Shown here: one piece after another, positions 1 through 50,031 of the stretch | Numbering within the stretch: the stretch's first letter is position 1 | How the letters are laid out: each line of letters begins with the position of its first letter | From: Verrucomicrobiota bacterium | GTDB lineage: Bacteria; Verrucomicrobiota; Verrucomicrobiia; Opitutales; Opitutaceae | Assembly (NCBI GenBank): GCA_026398135.1 | Contig: JAPLTN010000057.1 | Location: 1-50,031, forward strand | Direction: 5' to 3' | Length of the DNA stretch: 50,031 nucleotides | The notes under the pieces: model-generated | Told to the model about the DNA's origin: nothing | The model's input: the letters and a program-made list of their open reading frames with translations, nothing else | The model's database searches: none | Program-made: the position numbers and the translations under genes

Positions 1-83
1 CCCAACTCCTGGCCCACCTCGGCCTGCGCCTGCCAAAAGGCACTCGCGAAATCAGCAATGTAGTGCCGAAAATCGCCCCTTAA
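1..83 (+). CDS. C-terminal tail of an unidentified protein, possibly a transposase (partial)
   Basis: An open frame enters from the left edge (first full codon at 3) and stops at TAA 81-83, giving 26 residues beginning QLLAHLGLRLPKG and ending VVPKIAP. The short helix followed by a basic tail resembles the ends of some DDE insertion-sequence transposases, but too little is present to name a family. The AT-richer stretch that follows (84-150) could hold the element's terminal repeat, though no partner end is visible in the window. Seen: the open frame and its stop. Inferred: the transposase identity, which is weak. Confidence 0.35.
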   Translation, partial: QLLAHLGLRLPKGTREISNVVPKIAP

Positions 84-165
84 ATTACACAAGTGCCTCA
101 AATACAACAAAACTATCTTTCAAACTGCGGAACTCGGGTTAGGTTTCAGTCGCTGCTTCGGGCAT

Positions 166-1254
166 TCAGCCCAGGCACTTCACCGCCAGCTCGCGCAGCA
201 CGGCGGGTTCTTCCTTGGGACGGGAAAGGATGCTTTCAAACGCCTCGGCCAGCGCGAGCTGGATGTCGATGTGGTGTTTGAGCGTCCAGGCCTTGGCCCC
301 GGCGGCGAGTTTGCCGACATACCAGGGGTTCTGGCTAAAAAGGTTGGCCGCGTTTTTCTCGCCCGCGCCGATGAAGTGCTGGCCGAAGGCTTTGGCCGCG
401 CGCTCGATGGCGGACTTGTCCGGCCCGCGTCCGCCCTGCGGGGCGAGGGCGCGGAGCTGGATTAGCAGGCGGTTGCGGTTCTGCATCGAGGAGAGCAGCG
501 GGCGGGCGCTTTCGCCGGCGAAGAAATGTCGGTCAAAGGCCGCCAAAGTGCCGCGCAGGTCGCCTTGAAAAAACCGTTCGGTGGCCTCGAAAAAATCGCC
601 CTCCGCGAGGTTGGGCGTGAGCTCCTCCACGTCGGCCTCGGTGACGGCCTTGCCGGAGTCGGCGTGGGCGGCGAGTTTGTTGACCTCGCTGACGAGGAAA
701 CGGGTGTTGGCCCCGCTGCGCGCGAGCAGGAGGGAAAGCGCGTCCCGGTCGATGGTGACACCCAGGGCTTTGGCTTCGGCGAGCGCGGTGGCGGCGAGCG
801 CTTCGGCGGCGTCTTCGGGATTGGCCGCGCCCACGAAGGTGAAGTCGGCGGTCTTCTCGCACCATTTGAAGAAACTCTTGCGCCGGTCGATGGGCGAGGC
901 GGTGAGGAGCACGGCGACCTCGGCGGGATTGACGGTGGCGAGCACGCTTTGCAGGTGCTCGACGGCGGTTTTCACCGTCTCGGAATTACCGGTACGGGAG
1001 TCGCCGAGGAAGCTCACGTCCTTGAACCAGACCAGGCGGCGGCCGCCGAACATCGACACCGTCTGAACGCTGTCTCGAAAACGGGCGATGGCGGTCTCGA
1101 CCTCGTCCACCGTGTTGGCGAAGCCGTCGATGGTTTCCTGGGAAAACTCATCGGGGATGTCGCGTGCGAGCTCGGAGTGGCGCACGCGCCCGAGCCGCCC
1201 GACGAGGAAATCGTCGGCCCCGCAGATGAAGATAAAAGGCGCGGCGGCGGACAT
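166..1254 (-). CDS. holA: DNA polymerase III delta subunit
   Basis: A 362-residue protein matching the HolA clamp-loader subunit, which opens the beta sliding clamp and loads it on DNA as part of the cytoplasmic gamma/delta/delta' complex. The N-terminal ATPase-like fold begins with the hydrophobic strand FIFICGADDFLVGR and contains GGRRLVWFKDV near residue 70. The C-terminal collar region holds FFQGDLRGTLAAFDRHF and NPWYVGKLAAGA, both typical of the family. Delta subunits lack a working P-loop, and none is present. Length is normal for the family. The gene lies 24 bp downstream of the MscS gene on the same strand and may be cotranscribed with it. Start at ATG 1254 gives the usual short N-terminus. 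Confidence 0.9.
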   Translation of the reverse strand: MSAAAPFIFICGADDFLVGRLGRVRHSELARDIPDEFSQETIDGFANTVDEVETAIARFRDSVQTVSMFGGRRLVWFKDVSFLGDSRTGNSETVKTAVEHLQSVLATVNPAEVAVLLTASPIDRRKSFFKWCEKTADFTFVGAANPEDAAEALAATALAEAKALGVTIDRDALSLLLARSGANTRFLVSEVNKLAAHADSGKAVTEADVEELTPNLAEGDFFEATERFFQGDLRGTLAAFDRHFFAGESARPLLSSMQNRNRLLIQLRALAPQGGRGPDKSAIERAAKAFGQHFIGAGEKNAANLFSQNPWYVGKLAAGAKAWTLKHHIDIQLALAEAFESILSRPKEEPAVLRELAVKCLG

Positions 1255-1278
1255 CGGAGCGTAAGCCTGGGCGGCAGC

Positions 1279-2553
1279 TCAGGCGGAGGGACGGCCGGCG
1301 GCGAGGCGTTCGGCGATGGGGCCGGAAAACTCGATGGTCTGGGTGGGGAAGGCGAAGTTGAGCCCGCGCTCTTCAACCATGCGCATGATGGCGAGATTGA
1401 TGCGCTCGCGCAGATCGAAGGTCTTTCGCGCATCGGGGTCGGCCGCGAAGTAGATGATCTGGATGTCGAGGGAGAAGGCGCCGTAGTTCAGGAAGTTTAC
1501 CGTGATAAAGTCCTGATGCACGGCGGGGTCGTTTTTCAGCAGGGCGCGAATCTCTTCGAGCAGCCCTTCGATCTGGTGAGACTTGGCGGAGTAAGTTAGG
1601 CCGATGGTCTGGTCCACGCGGCGCTGGGGCATGCGGCTGAAGTTGTTAATGGCGTCGGAGGCGACGGTTTTGTTGGGGATGACAATGAGAGAGCGCTGGG
1701 GGGTGCGAAGCTTGGTCGAGCGCAGGCCGATGTCCTCGACCGTGCCTTGGTGGGCTCCGATTTGCACGAACTCGCCGATGCGGAAAGGCTGGTCCACGGC
1801 GACGACGACCGAGCCGAAGACGTTGGCCAGGGTGTCTTGGGCGGCGAGGGCGAAGGCCAGGCCGCCGATGCCGAGACCGGCGAGGAAGGCTTTGACGTCG
1901 GCCCCGAGCGACTGGGCGGCGATGAGCACGCCGAAGATCAGGAAGAGCGCGATGACGGTTTTCTTGATCCACGGCATGAAGGCGGCGACGGCCGCGCCCT
2001 TGGTTTTGGCCGCCTCGTGGAGGTGGTCGAGGATGCTGGATAGGGTGTTGATGAAGAACCACAGGCCGACCACGGCGAAGGCGATGGTTTTGAGGTAAAC
2101 GAACGCGGCGTCGGCCTCGGGCGAGAGCTTGAGGACCTTGATCGCGATTACCGTTCCGAGCACGGCGATGATGGCGGCCACGGGGTTTTGCCAGGCGACG
2201 ATCAACTCGTCATCGAGCGTGGTCTCGGTGCGGGCGGTGACGCGCTTGAAGAAGCCAAAGACGAAATTGGCCACCACCTTGCGCAGCACGTAAAACAGCA
2301 CGGTGATCAAGCCGGCGATGGCCCAGTGTTGCCAGGTGTTGCCCGAGCTCTTGACCCCGAAAACGGCGAGCGCGAGGTCCACCAGATGTTCGACGAAGTC
2401 GGGCGCGGCGGGTTTGGCCGCGCCGCTGGCAAGGGCGGCGGCGGCTTGGGTGGATGCCGAGTTGGCGGCGTCGGCGGCGGTGTCTTGGGCGCGCAAGGTC
2501 AGCCCGAAAAAGCTGAAAACAAGAAAGGAGAGAAATGCGAAAGAGAGGCGCAT
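1279..2553 (-). CDS. MscS-family mechanosensitive ion channel
   Basis: A 424-residue membrane protein that should form a tension-gated channel releasing solutes during hypo-osmotic shock. A hydrophobic signal-like segment at 1-22 ends LRAQ. Hydrophobic segments follow near residues 77-102, 127-142, 155-172 and 200-218. The pore-lining helix is glycine/alanine rich (AFLAGLGIGGLAFALAAQDT, about 222-241) and runs into FGSVVVAVDQPFRIGEFVQIG, the hallmark junction to the MscS beta domain. The C-terminal alpha/beta domain contains TIGLTYSAKS. The size and extra N-terminal segment place it among medium-size MscS homologues. Start is ATG 2553, directly before the signal-like helix. Confidence 0.9.
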   Translation of the reverse strand: MRLSFAFLSFLVFSFFGLTLRAQDTAADAANSASTQAAAALASGAAKPAAPDFVEHLVDLALAVFGVKSSGNTWQHWAIAGLITVLFYVLRKVVANFVFGFFKRVTARTETTLDDELIVAWQNPVAAIIAVLGTVIAIKVLKLSPEADAAFVYLKTIAFAVVGLWFFINTLSSILDHLHEAAKTKGAAVAAFMPWIKKTVIALFLIFGVLIAAQSLGADVKAFLAGLGIGGLAFALAAQDTLANVFGSVVVAVDQPFRIGEFVQIGAHQGTVEDIGLRSTKLRTPQRSLIVIPNKTVASDAINNFSRMPQRRVDQTIGLTYSAKSHQIEGLLEEIRALLKNDPAVHQDFITVNFLNYGAFSLDIQIIYFAADPDARKTFDLRERINLAIMRMVEERGLNFAFPTQTIEFSGPIAERLAAGRPSA

Positions 2554-2692
2554 GGTCGGGAGAAAAGATGGGCGGGCAGAACTAGCGACGCCTGATTTTC
2601 CAAGTCAACCCATGCACCGCGCACGCGGCGGAAAGTCGAGTCGGAGGCGAGTGGGGTGGGGCGAGTAGGGGACGAGGGGTGGAAGAGGTGGT

Positions 2693-2729
2693 AAAAAACG
2701 ACGCGTTCTCCGGTTTGGAGAACGCGTCG
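2693..2729 (-). terminator. Rho-independent terminator after the Hsp20 gene
   Basis: A perfect 13-bp stem (cgacgcgttctcc paired with ggagaacgcgtcg) with a 5-nt loop spans 2699-2729. Read on the minus strand it is followed by six T residues (A run at 2693-2698). It lies 30 bp past the stop of the small heat-shock gene, so it most likely ends that transcript. Confidence 0.9.
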
Positions 2730-2758
2730 CCCCGGGCCAACGGGTGTCTGATGCGGAT

Positions 2759-3208
2759 TTACGTCACCGCGATTTTACGGGGTTTGAGCGCCTCGGACTT
2801 CGGCAGGGTGACCCGGAGCAGGCCGTCACGCAGCTCGGCTGCGATCTTGGCGGGCTCGATGGTGTGGTCGTGGTTTAGCACAAGTTCATAGGTGGCCTCG
2901 GGTGTCGCGGTGGGCTCGTCCGAAGCGGCCGCAGGTTTTAAGTCGTAGCGGCGCGCGGTTACATGGATTTGGTCGTGATCCACGGTCAGCTCCAAGCCGT
3001 CCTTGGCGACGCCGGGCAGCTCTACGGTGAGCGCGAAGGCGTCCGGCGTTTCGGAGATTTTATAACGCGGGGCCAGCGCCGAGTTATCGCACGTTGCGGC
3101 ACCGGAGGTGACCTCCTCGAAGAGGCGGTCGAGCGAGTTCCCAAGGCCGCGAGCAAAGGCGGGCGGGAAAGCGTGAAGGGCGGGCGTGGTGTAACGAATG
3201 AGTCTCAT
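2759..3208 (-). CDS. Hsp20/alpha-crystallin family small heat-shock protein
   Basis: A 149-residue ATP-independent holdase chaperone. After a variable N-terminal arm (RLIRYTTPALHAFPPAF), the alpha-crystallin domain runs from about residue 48 to 145. It contains ISETPDAFALTVELPGV, the DHDQIHVTARR strand and the closing AELRDGLLRVTLPKSEA, which matches the conserved A-x-x-x-(D/N)-G-x-L-x-x-x-x-P pattern. The C-terminal IxI/V-like anchor is reduced to IAVT. The transcript is monocistronic, with a strong terminator at 2693-2729. The upstream region (3209-3340) is AT-rich and shared with the divergent lyase gene. No CIRCE element was seen, so control by another heat-shock mechanism is possible but not shown. 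Confidence 0.93.
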   Translation of the reverse strand: MRLIRYTTPALHAFPPAFARGLGNSLDRLFEEVTSGAATCDNSALAPRYKISETPDAFALTVELPGVAKDGLELTVDHDQIHVTARRYDLKPAAASDEPTATPEATYELVLNHDHTIEPAKIAAELRDGLLRVTLPKSEALKPRKIAVT

Positions 3209-3442
3209 GGGAGTGTGTTAGTTGGTTTGTGTTTGGATTTGATAGAAACGAACGGCACAGGCTTTTGCAGGGCGAATGCCGACGGATATTGCTGTTTAAA
3301 TTGTTTTAATATAATGTATTGTGAATTTAGATTTTAGCGGCGGTGGGAAAGCTTGTCCGGGTGGGTGTCGCTGCGGTGGGCAAAGCTGTCACAAAAAACG
3401 CGTGCCGGGCGGGCCGCGCTCAATCACGGTGCCGGAACGATC

Positions 3443-4621
3443 ATGAGTTTCGACTTCGACACCGTTCTTCCCCGCCTCGGCACCGACTCGCAGAAGTGGC
3501 AAAAATATCCCGACCGCGACATCCTTCCGATGTGGGTGGCGGATATGGATTTTCGCGCCGCGCCGGCCATTTTGGACGCGCTGCACCGCCGGGTGGAGCA
3601 TGGGATTTTCGGCTACGCCCGGCCGGTAAAGTCCACCGTGGACGCAGTGGTGAATGCCTGCGCGACCCGCTACGGCTGGACGATTGATCCTGCGTGGATC
3701 GTGTGGCTGCCGGGCTTGGTGTGCGGACTCAACGTAACCGCCCAAGCCTGCGCGGCGGCGGGCGAGGAAGTTTTGTGTCTTACGCCGGTGTATCCGCCGT
3801 TTATGACCGCGCCGAAAAACTCCGGCCGGGTTTCGGTGCCGGTGCCTTTGGTCTTGCGTCCGGGTCCGGCCGGGCTGGGTGACGGCGTCTGGGCGATCGA
3901 CTGGGATGCGCTGGAGGCAGCGGTGACGCCGCGAACCAAGCTTTTTTACCTGTGCAATCCGCACAATCCGGTGGCGCGGGTGTTTCGGCGCGAAGAGCTA
4001 GTGCAGCTGGCCGAGTTCTGCGCCCGCCATGACCTCGTGCTCTGTTCCGACGAGATTCACTGCGACCTGATTCTGGATGCTTCGCTACCCCATTTACCCA
4101 CGGCGTTGGTTGCGCCGGGGCAAGCGGCGCGGACCATCACGTTGATGGCCCCGAGCAAGACCTATAACGTGCCCGGGCTCGGCACCTCGTTCGCGATTAT
4201 TCCCGATTCGGCCTTACGCGCCCGTTTCGTGCGGGCGACGGCGGGCATCGTGGCAGAGGTGACGACGCTGGGTTTTGCGGCCTGTGAGGCGGCTTACCGC
4301 GATAGCGAGGACTGGCGGCAGGCGCTGCTGGCGGCGCTGCGCGGTAATCGCGACCGCATCTTTGCGGCGTTGCGCGGGGGCGAACTTCCGGGGGTGAAAA
4401 TCGCCGCGCCCATCGAGGCGACTTATCTGGCCTGGTTGGATGTCACGGCGCTGGGGCTGACCGATCCCGTCGGGCATTTTGAGGCGCACGGCGTGGGGCT
4501 GAGCGATGGGGCGTTTTTCGGCGCGCCCCGAGGTTCGCACGTGCGGATAAACTTTGGTTGTCCCAGGGCCACGCTGGATGAAGGCCTGCGCCGCATGTCT
4601 GCCGGCATCGCTGCGATCTGA
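3443..4621 (+). CDS. PatB/MalY-family cystathionine beta-lyase or aminotransferase
   Basis: A 392-residue fold-type I PLP enzyme of the MalY/PatB group, which cleaves C-S bonds of cystathionine or cysteine conjugates. The start region FDTVLPRLGTDSQKW and ILPMWVADMDF near residues 27-37 is diagnostic. FYLCNPHNPVARVF covers 168-181, CSDEIHCDLIL 201-211, and the PLP lysine is K239 in APSKTYNVPGLG. The end RINFGCPRATLDEGLRRM carries the carboxylate-binding arginine. The ORF is open upstream to 3353, but ATG 3443 gives the family's normal start and removes 30 basic, unconserved residues. Exact substrate specificity cannot be read from sequence. Confidence 0.9.
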   Translation: MSFDFDTVLPRLGTDSQKWQKYPDRDILPMWVADMDFRAAPAILDALHRRVEHGIFGYARPVKSTVDAVVNACATRYGWTIDPAWIVWLPGLVCGLNVTAQACAAAGEEVLCLTPVYPPFMTAPKNSGRVSVPVPLVLRPGPAGLGDGVWAIDWDALEAAVTPRTKLFYLCNPHNPVARVFRREELVQLAEFCARHDLVLCSDEIHCDLILDASLPHLPTALVAPGQAARTITLMAPSKTYNVPGLGTSFAIIPDSALRARFVRATAGIVAEVTTLGFAACEAAYRDSEDWRQALLAALRGNRDRIFAALRGGELPGVKIAAPIEATYLAWLDVTALGLTDPVGHFEAHGVGLSDGAFFGAPRGSHVRINFGCPRATLDEGLRRMSAGIAAI

Positions 4622-4635
4622 TAGACCGTCCCGGA

Positions 4636-5061
4636 TCAGGTTAAGAACCGTTCTGCCTGTTTTGGGTCTGGCGGTTCGTCGGCCCGGAACTCCACGCGGC
4701 CAAAAATCCTAAAGCGCACCCGGGCTACGGCCCGATAGGCGGTATCGCGCCAGGAAACCGGCACCGCTGCCAACAAGCGGGCAACGAGGCGCCACCCGCC
4801 ACCCAGCTTGGAGAGTGTTGCGATCACCCCGCCTGTGCGCAGGGAATAATCGGGACCATTGATTTCGGGCATAAAAACCAGGCTGTCGAAATCGGTCGGC
4901 GGCAGCCCGCACCGGCGCAATGCGGCCTGCGCGAACGCACCCTGCAAGGGCGCGAAACGCAGCACAGCCCGACGATCTGCCCGCGCCAGCCAGCGTACCA
5001 AGGCGCGGCACAGTCCGCATTCTCCGTCGTAGAACAACACCGCCCCGCGAACGTTCTCCAT
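4636..5061 (-). CDS. Thiol-disulfide oxidoreductase DCC family protein (DUF393)
   Basis: A 141-residue protein of the DCC family. VLFYDGECGLCRALVRWL at residues 8-25 carries the defining DxxCxxC thioredoxin-like motif, followed by LRFAPLQGAFA and FDSLVF. DCC proteins are assumed to be thiol-disulfide oxidoreductases, with physiological partners mostly unknown. The frame is open further upstream to 5187. ATG 5061 is preferred because AAGG lies about eight bases before it and it places the first strand normally; the upstream extension is low-complexity and overlaps the palindrome at 5178. The gene converges with the lyase gene, 14 bp apart. Confidence 0.85.
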   Translation of the reverse strand: MENVRGAVLFYDGECGLCRALVRWLARADRRAVLRFAPLQGAFAQAALRRCGLPPTDFDSLVFMPEINGPDYSLRTGGVIATLSKLGGGWRLVARLLAAVPVSWRDTAYRAVARVRFRIFGRVEFRADEPPDPKQAERFLT

Positions 5062-5177
5062 TCGGTAACCTTGTCGCACGACAGCCCAAACGCAACCCGC
5101 CCGCCCATGCCTCACGCGCCCCCCTACTCCCCCCGCCCTATGTCCCTCTGCTCCCTCCGTTTTTTCCTTCTCGCCTG

Positions 5178-5220
5178 ATTCCAGCAAAGTGTAACCAATT
5201 TGGTTACACTTTGCTGGAAT
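5178..5220. repeat. 43-bp perfect palindrome, subtype 1 (copy A1)
   Basis: Two 21-nt arms are perfectly complementary around a single central T at 5199. The core is GTGTAACCAA/TTGGTTACAC and the outer arm is CCAGCAA/TTGCTGG. The last A of the right arm (5219) is also the first base of the ATG of the helix-turn-helix gene. No T tract follows on either strand, so it is unlikely to be a plain terminator. It belongs to a family with copies at 5665, 24860, 14554, 29284, 30042, 43651 and 43830. Confidence 0.95.
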
Positions 5221-5677
5221 GCCCTCAATAAAATCTCCTCCACCACACTTAAGTTCAGGTAGTGTTCAGCTTCCGCTTGGCCCCTCGCACAAACTTGCCC
5301 TCAGCCTCGTTGAGCTCCTTGGCGATGCCGCCATTGCCGCCGCCGCTATGGCCGCTCGGGCCACTTATGACGCCACTTTCCGCCGTAAGCGTGGCCCGCG
5401 TCGAAAAGTCCGTCCCGGCCTCGACACCCCGCTTTGGAATGCGTTAGCGCCCGAACTGCGTCGCGCGCTCCTGCCCTACGGTGCTAAAGCCCGTCTCGCC
5501 CGACACCTCGGTATCCCACGCCAACGCCTCCAAGACTACTTAAAGGCCGGCGCACGTGTGCCTGACGGCGAGATCACGCTGCGCCTTCTGCACTGGCTCG
5601 GTGAGATGCGCGCCGGCCGCGATCCTTCCGGCATCGTCCCGCCGGACCCTGATATATTTCCACCCGGAAAAGTGTAA
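5219..5677 (+). CDS. Small helix-turn-helix protein bracketed by palindromes
   Basis: A 152-residue ORF that I cannot assign to a named family. Residues 1-50 are variable and alanine-rich. Residues 54-67 form a basic arm (TFRRKRGPRRKVRPG). Residues 70-82 read TPLWNALAPELRR. Residues 86-110 (LPYGAKARLARHLGIPRQRL onward) fit a lambda-repressor/Xre-type helix-turn-helix: a helix, a glycine turn and a recognition helix. A further helix, LRLLHWLGEM, follows. The start overlaps the last base of palindrome A1 and the TAA stop (5675-5677) lies inside palindrome A2, so the gene fills the space between the two repeats. Inference: a DNA-binding protein that may recognise these palindromes. No good ribosome-binding site is visible. 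Confidence 0.7.
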   Translation: MPSIKSPPPHLSSGSVQLPLGPSHKLALSLVELLGDAAIAAAAMAARATYDATFRRKRGPRRKVRPGLDTPLWNALAPELRRALLPYGAKARLARHLGIPRQRLQDYLKAGARVPDGEITLRLLHWLGEMRAGRDPSGIVPPDPDIFPPGKV

Positions 5678-5698
5678 CCAATTTGGTTACACTTTCCG
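5665..5698. repeat. Near-perfect palindrome, subtype 1 (copy A2)
   Basis: Core GTGTAACCAA, central T at 5682, then TTGGTTACAC. Arms extend to CGGAAA and TTCCG with one extra A on the left. The outer arms differ from copy A1, while the 23-nt core is identical. It contains the stop codon of the helix-turn-helix gene and lies 85 bp upstream of the dihydrouridine synthase start. Confidence 0.93.
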
Positions 5699-5783
5699 AT
5701 TACGCACGCGGTGGGTTGGCGTTGCGACACGCGCTCTTGCGAAAGGCGTGCGGGCACGGCTCGCTAGGCGCGCTTTCACTTCC

Positions 5784-6893
5784 ATGCGTCTCGGACCGCT
5801 CACGCTTTCCTCCAACCTTTTTCTGTCGCCGCTGGCTGGTTACACCAACCTGCCGATGCGTCTCACCGTGCGCGAGCTTGGCGGGTTGGGTTTTGCGACG
5901 ACCGATCTGGTGAACGCCCGCTCCTTGATCGAGCGCAACCCGACCGCGCTGAAGCTGGTGGCCAGCGCTCCGGGCGACCGGCCTTGGGCGGTGCAGCTTT
6001 TTGGCGCGGTGCCGGAGGAGATGCGCGATGCGGCGGTGATTTGCCAGGAACTGGGGGCGGACGCGGTGGACATTAACATGGGCTGCCCGGTGAAAAAGGT
6101 GGTCAAAATCGGCGGCGGCTCCGCCATGATGACCGAGCTGGACAAGACCGCCGCGCTGGTGCGCGGCATGATCGCGGCGGTGAAAATCCCCGTCACGGCC
6201 AAGATGCGGCTGGGCTGGGACGACCAGAACCTGACCGCGCCGGATCTGGCGCGCACGCTGGAAGACGCGGGCGTGGCGGCAGTCTTCGTGCACGGGCGCA
6301 CGCGGGCGCAGGGCTTCGCCGGGCAGGTGAACCTCGCGGGCATCCGCTCGGTGGTGCAGGCGGTGAAATCCATTCCGGTGATCGGCAATGGCGACGTGAC
6401 CACGCCGGAGGCAGCGCGACACATGATGGCCGAGACGGGCTGCACCGGGGTGAGCATCGGACGCGGTGCGTTTTACGATCCGTGGATTTTTAAGCGCACC
6501 GACCACTTGCTGCGTACCGGGGAGCTGTTGCCCGAACCGAGCTTCGAGGAGCGGGTGCGGGTGTTGCGCATCCACTTCGAGCGGTATATGGAGTTTTACG
6601 GCGAGGCGCACGGGGCGCGTTTGTTCCGGCGGGTGGCGCCGTGGTATGCGCGGCGTTTCGGTCCGGCCAAACCGTTCAAACAGGCGATTCTGGGCATCAC
6701 CTCGCGGGCGGATTTCGAGCGGGCGCTGGCCGAGTATTTCGTCTGGCGGGCGCGGTTTTGCGACGAGGCCGGACGCCTTTTGCCGCTGTATCAGCCCGGC
6801 CCGATGGTGGCTTCGTTTATGCGCGATCCGGATGATCCGGTTTTCGCGCGGGAGTCTATTCCGGTGCCCAAAGGACCAGTCGAGAACTGGTAA
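5784..6893 (+). CDS. tRNA-dihydrouridine synthase (DusB-like)
   Basis: A 369-residue FMN enzyme that reduces uridine to dihydrouridine in tRNA. It opens LTLSSNLFLSPLAGYTNLPM, the FMN-binding start of the TIM barrel. DINMGCPVKKVVKIGGGSAM at 97-116 carries the catalytic cysteine C101. TAKMRLGWDD, VFVHGRTRAQGF and VIGNGDVTTPEAA are the usual flavin and tRNA-contact motifs, and SIGRGAFYDPWIF closes the barrel. The helical C-terminal domain follows (about 260-369). The frame is open upstream to 5556, but the extension reads through palindrome A2, so ATG 5784 is chosen. Assignment to DusB rather than another Dus subgroup is by overall likeness only. Confidence 0.92.
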   Translation: MRLGPLTLSSNLFLSPLAGYTNLPMRLTVRELGGLGFATTDLVNARSLIERNPTALKLVASAPGDRPWAVQLFGAVPEEMRDAAVICQELGADAVDINMGCPVKKVVKIGGGSAMMTELDKTAALVRGMIAAVKIPVTAKMRLGWDDQNLTAPDLARTLEDAGVAAVFVHGRTRAQGFAGQVNLAGIRSVVQAVKSIPVIGNGDVTTPEAARHMMAETGCTGVSIGRGAFYDPWIFKRTDHLLRTGELLPEPSFEERVRVLRIHFERYMEFYGEAHGARLFRRVAPWYARRFGPAKPFKQAILGITSRADFERALAEYFVWRARFCDEAGRLLPLYQPGPMVASFMRDPDDPVFARESIPVPKGPVENW

Positions 6894-6929
6894 ACTCCGG
6901 TTCCGGTTGGGGCGCGGATCGCTCAGTAA

Positions 6930-8105
6930 TCAGTACTTCACGCGAACTTGGGCGCCGGTACGGTCCTCGAAAAGGAGGTGTTTGGTGTCGGCGTCCACGC
7001 CGACGAATTTCACGCCAAGAGCGGAGTCGATTTCGTCGCCAACACGAACGAGTTTTCCACCGATCAAGGCGCGGGCCGGAGAGCCTTGGAAAACTCCGCT
7101 GATGGCGGGCCCCAAGCCTTCGGCGTAGCGCACGAAGCGATTGCTGGGGGCGGGGGGCAAGGTGGGTGCGGGTGGGGGAGTCACGGCAGCGGGCGGAGTG
7201 GTCGGAGGCGTAATGGCTGTGGAAACCACGGGGGGCGCGACGACGGTGGCCTGAGGCTGGACTGGGGCGGTGTCAGGCGGCGGCGCGGTCGGGGTGGGCT
7301 TGGGTTTGGCAACCACAGGAACCGGAGGGGCGGCGGGCTTTTCTGCGTTGGGGCTTAGGTAGAAATAAAGGACGCCGCACAGGGCGCTTATGCCGACGGC
7401 AAACAGTAAAATGGGCCGCCGTGAACGCTGGAGGTTTTTCGCCTGCTGGAATTGGGCGGTGCCGGGCATGAGTGGTTTGCCGGCCGCGACGGGGTGTTTG
7501 GATAACGGGGGGGGCGGGGCGTTTAATACAGTCAGGGGCGGCGCCACCGGCGGGAAGGGTGCCGGGACCGGGGGCGCGATCGGGCTGGGCGCTGCCCCAA
7601 TGACTGGTGCGAAGGGGGGTGGGGTAGGAAGCGGGGGCGGAGTGGCGGGTTTGGCGCTGGCGAAGGGCGCGGCGGTGGCTCCGGTGCCGAGGGGCGGAAG
7701 CGAGGGAATCGGGATGAGTGGCGGGCCGCTGATTTCGCCTAATTCAGCAAGGGGGTCGGGTAGCTCCGCCGGGGTGGGCGGGGGCGGGAGCGGGGGCTTG
7801 GCTCCGACGCGTAACTTGATGCCGGAACCGGGTGCGGCAGGTTCGGACGAGGTCGGCTGGGGCGTGGGGGCGGGCGGAGCCGGCGGAGCGCTGGCGACGG
7901 GCTCGGCGGGGGTGGCGGGTTCTTTATTGAGCGATAAGGTGGGACGCCGACGCGGGGCTTGGCTGCCGCCGGACGGAGGCTCCGGCGAAGCCGGCGCTGC
8001 GGTGGGCTGGGCTTCTGGTGCGGGCGGAGCCGGGGGTTGAAAGCCGGGAGCGGCAGGCCGTTTCAGGCGAAGGGGAGAAACGTCTTGGGCAGGCTCTTCG
8101 CTCAT
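6930..8105 (-). CDS. Proline-rich single-pass membrane protein
   Basis: A 391-residue protein of unknown function. Residues 1-230 are extremely rich in proline and alanine and would be a disordered cytoplasmic region. A membrane helix lies at about 231-250 (ILLFAVGISALCGVLYFYL). A second proline/threonine-rich linker follows. The last 70 residues form a compact domain (FVRYAEGLGPAISGVFQGSP onward, ending GAQVRVKY) that may be a small beta fold; PDZ-like sheets are one possibility. ATG 8105 is preferred to the in-frame ATG 8156 because the longer form would start inside the terminator of the neighbouring RRM gene. Role not inferred. Confidence 0.75.
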   Translation of the reverse strand: MSEEPAQDVSPLRLKRPAAPGFQPPAPPAPEAQPTAAPASPEPPSGGSQAPRRRPTLSLNKEPATPAEPVASAPPAPPAPTPQPTSSEPAAPGSGIKLRVGAKPPLPPPPTPAELPDPLAELGEISGPPLIPIPSLPPLGTGATAAPFASAKPATPPPLPTPPPFAPVIGAAPSPIAPPVPAPFPPVAPPLTVLNAPPPPLSKHPVAAGKPLMPGTAQFQQAKNLQRSRRPILLFAVGISALCGVLYFYLSPNAEKPAAPPVPVVAKPKPTPTAPPPDTAPVQPQATVVAPPVVSTAITPPTTPPAAVTPPPAPTLPPAPSNRFVRYAEGLGPAISGVFQGSPARALIGGKLVRVGDEIDSALGVKFVGVDADTKHLLFEDRTGAQVRVKY

Positions 8106-8153
8106 AATGGGAATACCGTGTAATGTGTTTAGCGAATCGCCGAGGCTCAAAAA

Positions 8154-8187
8154 CAAAAAAAGCGGCGCACCTAAAAAGGTGCGCCGC
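8154..8187 (-). terminator. Rho-independent terminator after the RRM gene
   Basis: An 11-bp perfect stem, gcggcgcacct (8162-8172) with aggtgcgccgc (8177-8187), and a 4-nt loop. Read on the minus strand it is followed by seven T residues (A run 8155-8161). It separates the RRM gene from the proline-rich gene downstream. Confidence 0.92.
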
Positions 8188-8235
8188 CCGGAGTTTTACA
8201 GGAGCTGGAGCGTAAGCCCGAGCGGGACGAATCGC

Positions 8236-8640
8236 TTAGTAGCGACGATCGCCACGGTCGCCGCCGCCGCCGAAGCCACGGCCGCCGCCACCGCCGCCGC
8301 CGCCGAAGCCACGACCGCCGCCGCCACCGCCGCCGAAGCCGCGACCGCCGCCGCCGCCGCCACCACCGAAGGAGCGACCAGCGCCCTCTTCCTTGGGACG
8401 GGCCTCGTTCACGGTGAGAGCGCGGCCGCCGAGGTCGGCGCCATTCAGCTTCTCAGCAGCGAGCTTGGCTTCTTCTTCGGTGCCCATGGTGACGAACGCG
8501 AAACCGCGGGGGCGGCCGGTCATCTTGTCCATGGCGACGTAAACGTCGGTCACGGAACCGAATTGACCGAAGGCGGAGCGGAGCTCGTCCTCGGAGGTTT
8601 TGAAGGACATGTTACCGACGTAGAGTTTGGAGTTACCCAT
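8236..8640 (-). CDS. Glycine-rich RRM RNA-binding protein
   Basis: A 134-residue single-RRM protein like the glycine-rich RNA-binding proteins of cyanobacteria and plants, often linked to cold or stress adaptation. RNP2 is LYVGNM (6-11) and RNP1 is RGFAFVTM (45-52), both with the aromatic RNA-stacking positions intact. The domain ends near residue 82 (ALTVNEARPK). The tail from 90 is made of repeated GGGGGGRGF units and ends RGDRRY, an RGG-like RNA-binding tail. Start ATG 8640 gives a canonical RRM; upstream in-frame ATG 8748 would add unconserved residues. It is monocistronic with its own terminator and has a long leader (8641 to about 8800) that could be regulatory. Confidence 0.93.
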   Translation of the reverse strand: MGNSKLYVGNMSFKTSEDELRSAFGQFGSVTDVYVAMDKMTGRPRGFAFVTMGTEEEAKLAAEKLNGADLGGRALTVNEARPKEEGAGRSFGGGGGGGGRGFGGGGGGGRGFGGGGGGGGRGFGGGGDRGDRRY

Positions 8641-8947
8641 GATGTTTGATTTCGTCCGCTGACCGTCTCTGCCAGACCGTTCCCGACCATCGGGTTTCAA
8701 ATCATCTCTAGAGCCTAACTCTACTGACGACTCACCAGTTCCTGTCATCTAACGTTTCGCTAACGATGCGAGCGACGACACGAAGAATTTTGTTATTAGC
8801 AAGAATAATTTTATTTTGACGTAGCTGTAAGTTGCCGAATGGCGGCGCTTTTTCGTATTACGGATGCGAAGTTTTTTACGTGGGCAAATTGCGTTTCCCG
8901 GACCTTGGCGATAGTTGCACGCAGGTCCTTTTTTTAACTCCATAACC
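8641..8947. other. 307-bp divergent intergenic region
   Basis: This region separates the RRM gene (minus) from the small membrane protein (plus). It contains an AT-rich block at about 8783-8822 that probably holds the promoter of one or both genes. Weak open frames inside it lack coding character. No recognisable riboswitch or clear -35/-10 pair was found by eye. Confidence 0.5.
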
Positions 8948-9226
8948 ATGTTTGCTCCGCTCACGCGTTTCTTTTTGCGCCGGTCCGATGTCTCCGGGTC
9001 GGTTCCGATTATCGTTCAGGAGGTGAGGGTGGAGCATCCTCGCGAGTTGAGGAGTCGGCGTTCTGAGTGGGTCTTGGCGGTTGGTTGGGTGTTGGTTTTG
9101 GCTAAAAGCATCGCGGTCTATTGGTTATGCGGACGTTACGCCGTGCCGGTGAATCCGTGGTGGGTGATTGCGCCGACCCTGGGTTTTGCCGGGGTGTGCA
9201 CCGGATTGTATTGGCGGCGTTTTTAG
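8948..9226 (+). CDS. Small two-helix membrane protein, unknown function
   Basis: A 92-residue ORF. A basic, polar N-terminal part (residues 1-37, with RFFLRR and RELRSRRSEW) precedes two hydrophobic helices, VLAVGWVLVLAKSIAVYWL (about 40-58) and WWVIAPTLGFAGVCTGLYW (about 70-88). Charge distribution suggests the N-terminus stays in the cytoplasm. I recognise no family. ATG 8948 is chosen over 8915 because it starts the compact reading. It lies 56 bp upstream of the DUF5069-gluconokinase gene on the same strand, so the two may be cotranscribed. The small palindrome gccagcctaggctggc at 9250-9265 lies between them. Confidence 0.55.
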   Translation: MFAPLTRFFLRRSDVSGSVPIIVQEVRVEHPRELRSRRSEWVLAVGWVLVLAKSIAVYWLCGRYAVPVNPWWVIAPTLGFAGVCTGLYWRRF

Positions 9227-9282
9227 GGAGGGGAGCATTAGCGCAGGGTTGCCAGCCTAGGCTGGCCGGGTTTGGTGGCGGC

Positions 9283-10263
9283 ATGCCTTCTGTTTCTGGA
9301 TTACGCAGTCCCTATGTTCGGGTTGGTCGCCTGGTTTATTTTGGCCGGATGCTGGATAAGATTCGGCTCCATGCCCAAGGGGCTTTGCCGCCGGATTATG
9401 TAACGAATCTCGGCGACGCTAAGCCGACGGTCTTTGATGGCCGGATATGCCGGTTTCTTCGGGTGCGGTTCGTCGATTTGCAGACACAGGTGGTGGCGCG
9501 TCCGGATTGGAGCGACGGCGAGGTGTTGGCGTGGGTCGAGGAGCAGTCGGTGGCGGCGGGTCACGCAGCGCGCACCGACGAGGAGTGCGAAATTTTTAAC
9601 GCGTTTCTCTCCAAGCGGGGCTGGCGTGATGCGGGGAGCGCGATTCTGGCGCAACGTGCGGCCGAATCTGCGGTGACGGGCAAACCGATTGCGACGATGT
9701 TTGACTACATCGATTTCGATGAGGGGCGCGATCCGGTGGCGGAGCGTGCCTGGGAGGTGAAGCCGGAGGTGATCGTGGTGATGGGTGTGGCCGGAGCGGG
9801 TAAAACCACCTTGGGCCGGGCGCTGGCCGCCCGGCTGGGGTGGGCGTTTCTGGATGCGGATGCGTTTCATCCCGAGGCCAACTTGGCCAAACTCCGGGCT
9901 GGCTCGCCCTTGGACGATGCGGATCGCGCACCGTGGCTGGCCGCCTTGCGCGCCCGGATCGAGGCGCAACTGGCGGGGGCGGGGCGTCTGGTGCTGGCGT
10001 GTTCGGCGTTGAAGCAGGCTTATCGCGACACGCTTTGGGTGGATCGTTCGCGGATGCGGCTGGTTTTTCTGGATGGGCCGGCCGAATTGGTGGCCGCTCG
10101 TTTGGCTGCCCGCGAGGTGAGCGAGCCGGGGCACCCGCTGGCGGTGGGTATGCTGGCGAGTCAACTCGCCGCATTGGAGCCGCCGGCCGATGCGGTGCGC
10201 GTCGAGGTGGCTCGCACCACCCCGGAGCAAGTCGCCGCCGTTTGTGGCGCGCTGGGGCTTTGA
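9283..10263 (+). CDS. DUF5069 domain fused to gluconokinase
   Basis: A 326-residue two-domain protein. Residues 5-150 match the DUF5069 pattern (LRSPYVRVGRLVYFGRMLDK, LPPDYVTNLG, a second half FNAFLSKRGW), a family of unknown function. Residues 160-326 are a GntK-type gluconate kinase: the P-loop GVAGAGKTT at 168-176, FLDADAFHPEANLAKLRAG, PLDDADRAPWLAAL and LACSALKQAYRDTL are all present. The kinase phosphorylates gluconate to 6-phosphogluconate with ATP. No stop or frameshift lies between the domains, so this is a true fusion in this sequence. ATG 9283 is chosen because conserved residues begin right after it. DUF5069 may tune the kinase or its substrate supply; that is inference. Confidence 0.85.
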   Translation: MPSVSGLRSPYVRVGRLVYFGRMLDKIRLHAQGALPPDYVTNLGDAKPTVFDGRICRFLRVRFVDLQTQVVARPDWSDGEVLAWVEEQSVAAGHAARTDEECEIFNAFLSKRGWRDAGSAILAQRAAESAVTGKPIATMFDYIDFDEGRDPVAERAWEVKPEVIVVMGVAGAGKTTLGRALAARLGWAFLDADAFHPEANLAKLRAGSPLDDADRAPWLAALRARIEAQLAGAGRLVLACSALKQAYRDTLWVDRSRMRLVFLDGPAELVAARLAAREVSEPGHPLAVGMLASQLAALEPPADAVRVEVARTTPEQVAAVCGALGL

Positions 10264-10406
10264 TTTCGGGCGTGACCATAAGCACGTCTGGTGTGCCCCA
10301 ACTGCTGAGCTTACTATTACGACCAAAGACTTATTAAGAACTAAAGCGGGGTGCCGAGCGGGTCGATAGCGAGGGTCTTGAATCCATCCTGATCCCCACC
10401 CCAACC

Positions 10407-12407
10407 ATGAAACTATCCGCCCTCACCATTGGCCAACGTGTCGCCTTTGGCTTTTCACTGCTCCTCCTCCTTGGTGCCGCGCTCGGCGGCTTTGCCACTT
10501 GGGAAATGCTTGGCGCCGCCAAGGGCGCGCGTTTCCTATCTTCTGCGGTCGCCCCGCAAGCCGACGTTTCGAGTAATTTAGCCCAGGCTTCGGCGCTTAC
10601 TCAGCGCGCCGTGCGCACCTACAGCCTTACGGGCGACGATAGCCAGTTGGCCGAAGCGAAGAAACGCCTCGGCGAAGTGAGCTCGGCAATGGAAGCGGCG
10701 CGCAAACTCAGTTCCGAGCAACCCGAACTCACCGGTCTGCGCGATGGCGTGGCCGAGGCGACCAAGGCGCTCAAGCATTACGAAACCCAATTTCAAGCCA
10801 CGGTCGCCAACATGGATGGTTTGCATAAAATCCGAGACCAACTGGATGCGTCCGCCACGAAGTTTGTGACCGAGATCACTTCTTATATCAACTCGCAGGA
10901 CCAAAAGCTCGCGGAGGAAATCGCAGCCGGCGCGACCGCCGATAAGCTCGAAGACCGACGCAGCAAAACTGAGCTCTCCAACCAGGTGGTGGATTTGGGT
11001 AACACCATCCGCGTCACCACCTTTAAGGCGCAGGCTTTGCGCGATCCGGCCTTGATCACGACCGTGATGCCCAACTTTGCGAAAATCGAAGAGCTGCTCA
11101 AACGCCTCGTCGCCAGCACTCAGCAGGAAGCCAATCTCAAGCAGCTGGCGCAGGTGGGTGCCGCCGCTTCCGGGTATCGCGAAGCCATGGATGCGCTGGT
11201 CAAAAATTTCGCCGAGGCCAAAACCATCGGCGATGCCCGGATCCTCGCCGCCAACGAGTTCGACGCCGTGGTCGAGGGCGTGCTCACCAAATCAATCAAG
11301 CGCACCCTCGAATACGCTACCTCGTCGGCCGCAGAACTGGGCAAAGCATCGAACATCATTATCGCTAGCTTGGTCGCGGAAATTTTCCTCGGCTTGGTCG
11401 CCGCCTTTTTGATCATCCGTGGCGTCAACCGCGCGCTCACCCAAACCGCTGAGTCGCTTTCGCAAGGTTCACTCCAAGTCGCCGCCGCCTCCGGTCAGGT
11501 ATCCTCCGCCAGCCAGTCGCTTGCCGAGGGTTCCAGCGAACAGGCCGCCTCGCTGGAGGAGATCAGCTCATCGATCGAGGAACTCGCCAGCATGACCAAG
11601 CGCAACGCCGACAACGCCCAAGCCGGCAAGGCCTCCGCCGGTCACGCCCGCGCCGCCGCCGAAGCGGGTGCGTCCGAGATGGAGCGCATGCAGGGCGCGA
11701 TGAACGCCATCCAGCAGTCCTCCAACGACATCTCGAAGATCATCAAGACCATCGACGAGATCGCCTTCCAAACCAACATCCTCGCCCTCAACGCCGCCGT
11801 CGAGGCCGCCCGCGCGGGCGAGGCCGGGGCCGGCTTCGCCGTGGTGGCCGACGAGGTGCGCTCGCTCGCCCAGCGCTCCGCCGTTGCCGCCTAGGAGACC
11901 GCCGACAAGATCGCCGACGCCTCCGCGCGCTCCGCCCAAGGCGTGGAGCTCTCCACCAAGGTCGCCTCCGGCCTGCAACAAATTCTCGATAAGGCCCGCG
12001 AGGTGGACCGCCTGGTCGCCGAGGTCGCCACCGCCTCGCACGAACAAAGCGAGGGGCTTACCCAGATAAACATCGCCGTCAGCCAGATGGACAAAGTAAC
12101 CCAAGCCAACGCCGCCGGAGCCGAGGAAACCGCCTCCGCCGCCGAAGAGCTAAACGCCCAGTCCGAGGAGCTGCGCAACGCCTCCGCCCAGCTCGCCGCC
12201 TTGGTCGGCGTAACGGTTAACAATGCTCCTGTAACTCATCACCAGCCCGCCCGCGCCTCCAAGACGGTTACCGCCACCAAAGCCGAAACCAAGCGGCCGC
12301 TGACGAATTCCTCACCCCGTATCCACAGCCCCGCCACCAAACACCTGGCCGAGAGCGCACCTTCGGGCGCCCGCTCTTCGCACGAGCACCTGAGCTTCAA
12401 GGACTGA
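10407..12407 (+). pseudogene. Methyl-accepting chemotaxis protein interrupted by an amber codon
   Basis: A 666-residue chemoreceptor frame broken by TAG at 11892-11894 (codon 496). The N-terminal membrane helix (about 10-32), a helical periplasmic sensor with long heptad runs, a second membrane helix (about 313-336, [20 protein letters not shown]) and the cytoplasmic signalling hairpin are intact. The hairpin tip [20 protein letters not shown] to EVRSLAQRS is canonical. The stop falls directly after it at a position where related receptors usually have lysine (one base from AAG), and the same frame then continues ETADKIADASARSAQGVELS to residue 666. The truncated product would lack the returning half of the hairpin and could not form a normal four-helix bundle. 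No C-terminal CheR-tether pentapeptide is seen. Confidence 0.88.
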
Positions 12408-12473
12408 GTCGCCGCCGGTTTACGGTCACGCCGGGTTTGCGTTGCGGCCAATGCCCCTATCCTTGCGGCACTC

Positions 12474-14529
12474 ATGCCCAACGCCCTCGCCGCCGCCCAG
12501 TCGCCCTACCTTCGCCAGCACGCCGATAATCCCGTGGATTGGCTGGAGTGGGGCGAGCCCGCCTTCGCCTGCGCCCGCGCCGAGGACAAACCCATCCTGC
12601 TCTCCATCGGCTACTCCACTTGCCACTGGTGCCACGTCATGGCGCACGAGTGCTTTGAAAACCCTGCTATCGCCGCCCAAATAAACCGGGATTTCGTCGC
12701 GATCAAACTCGACCGCGAGGAGCGTCCCGATGTGGACCGGGTTTACATGACCTACGTGCAGGCCCGCATCGGCTCGGGCGGCTGGCCGCTCAACGTCTGG
12801 CTGACCCCCGAGCTCAAACCGTTTTTCGGGGGCACCTATTTCCCGCCCGACGAACGCCATGGACGCCAAAGTTTCCCCGCCCTACTGGAAGCCATCGCCG
12901 GTGCCTGGCGTGACCAACGCCCGGCCCTCCTTGGCGAGGCCGAGCGTGTCGTCGCCTCCCTGCGCCAACACTATAAAAACCGCGCCGCCTCCGTGGCCGA
13001 CTCTGGCGGCCCGGGCTCTGCGCCAGCCGAGACCGCTTCAGTCTCATCGCCCGCCGTCGCGTTGCCGCCTTTGCACGAGGCCGCCGGCGACGCTTTCGAA
13101 CGCGGATTCATGCATCTCTACGAAAGCTTCGACGCGGAAAAAGGCGGTTTCGGGGGCGCGCCCAAGTTTCCGCGAGCCGGCAATCTGGAGCTTTTGCTGC
13201 GCGTCGCCGCCTTAAATCGCGCGCCAGCTGCTCGACACCGCCCGCGCCACCGGCGACGAGCGCCTGGCCTGGGCGGCGCGCGGCGTATTTGACTACCTGT
13301 TACGCGATTTGGCCCATCCCGCCGGGGGATTTTATTCGGCCGAGGATGCCGACAGCGATCGCTCTCCAGCGGACGGCGGTGGCCACGCCGAGGGCGCGTT
13401 CTACGTCTGGTCGAAAGCCGAAATCGACCGGGTGTTGCCGCCCGCCGTCGCCGCCTTGGTGTGCTCCCACTTCGGCATCGAGGCCGGGGGCAACGTCCCG
13501 GCCGGGCTCGACCCGCACGGCGAGTTTACCGGGTTTAACATTCTTAAGCAGGTGCGCCCCTTGGCGGAAACCGCCGCCGCGCTCGGGCATGATATCGAAG
13601 TCGCCGCCGACCGCTTGGGCGAAGCCCTGGAGCGCCTGCGCGCGGTGCGCACCCAGCGCCCGCGTCCGCATCTCGACGACAAAATCCTCGCCGCCTGGAA
13701 CGGGCTTGCGCTCACCGCGCTGTCCCGCGCCGCCGTGCACCCCGCCGAATGCCTGGCCGACAAACGCGCCTTCTATTTGGAGGCCGCGCTGCGTTGTGCG
13801 CGCTTTATCGAGCGCGAATTGATCGACCCCACGACCGGTCGGCTGTTGCGCTCGTGGCGCGAAGGTCAGGCCGCGATTGATGGCTTTGCCGAAGACTACG
13901 CCTGCGTGACCGCCGGTTTGCTCGACGTGCATCAAGCCACCTTGGATTCGCACTGGCTGGCGCTCGCGCAAAAGTTGCAGGCCACCCTCGACGCCCGCTT
14001 CTGGGACGAGGCCGAGGGCGGGTATTTTTCCGCGCCTGAGGGCACCGAACTTATCCTGCGTTTAAAAGACGACTACGACGGGGCCGAACCCACCGCGTCC
14101 TCCGTGGCGTTGGGTAATCTGGTGCGCCTCTCCGTGCTCACCGGCGAGCCTGCCGCCGCCGCCTCGTCCGCGCTGGCCCCTTACCGTCACCGGGCGGAGC
14201 GTCTGGCGCAGGGTTTTCGGTCGCAGTGGAGCACGGCCCCGCACGCCCTGCCGGTGATGTTGTGCGCGTTGGCCGATTGGTTGGCGGAGCCGGCGCATGT
14301 GGTGTTGGCGGGCGACCCGCGTGATCCGGCGTTTACCGCCTTGGCCAGCGCGGTGCATGGCGCGCCACCGATAAGTGCGCCGCTGCACCTGCTCACGCCG
14401 GACTGTGCGGAGTGGGCGGCCGGGATGACCGCGCAGGATGGTCGCCCCACCGCCTACCTCTGTCGCGATCTAGCCTGCCAGCCCCCCGTCACCACCCCCT
14501 CCGCCCTTCGCGCTTTGCTAGATTCCTGA
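12474..14529 (+). pseudogene. YyaL/DUF255 thioredoxin-domain protein, internally deleted and frameshifted
   Basis: The 5' part (12474 to about 13218) encodes the thioredoxin-like domain with [53 protein letters not shown] and [20 protein letters not shown]. The reading then shifts by one base: the 3' part (about 13216-14529) resumes at [12 protein letters not shown] and YLLRDLAHPAGGFYSAEDAD and runs to a normal end. Between these, relatives have about 60 residues including the conserved GGFHR and VPHFEKMLYDQ motifs of the (alpha/alpha)6 barrel. These are absent, so DNA has been lost as well as the frame. The product cannot be full length. Function of the intact family is poorly known. Confidence 0.87.
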
Positions 14530-14553
14530 ATTTATAAATAATTGATAACGAAA

Positions 14554-14598
14554 GACCCCAGCAACAAGTAACCTATTAGGTTACTTGTTGCTGGGGTC
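14554..14598. repeat. 45-bp perfect palindrome, subtype 2 (copy B1)
   Basis: Two perfect 22-nt arms around a central T at 14576. The core is AAGTAACCTA/TAGGTTACTT with outer arm CCAGCAAC/GTTGCTGG. The outer CCAGCAA matches subtype 1 copy A1, which ties the two subtypes together. It lies between the broken YyaL gene and the Asp23-like gene. Confidence 0.95.
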
Positions 14599-14726
14599 GG
14601 CGAGCGTTGGGCGGAGGAGAAGACAGTGGCGGGGGCTGAGGCTGGAGGCGGAGGGAGGGAAAGGCGGGGGCGGCGGGTGTGATTGGGGTTTGCCGTGGGG
14701 GGGCTGCTTGTTTGGCTGTGGGGATC

Positions 14727-15182
14727 ATGCCGCTGACCGATTCCTCCGAAGCTACCCCGCCTTCCCGCTACGACGACCAGCCCGCGCTCGGCGACATCAA
14801 GATCAACCACAACGTCGTCGCCGGGATCGTTCGGTTGGCGGCTTTGCGCGTGCCCGGCGTGGCCGGGGTGGGCGGGGGCATCGTGGACGGGATCAGCGAA
14901 CTTTTCGCCAAACGCGAATCCGACCATCGCGGCGTCAAGGTGACCGAGGACGCCGAAGAACATTACTACATCGAAATCCGCCTCGTCGTCGCCTACGGGG
15001 CCGAGATCGGAAAAACCGCCTACGAGACCCAGGTCGCGGTGCGCAAACAGGTCTCCGGCATGACCGGCAAAGACGTGCGCAAGGTGGACGTGATCATCGA
15101 GGGCGTGCGCCTGATGGCGGGTCAGCCCGGCGTCGAGGACAAGTCCGACGACTCCTGGCCCGAGCCTTCCGCCACGGATTAA
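14727..15182 (+). CDS. Asp23/Gls24 family envelope-stress protein
   Basis: A 151-residue protein of the Asp23 (DUF322) family. GDIKINHNVVAGIVRLAALR and VPGVAGVGG form the typical opening, then GVKVTEDAEEHYYIEIRLVV and the end VRKVDVIIEGVRL. In Firmicutes, Asp23 is a membrane-associated cell-envelope stress protein held by AmaP; here the next gene encodes an AmaP-like protein, which supports the pairing. ATG 14727 begins the compact form; the in-frame upstream start at 14679 adds an unconserved leader. The gene ends 15 bp before the AmaP-like gene, so the two are probably one operon. Confidence 0.85.
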   Translation: MPLTDSSEATPPSRYDDQPALGDIKINHNVVAGIVRLAALRVPGVAGVGGGIVDGISELFAKRESDHRGVKVTEDAEEHYYIEIRLVVAYGAEIGKTAYETQVAVRKQVSGMTGKDVRKVDVIIEGVRLMAGQPGVEDKSDDSWPEPSATD

Positions 15183-15197
15183 AACCGCGCTGACCCC

Positions 15198-15626
15198 ATG
15201 AACGACTACACCACGTGGATCGAGGTGCTTTGGAACGACGCTCCACGCGATCTGGCGTTGTTGTGGACCGCTTTGGCGCTTTGGGTGCTGCTGATTCTGG
15301 TGCGCCCAGCGCGCACTCTGGTTTTGCGCAAGACCGACGGTGGCCGGTTGGAGATTTCCCGACACGCTTTGCATCGGCTGCTTGAGGCGTGTGCGGAGCA
15401 GTTAAAAGGCGTGGTTCACGCCCGGGCGAGGGTCTGGCGCAGCGGCGGAAAGTTTCACACCATCCTGCATTTGAAGGTGCGTCCAAATGCCAAGCTCGAT
15501 GCGATCCAGGGCTACCTTGAGCAGGAAGTCGGTGATATTTTTAGGGTTAACTTGGGGCTGCCCGACGCCGCCGGGCGAGTGCGGGTGAAGGTCACGGGCA
15601 TCGTGCCTGAGACTAAAGATTTTTAA
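15198..15626 (+). CDS. AmaP-like membrane anchor of the Asp23 pair
   Basis: A 142-residue protein with one membrane helix (about 18-36, DLALLWTALALWVLLILVRP) and a cytoplasmic alkaline-shock-like domain (about 50-140, ISRHALHRLLEACAEQLKGV, FHTILHLKVRPNAKLD, RVRVKVTGIV). AmaP proteins carry a related domain and anchor Asp23 at the membrane. Similarity is by architecture and gene order rather than a strong motif. It is translated just after the Asp23-like gene and converges with the CDF transporter gene, 10 bp apart. Confidence 0.7.
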   Translation: MNDYTTWIEVLWNDAPRDLALLWTALALWVLLILVRPARTLVLRKTDGGRLEISRHALHRLLEACAEQLKGVVHARARVWRSGGKFHTILHLKVRPNAKLDAIQGYLEQEVGDIFRVNLGLPDAAGRVRVKVTGIVPETKDF

Positions 15627-15636
15627 TCTCTTCCGT

Positions 15637-16575
15637 TTAAGGCCCGGCCCAGGTCGGTTCGACGTGCACGGAGACGTCGGTGATGGCCAGGCCGGCGCCG
15701 ATCAGGCGATCCTGTACGGCGTGGGCCAGCACGTGGCCCTCGCGCACGGAAATCTCGGGGTCCACCCGGATCTGGATGTCCACCAGCACGGCCAGTCCGC
15801 TGCGGCGCACCCGGCATTTATCCAGCCCGCGCACACCGGGCACGGCGGCCGCCAGTGCGCGCACTTCGTTTTGCAGGGCGGAGGGGGCGGCCGAGTCCAT
15901 GACTTCGTCCAGGGCGCGGCGCAGGATAATGAGGCCGTTGAACGCGATCACGATGCAGGCGATTAACGCGGCCCAGTCGTCGGCCGACACGTAGGCCGGA
16001 CCGCCGAAGACGGCGATGGTAATACCGATGAAGGCCGCCGCCGAGGTGAGGGCGTCGGCGGCGTGGTGCCAGGCCTCCGCGCCCAGCGCGGTGCCGCCGC
16101 TTTCGGCCCCGGCGCGGGCCATGCGGCGGGAGAGCAGCCATTTGACCACGATGACAAAGACGAGCAACGGCAGGGTGCCCCAATGCGGGGCGTGGTGCGG
16201 GGTGAGGATTTCGCGCACCGATTCGATGCCGATCCAGCCGGCGGCGAAGAAGATAACCAGCGCCACGGCGAGCGAGGCGAGCGGCTCGGCTTTGCCATGG
16301 CCGTAGGGGTGTTCGGCGTCGGGTGGCTTGGCCGCGTAGCGCAGGCCTGCCCAGACCACGAGCGAGGAGCAGACGTCGAGCAACGATTCGATGCCGTCGG
16401 CGATCAGAGCGTAACTGGAGCCGAGCACGCCGCCGGTGAATTTCAGGGCGGCCAGGCCGATGTTGACCACCACGCCGCGCAGAACCAACCGCGCTCCGAG
16501 CTGGGCGCGGGTGCGGGCCAGCGCGTGGGCGTCGAGGCGCAGAGGAACGGGCGGCAGTTCAGGGGCGTTGGCCAC
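15637..16575 (-). CDS. Cation diffusion facilitator (CDF) metal transporter
   Basis: A 312-residue inner-membrane divalent-metal/proton antiporter. Six hydrophobic segments are visible. Helix 2 carries SYALIADGIESLLD, whose two aspartates form half of the transport metal site. Helix 5 carries WHHAADALTSAAAF with the H-x-x-x-D half. The cytoplasmic C-terminal domain (about 225-312) has VPGVRGLDKCRVRRSG, VDIQIRVDPEIS and GHVLAHAVQDRLI, a ferredoxin-like metal-sensing fold. The metal (zinc, iron or manganese) cannot be decided. Translation starts at GTG 16575; no ATG lies near. The gene is 44 bp downstream of metX on the same strand. Confidence 0.92.
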   Translation of the reverse strand: MANAPELPPVPLRLDAHALARTRAQLGARLVLRGVVVNIGLAALKFTGGVLGSSYALIADGIESLLDVCSSLVVWAGLRYAAKPPDAEHPYGHGKAEPLASLAVALVIFFAAGWIGIESVREILTPHHAPHWGTLPLLVFVIVVKWLLSRRMARAGAESGGTALGAEAWHHAADALTSAAAFIGITIAVFGGPAYVSADDWAALIACIVIAFNGLIILRRALDEVMDSAAPSALQNEVRALAAAVPGVRGLDKCRVRRSGLAVLVDIQIRVDPEISVREGHVLAHAVQDRLIGAGLAITDVSVHVEPTWAGP

Positions 16576-16619
16576 GGGAAGGGTGGATGTGTGGGGCGCG
16601 ATGAAAGGCAGGCGCGGAC

Positions 16620-17861
16620 TCAGTCGGCGCGCTCCAAAAAGCTGCTCACCAAGGCATAGAGTTCGGGGCTTTCGAGCAGGAACGAGTCGTGTCCGAGGTC
16701 GGTGGTAAGTTCGGCGTAGCTGGCGCGTTTGCCGGCGCGTTGCAGGGCGAGCACGATGGCCCGGTTTTGCTCGGGCGGGAAAAGCCAGTCGCTGGTGAAG
16801 CCCACGACAAGGGTCTCCGCCTTCACCGGCGCGAAGGCCTGTTCCAGGGTGCCGCCGTGGGCGGCGGCGAGGTCGAAGCCGTCGATGGCGCGGGTGATGT
16901 AAAGATAGGTGTTGGCGTCGAACCGGTTGATGAAGCTTTTGCCTTGGTAACGCAGGTAGCTCTGGACCTCGAAGTTGACGTCAAAGGCGGCGGCGGACGC
17001 GGCGGACGCGCCTTCGTCGCCCATCATGCCGAGGAAGGCGGCGTCTTCGGGGGACGTCGCGCCGGCGGGGGCGGGGGATTTTACCGTGCGGCGTCCGAAT
17101 TTCCGATCCATGGAGGCATCGGAGAGATAGGTGATGTGGGCCATCATGCGGGCGATGGCCAGGCCGACGCGGGGGCCGCCGCCCTTGGGGTAGTTGCCCT
17201 GGTTCCACTCGGGATCCTGGAGGATGGCCTGGCGGCCGACCTCGTTGAAGGCGATGGCCTGGGCGCCTTCGCGGGCGGTGGTGGCCATGGCGAGGACTTT
17301 GTCGCAATAGTCCGGATACTCGATGCCCCATTGCAGGGCTTGCATGCCGCCCATGGAGCCGCCGAGCACGCAGCGCAGGCGGCGCGCGCCGAGGTGGTCG
17401 AGCAGGAGTTTTTGCGAGCGCACCATGTCGCGGATGGTGACGGCGGGGAAGGTGATGCCGTAGGGGCGGCCGGTGGCGGGGTCGGGCGAAAGCGGACCGG
17501 TGGACCCCTGGCACCCGCCGAGCACGTTGGCGCAGACGACAAAGTGGTGGTTGGTATCCACCGCTTTGCCGGGGCCGATGAGGTTGTTCCACCAGCCGGG
17601 TTTTTTGTCCGCGAGGGAGTGGATGCCGGCGCAGTGGTGATCGCCGGACAGGGCGTGGCAGACGAGCACGGCGTTGTCGGCGGCGGGGTTGAGGCGGCCG
17701 TAGGTTTCGTAGCGCAGGGTGAAGCCGGGCAGGGTGCGGCCGTCGTCGCAGCGGAAGGGGGCGGCGGAGGTGAAATCTCGCGGCTCGACCAGGCCGACTT
17801 CGCCGGGTTCGGCGAGGGTGGCGGCGGAGTTAAAGTCGTCGTCGAGAGCGGCGTCGTTCAT
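16620..17861 (-). CDS. metX: Homoserine O-acetyltransferase
   Basis: A 413-residue alpha/beta hydrolase that acylates homoserine in methionine synthesis. RYETYGRLNP and VLVCHALSGDHHCAG form the start. CVLGGSMGGMQALQW holds the nucleophile serine in GGSMGG. TSDWLFPPEQ gives the acid aspartate and LTTDLGHDSFLLE the histidine, completing the triad. A conserved insert includes VNFEVQSYLRYQGKSFINRF-type sequence. Acetyl versus succinyl donor specificity is uncertain from sequence. No SAM riboswitch was found in the short upstream gap (17862-17954). The usual partner metW is not adjacent; it lies at 28561. Confidence 0.93.
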   Translation of the reverse strand: MNDAALDDDFNSAATLAEPGEVGLVEPRDFTSAAPFRCDDGRTLPGFTLRYETYGRLNPAADNAVLVCHALSGDHHCAGIHSLADKKPGWWNNLIGPGKAVDTNHHFVVCANVLGGCQGSTGPLSPDPATGRPYGITFPAVTIRDMVRSQKLLLDHLGARRLRCVLGGSMGGMQALQWGIEYPDYCDKVLAMATTAREGAQAIAFNEVGRQAILQDPEWNQGNYPKGGGPRVGLAIARMMAHITYLSDASMDRKFGRRTVKSPAPAGATSPEDAAFLGMMGDEGASAASAAAFDVNFEVQSYLRYQGKSFINRFDANTYLYITRAIDGFDLAAAHGGTLEQAFAPVKAETLVVGFTSDWLFPPEQNRAIVLALQRAGKRASYAELTTDLGHDSFLLESPELYALVSSFLERAD

Positions 17862-17954
17862 GGGCGGGAGCGATCAGCGCGAAGAGACGCGAAAAGGGCA
17901 AAAAGATAAGCCGGAAAGACGCCGAAAGAAAAACCGGCGTGAAAAAGGCGTGTG

Positions 17955-19118
17955 TCAGCTGGTGGCCGGCGGGGCGGCGAAGACGGCGCGCATGGCCTCG
18001 GCGTAGCGTTTCATTTCCAGTTCGGTGCCGATGCTGATGCGCACCCACTCGTCGTAGGGCGGGAAGGGGCGGCCGACGAAGAAGCCTTTTTCGCGCATGA
18101 GGTCCTGGAATTTGCGAATCGGGATGCCGGTGCGGTGGAAGACGAAATTGGCGCAGGAGGGCGTGTAGGGCAGTTTGAGTTCGTCGAGCAGGGCGCAGAA
18201 ACGTTCGCGGCCCTCGGCGATTTTGCGCCGGCTGTAGGCGGGAAAACGGGTGTCGCGCAGGCTGACGCGCGCCGCCGCCACGCCCAGGTAGTTGAGACTG
18301 GACATGCGTTTTTTTTCCAGGCGCTCGATAATCTCCGGCGTGCTGACGGCGTAGCCGATGCGCAGGCCGGCCAGCGCGTACATTTTGGAAAAGGAACGCA
18401 GCACCATGACGGGACGTCCGGCCTGGCTCCAGCGGGTCTGGGTTTCCTTCCGGTAATCGTCGCCGATCAGTTCGAGGTAGGCTTCGTCCACCAGCACGGG
18501 GCAGCGTTGGGAGACGCGGTCGATGAAGGCGGAGAGGGCGTCGGTTTCGAGCTTGGTGCCGCTGGGGGTGTCGGGATTGCAGACGATGACGAGGGCGGTG
18601 TCGGCGTCGATGGCCGCCTCCATCGCTGCGAGATCGTGGTGCATGGAGGCGGTGTGCTTTATCCAACGAATGTGCGCGCCTTGGCGCTCGGCGTATTCGG
18701 GGCATTGCAGGTAGCCGGGGTCGGAGGCGACGAGGTTTTTTCCGGGCGCGCCGTAAAGGGCGCCCAACATGGAGAGCACTTCATCGCCGCCGTTGCCGAC
18801 GATGATTTCCTCGGGTTTTACACCTTCGATGGCGGCGATTTCCTCGCGCAGGCGAATCTCTTCACGGAAGGGGTAACGGCAGCAGTTGGCCGCTTCGCGC
18901 ATGACTTCGGCCACCACCTCGCGGCCGGGGCCGAAGGGGTTTTCGTTTCCCGCCAGATTGATTATCGCCCGCTCAGGGTCGGCGGGGCGGCCAGCGGCCG
19001 CTGCGGCCGGGGCCGACTGCGCAGCGAGGGTTCCACGACCTAGGTAAAAGGCCGCGCCGACGGCACCGAGGCAGCGAAGCCAGTTGCGGCGAGTTAAGGG
19101 TAAAGATGACTGCTCCAT
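17955..19118 (-). CDS. Tat-exported HisC-like aminotransferase
   Basis: A 387-residue fold-type I PLP aminotransferase of the histidinol-phosphate aminotransferase group with an N-terminal twin-arginine signal: LTRRNWLRCLG (8-18) then a hydrophobic stretch AVGAAFYLGRGTLA. The mature enzyme has ISL-type NENPFGPGR, GNGGDEVLSML, VIVCNPDTPSGTKLE, PVLVDEAYLELIGD and the PLP lysine in LRSFSKMYALAGLRIGYA, and ends EWVRISIGTELEM. All catalytic motifs look intact, so it is probably a folded, PLP-loaded periplasmic enzyme. Its true substrate is unknown; export argues against a role in histidine synthesis. It is divergent from a second exported homologue at 19325. Confidence 0.87.
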   Translation of the reverse strand: MEQSSLPLTRRNWLRCLGAVGAAFYLGRGTLAAQSAPAAAAAGRPADPERAIINLAGNENPFGPGREVVAEVMREAANCCRYPFREEIRLREEIAAIEGVKPEEIIVGNGGDEVLSMLGALYGAPGKNLVASDPGYLQCPEYAERQGAHIRWIKHTASMHHDLAAMEAAIDADTALVIVCNPDTPSGTKLETDALSAFIDRVSQRCPVLVDEAYLELIGDDYRKETQTRWSQAGRPVMVLRSFSKMYALAGLRIGYAVSTPEIIERLEKKRMSSLNYLGVAAARVSLRDTRFPAYSRRKIAEGRERFCALLDELKLPYTPSCANFVFHRTGIPIRKFQDLMREKGFFVGRPFPPYDEWVRISIGTELEMKRYAEAMRAVFAAPPATS

Positions 19119-19324
19119 GATGGGTTTCGGTTAGCTGCATTCAGGCCAAAGCTCACGTCATTAAAAAATGTTATCATTCGCGTGCATAGAAACCGCTAAT
19201 TTTAATACCCGACAAAACTTCGCCGTTCTGCACCGGCATGAATACTCATCATGCCTGCTGGCACGAAGGATGCGTTGAGAGAATCAGCCGTTTTGGCCTC
19301 ACCAACACTAACCCGTATCGTCCC

Positions 19325-20434
19325 ATGATCCTCAGCCGTTCCCTCACCGCCGCGCTCGCTCTCGCGATTGCCGCCCCTGCCGGTCTCATCGCTGGCAAAC
19401 CCACCATCAACGATGGCGCGACCCGTATCAGCTCCAACGAAAACGCCTTCGGCTTCACTCCCAAAGCGCTGGAGCGCATGAAAGAGGCTCTCGACGCCGG
19501 CAACTACTACAACCGTAACGACGTGGACGATCTGATGAAGCTCATCGCGTCCAAGGAGGGTCTGGAGAAGAAGAACGTTCTTACCACTCCTGGTTCCGGT
19601 CCCGTCCTCTTGATGACCGCATGGTCCTACGCCAAGGCTGGTACCAACGTCGTCACCACCCAGATGGGCTACAGCCAGCTGGTTAACGAGTTCGTCGAGC
19701 ACGGCGGCGATGCCAAGTATGTGCCCTTGAACGACAAAATGGGCTACGATTTCAAAGCCCTCGGCAAAGCCATCGATGACAAGACCTCCATCGTTTACAT
19801 CTGCAATCCGAACAACCCGACCGGCGTGCTCGCCGATCCCAAGGAACTCGCTGACTTCGTGTTGAGCGTTCCGGACAAGATCCTCGTTTTCGTGGATGAA
19901 GCCTATCTGGAGCTTTCCGATGGTGGTCTGGCCAAGAACTCGATGTCCAAGCTCGTGAAGCTCAGGAAGAACCTGATCATCTCCCGCACCTTCTCCAAGG
20001 GCCATGGCATGGCCGGTCTGCGCTGCGGCTACGGCCTCTCCAGCCCCGAGGTTCTCGCCAACCTGCAGAAGTTCTATGCTGGCACCCCCAGCTACCTGGC
20101 TGCTATCGCCGCGCAAGAAGCCCTCAAGGACGAGGCTTTCCTCGCTTCCAATGTTAAGAACTACGCCACGGTCCGTAACTACGCCAAGAAAGAGTTCGAC
20201 CGTCTCGGCATCAAATATGCCGAGCCCAACGGCGCGTTCGTCTATTTCCACGCTGGCATCAAGAGCAAGGAGCTCGTGGACAAGTTGAAGGCCAAGAAGA
20301 TCCTCATCAGCGGCTCCCGCGAGTCTGGCGTGCCAGAAGGCACCTTCGGCGATTGGGCCCGCGTCAGCATCGGCAACCAGGCCGAGATGGAAGTTTTCTT
20401 CGGCGAGCTGGAGAAGATCCTCGGCAAGTCGTGA
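19325..20434 (+). CDS. Exported HisC-like aminotransferase (second of the divergent pair)
   Basis: A 369-residue PLP aminotransferase with a Sec-type signal (ILSRSLTAALALAIAAPAGL, no twin arginine). Motifs: TRISSNENAFGFTPKALERM, TPGSGPVLLM, IVYICNPNNPTGVLAD, ILVFVDEAYLELSDGG, the PLP lysine in IISRTFSKGHGMAGLRCGYG, and the closing WARVSIGNQAEM. It is clearly related to the minus-strand gene at 17955 but uses another export signal. Codon usage is tidier (more GTC, CTC, AAG) than in its neighbours, suggesting high expression. ATG 19325 is chosen since the signal peptide begins there. A strong terminator follows at 20470. Confidence 0.87.
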   Translation: MILSRSLTAALALAIAAPAGLIAGKPTINDGATRISSNENAFGFTPKALERMKEALDAGNYYNRNDVDDLMKLIASKEGLEKKNVLTTPGSGPVLLMTAWSYAKAGTNVVTTQMGYSQLVNEFVEHGGDAKYVPLNDKMGYDFKALGKAIDDKTSIVYICNPNNPTGVLADPKELADFVLSVPDKILVFVDEAYLELSDGGLAKNSMSKLVKLRKNLIISRTFSKGHGMAGLRCGYGLSSPEVLANLQKFYAGTPSYLAAIAAQEALKDEAFLASNVKNYATVRNYAKKEFDRLGIKYAEPNGAFVYFHAGIKSKELVDKLKAKKILISGSRESGVPEGTFGDWARVSIGNQAEMEVFFGELEKILGKS

Positions 20435-20469
20435 TCCTTTTCAGTTAACCGCGAGATTTTGCGCGTGTG

Positions 20470-20497
20470 GCCGCCACCTTCGGGTGGCGGCTTTTTT
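20470..20497 (+). terminator. Rho-independent terminator after the exported aminotransferase
   Basis: A 9-bp stem, gccgccacc/ggtggcggc, with a stable TTCG tetraloop (20479-20482), followed by six T residues at 20492-20497. It lies 36 bp past the stop codon of the plus-strand aminotransferase. Confidence 0.95.
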
Positions 20498-20547
20498 GTT
20501 TGATGACTTTTAAGAAAAACGGCCGCCGCGACGAAGTTCCATGCAGT

Positions 20548-20624
20548 TGTAGGGCGGGGTCGCCGCACCCCGCCGTAGCGTGACCAGGTTTGCGAACGGC
20601 GGGGTGCGGCGGCCCCGCCCTACA
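20548..20624. repeat. Long imperfect inverted repeat, intergenic mobile-type
   Basis: Two 27-nt arms (20548-20574 and 20598-20624) starting tgtagggcggggt and ending mirrored, with one mismatch and a 23-nt spacer. It would form a very stable hairpin. No ORF or T tract is associated. Its form suggests a dispersed REP- or MITE-like repeat; only one copy was found in this window. Confidence 0.85.
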
Positions 20625-20716
20625 TTTCCGGCTATGGTTTTTGTTTTAAATGCCTCGGGCGCCCGGAGCCTGCTTCGGCGTTGCGATGCGCCTCCGGTGT
20701 TACATAGTCGGGCCTC

Positions 20717-21583
20717 GTGGAAACCCCGACCTTCACCCCTTCGGAGCGAGCCGCCTTTGCGGCCTTGCTTGATGATTCGAGCCCCGTGGTGCGGCGGCGC
20801 TTGTTGGATCATTTCAGCGGACATCCCGAATCCTCCCGGGCGTATTTATTGGAATTGGCCGAGGCCAAAAACCGTACGCTGGCCTGGCATGCCCGGTGGT
20901 TTCTCACCGAGCTGCGGTTTAGCGACCCAGTCGCCGAGTTTCGCGGGTTTATCCAGTCGCTAAATTACGAATTGGAGACCGGCGCTCTGCTCCTTGCCCG
21001 CACCGTGTTGCCGACCGTGGACGCGGGGGCATGCACCGAGGCATTGGACCGGCTGGCCGAGCGTTGTCGGGAGTTGGTGGCCGAACCGTCCTCCGTGCGG
21101 GAACGCTGCCGGGTGATCAATCGCGTGCTCTATCACGAAGCGGGGTTTCGCGGTAATGTGGAAAATTACACCGACCCGCTGAACAGCCTGCTGCCCGAGG
21201 TGCTGACCCGAAAAAAAGGCATCCCGATCAGTCTTGGGTTGGTGTATCTGCTGGTCGCCGCGCGGCTGGGTGTGCCGCTGGAACCGGTCGGAATGCCGGG
21301 GCATTTTGTGGTCGGGTGTTTTACCGAAGAGCCGACCTTTTTCATCGATGCGTTTGAGCAGGGCGCTTTCCGCACTCCGGCGGAGCTTTTGCTCCAGTTG
21401 CGCGCCCAAGGCATCGAGCCCAGCCTCGGGGACCTGGCCCCTGCGCCGGTGCGCGAGGTCTTGGCGCGGTGTTGTCGGAATCTGGTCAACCACTACACCG
21501 CCGCCGGGGATGAATCACACGCGCGCCTGTTTGCCAGTTTCGTGGCCGAGTTTGACGCCGCTTACGAGAGGCACAGCGCGTAG
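20717..21583 (+). CDS. SirB1/transglutaminase-like family protein
   Basis: A 288-residue protein. The N-terminal helices (1-70) precede the SirB1-type core: RVINRVLYHEAGFRGNVENY, NSLLPEVLTRKKGIPISLGL, VYLLVAARLGVPLEPVGMPG and HFVVGCF. The pattern matches the SirB1 transglutaminase-like family, whose molecular role is unclear. A short helical TPR-like tail follows (about 240-288, VREVLARCCRNLVNHYTAAG). The start is GTG 20717, the first start codon before conserved sequence. Confidence 0.82.
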   Translation: METPTFTPSERAAFAALLDDSSPVVRRRLLDHFSGHPESSRAYLLELAEAKNRTLAWHARWFLTELRFSDPVAEFRGFIQSLNYELETGALLLARTVLPTVDAGACTEALDRLAERCRELVAEPSSVRERCRVINRVLYHEAGFRGNVENYTDPLNSLLPEVLTRKKGIPISLGLVYLLVAARLGVPLEPVGMPGHFVVGCFTEEPTFFIDAFEQGAFRTPAELLLQLRAQGIEPSLGDLAPAPVREVLARCCRNLVNHYTAAGDESHARLFASFVAEFDAAYERHSA

Positions 21584-21706
21584 CCGACCTTGCGGTTAAT
21601 GGGTAGGCGAGGAGGGGGCGGGGCCGGGATTGCTGGTTAAAATATCCATCGTGGGCGTTTCTGGTTTTGCTCCGCGCGCCGCTTTTTGCGCGTATCTCCC
21701 TCGCGC

Positions 21707-22618
21707 ATGGATACCGCCGCTACCTACACGCTCGCCGACCTCGCCGCCTGGTCTCATCCGGGCGTCTCGCTGGCCGTGCTTGGTTATCCGATCAAGCACT
21801 CGGTCAGCCCGGCGATGCACAACGCCGCCCTGGCTGAAATGGCGACGCGCGAAGCCTCGTTTGCCGATTGGCGTTATGTTCGTTTTGAAGTGCCGCCGGA
21901 GGAGTTGCCCCGCGCGCTGGCGCTGCTGCACGAGAAGCGGTTTCTCGGGGTAAACCTGACCTTGCCGCACAAAATGCTCGCGGTCGCGCAGATCGCCGCC
22001 ATCGACCCGGCGGCACAGCCGGTCGGGGCGGTGAACACCCTGCGCTGGCGCGCCGACGGTTGGGAGGGGTTTAACACCGATGGCTACGGCCTGGCGTCGG
22101 GCTTGCGCGAGGATTTGGGCGTCGAGCTGGCCGGCGCCGATGTGATCCTGCTCGGGGCAGGTGGCGCGGCGCGCGGCGCGGCGGTGGAGTGCCTGCAACG
22201 CGGGGTGCGTTCGCTCTGGATTGCGAATCGCACTCGCGAAAATCTCGACGCGCTGCTCGCTCAGCTGGCCCCGTTGGCGGGGGGCGCGACCTTGCGCGGG
22301 TTCGTCCCGGCGGAGGCGTCGGGCGTGGGCTTGCCTGCTGGTGCGGTAGTGGTGAACGCGACCAGCGCGGGGCTCAAGGCCGGCGATCCGCTGCCGATTG
22401 ATCTCGCCGCGCTGTCCAAGCCACGGGCGGTGTATGACATGATTTACAACCCGGCGGAGACCGCGTTCCTCGCCGCCGCGCGCGATCGCGGCCTGCCGGC
22501 GGCCAATGGCTTGTCGATGTTGGTGCATCAAGGAGCCCGCGCCTTGGAAATCTGGACCGGTGGCCCCGTGCCGGTGGCGGCCATGGCTGCCGCCGCGCGG
22601 GCGGCGATGGGGCGTTGA
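21707..22618 (+). CDS. aroE: Shikimate dehydrogenase
   Basis: A 303-residue NADPH enzyme that reduces 3-dehydroshikimate to shikimate in aromatic amino-acid synthesis. VLGYPIKHSVSPAMHNAAL and GVNLTLPHKMLAV hold the shikimate-binding serines and catalytic lysine. GAVNTLRW and GFNTDGYGLASGL follow. GAGGAARGAAVECL is the dinucleotide loop, ANRTRENL the NADP-phosphate contact, and VVNATSAGL, VYDMIYNPAETAFL and NGLSMLVHQGARALEIWTG complete the family set. Length is slightly above usual. ATG 21707 is chosen; the in-frame upstream ATG 21686 adds seven unconserved residues. Confidence 0.94.
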   Translation: MDTAATYTLADLAAWSHPGVSLAVLGYPIKHSVSPAMHNAALAEMATREASFADWRYVRFEVPPEELPRALALLHEKRFLGVNLTLPHKMLAVAQIAAIDPAAQPVGAVNTLRWRADGWEGFNTDGYGLASGLREDLGVELAGADVILLGAGGAARGAAVECLQRGVRSLWIANRTRENLDALLAQLAPLAGGATLRGFVPAEASGVGLPAGAVVVNATSAGLKAGDPLPIDLAALSKPRAVYDMIYNPAETAFLAAARDRGLPAANGLSMLVHQGARALEIWTGGPVPVAAMAAAARAAMGR

Positions 22619-22659
22619 ACCCGGTTCGCTTTTGCGTTGGGTTTGAGTGGTCCGGGGAG

Positions 22660-22730
22660 CGCCTGCGTCTCGCAGGCTGTTTTCGGCGTCTCGCCGGAAA
22701 CTCGGATCGCAGGGCGGGACGCCCTGCGAA
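22660..22730. repeat. Two small intergenic hairpins between aroE and parE
   Basis: gcctgcgtctcgcaggc at about 22662-22678 and cgcagggc/gccctgcg at about 22709-22729 form two separate stems. The latter has the look of a dispersed REP-type unit. No T tract follows on either strand, so terminator function for the convergent aroE and parE genes is doubtful but possible. Confidence 0.55.
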
Positions 22731-22833
22731 GCACGCGATACGCGTACGCACCCCGGACCTTTGCCGAACTCGGAATGGGCCTCAACGTGAACGTGTTGAA
22801 GAGCAGCAGCTACGTGCGCGGGCAAAGCGCAGG

Positions 22834-24681
<1,848 letters not shown>

Positions 24682-24859
24682 GGGGATGCGAAAAGTAGCG
24701 GGGAGTGAGTAGAGAGGAGCGAGTGGTACGGAGAAACGGTGCCGGAAGGTTAGGAGCGAAGAAGGCGCGTCTTGGGCAAGGGAAAAGGCGGTTTTAACGG
24801 AGGGTGCTTACGCTGCGTTTTCAACCTCGCGCAAAAGCGAGTCCGAACGGCGGTTTAAA

Positions 24860-24894
24860 AGGCAAAGTGTAACCAAATTGGTTACACTTTGCCT
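24860..24894. repeat. 35-bp perfect palindrome, subtype 1 (copy A3)
   Basis: Perfect 17-nt arms around a central A at 24877. The core GTGTAACCAA/TTGGTTACAC is as in copies A1 and A2, with outer arm AGGCAAA/TTTGCCT. It lies between deoA (stop 24914) and parE (start 24681), both on the minus strand, so it sits in a transcribed spacer or upstream of parE. Confidence 0.94.
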
Positions 24895-24913
24895 GGAGCT
24901 GCTGTTTCGGGGT

Positions 24914-26239
24914 TTAGAGGGTGGCTATGATTAAGGGTAGGGGCGGGGGCGGGGTGTCGGCGAACGTGATGGCGGCGGCGAGGGCGGCTTGGGCTTCGGC
25001 GAGGGCGGCGGGGGAGGCGGCGTGCACCCGGCCGAGGAGGTCGCCGACGGCGAGGGGTTCGCCGATTTTGGCCAGGTGGGTAAAGCCGACCGCCGGGTCG
25101 ATGGAGTCTTCGGCGCGGCGGCGGCCGGCTCCGAGGCGCAGGGCGGCGTCGGCGATGGGGCGGGCGGCCACGCTTTGCACAAAACCAGCGCGAGTCGACA
25201 GGACGTCCCCGATGCAGGGGGCGGCGGGCAACACGGTGGCGGGGGCGTCGCAGACGCGGGGGTCGCCGCCTTGGGCGACCACGATGGCGCGGAATTTTTC
25301 CAGGGCGGCGCCGCTGGCGAGGGCGTTTTCCAGGCGGGCGCGGGCGGCGGCGGGGTCGGGGACGATCTCGGCGAGCAGGAGCATTTCCACCCCGAGGGCG
25401 TAGGTGACTTCCATGAGGTCTTCCGCACCGGGCGCGCCGCGCAGGCAGGCGATGCTTTCGGCGATTTCGACGGCGTTACCCACCGCTCGGCCGAGGGGCT
25501 GGTCCATGCGGGTGAGCAGGGCGCGGGTGGGTTTGCCCATGGCGCGGCCGATGGCGCACATGGCCTCGGCGAGGGCGCGGGCCTCGGGCAGGGTCTGCAT
25601 GAACGCGCCGCCGCCGAATTTCACGTCGAGCACGAGGGCGTCGATGCCCTCGGCGAGTTTTTTGGACATGATCGACGCGCAGATCAGGGGCAGGCTCTCG
25701 ACCGTGGCGGTGACGTCGCGCAGGGCGTAGAGTTTTTTGTCCGCCGGGGCGAGGTCGCGGGTCTGGCCGATGAGGGCGCAGCCGATGCAGGCGACCTGGG
25801 CGCGGTAGGCGTCGAGCGAGAGGTCGGTGCGGAAGCCGGGGATGCTTTCGAGTTTGTCGAGGGTGCCGCCGGTGTGGCCGAGGCCGCGGCCGGAGATCAT
25901 GGGCACGGGCACGCCGCAAGCGGCGACCATGGCGGCGAGGGGCAGGGAAACCTTGTCGCCGACGCCCCCGGTGGAGTGTTTGTCCACTTTGCGGCCGGGC
26001 ACGTGGGAGAGGTCGGCGACGACGCCGGAGCGCATCATGGCGGCGGTGAGGGCGGCGGTCTCGGCGGGGTTCATTCCGCGCAGGAAAATCGCCATGAGCA
26101 GGGCCGAGAGCTGGTAGTCGGCCCAGGAGCCGTCGGTCGCGCCGCGCACGAAGGCGGCGATCTCGGCGTCGGAGAGCGCGCCGCCGTCGCGCTTGCGGGC
26201 GATCAACGCGGTGGGCGGGAGCGGCGGGGCGGCGGACAT
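24914..26239 (-). CDS. deoA: Thymidine phosphorylase
   Basis: A 441-residue pyrimidine-nucleoside phosphorylase of the glycosyltransferase family with trpD, which releases thymine and deoxyribose-1-phosphate. LIARKRDGGALSDAEIAAFV and YQLSALLMAIFLRGM open it. VDKHSTGGVGDKVSLPLAAM is the phosphate-binding signature. MISGRGLGHTGGTLDKLESI and SIMSKKLAEGIDALVLDVKFGGG hold the catalytic residues. The C-terminal domain ends with FTHLAKIGEPLAVGDLLGRV. DeoA rather than Pdp is chosen from overall motifs, not proven. Its place between parC and parE is unusual. Only 58 bp separate it from parC. Confidence 0.92.
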   Translation of the reverse strand: MSAAPPLPPTALIARKRDGGALSDAEIAAFVRGATDGSWADYQLSALLMAIFLRGMNPAETAALTAAMMRSGVVADLSHVPGRKVDKHSTGGVGDKVSLPLAAMVAACGVPVPMISGRGLGHTGGTLDKLESIPGFRTDLSLDAYRAQVACIGCALIGQTRDLAPADKKLYALRDVTATVESLPLICASIMSKKLAEGIDALVLDVKFGGGAFMQTLPEARALAEAMCAIGRAMGKPTRALLTRMDQPLGRAVGNAVEIAESIACLRGAPGAEDLMEVTYALGVEMLLLAEIVPDPAAARARLENALASGAALEKFRAIVVAQGGDPRVCDAPATVLPAAPCIGDVLSTRAGFVQSVAARPIADAALRLGAGRRRAEDSIDPAVGFTHLAKIGEPLAVGDLLGRVHAASPAALAEAQAALAAAITFADTPPPPLPLIIATL

Positions 26240-26297
26240 GGGCGGGGGGCGTAATTACGGAGCGGCATTCGCAAGCGAACGCCCTACGGGGGCAGAT

Positions 26298-28436
26298 TTA
26301 GGCGCGTTTGACGTCGCGTATCGGGTATTGGGTAACAGTCACGCCCTTGTTGCCGCGCGCGCCGACGGTGAGCTCGCTCAGGTCGAAAACGAATTCCTTC
26401 ACCCGCGCGCTGCAACGTCCGCTGAGGTAGATCGTGACGGCCTTGGGCATGCTTTCGGGGTTCTTGGTCTCGTCGAGGAAGAGGAGCTTGGAGCCTTCGC
26501 TGGCGGCGAGGTTGTAAACTTTTTCCCGGGTCATGCCGCCGAGCTGGAAGCGTTTGGCGAAGGCTTTGCCGCTTTCCTGATCCTGGTAAATCAGGGTGTA
26601 GTAACGGTCGTCGCCGTCTTTGGGCACGACGTGGAGGTGGACGAGGTCTTTGCCGATGAAAACCTTTTCGGCGACCTTGACGAGTTTGGCGGTGGCGTCG
26701 GGCATGAAGCCCACGACGTCATCAAGCGGGGTGACGTCGTGGATGAATTCGAAGTCGTCCTTGTTGCGCACGTTGAGGGCGATGAAGCCTTCGGCGCGGT
26801 TGACGTAGAGCTTCTGGTTGGCGGTGACGACGCTGGCGGCGGAGATTTGCTCGATCTCGTCGGACTGGGTGCGGCGCTTGTGGCCCTTGCCGAACTTTTC
26901 CTGGAGGCGCTCGAACCAGGCGATGGTGGTGTCGGTGAGGTGGGCGAGGTCGTGTTTGACCTGCTTCATCTCGGTTTCGAGGGCCTTGATGGCCTCGTCG
27001 GCCTTGAAGCGGTTGTAAACGGAGATGCGTTTGATGCGGATCTCGGTGAGGCGCACGAGGTCGTCGTGGGTGACCTCGCGGCGGAGGTTTTTCACGTGCG
27101 GCTTCAGGCCCTCCTGAATCTCGGCGAGCACGGCCTCCCAGGTCTTGGCGGTCTCGATGCGGCGGTAGATGCGCTCCTCGATGAAAATGCGTTCGAGGGA
27201 GTCGGCGTGCCACTGGTCGGCGAGTTCATCGAGGCGGATTTCGAGTTCGCGGCCGATGAGCTGGCGGGTGCGGTCCACCGAGCGTCGCAGGATTTCGGAG
27301 ACGCCCATGAAGGACGGCTTGTCGTCGATGATGACGCAGGCGGCGGGCGAGAGAGTGAGCTCGCAGTCGGTGAAAACGTAGAGCTGGTCGATGAACTTTT
27401 CCGGTTCGGCGGTGGAGCTGAGCTCGATGAGGATCTCGACCGATTCGGAGGTCATGTCCTCGATGCGCTTCACCTTGAGTTTGCCCTTGGCGATGGCGCT
27501 TTCGATGGAGATTTTTAGGGATTCGGTGGTGGCGCCGTAGGGCAGCTCGGTGATGGCGAACTGGGTGCGGGAGCGTTGCTCGATCTTGGCGCGGACCTTC
27601 ACCTTGGCCCCGCGTTCGCCGTCGTGGTAGGCGGAGAAGTCGGCGATGCCGCCGGAGGGGAAGTCGGGGCGGATGCGGAAGGTTTTACCCTGGAGGTGAT
27701 TGATCGAGGCGCGGCAGAGATCGTTGAAGTTGTGCGGCAGGATCTTGGTGGTGAGACCGACGGCGATGCCCTCGCAGCCCTCGAGCAGGGTGATGGGGAA
27801 TTTGGCGGGCAGGGAGATGGGCTCCTGGCTGCGGCCGTCGTAGGATTTCTGCCAGTTGGTGGTCTTGGGGTTGAAGAGGACTTCGCGGGCGAAAACGGTG
27901 AGGCGGCACTCGATGTAGCGGGGGGCGGCGGCGTCGTCGCCGGTGAGCATGTTGCCGTAGTTGCCCTGGGGCTCGATCAGCCAGGCGCGCTGGCCCATGG
28001 CGACGAGGGCGGCGCCGATGGAGGCGTCGCCGTGCGGGTGGTAGGCCATGGTCGCGCCGACGATGTTGGCGACCTTGTGGAAGCGGCCGTCGTCCTTTTC
28101 CCAGAGGGTGTGGAGGATGCGGCGCTGGACGGGCTTGAGGCCGTCGTCGAGGTGGGGGACGGCGCGGTCGAGGATGACGTAGCTGGCGTATTCGAGGAAC
28201 CAGTTGCGGTAGGAGTGGGCGAGGGGGGCGTTGTCGTTGTTTTGCGGGGCAACGGGTTCGGCGGGCGCGGCGGCGGGCAGGTTGACGGCGTCGGGGTCGG
28301 ACGTGGCCGACGCAGGGTCGGAAGGGGCGGGGGCAGGGACGGGCGCGGCGGGTGGCGGCGGGGCGGGTTCGGGGGTGGGTTGGCCGAAAAGCGGGAGTTC
28401 GGAGTCGTCGGAAGAGGGGGATTTGCCTTTGGACAT
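26298..28436 (-). CDS. parC: DNA topoisomerase IV subunit A
   Basis: A 712-residue breakage-reunion subunit. A proline/alanine-rich leader (about 1-65) is not conserved. Core motifs: FLEYASYVILDRAVPHLDDG, LKPVQRRILHTLW, TMAYHPHGDASIGAALVAMG and NYGNMLTGDDAAAPRYIECR, where the tyrosine of RYIE is the DNA-linking residue. EGIAVGLTTKILPHNFNDL and ITELPYGATTESLKISIESA fit the tower and helical parts. The C-terminal beta-pinwheel is shortened, as in many ParC proteins. It heads the minus-strand series with deoA and parE. Confidence 0.92.
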   Translation of the reverse strand: MSKGKSPSSDDSELPLFGQPTPEPAPPPPAAPVPAPAPSDPASATSDPDAVNLPAAAPAEPVAPQNNDNAPLAHSYRNWFLEYASYVILDRAVPHLDDGLKPVQRRILHTLWEKDDGRFHKVANIVGATMAYHPHGDASIGAALVAMGQRAWLIEPQGNYGNMLTGDDAAAPRYIECRLTVFAREVLFNPKTTNWQKSYDGRSQEPISLPAKFPITLLEGCEGIAVGLTTKILPHNFNDLCRASINHLQGKTFRIRPDFPSGGIADFSAYHDGERGAKVKVRAKIEQRSRTQFAITELPYGATTESLKISIESAIAKGKLKVKRIEDMTSESVEILIELSSTAEPEKFIDQLYVFTDCELTLSPAACVIIDDKPSFMGVSEILRRSVDRTRQLIGRELEIRLDELADQWHADSLERIFIEERIYRRIETAKTWEAVLAEIQEGLKPHVKNLRREVTHDDLVRLTEIRIKRISVYNRFKADEAIKALETEMKQVKHDLAHLTDTTIAWFERLQEKFGKGHKRRTQSDEIEQISAASVVTANQKLYVNRAEGFIALNVRNKDDFEFIHDVTPLDDVVGFMPDATAKLVKVAEKVFIGKDLVHLHVVPKDGDDRYYTLIYQDQESGKAFAKRFQLGGMTREKVYNLAASEGSKLLFLDETKNPESMPKAVTIYLSGRCSARVKEFVFDLSELTVGARGNKGVTVTQYPIRDVKRA

Positions 28437-28560
28437 TGCGGGAAAAAGTGGGCGTGAACGGGTCTAAAGGGCGGAACATCCAACAAGGGCGGCGGAATAT
28501 CCAAGACTTTATTCCAAACTGCGGAAGTTGAGTCCCGACTTCGAGCCAGGCGGCCCGGTT

Positions 28561-29166
28561 TCAGCGGGCGAGCTGATAGAGGGCGTAACCGGCGAAGAGA
28601 TTGGGCCAGAAGGGACAGGGGGTTTTCCAGTCGCCGCGCAGGTGGGCGCGCCGGGCGATGCGGTAGCCGGCGGCGGCGGCGAAGGCCTCGAAATCCACAA
28701 TGGTGGCCGGGTTGGCCGGGCGGCTCTCGTGCCAAGGGTGGGGATAGACCGGGTTGAGCGGTTTGCGGCCGAGGAGGAGCGCGTCGTAACGGTTTTTCCA
28801 ATAACCGTGGTTGGCAAAACCCACCGTGGCGGTGCGGCCCACGCGCAGGGCTTCGGTGATAACGGCCTTGGGGTCGGGCACTTCCTCCAGGGTGCGGGAG
28901 CAGACCACGTGGTCGAAGTGGCCGTCGGGCAGGGCGCGCATGTAGCCGAGCATGTCGCCCTGGTAGGCGGAGAGGCCGCGGCGCACGCAGGCGGTGATTT
29001 TGGCGAAATCGAGATCGACGCCGAAGGCGCGGGCCTGGCGGGTCTGGGCGAGAAACTCCAGCAGCACGCCGCGGCCGCAGCCGAGGTCGAGCACGCGCGC
29101 GCCCGGCTCGACCCAGTCGGCTAGGATTTGCATGTCGATGGTGCGTTTGGCGGCGGGAGGCGGCAT
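28561..29166 (-). CDS. metW: MetW-like methyltransferase-fold protein
   Basis: A 201-residue protein of the MetW family (class I SAM-methyltransferase fold). MQILADWVEPGARVLDLGCG carries the SAM-binding GxGxG-like loop, then VLLEFLAQTRQARAFGVDLD, ALPDGHFDHVVCSRTLEEVP, TATVGFANHGYWKNRYDALL and HPWHESRP. In other bacteria MetW pairs with MetX in homoserine acetylation, and genes are usually adjacent; here metX is about 11 kb away. ATG 29166 is chosen as the nearest start to the conserved region; the frame stays open to 29304. Confidence 0.85.
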   Translation of the reverse strand: MPPPAAKRTIDMQILADWVEPGARVLDLGCGRGVLLEFLAQTRQARAFGVDLDFAKITACVRRGLSAYQGDMLGYMRALPDGHFDHVVCSRTLEEVPDPKAVITEALRVGRTATVGFANHGYWKNRYDALLLGRKPLNPVYPHPWHESRPANPATIVDFEAFAAAAGYRIARRAHLRGDWKTPCPFWPNLFAGYALYQLAR

Positions 29167-29486
29167 CGTTGAGCGGGCTGTTATGACGCGCGTCGTCCGG
29201 CGAATGGCAAGACCCGGCGCGCGCCAGGCTGCGCTGCTGCCCGGATACGCGCATGGGAATGGCCGCACCGTCTGGCAGATCCCAAGTAACCTAATAGCGA
29301 ACACCCGCGCGTTGCGCGACCTTTCAGGAAAGTAACTAAGGGTTTATGGATGTTACCTCAGAAATTAGCCCGAAAATCGCTTTCTTAAGTCATTGTTTAA
29401 CAACGATAGATTTCTAGTTACTTGAGAGGTTACTTGAGGTTGGAGCGTGTGGATGGGAAACGGGGAAGCGGGAAGCGGGAGGCGGG
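29167..29486. other. 320-bp intergenic region holding a split palindrome
   Basis: This region lies between metW (minus) and the TPR gene (plus), so promoters for both are expected. It contains the two halves of a subtype 2 palindrome separated by about 130 nt (see 29284-29439) and an AT-rich segment from about 29328 to 29425, distinctly lower in GC than its surroundings. No coding sequence is apparent. Confidence 0.6.
29284..29439. repeat. Split subtype 2 palindrome (copy B2)
   Basis: The left half AAGTAACCTAATAG lies at 29284-29297 and the right half GAGGTTACTTGAGG at 29426-29439. A third fragment, CTAGTTACTTGAG, lies at 29414-29426, and degenerate pieces occur at about 29330-29355. In the intact copies the halves touch, so about 128 nt of AT-richer DNA appears to lie between them. 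It could be an insertion or two overlapping degraded copies. Confidence 0.65.
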
Positions 29487-30026
29487 GTGAAGCGCAGGGT
29501 TGAGTTTTTGCAGGGGCGGGGGAGTAGTGAGGGAGTGAACGATCTTTCTGCGGCCACCACCAAGCGACTCGGTTACGTGTCGGGTTTTTTGCAGCTCGGG
29601 TTGCTGGCGCAGGCGCGCAAGGAGCTGGCCGGGGTGGCGGAGGCCGAACGCTCGGCTCCGGGGGTGCTGGCGATGCAGCTGGAGGTGGCGATGGCTTCGG
29701 AAACGTGGACGGTGGCGCGGCGTTTGGCCCGGCGATTGCGCAAGGAGGCGCCGGGGCTCGACGCGGGCTGGCTGCACGGGGCTTTTGCGGAGCGACGGGC
29801 GAAAAAAGTCGGGGGACTCGGGGCGGCGCGCGCCATTCTGGAAGCGGCCGAGCCGCGGCTGGGGGCGCGCAGCGCGGTGTTGCACTACAATCTGGCGTGT
29901 TATCTGGCCCAGCTCGGCGAACTCGACGCGGCGCGCGCTCGGCTGGCCCGGGCGGTGGCCATGGAGCCCGCCTTTGCGACCATGGCCAAGACGGACGAGG
30001 ATCTGACGCCCTTGGGGTTAAGTTGA
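29487..30026 (+). CDS. Tetratricopeptide-like helical protein
   Basis: A 179-residue soluble protein made of TPR-like helix pairs: LGYVSGFLQLGLLAQARKEL (about 28-47), the central ASETWTVARRLARRLRKEAP, then SAVLHYNLACYLAQLGELDA and ARARLARAVAMEPAFATMAK (about 128-168), the last being a near-canonical TPR. No enzymatic motif or signal peptide is seen, so it is probably a protein-interaction scaffold. The start is uncertain: GTG 29487 or GTG 29535, with conserved-looking sequence only after the second. It is bracketed by palindrome copies B2 and B3. Confidence 0.7.
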   Translation: MKRRVEFLQGRGSSEGVNDLSAATTKRLGYVSGFLQLGLLAQARKELAGVAEAERSAPGVLAMQLEVAMASETWTVARRLARRLRKEAPGLDAGWLHGAFAERRAKKVGGLGAARAILEAAEPRLGARSAVLHYNLACYLAQLGELDAARARLARAVAMEPAFATMAKTDEDLTPLGLS

Positions 30027-30041
30027 GGCGATGGCCAAAAA

Positions 30042-30075
30042 GGCAAAGTAACCTAATAGGTTACTTGATGCTGGG
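30042..30075. repeat. Palindrome, subtype 2 (copy B3)
   Basis: The core AAGTAACCTA, central A at 30056, TAGGTTACTT is perfect. The outer arms are imperfect (GGCA versus GATGCTGG). It lies between the convergent TPR and upp genes, 15 bp after the TPR stop codon. Confidence 0.92.
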
Positions 30076-30127
30076 GAGGCGGCGGGCGAGATGGACGGGC
30101 GGGGGGAGACGAAGGGGGAAGTATTTT

Positions 30128-30742
30128 CTAGGTGCCGTAGAGGCGGTCGCCGAAGTCGCCGAGGCCGGGGAGGATGTATTTTTGGGCGTTTAGTTCGCGG
30201 TCCAACACGGCGGTGTAGATTTGCACGGTCGGGTGGGCGGCCTCCACGGCGGCTACGCCTTCGGGGGCGGCGACGATGACCACGAGGGCCAGATCGGTCG
30301 CACCCGCTTCGCGCAGGAGGTCGAGGGCCTGCACCGCGCTGCCGCCGGTGGCCAGCATCGGGTCGAGGCAGAGCACGCGTTTACCGGCGAGGGGCGGGAG
30401 TTTGCGGTAATAACTGCGGGCCACGGCGGTCTGGTGGTCGCGCTCCAGGCCGACATAGCCAACCGCCACGTCGGGGAAAAGGTCGAGGTAGGGCTGCACC
30501 AGGCCGAGGCCGGCGCGGAGGATGGGCACGGCGACGAGGCCGTGGGCGAGGACCTGGCCGGAGTGGGGCTCCAAGGGTGTATCGACCGTTTGGGCACGGG
30601 TGGGCAGGTCGCGGGTGGATTCGAGGGCGAGGAGAAGGCCGAGCTGGTGCGCCAGGGTGCGGAAGGTGGCGGGTTTGGTGGTGCGGTCGCGCAGGTGGGT
30701 GAGGGCGTGCGCGGCCAGCGGGTGGGTGAGAACGTGGAGCAT
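30128..30742 (-). CDS. upp: Uracil phosphoribosyltransferase
   Basis: A 204-residue pyrimidine salvage enzyme that makes UMP from uracil and PRPP. VPILRAGLGLVQPYLDLFPD holds the substrate loop. YYRKLPPLAGKRVLCLDPML and ATGGSAVQALDLL form the PRPP-binding motif. VVIVAAPEGVAAVEAAHP and YTAVLDRELNAQKYILPGLG with DFGDRLYGT make the uracil-binding hood and C-terminus, typical to the last residue. Start ATG 30742. It follows the deoxyribosyltransferase-like gene by 73 bp on the same strand, consistent with a nucleobase salvage cluster. Confidence 0.95.
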   Translation of the reverse strand: MLHVLTHPLAAHALTHLRDRTTKPATFRTLAHQLGLLLALESTRDLPTRAQTVDTPLEPHSGQVLAHGLVAVPILRAGLGLVQPYLDLFPDVAVGYVGLERDHQTAVARSYYRKLPPLAGKRVLCLDPMLATGGSAVQALDLLREAGATDLALVVIVAAPEGVAAVEAAHPTVQIYTAVLDRELNAQKYILPGLGDFGDRLYGT

Positions 30743-30815
30743 ACGAGCTAGGAGCAGGGAGCGGGAAGCAGGGAGTTAGGAGAATGACCAATGACTACAG
30801 CGGGGGGGGCTCGGG

Positions 30816-31565
30816 TTAGAGCAGGTCGTTTTCGACTTTGTGTTTGAGGAGGCGTTCGAGGGTTTTTCGGTGTTTTTTGGGGTCGCCGCGCAGGCCGGGC
30901 ATGAGGGCGAGCCAGGCGTAGACTTCTTCGCGCAGGTGCTTGGGCAGGGCGGGGGGGAGCTTGGCGGCGCGGTCGAGGCCGCGCACAGTCAGGACGGCGA
31001 TTTGTTCGCAGAGGGTCTGGGCGGTGGCGGAGCTGTGCTGGCCGGCGAGGCGGGTAATATCGTCGTGGGCGGCGCGGCGGGCGGCGGCGTAGGCTTTTTT
31101 ATAGAGCGCCATGCTGTGAACGGGCACGGAGATGGAGCGGGGGTAAAAGCTGGCCATGAGATTCCACGGGTCCTGGCCGGGGCCTTGGTCGCCGGCGGAG
31201 CGAAAATCGCTGCGGAGGAGCACGCAGGGGATGTCGGCGAATTTGGCGAAGAGGAACTCGACGACGGTGCCGCTATCGAGCTCGGGGCCGTCGAAGTTGA
31301 AGACGGCGAGGTCGCATTCGAGCAGGCTGCGGAGGTCCTTGTCGCGGATGACCTGGGGGTGGTGGCTGCGCAGCTCGAAATCCTGGGGCAGACGGCAGAG
31401 GTAACGGCCGCGGGAGGCGGCGTGGATGGCCTCGGCGAGGTAGGCGTTGCCGATGAGGTGTTTGGCGGAGAAGAGCTCGCCGGCGAAGTACACCGTGCGG
31501 GCGGGCCCGGCGGGTTTCGCGGTTCGCTTGGCGGGTGTCGGGCGGGGGCGAAGGGCGCGGGGCAT
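30816..31565 (-). CDS. Nucleoside 2-deoxyribosyltransferase-like protein
   Basis: A 249-residue protein. After a basic low-complexity leader (1-22), TVYFAGELFSAKHLIGNAYL and LPQDFELR match the nucleoside 2-deoxyribosyltransferase fold. VIRDKDLRSLLECDLAVFNF and DGPELDSGTVVEFLFAKF carry the aspartate and the S/G-T-x-x-E nucleophile motif (the glutamate of VVEF). Such enzymes exchange bases between deoxynucleosides or cleave nucleotides. The C-terminal helical extension (about 170-249) is extra to the basic fold. The exact substrate is unknown. The neighbours upp and a SIS-domain gene fit nucleotide or sugar salvage. Confidence 0.8.
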   Translation of the reverse strand: MPRALRPRPTPAKRTAKPAGPARTVYFAGELFSAKHLIGNAYLAEAIHAASRGRYLCRLPQDFELRSHHPQVIRDKDLRSLLECDLAVFNFDGPELDSGTVVEFLFAKFADIPCVLLRSDFRSAGDQGPGQDPWNLMASFYPRSISVPVHSMALYKKAYAAARRAAHDDITRLAGQHSSATAQTLCEQIAVLTVRGLDRAAKLPPALPKHLREEVYAWLALMPGLRGDPKKHRKTLERLLKHKVENDLL

Positions 31566-31572
31566 TTTTTTA

Positions 31573-31616
31573 AGCTAGTAAGCTGGTAGAGCTAGTAGGG
31601 CTAGTAGAGCTGGTAA
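31573..31616. repeat. Short tandem repeat of an 8-9 nt unit
   Basis: Five imperfect units of agctagtag/agctggtag fill the gap between the SIS-domain and deoxyribosyltransferase genes. A degenerate inverted copy occurs at about 47360-47388. Being tandem, it is prone to slippage. Confidence 0.75.
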
Positions 31617-31623
31617 GCGTGAG

Positions 31624-32349
31624 CTAGCCGATGAGTTTGCTGAGGCGGGTGCGGTAGCGGGCGGCGAGGGCGATGTTGGCTTCCATGCCGCCGGGGATGT
31701 TTTGACTGGTGACGAGGGGCAGTTCGTGGCCTTGGGCGCGCAGCCATTCGACGGCTTCGAGAGCGAGCAGGTTCAGCAGGAGGGAGCCGGTGAGGGTGGA
31801 GGTGGGGCCGGCGAAGCGGCCGGGCTCGACCTCCACGACGGCGTCGCCGGGCACGCCGCCGTTGTCGAGGGTGTGATCGCAGATCTCGTGGAGATTTTTG
31901 CCGCCGGGGTGCACGGTCCGGGAGGTGGTGCTCATGCTGAGCGCGGTGAGGGCGATGGTGGTGAGGCTGCGGGCTTTGGCGTGGAGGGCGACCTCGATGG
32001 GGGAGGCGTTTTTTCCGGAGTTGGAGATGATGATGAAGCACTCGCCGGTCTGGAGGCCGTAGGTGTTTTCGTAGCGCTGGGCGAGGCGGGTGCCGTAGCC
32101 GACGATGTTTTCCGAGAAGCCGTAGCCGGGGCCGAAGAGGCCGCTGACGGGCATGAGGCCGCCGGCCCGGCCGATGATCTCGCGGGCGAGCATTTCGGAG
32201 TGGCCGGAGCCAAAGAGGTGGAGCACGCCGCCGGCGGCGAGGGAGCGGCCGACGACGGGGCCGAGGGCGCGGAGGGTGGCGAGGTTGCGGGCGCGAACGG
32301 AGTCGAGCAGGGCGAGGGTGGTGGCGTGGTAGGAGTCGGCGAAGGACAT
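31624..32349 (-). CDS. SIS-domain sugar isomerase-like protein
   Basis: A 241-residue protein of the SIS fold (UPF0309/AgaS-like group). LHLFGSGHSEMLAREIIGRA and GLMPVSGLF hold the first phosphosugar loop, and ECFIIISNSGKNASPIEVAL the second with the typical SNSG serine. TIALTALSMST and HEICDHTLDNGGVPGDAVVE follow. Members bind or isomerise phosphosugars or act in sugar-responsive regulation; which is not clear here. ATG 32349 is chosen; the frame is open to 32511 but the extension is proline/serine-rich and unconserved. Confidence 0.87.
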   Translation of the reverse strand: MSFADSYHATTLALLDSVRARNLATLRALGPVVGRSLAAGGVLHLFGSGHSEMLAREIIGRAGGLMPVSGLFGPGYGFSENIVGYGTRLAQRYENTYGLQTGECFIIISNSGKNASPIEVALHAKARSLTTIALTALSMSTTSRTVHPGGKNLHEICDHTLDNGGVPGDAVVEVEPGRFAGPTSTLTGSLLLNLLALEAVEWLRAQGHELPLVTSQNIPGGMEANIALAARYRTRLSKLIG

Positions 32350-32499
32350 GGGCGGCGGCGCGCTTGGCGCTGCGGTTAAATGACGAAGGACGGAAGGCGA
32401 AGGGCGAATGGAAAATGACGGAGGAGCAGAACGCGGGCGAAAAGGCAGTGGGAGAATTTCCAGTCTTGGCGGCGGCGAGACGGGCTTTTGAGTGCGGAT

Positions 32500-33105
32500 A
32501 TGAGAATCCAACGGGAACGGAGGGTGCCAGGTGTGGAGTTGACGGGGCCGGTGGGCTTAAGCGTCGAAGAACAGCAGGCTATTTTTTCGGTGCTGGACGC
32601 GGCGGTTTATTCGGCGGGGCGCACGTCGGTGATGATGGCGCTGCGCGGGAGCAAGGCGGAGAAAATACGGCGGCTGGGCTTGATGGATTTGCCCGGCCAT
32701 GGGTTTTACGCGGGGTGGAGCGAGGCGGACGTGTTGGCGAAAATCGACACCTGTTTCCACCGGGGATGGTTGCGGTTTGAGCGCACGCGGGAGGGATTGC
32801 CCTTGATCGGCTACACGGATGAGGGGCTGGAGAAGGCGAAGGGGTTTGCGGCCGATTTGTGGTTGAAGGAGGTCTGCGGGCAGGCTGGTGCGGTGGCGGG
32901 CGGAGCCGCACTGCAGTTGTCGTTTTTGATGTCGGTGAAACCGGAGCGAAACCTGGACACGGTTTTGATTTTGGTCGAGCGGGTGGCGGCGGTGGCGGAT
33001 GCCTCATGGTTGCCCTTGTTGCGGGCGTGGCGAGAGGCGGAGACGAAGCGAATACGGAGATATTTGGGCGCGGTGATCGAACGGCTGGAGGGCGGGGTTT
33101 GCTGA
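32500..33105 (+). CDS. RQC-type winged-helix DNA-binding protein
   Basis: A 201-residue protein. GRTSVMMALRGSKAEKIRRL, the following GLMDLPGHGFYAGWSEADVL, and AKIDTCFHRGWLRF with LIGYTDEGLEKAK match the pattern of an RQC winged helix, the DNA-end-binding module of RecQ helicases, here free-standing without helicase motifs (the so-called RQC-minor group). The tail (about 120-201) is helical. The role is unknown, probably DNA or structured nucleic-acid binding. ATG 32500 is preferred to the weak TTG 32488. It is divergent from the SIS gene, and 180 bp before a short remnant. Confidence 0.7.
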   Translation: MRIQRERRVPGVELTGPVGLSVEEQQAIFSVLDAAVYSAGRTSVMMALRGSKAEKIRRLGLMDLPGHGFYAGWSEADVLAKIDTCFHRGWLRFERTREGLPLIGYTDEGLEKAKGFAADLWLKEVCGQAGAVAGGAALQLSFLMSVKPERNLDTVLILVERVAAVADASWLPLLRAWREAETKRIRRYLGAVIERLEGGVC

Positions 33106-33126
33106 GGGGTCGGGTAGGGTGGGTAA

Positions 33127-33471
33127 GAATCCGCAAAACTTACCCGACCCTTTCAGGCTGCCCGCATCAAAATCCCCAACACTCCGGAGCTCTTCGCCGA
33201 ATTCCATGTCATTTTTGGAAAGAACCTTTTCCACCACTGCGTCTTTCGTAATCTGACACCCGGCCTGCTCAATGCGTCTCTGCAGATGGAAAGTCCTGCC
33301 ATGCGCACGCTCAAGAAATGTGTTGTAACGAAACAAGAACTGCTGCGAGTCCTGAGGGAGTATGACGCTATCAAGAAGCTCATGCAAACGCTGCTCCAGG
33401 AAGCCTGGCGGGTCGGGGCTCGGGGTGAGATTGACGCGCTGCGGGGCTTTGGTTGGCGTTTGCGGAAATGA
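33127..33471 (+). pseudogene. Gene remnant overlapping the SEC-C gene start
   Basis: One frame is open from 33127 to TGA 33469-33471 and reads like a natural protein (IKIPNTPELFAEFHVIFG, FHHCVFRNLTPGLLNASLQM, VTKQELLRVLREYDAIKKLM), yet has no start codon before ATG 33286. Its base composition (about half GC) is lower than neighbours. Either a 61-residue small gene starts at 33286, or the 5' end of a longer gene was lost. It ends with an ATGA overlap with the SEC-C gene, which suggests translational coupling. I do not recognise the family. Confidence 0.5.
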
Positions 33472-34562
33472 GCAACGAAGACCTTGCGGGCGGTTTGGAG
33501 AAAGCGGCGAAGGCCGGCCTTATCCTGGGGTGGGACGACGTGTTCGGCCTGCATATGCAGGTGCGCGGCGGGCCCGAGGCGGCGTCGCGGGTGGCGGATG
33601 AATTGGCGGAGGCGGACTTCGACGCGACCACGCAAGCCGGAGGAGCGGAGCGACTCAAGCGGGAGGGGTGTGAGCTGATGTTCTTGGGCGCGGCCGCCCG
33701 GAACGAATCGGAGGCGAAGGAGGTGCGCTCGCTGTTGCTCGAAAAGGGACATGAGGTGCATCCGGCGAAAGGTGTGGAGCGCGTGCCGTGCCCGTATGGC
33801 GAGCGGTTGCGTCCCTTGTTGCGGCGAGGGAGCTATTTCGAGGGCACGAAGCCGCCGACTGTGGCCGAGCTCGGTCTGGCTGCGGAGGATGGCGCGGAGT
33901 TACTGCGCATGGCGGTCGATCCGGAGTTCGATGTATCGTGGAACACGGACGCGGTCTGGGCGCCGGCGTGGGCTTGGTTTTTGATCGGCGAGCTCAAGCC
34001 GCCGGGGGCGGAGACGGTGCTCGTGGGTTTGTTGGACAGGTTGGACAGGGCGGAGGGCGACGAAGCGGGGTCCGTGATCCTGCCGAAAGTATTTGGGCGG
34101 ATCGGCCCGGAGGTTGCGCCCGCCTTGGTCGCGGTTTTGCGCGATGAATCGCGGCAAACCGGCTCGCGGTGGGCGGCGGCGGACGGGTTGAAGGAGATCG
34201 CGCTGGCCCGGCCGCAGACGCGGGCGGAAATGGTGGCGATCTTGACCGCGCAACTGGATGAGCAGGCGGTGCGGGACGAGACAATCAATGCAGCGATAAT
34301 CTGCGATTTGATCGACCTAGAGGCGGTGGAATCGGCGGCGGTGATCGAGCGGGCTTTTCTGGCGAGGCGGGTGGACGAAACGATTCCGGGCGACTGGGAC
34401 GAGGTACAGGTGGCGTTGGGGCTCAAGGAACCTTCCCGATTGGGGTCCGGGCTTGGGCCTTACGGTACCCAGCCGGTGCGGCGTGAGACGCCGAAGGTGG
34501 GGCGCAACGATCCTTGCTCTTGCGGCAGCGGGAAAAAGTTCAAGAAGTGCTGCGGCGGATGA
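33468..34562 (+). CDS. SEC-C motif and HEAT-like repeat protein
   Basis: A 364-residue protein. The N-terminal domain (about 1-110, [40 protein letters not shown]) is not recognised. A HEAT-like helical region follows (about 130-310: [53 protein letters not shown]). The C-terminus [20 protein letters not shown] is a canonical SEC-C zinc motif (CxCxnCC), also found at the end of SecA and in many adaptor proteins. Together it looks like an interaction scaffold, of unknown partner. ATG 33468 overlaps the TGA of the upstream remnant. Confidence 0.78.
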
Positions 34563-34632
34563 GGCGAAGGCGAGCGGCGCGTCTTGACGGATATTCGCAG
34601 CGCAGTGCGGCACTGCCATATGCCGCGTCGCT

Positions 34633-35706
34633 CTAGCGGAAGAAGCTGACGCTGATGGAGCCGAAGACCTGGCGCTCGGCCTGGCCCTCGAATTCTTTGC
34701 TGCGGTAGGCCTGGGCGTAGCGGATTTGCCAGGCGGAGCCGCCGATGCCGAGGCCGGCGTAGAGGTCGGCGACGAAGGGTTTTTTGCCGATGGAGGGGCT
34801 GGACTCAAAGGTGTTGCCGTCGAGGGTGATGTCGCGGGCGACGGCGCGGGCGTCGAAGGCGCCGAAGAGGAAAACGTGGAAGCGGGGGCGGTTGGGGGAA
34901 TTGGAATCGCCGGAGGGGCGGATGAGATTGCTGCCGAAGTCGGCGGGCAGGTTCCAGCCGGCGCGGAGCTCGGCCCCGGCGTTGGCGTAGGTGAAGATGT
35001 TGCCCAGGCTCAGGCCGAGGTGGGGGATGAGGTCCGCGCCCCAGCCGAGGCGGTGCGCGGCGTTGAAGGTGGAGTAGCGGTATTTGCGTTCATAGATGAG
35101 GTTGGCGCCGGGTTCGTCGTGGATCTGGTGGGCCCAGCCCTCGGCGTGGGCGACGTTGATGATATCGTGGAAGCCGTTTTGGAATTCTTCGCCGAGGGCA
35201 GAGGGGCCGACCACGCCGCCTTGGAGTTCGAAGACGTCGAGGCGCGGAGTTTTTCCGGTGAGGCTCTCGGGGTAGTGAACGTGGAAGGCGACGCTGCCGT
35301 AGAGCCAGGCGGTGTAGGGGCGGTCGGCGGGTTGGTAGGCGGTGGTTACGGTGTCCACCGGGGTGTAGATATTTTGGCCGAGGGAGAAGCCGAGTTTGTA
35401 GGGGTGGTTTTCGGGCACGAGGCGGCCGAGGGCGCGGGAGATGCCGCGGATGGGGGCGGGCACGCTGGGGTCGGTGAAGCTGGCGAGGTCGGCGGAGAGG
35501 TAGGAGAGTTTGAGGCCGTTGGTGTAGGCCTGGTCGGTGCCGGCGAAGTATTTGTCGTTTTCGGTGTAAACCGAGAAGGAGCCGAGGCGGAGGGGGTCGG
35601 CGACTTCGGGGGTGACGGCGGGTTCGGGAGCGGCCCACGCCAAGGCGGGTAGGGCGAGAGCGATGGAGGCGAAAAGGCGGAGGCGGGAGATGTGGAGAAG
35701 ATTCAT
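34633..35706 (-). CDS. LpxR-like lipid A 3'-O-deacylase (DUF2219) outer membrane protein
   Basis: A 357-residue protein with a Sec signal (about 1-25, LRLFASIALALPALAWA). The mature start FSVYTENDKYFAGTDQAYTN and GLKLSYLS carries the N-D and Y-T-N-G pattern of the LpxR family, outer-membrane beta-barrels that remove the 3' acyl chains of lipid A. YKLGFSLGQNIYTPVDTVTT and RPYTAWLYGSVAFHVHYPES follow, then alternating beta strands and a terminal aromatic, VFGSISVSFFR. ATG 35706 is used; the frame continues upstream inside the methyltransferase gene as a shadow. Confidence 0.87.
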   Translation of the reverse strand: MNLLHISRLRLFASIALALPALAWAAPEPAVTPEVADPLRLGSFSVYTENDKYFAGTDQAYTNGLKLSYLSADLASFTDPSVPAPIRGISRALGRLVPENHPYKLGFSLGQNIYTPVDTVTTAYQPADRPYTAWLYGSVAFHVHYPESLTGKTPRLDVFELQGGVVGPSALGEEFQNGFHDIINVAHAEGWAHQIHDEPGANLIYERKYRYSTFNAAHRLGWGADLIPHLGLSLGNIFTYANAGAELRAGWNLPADFGSNLIRPSGDSNSPNRPRFHVFLFGAFDARAVARDITLDGNTFESSPSIGKKPFVADLYAGLGIGGSAWQIRYAQAYRSKEFEGQAERQVFGSISVSFFR

Positions 35707-35720
35707 GGTGTGGCGGCGGT

Positions 35721-36638
35721 TCAGGCTTCGGATTGCCAGCGGCCGTAGATGCCGCAGGGGAGGACCTTGGCGCCGCCGCCCGCCTGGATGGGCAGGCCGA
35801 CTTCGCCGGCGGTGATCTGGCTGGCGGGGCGGTCGCCGAGCAGGGCGTGGAGGAGGTTGGCCACGACGGTGGGGGAGAGGCGGGCGGTGTAGGCGTTGAT
35901 CAAAAAGAAGAGGGGCTGCGGGGTGAGGATTTCGCGGCATTCGCGCAGGAGTTCCCAGAGGCTGTCTTCGAGTTTCCACATCTCGCCGCCGGCGCCGCGG
36001 CCGTAGGTGGGCGGGTCCATGATGATGGCGTCGTAGCGTTTGCCGCGCTTGAGCTCGCGGCGGACGAATTTCAGGCAGTCGTCCACGATGAAGCGGACGG
36101 GGGCGTCGGCCAGGCCGGAGAGGGCGGCGTTGTCCTTGCACCATTTGACCATGCCTTCGGAGGCGTCGATGTGGGTGACGCTGGCCCCGGCCTTGGCGGC
36201 GGCGCAGGTGGCGGCGCCGGTGTAGCCGAAGAGGTTGAGGACGTTGACCTCGCGGCCGGCGGCGCGGGCTTTTTTGATCAGGGCGGAGGACCACTCCCAG
36301 TTGACCGCTTGTTCGGGGAAGAGGCCGGTGTGTTTAAAACTGGTGGGCTGGATGCGGAAGGTGAGGCCGAGCCGTTCGTAGCCGATGGTCCAGTGCTCGG
36401 GCGGTTGTTTGCGGAATTCCCATTTGCCGCCGCCTTCGGTGCTGCGGTGATAGAAGCCGTCCCAGCCCTTCCAGTCGGGGCCGTCGGACTTCGGCCAGAT
36501 GACCTGGGGGTCGGGGCGCACGAGGTTTACCCGGCCCCAGCGTTCCTGTTTCAGGCCGGAGCCGCAGTCTAGCAGTTGGTAATCACGCCAGCCGTCGGCG
36601 AGGATGAGGGGGGAGCGATGGAGGGCGGAGGCGGACAC
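35721..36638 (-). CDS. RlmI-like class I SAM-dependent methyltransferase
   Basis: A 305-residue enzyme resembling RNA 5-methylcytosine or m7G methyltransferases of the RlmI/RlmK type without an obvious PUA domain. LILADGWRDYQLLDCGSGLK is the typical opening, NVLNLFGYTGAATCAAAKAG is SAM motif I, THIDASEGMVKWCKDNAALS motif II, and KRYDAIIMDPPTYGRGAGGE the DPPxY catalytic motif. The start is uncertain: ATG 36773 gives 45 extra low-complexity residues overlapping the divergent DUF481 gene, so GTG 36638 is preferred. The gene lies 14 bp before the LpxR-like gene and may be cotranscribed. Confidence 0.83.
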   Translation of the reverse strand: MSASALHRSPLILADGWRDYQLLDCGSGLKQERWGRVNLVRPDPQVIWPKSDGPDWKGWDGFYHRSTEGGGKWEFRKQPPEHWTIGYERLGLTFRIQPTSFKHTGLFPEQAVNWEWSSALIKKARAAGREVNVLNLFGYTGAATCAAAKAGASVTHIDASEGMVKWCKDNAALSGLADAPVRFIVDDCLKFVRRELKRGKRYDAIIMDPPTYGRGAGGEMWKLEDSLWELLRECREILTPQPLFFLINAYTARLSPTVVANLLHALLGDRPASQITAGEVGLPIQAGGGAKVLPCGIYGRWQSEA

Positions 36639-36767
36639 GCGGGGCAGCGAAGTCAAGGCATGGCGGGGTGTCGAGCATGCGGCGCGGCGGGGGTGGTGGG
36701 CGGGGGAGGGAAAAGTTTGGCGGGTGCGTTTGACAGGGGCGGGGGCGGGAATTTTCTCCCCGTTTTT

Positions 36768-37805
36768 ATGCAATTATCCTTAAAGAACTTTTTTGGCGCG
36801 TTCGTGGCTTTGGCGTCGTTCACCGCGCTGGCGACGGCCGACGTTGTGGAAACCAAGACCGGCGCGCGTCTGGTTGGTTCGGTGACCAAGGTGGATGGCG
36901 GCGTGATCACGCTCGCGACCGACTACGCGGGCACCCTGAGCATCAAGCAGTCCGAGGTGGTGAAGTTTGAGACGAGCCAGCCGCTCTTTATCCGGCTGAC
37001 CGGCGGCACCACGATGGAGGGCACGGTCTCGGCCACGCCGGACGGCAAGGTGGTGGTCAATGGCAAGGACGGCACGATCACCACCACGGTGGACAAAGTC
37101 GCCACCACCTGGGGCCCCGGCCAGACCGATCCGGCGGTGGCCAGCCTGTTGCGTAAATGGACGTATGAGATCGCCTTCGACGTCGCGGGCAAGACCGGCA
37201 ACAGCGAGAATTTGGGCTTCGGCGGCGGGGCCAGGGCTGCGCTCGAGGGGCCCCAGGACGCCCTGAAGCTTTATGCTACCTCCGCTTACAAGAGCACCAA
37301 TGGAACGAACTCCGAGGACAAATTCCTCGCGGGCGTGGATTATGCCAGTTACCTGTCCATGAAGACCACATGGTATACCCGCGACGAAGGTGGTTATGAC
37401 AACGTGAAGGGGGTCGATTTCTACAATGTCGCGGCGGCCGGTTTGGGTTACGATTTCATCAAGAACATGCCGAAGCAGAAGCTCACCGGTCGAGCGGGTT
37501 TGTCCTTCCGCTTTGAGGATTACGGAGCGGCGCTGACCAGCGTGCGCAGCGCAGGTCTCGATCTGGGCGTGGATCATCACTACCGCTTCGAAAACGCGGT
37601 GATGAACACCACCATCACCTACGTGCCCTCGTTTGAGGACTTCAGCAACTACCGCTTCGTGCACGATTCCAATCTGGAGTTTCCCTTGGTGGGTAGTTGG
37701 AAGTTTCGCGTCGGGGTGAATAACGATTACACCAGCGCTCCAGCGCCCGGAGCTGAAAAACTCGATACGACCTACTACGGCAAATTCGTGCTGAAGTTCG
37801 AATAA
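36768..37805 (+). CDS. DUF481/YdiY-like outer membrane protein
   Basis: A 345-residue exported protein. A Sec signal (about 1-24, FFGAFVALASFTALATA) precedes a small beta domain (25-120: VVETKTGARLVGSVTKVDGG, VITLATDYAGTLSIK) and a DUF481 beta-barrel (about 130-345: YEIAFDVAGKTGNSENLGFG, GYDFIKNMPKQKLTGRAGLS, LDTTYYGKFVLKFE). E. coli YdiY is called salt-induced, but the role of DUF481 proteins is unknown. ATG 36768 is preceded by TTTTT rather than a clear ribosome-binding site. Confidence 0.85.
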   Translation: MQLSLKNFFGAFVALASFTALATADVVETKTGARLVGSVTKVDGGVITLATDYAGTLSIKQSEVVKFETSQPLFIRLTGGTTMEGTVSATPDGKVVVNGKDGTITTTVDKVATTWGPGQTDPAVASLLRKWTYEIAFDVAGKTGNSENLGFGGGARAALEGPQDALKLYATSAYKSTNGTNSEDKFLAGVDYASYLSMKTTWYTRDEGGYDNVKGVDFYNVAAAGLGYDFIKNMPKQKLTGRAGLSFRFEDYGAALTSVRSAGLDLGVDHHYRFENAVMNTTITYVPSFEDFSNYRFVHDSNLEFPLVGSWKFRVGVNNDYTSAPAPGAEKLDTTYYGKFVLKFE

Positions 37806-37841
37806 TGCTGGTTCGCGTTCAATTTAGACTGTCTCGGAAAC

Positions 37842-37902
37842 TGGCCGGGGACGGCCAACCCTGCACAAAGAAGGCTGCGGTAGAGTTGGCCGTCCCCGGC
37901 CA
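37842..37902. repeat. Inverted repeat, GGCCGGGGACGGCC family (copy 1)
   Basis: Perfect 18-nt arms, tggccggggacggccaac (37842-37859) and its complement (37885-37902), with a 25-nt spacer. A second copy with a longer spacer and arms carrying small changes occurs at 47170-47252. It lies in the 204-bp gap after the DUF481 gene; no T tract follows. Confidence 0.88.
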
Positions 37903-38009
37903 ATCAGGCTGAATTTTAAGGTGAATTGGAATAAGTGAGCGGCGTTTAAGTTTTCGTTATCTGCCCGCCATGGCTTCCGTGGCGGGCGTTTTTGTGTCAA
38001 GGGTGAGCG

Positions 38010-38480
38010 ATGGAAGATTCCCCCGCAGCAGGTTTTGCCGCGCGACGCATCGCGGTGTTTTCCGATACCCACGACGGTTATCCGGCGGATCTGCCGCAAC
38101 GCTTGGCGGGGGCGGACGAGCTCTGGCATCTGGGTGACGTGTGCGAACCGGCGGTGCTGGCGGAGTTTGAGGCGCTGGGGAAGCCGCTGGTGGTGGTGCG
38201 GGGCAACAACGACGACCATCCGGCGTGGCCTTTGCGCCGCACGCTGGAGCGCGGCGGGCGGCGTTTTCTTTTGCAGCATATCGCGCCGCGTCTGGCTCCG
38301 CCCGGAGCGGAGTTCGTGCTGAGCGGGCACACCCACGTGCCGTCTGATGTGACCACCCCGGACGGGGTGCGCTGGCTGAATCCCGGGTGCATCCGCTATC
38401 CCCGGGCCGGGGTGCATAGTTTCGCGTGGTTGACGGTGACGCCGGCCGGGGTGGTGGGCTGGGAGCTCGTGGTTTGGTGA
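38010..38480 (+). CDS. YfcE/MJ0936-like metallophosphoesterase
   Basis: A 156-residue phosphodiesterase. RIAVFSDTHDGYP (metal ligands D, H), ELWHLGDVCEPAVL, LVVVRGNNDDHP, LLQHIAPRLAPPG and FVLSGHTHVPSDV form the five conserved blocks of the calcineurin-like metal site, all intact. VRWLNPGCIRYPRAG is the family's closing strand. The substrate is unknown; YfcE homologues act on model phosphodiesters. Confidence 0.9.
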   Translation: MEDSPAAGFAARRIAVFSDTHDGYPADLPQRLAGADELWHLGDVCEPAVLAEFEALGKPLVVVRGNNDDHPAWPLRRTLERGGRRFLLQHIAPRLAPPGAEFVLSGHTHVPSDVTTPDGVRWLNPGCIRYPRAGVHSFAWLTVTPAGVVGWELVVW

Positions 38481-38563
38481 GCGACCGGGCGGGTGTTGGT
38501 TAAAAAATCCCGCTGGCGCGCCCGGCGCGGGCGTGTTCAGTGGCGGCACACTGCTGCCACGCG

Positions 38564-39355
38564 ATGCCTGGAATGATCCAAGGATTTCTGGATTTTCTCA
38601 CTCCGCCGGATGTTTCGTCCGCGCCGGTGGTGGCGCGTGCACCGGCCCCGCCGCCGGGCTACGCGCGGGCGGGCGAAGACGCGCCGCGCCTGCCGGACGT
38701 GGTGTTTGAACGCAGCGCGCGCGCCGAGCGCTACCGGCTGACCCTGCGCAAAGACGGGGTGGCGGTCGCGACCATCCCGGCGCGCGGCACCGAGCGGGAG
38801 GCCATGGTTTTTGTGGAACAACACCGGGATTGGCTGGAGCGCGCGCGGGCCCGGCAACGTTTACGCCCGAGGGCGGCGGAACTGTGGGCGCTGGGCACGC
38901 AGGTACTGTGGCGCGGCGAGTTGACCGAGATTCGCCAGGCGGTGGCGGGCGAGCGTCCCTGCGTGTGTCTGGCGGCGGATGTGTTCCGGGTGGCGCGGCT
39001 CGATGGGAATCTGCGGCCGACGCTGGAGGCGCATTTCCTGCGCAAGGCCAAGGTCGAGCTGACCGCGCGCACCTGGGAGCTGGCGGCGGAGACGGCGATG
39101 GAGGTGAAGGAAGTGATGGTGCGCAACCAGCGCACGCGCTGGGGCTCCTGCACCACGGGCGGCCTGATCTCGCTCAACTGGCGCCTGATCCAGGCTCCGG
39201 ATACGGTGCGCGACTACGTGATCTACCACGAACTGATGCACCTGAAGGAGATGAACCACTCGGCGCGTTTCTGGCGGCGGGTCGAGGAGGTGTGCCCGCC
39301 CTGGCGCGAGGCCGAGGTGTGGCTGAAGCGCAACGGCGCGATGCTCGGGTTGTGA
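38564..39355 (+). CDS. YgjP-like M48-type metallopeptidase (DUF45)
   Basis: A 263-residue protein. The N-terminal region (about 1-45) is proline-rich. Conserved parts begin with VVFERSARAERYRLTLRKDG. The zinc site is YVIYHELMHLKEMNHSARFW (HExxH with a later H), preceded by the diagnostic VRNQRTRWGSCTTGGLISLN. This is the YgjP/WLM-like family of metal-dependent proteases of unclear function. The start is ATG 38564 or ATG 38573; neither has a convincing ribosome-binding site. Confidence 0.87.
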   Translation: MPGMIQGFLDFLTPPDVSSAPVVARAPAPPPGYARAGEDAPRLPDVVFERSARAERYRLTLRKDGVAVATIPARGTEREAMVFVEQHRDWLERARARQRLRPRAAELWALGTQVLWRGELTEIRQAVAGERPCVCLAADVFRVARLDGNLRPTLEAHFLRKAKVELTARTWELAAETAMEVKEVMVRNQRTRWGSCTTGGLISLNWRLIQAPDTVRDYVIYHELMHLKEMNHSARFWRRVEEVCPPWREAEVWLKRNGAMLGL

Positions 39356-39398
39356 CTGCGGGCGTTATGTCAAAACCTTCAACAAAACGCACTTAATT

Positions 39399-39493
39399 TA
39401 ACGCAGAGTCACTAAGCCGCGAAGTTCGCAAAGGCTCAGAAAAGAATGATTTCTTTGTGCTCTCTGCGTCTTTGCGACTCTGCGTTAAAGTCT
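39399..39493. repeat. AACGCAGAG/CTCTGCGTT intergenic repeat (copy 1)
   Basis: TAACGCAGAGTC at 39399-39410 is matched by its complement GACTCTGCGTTA at 39476-39487, and internal CGCAAAG/CTTTGCG repeats lie between. A related copy is at 45940-46025, and both end TTAAAGTCTGA. This is a dispersed hairpin repeat. Confidence 0.8.
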
Positions 39494-39512
39494 GATGCGA
39501 GAGTCATTGGCC

Positions 39513-40049
39513 TTACTTAAAATCGACCAGCTCGAGTTCGAGCAGGATGGCGGCCTTGGCGGGGATGCGGCCGCGCTGGCCTTTTTCGCCGTAGGCGAGC
39601 CAGTAGGGGAGCACCACGTGGCGGCGCTCGCCCTTGCGCATGTTTTCCAAGGCGTCGCCCCAGCCGGGCAGTACGTTGGGCTGGCCGAGCACGAAGTTGT
39701 AATAACCGTCGTGGTCGGCGGAGGCGTCGAGTTTCTCGCCGTTGGCGAAGAGGCGGGCGGTGTAGTTGACGCTGACGAGCTGGCCCTTGGCCGGCGACGC
39801 CGTGCCGGTGCCGGGCAGGAGGGTGCGGTAGCGCGCGCCGTTCACGGTGTCATCGGCCCCGGGGAATTCGCGGGCGAGCCTGGCGGCGTCGGCTTCGGGC
39901 CATTGGTAGGCGCGGTCGGCCAGGGCGCGGCGCATGGCGGCGTTGATCGGTTCGCCGGGGTTGTCGCGCATGAGTTTGCCGCTGCGCACGACGATCGCGA
40001 TGGTGAGCAGGATCGTGCCCAGGCCGAGGAGAACAAAGAAGGAGCGCAT
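39513..40049 (-). CDS. FKBP-type peptidyl-prolyl cis-trans isomerase
   Basis: A 178-residue membrane-anchored isomerase. A membrane helix or signal anchor (about 4-20, FFVLLGLGTILLTIAIVV) is followed by a linker and the FKBP domain (about 80-178): LLPGTGTASPAKGQLVSVNY, LFANGEKLDAS, YNFVLGQPNVLPGWGDALEN, RKGERRHVVLPYWLAYGEKG and IPAKAAILLELELVDFK. Catalytic-site residues of FKBP look mostly present. The frame continues upstream without a stop into a ppnP remnant (40050-40250), so translation could begin at ATG 40250 and give a chimera; ATG 40049 gives a normal FKBP. Confidence 0.88.
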   Translation of the reverse strand: MRSFFVLLGLGTILLTIAIVVRSGKLMRDNPGEPINAAMRRALADRAYQWPEADAARLAREFPGADDTVNGARYRTLLPGTGTASPAKGQLVSVNYTARLFANGEKLDASADHDGYYNFVLGQPNVLPGWGDALENMRKGERRHVVLPYWLAYGEKGQRGRIPAKAAILLELELVDFK

Positions 40050-40250
40050 GGGCGGAAGGGAACGCGAAGAGATTTCCATGCGTTCGGCGGCGGCGGTGCC
40101 GAAGTGGTAGGAGCCGGGGCGGATGAGGCCGAGGGTCTTCTTCGATTTGTCGGCGAAGATGACGGAGTGGGAGACGACGTTGCCGTCGAAATACACGTTG
40201 GCCTTGGTGTGGACGGTGACGCCGTCGAATTGGGTGGCGATGGTGGACAT
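40050..40250 (-). pseudogene. ppnP: Pyrimidine/purine nucleoside phosphorylase remnant (ppnP, 5' part)
   Basis: Residues from MSTIATQFDG through TKANVYFDGNVVSHSVIFAD, KKTLGLIRPGSYHFGT and AAERMEI match the first two thirds of PpnP (DUF1255, normally about 95-105 residues). The sequence then breaks off and runs in frame into the FKBP leader (SSRSLPPM). The C-terminal cupin half, with the remaining active-site region, is missing. A deletion has joined the two genes. A functional PpnP is unlikely. Confidence 0.78.
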
Positions 40251-40386
40251 GGGAGAAAGGCGCACGGTGGCGGGCCGGCGGCGGATAAAAAAGCCCAAAG
40301 TGAGGGCGGGTGAACACGGCCGATTCACGGCTCCGAGTCGGCCATTGCCAGCGTAAGGAACGCACGGCAGATTTCGCGGTCTTCAA

Positions 40387-40785
40387 ATGCCCATGAAACT
40401 CTTTTCCGCCTCGACGACCCTGACTCTTGCGGCGCTGGCCCTCGTGACCACGGGCTGCACCTCCAAACGCGAAGGCAGCGTGGTAAACACCCGCCAGCCC
40501 GGCCCGGCGATCGGCACCGCCATCGGCACGGTGGGCGGCGCGGTGGTGGGCAACGCCGCCGGCGCGGTGGTGGGCGCGGGCGAGGGTTTCTCGTCCGCGT
40601 CGGCCTCGGCGTTTGATTCCCAGCGACGGGTCGTGCGCACCTGGCGCAACGAAACCACGGCCGACGGCCGCACCATCCGCGTGCCGGTGGAGATTGAGGT
40701 GGACGAGTACGGCCGGCCCTACACCAACCCGCTTTCCAGCTCGTCGAACGGTGCTCCTGCCAGCACTCAAAAGGGCCCGCGTTAA
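40387..40785 (+). CDS. Glycine-zipper lipoprotein
   Basis: A 132-residue exported protein. A signal peptide (LTLAALALVTTGC) ends in a lipobox-like TTGC, though threonine at -3 is not ideal. A glycine-zipper membrane-active stretch follows (about 40-72, AIGTAIGTVGGAVVGNAAGA), as in small outer-membrane or envelope lipoproteins. The rest (RRVVRTWRNETTADGRTIRV) is polar. ATG 40387 and 40393 are both possible. It heads a plus-strand run of four genes. Confidence 0.75.
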   Translation: MPMKLFSASTTLTLAALALVTTGCTSKREGSVVNTRQPGPAIGTAIGTVGGAVVGNAAGAVVGAGEGFSSASASAFDSQRRVVRTWRNETTADGRTIRVPVEIEVDEYGRPYTNPLSSSSNGAPASTQKGPR

Positions 40786-40802
40786 CCGGTTACAGGCTCC
40801 GA

Positions 40803-41762
40803 ATGCGTTTTTCAAAATTCTGGTGCGCCGCCGCGCTGTGGGTGTCGGCGGCGGGTTTCGTATTGGCGGAGCCGCCGGTCGCTCCGCTGGGCGGCGGCAC
40901 GCCCGGGGCGGTGCAGGCCTTGCGCGAGCTGGTGACCGCGCAGAAAGCGGTGCTGGCCGAGGCGCGCAAGGTGGACGACGCCGACGTGCTCGAAGACTTT
41001 CGTCCGCGCCTGCAAAAGGTCGTGGATGGCTACGAGGAGCTTTTAAAAACACACGCGGATTTCGCCGCCGTGTGGGCCAGCTACGGGCTGTTGTTGTGCG
41101 ACCCCTTGCTCGATGAACGCCGAACGGCGATGGCGGTGTTGCTCAAGGCCAACCAGCTCGACCCCGAGCTGCCGGTGGTGAAAAACCAGATCGGCGTACT
41201 GCTGGCCGAGCAGGGCCGGCCGGTGGACGCCTTCAACTATTTCCTTGCCGCCAGCGACCTCGCTCCGAACGAGCCGCTTTATCATTTTCAGATCGGGCTG
41301 ATCATCGACGAAGGCCGCGACGCCTTCCTGAAAACCGGGGCGTGGAAACGCGCCGATCTCGATAAATCCATGATCGCCGGCTTTAGCCGCGCGGTGGAGC
41401 TGGCGCCCACCCGCACCGATTTTGCCTACCGCGCGGCCGAGGCTTATTACGATCTGGCCGAGCCGCGCTGGGAAGACGCCTATCGCGCCTGGACCCGTTT
41501 GGAGGAACGTCTGGAAGGCCGGATCGAAACCCAGACGGTGCGGTTGCACCGCGCCCGCGTGCTCTGGAAACAAGGCCTGGCGGGCGCGGCCCACGAGCTG
41601 ATCGAGACGGTGGACGAGCCCAAACTGACCAAGCAAAAGGCCATTCTGCTCGCCGAGTTTGCCGCCGACGACGCGGCGGAGGCCCGGGCCGAGGCTGGGG
41701 CCGGGACCGGCGGCGAGATGCGGGTCGAGATGAAACCGATCCCCGCCAAGGCGGCCAAATAA
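40803..41762 (+). CDS. Exported TPR-repeat protein
   Basis: A 319-residue protein with a signal peptide (1-22, FWCAAALWVSAAGFVLA) and TPR-like helical repeats from about residue 65 to 280: DFAAVWASYGLLLCDP, LPVVKNQIGVLLAEQGRPVD, NEPLYHFQIGLIIDEGRDAF and RTDFAYRAAEAYYDLAEPRW. No enzyme motif. It is likely a periplasmic interaction protein. It follows the lipoprotein gene by 17 bp and may form one operon with it. Confidence 0.8.
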   Translation: MRFSKFWCAAALWVSAAGFVLAEPPVAPLGGGTPGAVQALRELVTAQKAVLAEARKVDDADVLEDFRPRLQKVVDGYEELLKTHADFAAVWASYGLLLCDPLLDERRTAMAVLLKANQLDPELPVVKNQIGVLLAEQGRPVDAFNYFLAASDLAPNEPLYHFQIGLIIDEGRDAFLKTGAWKRADLDKSMIAGFSRAVELAPTRTDFAYRAAEAYYDLAEPRWEDAYRAWTRLEERLEGRIETQTVRLHRARVLWKQGLAGAAHELIETVDEPKLTKQKAILLAEFAADDAAEARAEAGAGTGGEMRVEMKPIPAKAAK

Positions 41763-41804
41763 GGACTGGCGGCGGACGGCGACGCTCGCACCTTACCAGC
41801 AATC

Positions 41805-42605
41805 ATGTCCTGGCTTCATAAGCTCGAACGGCGGCTCGAACCGCTGGCCATCCCTCACGCGCTGCTCGCCATCGTGGCGGGGCAGACCTTCTTTTATCTC
41901 GCCGAGCTCATTCAGTTGGTGGACCGCTCGCGACTGGTGCTGGCGGGCGCCTTGGTCACGCAGGGCGAGTGGTGGCGCATCTTCAGTTTCGTGCTGGTGC
42001 CGCCCGACGCGCACTGGGCGCTGATCGCCTTCGCGCTCTACATGGTCTATTTCCTCGGCTCCACCTTGGAAGACGAGCTGGGCGTGTTGCGGCTGAATCT
42101 GTTTCTGCTCTGCGGCTGGGCGCTGACGCTGGGCGCGGCCTTCCTCGCCCCGACCATGGTGGTGAACAACGCCTTTATCGGCGGCTCGGTGTTTCTCGCC
42201 TTCGCCTACCTGAACCCCACCTATGTGTTCTATGTTTTCCTGATTATTCCGGTGCAGGTGCGCTGGCTGGCGCTGATCACCTGGATTTTATACGCGATCA
42301 GTTTTTTCACGGGCGGCTTGGGCGGGAAGCTGCTGGTGCTGGCCTCGGTGGGGAATTTCCTGCTCTTTTTCGGCGCACGCATCGTCAGCGATCTGCGCAC
42401 GGGGCGGCGTCAGGCGGAGTCGCGCAAGAAACGGGAGGCCATCCGCCAGGAGGCCGACGCGGCCGGTCCGCAGCACCGTTGCGTGGCCTGCGGGAAGGAT
42501 AGCGACGCGTTTCCCGAAGAGGATTTCCGCTACCGCGCCGACGGTAACTGCTACTGCGCCGAGCACCTGCGGGCGGTGCTGGCGCAGGAGGCTTCGCGGT
42601 CATGA
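41805..42605 (+). CDS. Rhomboid-like polytopic membrane protein
   Basis: A 266-residue protein with about five or six hydrophobic helices between residues 16 and 195 (ALLAIVAGQTFFYLAELIQL, WALIAFALYMVYFLGSTLED, GWALTLGAAFLAPTMVVNN) in the arrangement of the rhomboid family. The usual catalytic GxSG is not evident at the expected place (FIGGSVFLAF), so it may be a non-peptidase rhomboid-like protein. The soluble C-terminus has CVACGKDSDAFPEEDF and CYCAEHLRA, a possible zinc-binding site. Its end overlaps the start of prmB by four bases (ATGA), so the two are coupled. Confidence 0.72.
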   Translation: MSWLHKLERRLEPLAIPHALLAIVAGQTFFYLAELIQLVDRSRLVLAGALVTQGEWWRIFSFVLVPPDAHWALIAFALYMVYFLGSTLEDELGVLRLNLFLLCGWALTLGAAFLAPTMVVNNAFIGGSVFLAFAYLNPTYVFYVFLIIPVQVRWLALITWILYAISFFTGGLGGKLLVLASVGNFLLFFGARIVSDLRTGRRQAESRKKREAIRQEADAAGPQHRCVACGKDSDAFPEEDFRYRADGNCYCAEHLRAVLAQEASRS

Positions 42606-43567
42606 AGGCGACGCGCAAAGCGGCGGCGGCTTCGCGCGCACCGGCGTTTTCCGCGCTGCCGCCTACCTCGCAACTGGCCACGCTCGCGGCGTGGTTGGAG
42701 TTTGCCGAGGAGGTTTACGGGCAGGCGCGGCTCGCGCTCGGCCAGATCAGCGACAACGCGCACGACGAGGCGCTGTATTTGTTTTTGCGCACCTTGGATT
42801 GGTCGTTGGAAAGCGGCCCCGAGGTGCTGGACCAGCCGCTCACGCCCAGCCAGCGCATCGCGTTGCGGCAGGTCTTGCAGGCCCGCGCGGTCAAACGCAC
42901 CCCGGCGGCCTACCTCACCCGCGAGGCCTGGCTGGGCGGCTTGCGGTTTTATGTCGATGAACGCGTGATCATCCCGCGCAGCTATTTCGTGGAACTGATC
43001 CCGCGCCTCGCCGATTTGCTGCCCGAGGGCCTGAAGGTGAAGCGCGCGGCCGACGTCTGCACGGGCTCGGGTTGTCTGGCCATTTTGCTGGCCGGGCAGT
43101 TTCCCGGCGCGAAGGTGGACGGGCTGGATCTCTCGCCTGACGCGCTCGCGGTGGCGGCGATCAACGTGAAGACGCTCAAACCCGGGAAGCGCGTGACCCT
43201 GCACCGCAGCGATGTGTTCGATGCGCTGCCACCGCCGTCCAAACCCGCCGAGGCCTACGATTTGATTATTAGCAATCCGCCCTACGAGCCGAGCGCGCAT
43301 GTGGACAATCAGGATCCGGAGTTCGCGGCCGAGCCCCGACTGGCCCACGACGGCGGACCGGACGGGCTGGTAATCGTGCGCAAACTGCTGCGGCAGGCGC
43401 GGGAACGCCTCGCGCCCCACGGCGTGGTGGCGGTGGAGATCGGCGGCCTGCGCAAGGCGGTGAATCGCGAGTTCGCCGCGCTGGCCCCGGCCTGGCTGGA
43501 AACCGAGGACGGAAGCAACTGCGTCTTCGTGGTGCGGGCCGACAAACTTCGCGCCTGGACCTCGTAA
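42602..43567 (+). CDS. prmB: PrmB-like N5-glutamine methyltransferase
   Basis: A 321-residue protein-glutamine methyltransferase. The N-terminal helical domain (about 30-90) precedes RTPAAYLTREAWLGGLRFYV and VIIPRSYFVELI. ADVCTGSGCLAILLAGQFPG is the SAM loop and YDLIISNPPYEPSAHVDNQD carries the NPPY catalytic motif. EPRLAHDGGPDGLVIVRKLL favours PrmB (which modifies ribosomal protein L3) over PrmC (release factors). The start overlaps the rhomboid-like gene by four bases. Confidence 0.88.
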   Translation: MKATRKAAAASRAPAFSALPPTSQLATLAAWLEFAEEVYGQARLALGQISDNAHDEALYLFLRTLDWSLESGPEVLDQPLTPSQRIALRQVLQARAVKRTPAAYLTREAWLGGLRFYVDERVIIPRSYFVELIPRLADLLPEGLKVKRAADVCTGSGCLAILLAGQFPGAKVDGLDLSPDALAVAAINVKTLKPGKRVTLHRSDVFDALPPPSKPAEAYDLIISNPPYEPSAHVDNQDPEFAAEPRLAHDGGPDGLVIVRKLLRQARERLAPHGVVAVEIGGLRKAVNREFAALAPAWLETEDGSNCVFVVRADKLRAWTS

Positions 43568-43650
43568 GCTCGTGATCGCGTGACCTCTTGATTTCGTTAC
43601 CGTATAAACTCGTGGCGGCGTGACCGTGCGAGGCTGACCACCCTCCCATG

Positions 43651-43686
43651 CCGGCAAAGTAACCTATTAGGTTACTTGATGCCGGG
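43651..43686. repeat. Palindrome, subtype 2 (copy B4)
   Basis: Core AAGTAACCTA, central T at 43666, TAGGTTACTT. Outer arms CCGGCA and TGCCGG pair with a two-base bulge on the right side. It lies 84 bp past the prmB stop. Confidence 0.92.
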
Positions 43687-43763
43687 GGCTTGGGCGGCTT
43701 GGCGCGGGTCGCGGGGCGCAGGGCTGCCGAAGGTCCAGATTCCAAAGCGCCACAGCACCAAAT

Positions 43764-43804
43764 CCCCAAGCCCCAAACCCCCAAAGCCCCAAACCCCCAA
43801 GCCC
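43764..43804 (-). other. Potential G-quadruplex tract
   Basis: Six C-tracts of 3-5 bases spaced by 3-4 bases (CCCCAAGCCCCAAACCCCC and onwards). On the minus strand this reads as six G-tracts with loops of 3-4 nt, a classic intramolecular G-quadruplex pattern. It lies between palindromes B4 and B5. Confidence 0.75.
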
Positions 43805-43829
43805 GAGTTTTCAACCCCGGACACCCAAA

Positions 43830-43866
43830 CCGACAAAGTAACCTAATAGGTTACTTGAGGCTGGGG
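43830..43866. repeat. Palindrome, subtype 2 (copy B5)
   Basis: Core AAGTAACCTA, central A, TAGGTTACTT, followed by GAGGCTGGGGGC, which resembles the right flanks of B2, B3 and B4. It lies about 150 bp upstream of terC. Confidence 0.92.
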
Positions 43867-44017
43867 GCGCGGGCGGCTTGGTGGGGCGGCGCGGGGTTGG
43901 GGGCGTGGTGGGTGGTGGCGGGGTGGGCGTGGCGGTGCGTTGCGGGGCTGAGGTCTCGGCGGGTTGGTTGCGGGGTTGCCAGCGGGGCGGGGTTCGCACC
44001 CACTCGCGTTTTCTCCC

Positions 44018-44884
44018 ATGCCAAGCTGCCAACTGCTCCTTCCGCTCGCGTTTGCGTTTCCCTCCGGGGCCGAATGGCTGGAGGCGATTCCCATCATCAT
44101 CTCCCTCATCCTGATCGAGGGCCTGCTCAGCGTGGACAACGCCCTCGCCATCGCCGCCATGGCCAACCACCTGCCCGAGCATCAGAAGCGCAAGGCGCTG
44201 CGCTGGGGCATCATCGGTGCCTATGGGTTTCGCGGTCTGGCCATGGCGGGGGCCTCTTTTATCATCAACAACCCGTGGCTCAAAATCATCGGCGCGGCCT
44301 ACCTGATCTACCTCATGTGCGCGCACTTCACGGCGGAGGCGGAAGACGAGGTGAAGGCTGAGGTCGGCGCGGTGAAGCTGGCCGGCAAGGGCTTCTGGGC
44401 CACGGTCGCCGCCATCGAGTTGATGGATTTGAGTCTGAGCGTGGACAACGTGGTCGCCGCCGTGGCCATGAGCCCGAAACTGTGGGTGGTGTGTCTGGGC
44501 GTGTTTATCGGCATTCTGGCGCTGCGTTTCGTCGCCGGGGCCTGCCTGAAGCTTTTGGAAAAGTATCCGATTCTCGAACACACCGCGTTCCTGCTGATCG
44601 GCTACGTGGGCGGCATTCTGGTGGTGGAGATCGTCGCGCCGCGTTTCGGGCACCCGATCCACATCAATGCCTTTCAGAAATTCATCGGCATCCTGCTGAT
44701 CACGGCGGCCACGGTCTCCTACTCCCGCCGCCCGGCTTTACAGCGGGTGCTGGGGCCGGGTTTGCGGGCGGCGCGCTGGCCGATGCTGGCGGTGTCGGCG
44801 GTGGTGGGCGGGGTGATCACCTTGGTCGCGTGGCCGTTCAAGGCCCTCTGGCGGGTCTTGCGTCCTTCGCAAGGCGCGGCCTGA
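44018..44884 (+). CDS. TerC-family integral membrane protein
   Basis: A 288-residue membrane protein with seven or so helices. The two signature helices are IEGLLSVDNALAIAAMANHL and MDLSLSVDNVVAAVAMSPKL, each carrying the acidic SVDN metal-site pair typical of TerC/YkoY proteins. TerC members bind and export divalent metals such as manganese during protein secretion, or confer tellurite resistance; the role here is not decided. The end (RRPALQRVLGPGLRAARWPM) adds a basic loop and a last helix. ATG 44018 starts the protein just before the first helix. The RlmM-like gene follows after 15 bp. Confidence 0.87.
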   Translation: MPSCQLLLPLAFAFPSGAEWLEAIPIIISLILIEGLLSVDNALAIAAMANHLPEHQKRKALRWGIIGAYGFRGLAMAGASFIINNPWLKIIGAAYLIYLMCAHFTAEAEDEVKAEVGAVKLAGKGFWATVAAIELMDLSLSVDNVVAAVAMSPKLWVVCLGVFIGILALRFVAGACLKLLEKYPILEHTAFLLIGYVGGILVVEIVAPRFGHPIHINAFQKFIGILLITAATVSYSRRPALQRVLGPGLRAARWPMLAVSAVVGGVITLVAWPFKALWRVLRPSQGAA

Positions 44885-44899
44885 TCCGGCTCCCTTCCG

Positions 44900-45907
44900 A
44901 TGCTTTTTCGTGGTCAACCGGGGTTTGAGGATATGCTGGCGGGCGAGCTTCGCGCCGCCGGGGTCGCCGTGGCCGCGCAGGGGGGCGGTTGGGTGGCGGG
45001 CGCGCCCGGCAGCGTGCTGGCCGCACCCGATTTGTGTTTCGCCTACGCGGTCCACCTGGCGCCGGTCGAGCTGAGCGGCGAGACGGTCAACGCCCTCGCC
45101 GCACGCCTGCTTGATCACTTTCTGGCCAGCGCCAAGGACGAGCGTTTCGAGGCGGCGTGGCCGTGTGTGTTTACCACGGCGGCGGGGCTCGACGGGCTGG
45201 GGCGGCGGGCCGATGCGGTGGCGACGGCTTTCGCCGAGCTTTTGAAAAAACGCCTCGGGCGGGTCGCCCGGCTGGCCGTCCCCGACTGTCCGCGCGGCCT
45301 GGGCACTTCGCGGGGGCTGTTCGTGCATTTCGTGGATTTTAAAAAAGCCCTCGTTTCCCGTGAACTGGTCTCGGGCGGGCAGCGGCGCATGGCGGACGAT
45401 GATCAGGCCCCTTCGCGCAGTTATCTCAAAGTCGAGGAGGCCTACACCGTGCTCGGACGCGAACCGGCGGCGGGCGAACTCGTGGTCGATCTCGGGGCCG
45501 CGCCCGGTGGTTGGAGTTATTCCGCCGCCAAGCGCGGCGCGCGCGTGCTGGCGCTCGACAACGGTCCGCTGAAGGGCGGCGCGCTCGACCACCCGCTGAT
45601 CGAGCACCGCCGGGCCGACGCCTATGGCTACCGGCCCGGCACGGGCGAGCGGGCGGACTGGCTGTTTTGCGACTTGGTGGACGATCCGCACCACGTGCTG
45701 CGCAACCTCGTCGCGCCGTGGCTGGAGCAGCGGTGGTGCCGGCGTTTTGTGGTGATTTTGAAATTCGGCCGGGTCGATCCGCTGGCCTTGCTGCGCGAGG
45801 TGCGGGCGGCGGATTCGGTATTCAGCCGTCGCGCGCCGGGCACCCGGGTGCGTCACCTTTTCCACGACCGCGAGGAGTTTACCCTGGTCGGCGAGGTCGC
45901 GGAATAA
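44900..45907 (+). CDS. RlmM-like 23S rRNA ribose methyltransferase
   Basis: A 335-residue enzyme of the RlmM/FtsJ group. The N-terminal RNA-binding part (LFRGQPGFEDMLAGELRAAG) looks like a THUMP-related region. DDDQAPSRSYLKVEEAYTVL gives the first catalytic lysine, VVDLGAAPGGWSYSAAKRGA is the SAM loop, DWLFCDLVDDPHHVL the aspartate, RRFVVILKFGRVDPLALLRE the second lysine and HDREEFTLVGEV the glutamate, completing the K-D-K-E tetrad of 2'-O-methyltransferases. Close likeness to RlmM (C2498 in E. coli) is by motif order only. Confidence 0.87.
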   Translation: MLFRGQPGFEDMLAGELRAAGVAVAAQGGGWVAGAPGSVLAAPDLCFAYAVHLAPVELSGETVNALAARLLDHFLASAKDERFEAAWPCVFTTAAGLDGLGRRADAVATAFAELLKKRLGRVARLAVPDCPRGLGTSRGLFVHFVDFKKALVSRELVSGGQRRMADDDQAPSRSYLKVEEAYTVLGREPAAGELVVDLGAAPGGWSYSAAKRGARVLALDNGPLKGGALDHPLIEHRRADAYGYRPGTGERADWLFCDLVDDPHHVLRNLVAPWLEQRWCRRFVVILKFGRVDPLALLREVRAADSVFSRRAPGTRVRHLFHDREEFTLVGEVAE

Positions 45908-45939
45908 TGCTAACCCCCCCCATATAAACTAAACTTTTC

Positions 45940-46025
45940 TAACGCAAAGTCGCCAAGGCACAAAGAGCGCAAAGACCTGTAAATGAATTTATCTCTGCGC
46001 CTCTGTGTCTTTGCGTTAAAGTCTG
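45940..46025. repeat. AACGCAAAG/CTTTGCGTT intergenic repeat (copy 2)
   Basis: TAACGCAAAGT at 45940-45950 faces CTTTGCGTTA at 46009-46018, with an internal GCGCAAAG. It shares the ending TTAAAGTCTGA and general layout with the copy at 39399-39493. Confidence 0.8.
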
Positions 46026-46081
46026 AAAATCGCGGGTAATTGGAATAAGTCCCGTCGCCGCCCCGCCCCCTTCCTTTTTTC

Positions 46082-46819
46082 ATGAGCCTTTCCAACGAAA
46101 TCACCCTGTGCGGCCTGCCCGCCGTGCAAGCCCGTTTCGCGCGCGACCCGGCCTCGATCAAGCGGCTTTTTTTCGACGAGCCGACCAGCCGCAAGCTCGG
46201 CGCGATGTGCAAGGCCCTCGCCGCCGCCAAGAAGGTGTATCGCTGCGTGCCGCCCGCCGAGTTGGAGAAAATCGCCGGCACGCTGCACCATGGCGGGGTG
46301 GCTTGCGTGGTGCACGCGCCTCCGCTGGCCGCGCCCTCGCCGCGCGAGATCGCGGGCTGGGCGGCCAAACGCGAGCCGCTGGTCGTGCTCGATCGCATCG
46401 GCAACGCACACAACCTCGGGGCGATTGCGCGTTCGGCGGCGTATTTCGGCGTGTCGCACCTCATCATCCCCGCGCATCCGTCGGCGGCGTTGCCCGGCGA
46501 GGCGGCCTTCCGGGTGGCGGAGGGCGGCATGGACCACATCACGGTCTGGCGCGTGCCGGCCTTGCCCGCGTTTTTGGGCGCGTTGAAGGCGGCCGGCTAC
46601 GACGTGATCGGCGCGGCCACCCGGGGCGGCGCGCCCGTGCCTCGTTCCGCCTCCGCCAAACCGGTCGCGCTGGTGATGGGCAACGAGGAGCAGGGGCTCG
46701 CCCCCGAAGTGGTCAAGGCCTGCAGCTCGCTCGTGACCCTGGCCGGCACCGGCAAGGTGGAGTCGCTCAACGTCTCGGTCGCCGCCGCCGTGTTGTTGCA
46801 CACGCTGCTGGCGAAGTAG
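46082..46819 (+). CDS. TrmH/SpoU-family RNA 2'-O-methyltransferase
   Basis: A 245-residue SPOUT-fold enzyme. The N-terminal substrate-binding domain (1-85) includes LCGLPAVQARFARDPASIKR. The SPOUT core holds LVVLDRIGNAHNLGAIARSA, LIIPAHPSAALPGEAAFRVA, LVMGNEEQGLAPEVVKACSS and TGKVESLNVSVAAAVLLHTL. The N-x-G-x-x-x-R, G-x-E-x-x-G-L and S-L-N-x-x-x-A motifs are intact. Which ribose is methylated is unknown. Confidence 0.92.
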   Translation: MSLSNEITLCGLPAVQARFARDPASIKRLFFDEPTSRKLGAMCKALAAAKKVYRCVPPAELEKIAGTLHHGGVACVVHAPPLAAPSPREIAGWAAKREPLVVLDRIGNAHNLGAIARSAAYFGVSHLIIPAHPSAALPGEAAFRVAEGGMDHITVWRVPALPAFLGALKAAGYDVIGAATRGGAPVPRSASAKPVALVMGNEEQGLAPEVVKACSSLVTLAGTGKVESLNVSVAAAVLLHTLLAK

Positions 46820-47598
46820 GCGGAGGCAATGCATTGGTCATACAGAGCCGGGCCGGAGCGCCGTCCCGCATCGGCATAACCGGTCACCGCCCGGTTCTAC
46901 ACCGACCCGCGGAATTTTTAACCACGGATGGCACGGATAAAACACGGATAAATACATTTAAAACAGGGGGTTAACTACTTGGATCGGAATTCTGAATCTG
47001 TGCCCATCCATGCTATTCGCGGTCAAGTATTCTGAAGTTTTTTTGAACCGCCAACCCTCGCTAAAAAACGCTGAAATCAATCCATCGAAACCATTTGTTA
47101 AAGCCTCTGAATTGGCAGGTTTGCGCAATTTATTCCAATTCGCAGTCAAGATGAACAGGATGTCGAAAATTGACCGGGGACGGCCAACGCGACACAAACC
47201 ACCTGATATGAGTAAGCTATGCGTTACATGCAGGGTTGGCCGTCCCGGCCAATTCAGAACAACTAGAAAGCGCACGAGAATCAGCGGTTCCTCCCTCTGC
47301 CGTCCGCTTTTTCATAATCTCCGCGTTTCGCATTTTCCGCTTTTGTTTACGACCCCCTTACTAGCCTGCCAGCTTATCAGCTCTGCACCTCAAGTGCCCT
47401 CTGTGTAAGCCCTTCCGAATTCGGCCTTCCGCCTTTCCGCTTTTTGTTTCCCGCTCTCCGTCGCTCCCTGCTCCTAGCTCCCCGCTCGTTCCTTCCGTCA
47501 AAAACCCATGAAAGACCGTGGGGGCCGGATTTTTTCGAGCTTTGCCAGAATTTTTGGCGTTGCCAACGGAATGCCGGGGGAACACATCCTTGGCTCCC
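46820..47598. other. 779-bp gene-poor region with several repeat fragments
   Basis: No convincing gene. It holds an accacggatggcacggat-type repeat at about 46921-46951 with a degraded mirrored arm at about 46994-47023, copy 2 of the GGCCGGGGACGGCC inverted repeat, a degenerate copy of the 31573 tandem repeat at about 47360-47388, and an inverted 17-nt match (gctccctgctcctagct, about 47463-47479) to the spacer at about 30746-30762. Short open frames here are not supported. Confidence 0.65.
47170..47252. repeat. Inverted repeat, GGCCGGGGACGGCC family (copy 2)
   Basis: Arms ttgaccggggacggccaac (47170-47188) and gttggccgtcccggccaa (47235-47252) are largely complementary, with a substitution and a one-base deletion. 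The spacer of about 46 nt differs from that of copy 1 at 37842-37902, so only the arms are conserved. Confidence 0.85.
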
Positions 47599-48330
47599 AT
47601 GAAAACAGCGTTGTCCCCCGCCGTCCGTCTCATGGCCGCCCTCGCGGCAGCTCATGGCCTGTCTGTGCCCTGCATGGCCCAGCCGATTGAAACCGCTGCG
47701 CTTGGAGCTGTGGTGATTAAATTGAAGGATAGTAATTTAGATACCAAAGTCACGATTCCGAGTTTGTTACCCGAGGCTTTTATAAGTGGCTCAATAGCCG
47801 TAATAAGCTCCAGTGCCCCAGGTGTTTATAATATTGGATTGGGTTCCGGTTTCCTGCCCCGTGATTATTACTCGGATTTTTATTATATAAAGTTTACTTC
47901 GGGTGCGAAAAAGGGGCTTTATTACACGATTACAGCCAACACGGAATCGCAATTTACTATTGATTCATCAGGGGACGACTTAACGAAACTAAAGTCAGGC
48001 GATACTTTTCGGGTTTGTAAATATTGGACATTAAACACTTTGTTTCCCTATGCTCTTGCTGGATCAGACCGCAATCCGCTCATCGCTTCGACTGGTCATC
48101 TCGGGCACCAACGCGGATCTCAGATTATCCTTCCGCCCATTAATTCGGGCGGAGTCAATTTAGCACCCGCTGAAATTTATTATTTTACCGATGCTGGCTG
48201 GGTTCAATCTATAAAGGGAACTCCAGTATCAAACGACGTCATTGTGTATCCGGATAGTTATCTAATAGCCCGTCAACCGCCCAACGTAACATCCGAAATC
48301 AAGATGTGTATAACTGGGCATGTGTTTTAA
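47599..48330 (+). CDS. Exported beta-rich protein, TIGR02597-like (first)
   Basis: A 243-residue protein with a signal peptide (1-28, VRLMAALAAAHGLSVPCMA). The mature part has IETAALGAVVIKLKDSNLDT and then short strands with FTSGAKKGLYYTITANTESQ, FPYALAGSDRNPLIASTG and PAEIYYFTDAGWVQSIKG. The pattern, and the paired gene downstream, resemble the verrucomicrobial TIGR02597 repeat family of unknown function. Base composition is clearly lower in GC than upstream DNA, with A/T-rich third positions. ATG 47599 begins the signal peptide; an in-frame start at 47518 is less likely. Confidence 0.72.
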   Translation: MKTALSPAVRLMAALAAAHGLSVPCMAQPIETAALGAVVIKLKDSNLDTKVTIPSLLPEAFISGSIAVISSSAPGVYNIGLGSGFLPRDYYSDFYYIKFTSGAKKGLYYTITANTESQFTIDSSGDDLTKLKSGDTFRVCKYWTLNTLFPYALAGSDRNPLIASTGHLGHQRGSQIILPPINSGGVNLAPAEIYYFTDAGWVQSIKGTPVSNDVIVYPDSYLIARQPPNVTSEIKMCITGHVF

Positions 48331-48352
48331 TCCCTGTAGAAAAGTTTACTTT

Positions 48353-49384
48353 ATGAGAACTAAATTAACCTCGGCGATTCAATTTACGGCCGCACTTGTT
48401 ACCGGTTTTGGATTTATTAGTTTCTCCTCCGCCCAAACCGTGGCAACGCATCCAGTGGGAGCGGTGAGTAAGACTTTGCCGACAGGTTATTCAATGGTTG
48501 GCCTTACTTTACTGAATTCGTCGTTGTATTCAGGTGCTGTGACGCTTAATGATTCTAGTTCCGTCACCTTATCTGGTTCTAACAATTTTGGTCTTATATT
48601 AAGTGGAACAGGTATGTATTACTTAGAGGTGGTGAGCGGTCCCTTGGAGGGTGAGCGGTTTGATGTTAATACATCCGCAACAATAGCATCTGCTAATTCT
48701 GTCGTTACGATTAACCCCGCTTCTCAGAACAATACTGTAACACTTACCTCTAACGCTCTGGCATCGTGTAATGTAGTGCTTCGTTCTCACATTACACTTA
48801 ATAGTTTGTCGTCATGGATTACACCTGCGCTGACAGGAAATAACAGTTCTTCTAGTGCTGATCAGATTTTGATTTTTAACAAAGCACTAAATGCATTTGA
48901 TACTTATTTTTTAAGAGCTGACAACGTTACTTGGAGAAAAATCGGTGTGGCCGACTCTGTTGGTGCAAGTACAGTAATCCCTCCTGGGGTTGGGATTTTC
49001 ATACGTAAAGTATCTACTTCTGCTACTTTAACACAAGTGGGTGCTATTCGTGTTAACGATTTTGCAATGCCGCTGAAGGCGGGTTTATCTCTTTTAGCGC
49101 CCGGTTATCCTATACCAAATTCTCCAACTTCTTTGGGTGCAAATCTTGTAAATGGATGGTTCGGTAGCAATTCATCTGGAGCAGCAGACCAAATTATAAC
49201 CTTCAACCCGAGTGGAAATAGCTACATTACTTATTTCCTGAGGTCTGATGGTGCAACCTGGAGACAGGTTGGATTAGTTGATGATTTTAAGTCAGTTAAC
49301 GTTATTGGCCATGATTCTGCGTTCTGGCTTAGAAAAGCTACCGCTGATTTAAATTATATTTTAGTTCGTCCATTTACTTTGTAA
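48353..49384 (+). CDS. Exported beta-rich protein, TIGR02597-like (second)
   Basis: A 343-residue protein with a signal peptide (1-27, AALVTGFGFISFSSAQ). The mature start TVATHPVGAVSKTLPTGYSM is like the opening of TIGR02597-type proteins. Two internal repeats occur: SSSADQILIFNKALNAFDTY with FLRADNVTWRKIGVAD, and SGAADQIITFNPSGNSYITY with FLRSDGATWRQVGLVDD. It shares the AT-rich composition of its neighbours and follows the first homologue by 22 bp. Likely secreted or surface bound; function unknown. Confidence 0.75.
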   Translation: MRTKLTSAIQFTAALVTGFGFISFSSAQTVATHPVGAVSKTLPTGYSMVGLTLLNSSLYSGAVTLNDSSSVTLSGSNNFGLILSGTGMYYLEVVSGPLEGERFDVNTSATIASANSVVTINPASQNNTVTLTSNALASCNVVLRSHITLNSLSSWITPALTGNNSSSSADQILIFNKALNAFDTYFLRADNVTWRKIGVADSVGASTVIPPGVGIFIRKVSTSATLTQVGAIRVNDFAMPLKAGLSLLAPGYPIPNSPTSLGANLVNGWFGSNSSGAADQIITFNPSGNSYITYFLRSDGATWRQVGLVDDFKSVNVIGHDSAFWLRKATADLNYILVRPFTL

Positions 49385-49406
49385 TTAATCATACTAATTA
49401 AATTCC

Positions 49407-49931
49407 ATGAAAAAAACATTAGCTGCTTCTTTAGCTCTACTAACTTGCAGTGCCGCTAGCGCTATAGATAGAGTTACTTTTGAGGATTTTGACTATACGA
49501 TTGTTGGTAACGTAAATGTTACCGGCTCTAATCTTTTAGCCTCGTTCTGGGGTACTTATTCTAATGGATCGTTTACTGTTCTCACTGGATCCAACAATGG
49601 ATATTTTGACCTAGCGGGTGATGATGCCGTTGTAAATTATTCCGCCACTGATAATCTTTCTGTTGCTGATGGAGCTTTACTAGCTCTTGGTATATTTGAT
49701 ATTTCCAATGGTTCACTCTACTCAGCTATTACTGGTTCGACCAAGGGAGTTATACTTACAGATTCCACATGGGTAGCTCCCGCGTTTTCCACTACTGCTG
49801 GCCCCTCTTTGGTTGGTTTCACAAATACTACCGTGGCACAAGTTGGTGGTTACTCACGCGTTGGTACTATTGAAACAATTACTTTAGTCTGGTTCTTCCG
49901 GTTTTCTAGTGGGCAAGGGAGTTGCAGCTAG
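49407..49931 (+). pseudogene. Exported protein gene truncated by an ISL3-like element
   Basis: A 174-residue ORF with a signal peptide (MKKTLAASLALLTCSAASA) and a serine/threonine/glycine-rich beta region (VTFEDFDYTIVGNVNVTGSN, GSNNGYFDLAGDDAVV). It matches the style of verrucomicrobial exported proteins that normally end in a PEP-CTERM anchor. After residue 162 (IETITLVW) the sequence turns GC-rich and changes into the end of an insertion sequence (from 49891), so the natural C-terminus is missing and the last 12 residues come from the element. The lost PEP-CTERM tail is inferred, not seen. Confidence 0.7.
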
Positions 49932-50031
49932 GGAGAAGAAGTCATGACGGAACAAGAAGCGAAGGCGGCGGTGGCAGCGCATTACGGGATGCTGTTGGGC
50001 ATCGCGTCCCCGTGGGTGGTGAAGGAGGCGA
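49891..50031 (+). mobile_element. Left end of an ISL3-like insertion sequence (partial)
   Basis: A terminal-repeat-like start (ggttcttccggttttctagt, 49891-49910), a leader with gggagaagaa, then a transposase start. The abrupt rise in GC against the AT-rich host gene marks the junction. The right end and target duplication lie outside the window. Confidence 0.65.
49944..50031 (+). CDS. ISL3-like transposase, N-terminal part (partial)
   Basis: ATG 49944, preceded by GGGAGAAGAA at good distance, opens a frame that reads MTEQEAKAAVAAHYGMLLGI and then ASPWVVKEA before running off the window. The helix followed by PW-V at about residue 23 is like the N-terminal zinc-finger-preceding region of ISL3-family transposases. 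The zinc finger and DDE domains are not in view, so the family call is tentative. Confidence 0.6.
   Translation, partial: MTEQEAKAAVAAHYGMLLGIASPWVVKEA

Follow-up and report, generated by a model that had tools for sequence, protein, structure and literature searches.

The stretch of DNA analysed here (50,031 nucleotides, called the window) carries a helix-turn-helix (HTH) gene that is framed by two palindromes of a dispersed family. The explanation that we regard as probable is a system of a repeat and its binding protein, which has the layout of a REPtron with an HTH protein in the place of the transposase; of this system, the window would hold the gene for the protein and three sites out of about 21. 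The palindromes of related species differ in step with the gene, which suggests that the repeat family belongs with its own binding protein rather than with a transposase. Comparison of genomes revealed the bracketing of homologous genes, covariation of core and protein, copy numbers that follow the protein, an insertion in a tatD gene, different cores at the same site in different species, and paired changes in the arms of one core type (core1). From this pattern we infer binding by the protein, autoregulation, insertion via a hairpin or a template switch, and retention of the sites by protein binding.

The gene has 152 codons, is located on the forward strand at 5219-5677, exactly between two palindromes with an identical inner sequence of 27 nt, and encodes a Cro/XRE-like HTH protein. 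The upstream palindrome (5178-5220) is perfect over 43 bp, with arms of 21 bp and a centre of 1 bp, and contains the core GTGTAACCAA-T-TTGGTTACAC; it overlaps the start codon ATG (5219-5221) by two bases, the A and the T. The downstream palindrome (5669-5695) is perfect over 27 bp, with arms of 13 bp, has the same core and carries a slipped CGG/CCG extension in its flank. The stop codon TAA (5675-5677) is contributed by the GTGTAACC of the downstream core. A sequence-only reading of this DNA had already described a stop inside the second palindrome and outer arms that differ between the two copies, and both descriptions were confirmed. It had also placed the start on the last base of the upstream palindrome and given the identical core as 23 nt; the overlap and the identity stand, with two bases used instead of one and a core that is a little longer.

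The claim of a dispersed family was borne out as well. Three exact copies of the 21-mer form of core1 are present in the window (5189, 5672 and 24867), compared to none in 100 shuffled versions. The genome assembly to which the window belongs (G000, 3.39 Mb) contains 20 exact copies and one copy with one mismatch when up to two mismatches are allowed, and 21 exact copies of a 17-mer form, one of them at a contig start. The pattern read backward served as a control and was absent from G000 for both forms. The perfect palindromes around the 20 exact copies are between 21 and 57 bp long. A second HTH paralogue of G000, on contig C19, is bracketed by a different core (core2, AGTAACCYA-N-TRGGTTACT), which occurs at 55 places in this assembly with up to two mismatches. 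Solo copies of both types are found in the window. The core1 copy at 24860-24894 is a perfect palindrome of 35 bp, and the corresponding spot of the closest genome, G003, has a core2 palindrome. The core2 palindrome AGTAACCTATTAGGTTACT (14567-14585) is present at the same place in G003 with one paired arm change and one mismatch in the centre. Two further core2 palindromes have an identical core in G003, i.e., those at 30047-30065, for which G007 has merely a degenerate relative nearby, and at 43837-43855. The last one (43658-43676) is core2 also in G003, and the syntenic gap of G007, with poorly aligned flanks, contains core1. Clusters in which neighbouring palindromes are 46 or 56 bp apart were seen in two genera (G000:C73:45281-45403, and G034:C1 at 1826219, 2027722 and 5271522). 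Three further repeat families, in which the studied cores are absent, are present in the window at 31573-31618, 37812-37935 and 39371-39510; the first matches many places in G007, the other two many places in G003. The G+C content drops to 42.5% at 48001-50000, compared to 58-68% elsewhere in the window, and this part is possibly foreign DNA at the contig end.

The assignment of the protein as an HTH protein, proposed already from the sequence alone, is supported by weak Pfam matches to YdaS and HTH_3 and by the AlphaFold model, which is helical in its C-terminal part. The only Pfam match of the window protein is YdaS (15.9 bits, cut-off 30), and an identity as a YdaS toxin was rejected because this match is below the cut-off. 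Among 22 family members searched with E-values up to 0.1, YdaS was matched by all 22, mostly weakly, and HTH_3 by 14. The PHROGs matched are transcriptional regulators, the commonest one in 11 of the 22 members. NCBIfam models of HTH antitoxins were matched by a few members (HigA by four, Y4mF by two) and by the window protein not at all at an E-value of 0.01; given the HigA matches, the role of the family may be tied to a toxin partner. The AlphaFold model consists of helices only, a long one at the N-terminus (residues 24-54) and then four shorter ones, with a mean pLDDT of 67 and values of 74-83 in the ten-residue blocks from 71 to 130. A fold search gave no match with an E-value of 0.001 or below, and several of the weak matches are XRE-type proteins; a profile search of solved structures yielded double-homeobox and Cro-like proteins with weak E-values. 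Neither the 17 Pfam families listed for the 22 members nor the model of the window protein revealed a catalytic domain, and Y1_Tnp is not among these 17 families. Homologues were found in 19 of the 57 genomes searched, including the own genome, and at 21 further loci in named public genomes of Opitutaceae, Opitutae, Opitutia and Verrucomicrobia/Verrucomicrobiota, with the exception of one titled Akkermansia, the contig of which is as long as a contig of G006. A viral origin was also considered and dropped, as none of 73 pattern-matching stretches in viral contigs encodes a relative.

Bracketing is not restricted to the window gene. Matching palindromes on both sides, i.e., with half-sites that agree in at least seven of nine positions, were found at 22 of 39 homologue loci of Opitutaceae and related Verrucomicrobiota, which are not independent of each other, compared to none of 3,150 random control positions in the same loci. 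Eight of the 21 public loci were left out of this count because their contigs have the same lengths as those of loci already included, and locus L023, which has an internal stop, was kept. At 7 of 26 loci the TAA of the gene is the TAA of a GTAACC in the downstream core. The bracketing of the second paralogue and of many homologues, with a different core for each protein lineage, supports the sequence-only reading, which had asked whether paralogues are bracketed as well. The same reading had named homologues that lack flanking palindromes as evidence against it, and 17 of the 39 loci are indeed without matching sites on both sides: nine have a palindrome upstream only, three downstream only (two of these are cut upstream by the contig end), two have palindromes that do not match, and three have none. 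A palindrome at the start of the gene itself is thus present at 31 loci (the 22 matching pairs and the nine upstream only), as judged by position only. In addition, the four loci of a more distant lineage with the core GTCAATCA have a family site upstream only. This last arrangement would be in accord with the view that the protein is a conventional autoregulated transcription factor and that the solo palindromes are operators of host genes that change under selection on regulation. We consider this explanation unlikely; the matching downstream site at 22 loci is one of several observations against it, and further evidence on both of its sides is given below.

The sequence-only reading had proposed a self-contained cassette, namely a mobile element, an autoregulated repressor or the source of the solo copies nearby. 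Empty sites in relatives, which it had asked about, exist insofar as the cassette is present or absent at one locus between species. In G003, whose long matches to the window are mostly 82-94% identical, the cassette is missing between the two neighbours, which by their motifs are a dcc-like gene and dusB, and the sole homologue found in this genome is of the core2 type. A conserved chromosomal position, named in advance as a counterargument, was found in part: the same neighbour, dusB, is present in five genomes of the genus, and therefore the cassette is not freely mobile. A mobile cassette is thus too strong a description, and a repressor alone is too small a one. Two features could not be seen from the sequence alone: solo copies also lie in frame in genes, and at the same sites the core differs between species together with the resident protein. 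In the G008 assembly two different family HTH genes (on C35 and C394) are each located beside a dusB match, and a mixture of strains in this assembly is possible.

Protein lineages differ in their cores, and the lineage-specific versions are GTAACCAA, GTAACCYA, GTCACCTA, GTCACGTA, GTAACGTA, TTTCACGTA, GTCAACTA, GTCATCTA, ATGTTCGTA and GTCAATCA. In the presumed recognition helix, the residue that follows QR(L/I/V) covaries with the core, without a strict correspondence, in a comparison that takes the members as they stand and still includes their shared ancestry. Q is found with CCAA, T with CCYA or CCCA, H with CACCTA, and Y with CAATCA; the exceptions are H, which also occurs with TTTCACGTA and GTCAACTA, and N, which occurs with both CACGTA and CCAA. 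That the core goes with the residue of the recognition helix would be expected for operators of a transcription factor, too.

The number of copies follows the resident protein. At least five copies of the core1 17-mer are present in all five genomes of the genus in which a core1-type protein was counted (G000, 21 copies; G007, 23; G008, 15; G006, 14; G005, 5) and in none of the ten others (Fisher p 0.0003, with a threshold and a grouping that were picked after inspection of the data). The protein of G008 was included with 55% identity, and its own upstream sites are of the mixed type GTMACCAA. Some genomes in which no core1-type protein was found contain a few copies (G004, 4; G003, 2; G001, 1), and the backward form of the 17-mer had no hits. 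A prediction that was fixed before counting concerned GTCAATCA-N-TGATTGAC, which had been read upstream of the four more distant homologues. It was found 27 times in G002, 11 times in G004, 8 times in G001 and 3 times in G010, and not at all in the other 11 genomes of the genus or with the backward control. The Fisher p of 0.0007 is overstated because one copy per genome is the source site, beyond which 26, 10, 7 and 2 copies remain. Low counts despite a matching protein are found for core1 in G005 and for GTCAATCA in G010. In the wider set of 57 genomes, at least five copies of a general pattern were found in 14 of the 19 genomes with a homologue, compared to 2 of the 38 without (G018 and G032, with 5 and 6 copies), a comparison for which threshold and grouping were likewise chosen after inspection. 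Overall, the general pattern was matched in 25 of the 57 genomes, with up to 46 copies in one, and the backward control hit five genomes once each.

Dispersed landmark sites are known for chromosome-organising proteins, e.g., MatP with matS, SlmA and Noc, and a function of this kind would agree with tens of sites per genome, within and between genes, and with one dedicated candidate binding protein. It is nevertheless very unlikely, since the presence of the sites varies inside one genus (7 of 15 genomes are devoid of the core1 17-mer), one and the same genome can contain two dialects, and insertion can create a new site, as described next for TatD.

Five reading frames of G000 run through core1 copies; they encode CysJ, YjeF/NAD(P)H-hydrate dehydratase, a TatD-type nuclease, UvrA, with two exact copies and one variant, and a GH20-like protein with two copies. 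Copies of GTCAATCA are located in frames that match Hel308-like helicases (G004 and G010), an 8-oxoguanine glycosylase (G001), and an ATP-dependent DNA ligase and PabB/TrpE (both G002). Several of the genes with such copies function in DNA repair or act on nucleic acids (UvrA, TatD, the Hel308-like helicases, the DNA ligase and the glycosylase), and the same tendency has been reported for GTAG and CGTC REPs (PMC3733652). Insertion of a palindrome is clear at TatD only. The distance between two motifs of this protein corresponds to 78 nt in 9 of the 13 genomes of the genus that were measured, G014 and G012 having been left out as not measurable by the script. The distances in the four genomes with a palindrome are 129 nt (G000), 141 nt (G003), 132 nt (G007) and 120 nt (G008, with an imperfect palindrome), all multiples of three, so that the insertions amount to 42-63 nt. 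Alignments of corresponding sites, many of which have flanks with further indels, did not reveal a clean empty site with a defined target or a target duplication.

Palindromes are less often intragenic than random positions (17 of 50 compared to 746 of 960), and thus intergenic gaps are preferred, with 33 of 50 outside genes compared to 214 of 960. These figures are rough, as the crude gene caller missed the gene around the TatD copy and counted the downstream copy of the cassette as intragenic in an overlong frame. The preference for non-genic DNA would be in accord with host-gene operators, and so would the sites in yjeF and cysJ, which are common to G000 and the distant G006 and have thus kept their positions over a long divergence. 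The good share of intragenic copies, several of them in named genes, and the insertions of 42-63 nt in TatD would not be expected of operators.

Single sites have different cores in different species. For 16 core1 sites of G000 the corresponding place in G003, which has the core2-type protein, was inspected. Core2 was found at nine of them (C4a, C31, CysJ, YjeF, C57b, TatD, UvrA, C102a and 24867 of the window), core1 at one (C4b, at a contig end), and nothing at six (C14, C58, C78, the two GH20 sites and the cassette). C102b and the contig-end copy C91 were left out, and the groups C57b, UvrA and cassette were counted as one site each. The genomes compared are drafts and most of them are incomplete; G003 is 92% complete with 7% contamination. 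Core2 sites are kept between G000 and G003 at 11 of the 12 places compared (13 were queried). G007 has core1 at C14, C31, C57b, C58, TatD, C78, C102a, C102b, both GH20 sites and the cassette, and none at C4a. Core1 is therefore probably the older state at TatD, C31, C57b and C102a, and G003 would be the genome that has changed. Even three versions occur at one codon position of yjeF: core1 in G000 and G006, core2 in G003, and GTCAATCA in G004. G007 was dropped as a further genome with this site, since homology is lacking in its left flank. The copies in tatD share their outer arms (CCCCCCGGC and GCCGGG), and the inner 13 bp differ on both sides; at the other sites the arms differ as well. Core1 and core2 are only a few bases apart, and some of the switching could be ordinary point mutation.

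The arms outside of the core were compared by dealing out the right arms among the copies. For core1 of G000, pairing exceeds that of the shuffled sets at seven of the eight positions 12-19 from the centre (12-14 and 16-19; p 0.000-0.028 per position, uncorrected), and position 15 hardly varies. A similar, weaker excess was found in G007; the test included 20 of 21 core1 copies of G000 and 21 of 23 of G007, the rest being at or near contig ends. No excess pairing was present in the arms of 15 core2 copies (of the 55 places), and thus a long hairpin is not general. Paired arms that extend beyond the half-sites of core1 are not expected for operators. Orthologous sites have undergone paired changes as well, for instance the site at 14567 of the window compared to G003, and C102a between G000 and G007, and at one site (L059) the asymmetric centre of core2 is turned round between G000 and G003. 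Paired arm changes and a turned centre would suit template switching based on a hairpin. The perfect arms are short at YjeF and CysJ, the two sites in common with the distant G006 (11 and 13 bp), compared to 19 bp at TatD, 22 and 24 bp at the GH20 sites and 10 bp in the UvrA group, and it would fit these values, from sites too few for statistical support, that arms matter for the arrival of a copy and the core for its staying. A function as intrinsic terminator was rejected: the core1 copies examined in G000 and G007 have no TTTTT at a distance of 18-40 bases from the centre in either direction.

A REPtron consists of a gene for a RAYT tyrosine transposase flanked by REPs, together with dispersed REPs or REPINs (PMC3733652, PMC8049555, PMC2817692). 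REPs are at times intragenic and can supply a stop codon, and different REPs have been described near the same recB site in two Xanthomonas species (PMC3733652). The present system shares a gene flanked by a dispersed short palindrome, a repeat-specific gene for each family, intragenic copies, a stop codon supplied by the repeat, and different repeats at about the same site between species. The parallel to REP-associated elements, drawn loosely in the sequence-only reading, is thus apt in anatomy. Unlike in a REPtron, the gene encodes a Cro/XRE-like HTH protein instead of a Y1 HUH transposase, and the palindromes are symmetric with a centre of one base, lack the GTAG/CGTC tag, and have a core that tracks the HTH lineage. 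Therefore, we regard the system as a REPtron in layout and do not file it as one, since transposase and tag are lacking and the eight Y1 loci of G000, G003 and G007 are free of the cores.

It could be argued that the palindromes are ordinary REP-type elements that are moved by a RAYT encoded elsewhere, two of which merely function as operators of the HTH gene. Y1 transposases (PF01797, to which the RAYTs belong) are indeed encoded in 14 of the 15 genomes of the genus, and Opitutus terrae has been reported to be richest in intragenic GTAG REPs, which include both of its uvrA genes (PMC3733652). However, Y1 matches were also obtained in G009, G011 and G014, where neither a homologue nor palindromes were seen, and no core was found within the 1.6-2.9 kb examined around eight Y1 loci of G000, G003 and G007. 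The tags are not enriched either: GTAG is near 2 and CGTC near 3 of 39 core1 copies, compared to backgrounds of 16% and 33%, and GTGG, the variant of O. terrae, is near 16 of 39, compared to 37%. Furthermore, a RAYT would not explain that the core sequence tracks the lineage of the HTH protein, and altogether this explanation is rather improbable. Three Y1 transposase matches of equal score and with an equal spacing of 836 bp in G010 (C1:723729-725730) look like a recent tandem triplication.

Other known systems share single features with the repeat and its candidate binding protein. XRE/Cro regulators like Aca1 and the C proteins that control restriction systems have palindromic operators upstream of their own genes. 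The HTH fold, for which all matches are weak with E-values above 0.001, and the upstream palindrome are in common with them; unlike there, a site is also present downstream, and the repeat family extends over the genome and into genes. DNA uptake sequences, which are linked to the ComP receptor, are likewise short and dispersed, have dialects and are partly intragenic. In the Neisseriaceae these dialects are species-specific, partly in genes, present in thousands of copies and serve the uptake of outside DNA (PMC3630211), in contrast to the 21 core1 copies and 55 core2 places found here, and they are not the sites of a bracketed HTH gene. In-frame insertion in coding genes, as at TatD, with frames also running through the copies in CysJ, YjeF, UvrA and GH20, is reminiscent of the Rickettsia palindromic elements (RPEs), which are 105-146 bp long, lie in part in frame in protein genes, and for which no mobilising factor has been shown (PMC2229807). 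The units found here are shorter, about 40-60 bp, and have a proposed partner gene, which is not named for RPEs in the cited parts of that report (PMC2229807); the shorter RPE-4 and RPE-6 have been named as CGTC REPs (PMC3733652). Searches of open PubMed Central papers, judged by title and the beginning of the abstract, turned up no account of an HTH gene that lies between copies of its own dispersed palindrome.

Taken as a system of a repeat and its binding protein, the data would be explained as follows. The Cro/XRE-like HTH protein would bind as a dimer, with the halves of the palindrome as half-sites. The upstream site over the start codon would allow autoregulation, and the downstream site supplies the stop codon. 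Other copies would originate from the rare insertion of palindromic units of about 40-60 bp, by a hairpin or template-switch route, either into intergenic DNA or, with the frame preserved, into tolerant regions of a gene. Their inner 17-21 bp would be kept in the form that is recognised by the resident protein. When this protein is changed or lost, the sites would decay or adopt the spelling of the remaining paralogue, and such switching would occur by stepwise mutation under selection for binding or by copying between palindromes.

How short palindromic repeats spread and persist without a known transposase has been left open for RPEs and CGTC REPs (PMC2229807, PMC3733652). The repeat family described here has a single candidate partner gene, in whose product no catalytic domain was found, and it offers many natural pairs of protein and core. 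Because the partner gene can be identified and a sister species lacks one of the partners, the dependence of a repeat family on a DNA-binding protein is directly testable, and the natural pairs of protein and site constitute a set for a recognition code of this HTH family. A more far-reaching idea, which we put forward tentatively and consider possible rather than likely, is a class of dispersed repeats that can do without a transposase of its own. The HTH protein would determine at which places, and with which sequence, its palindromes are retained; it would keep copies close to each other or stall replication at them, and one copy would thereby be rewritten from another. If this were true, new proteins would overwrite the palindromes of lost proteins in place, genome-wide and even in housekeeping genes.
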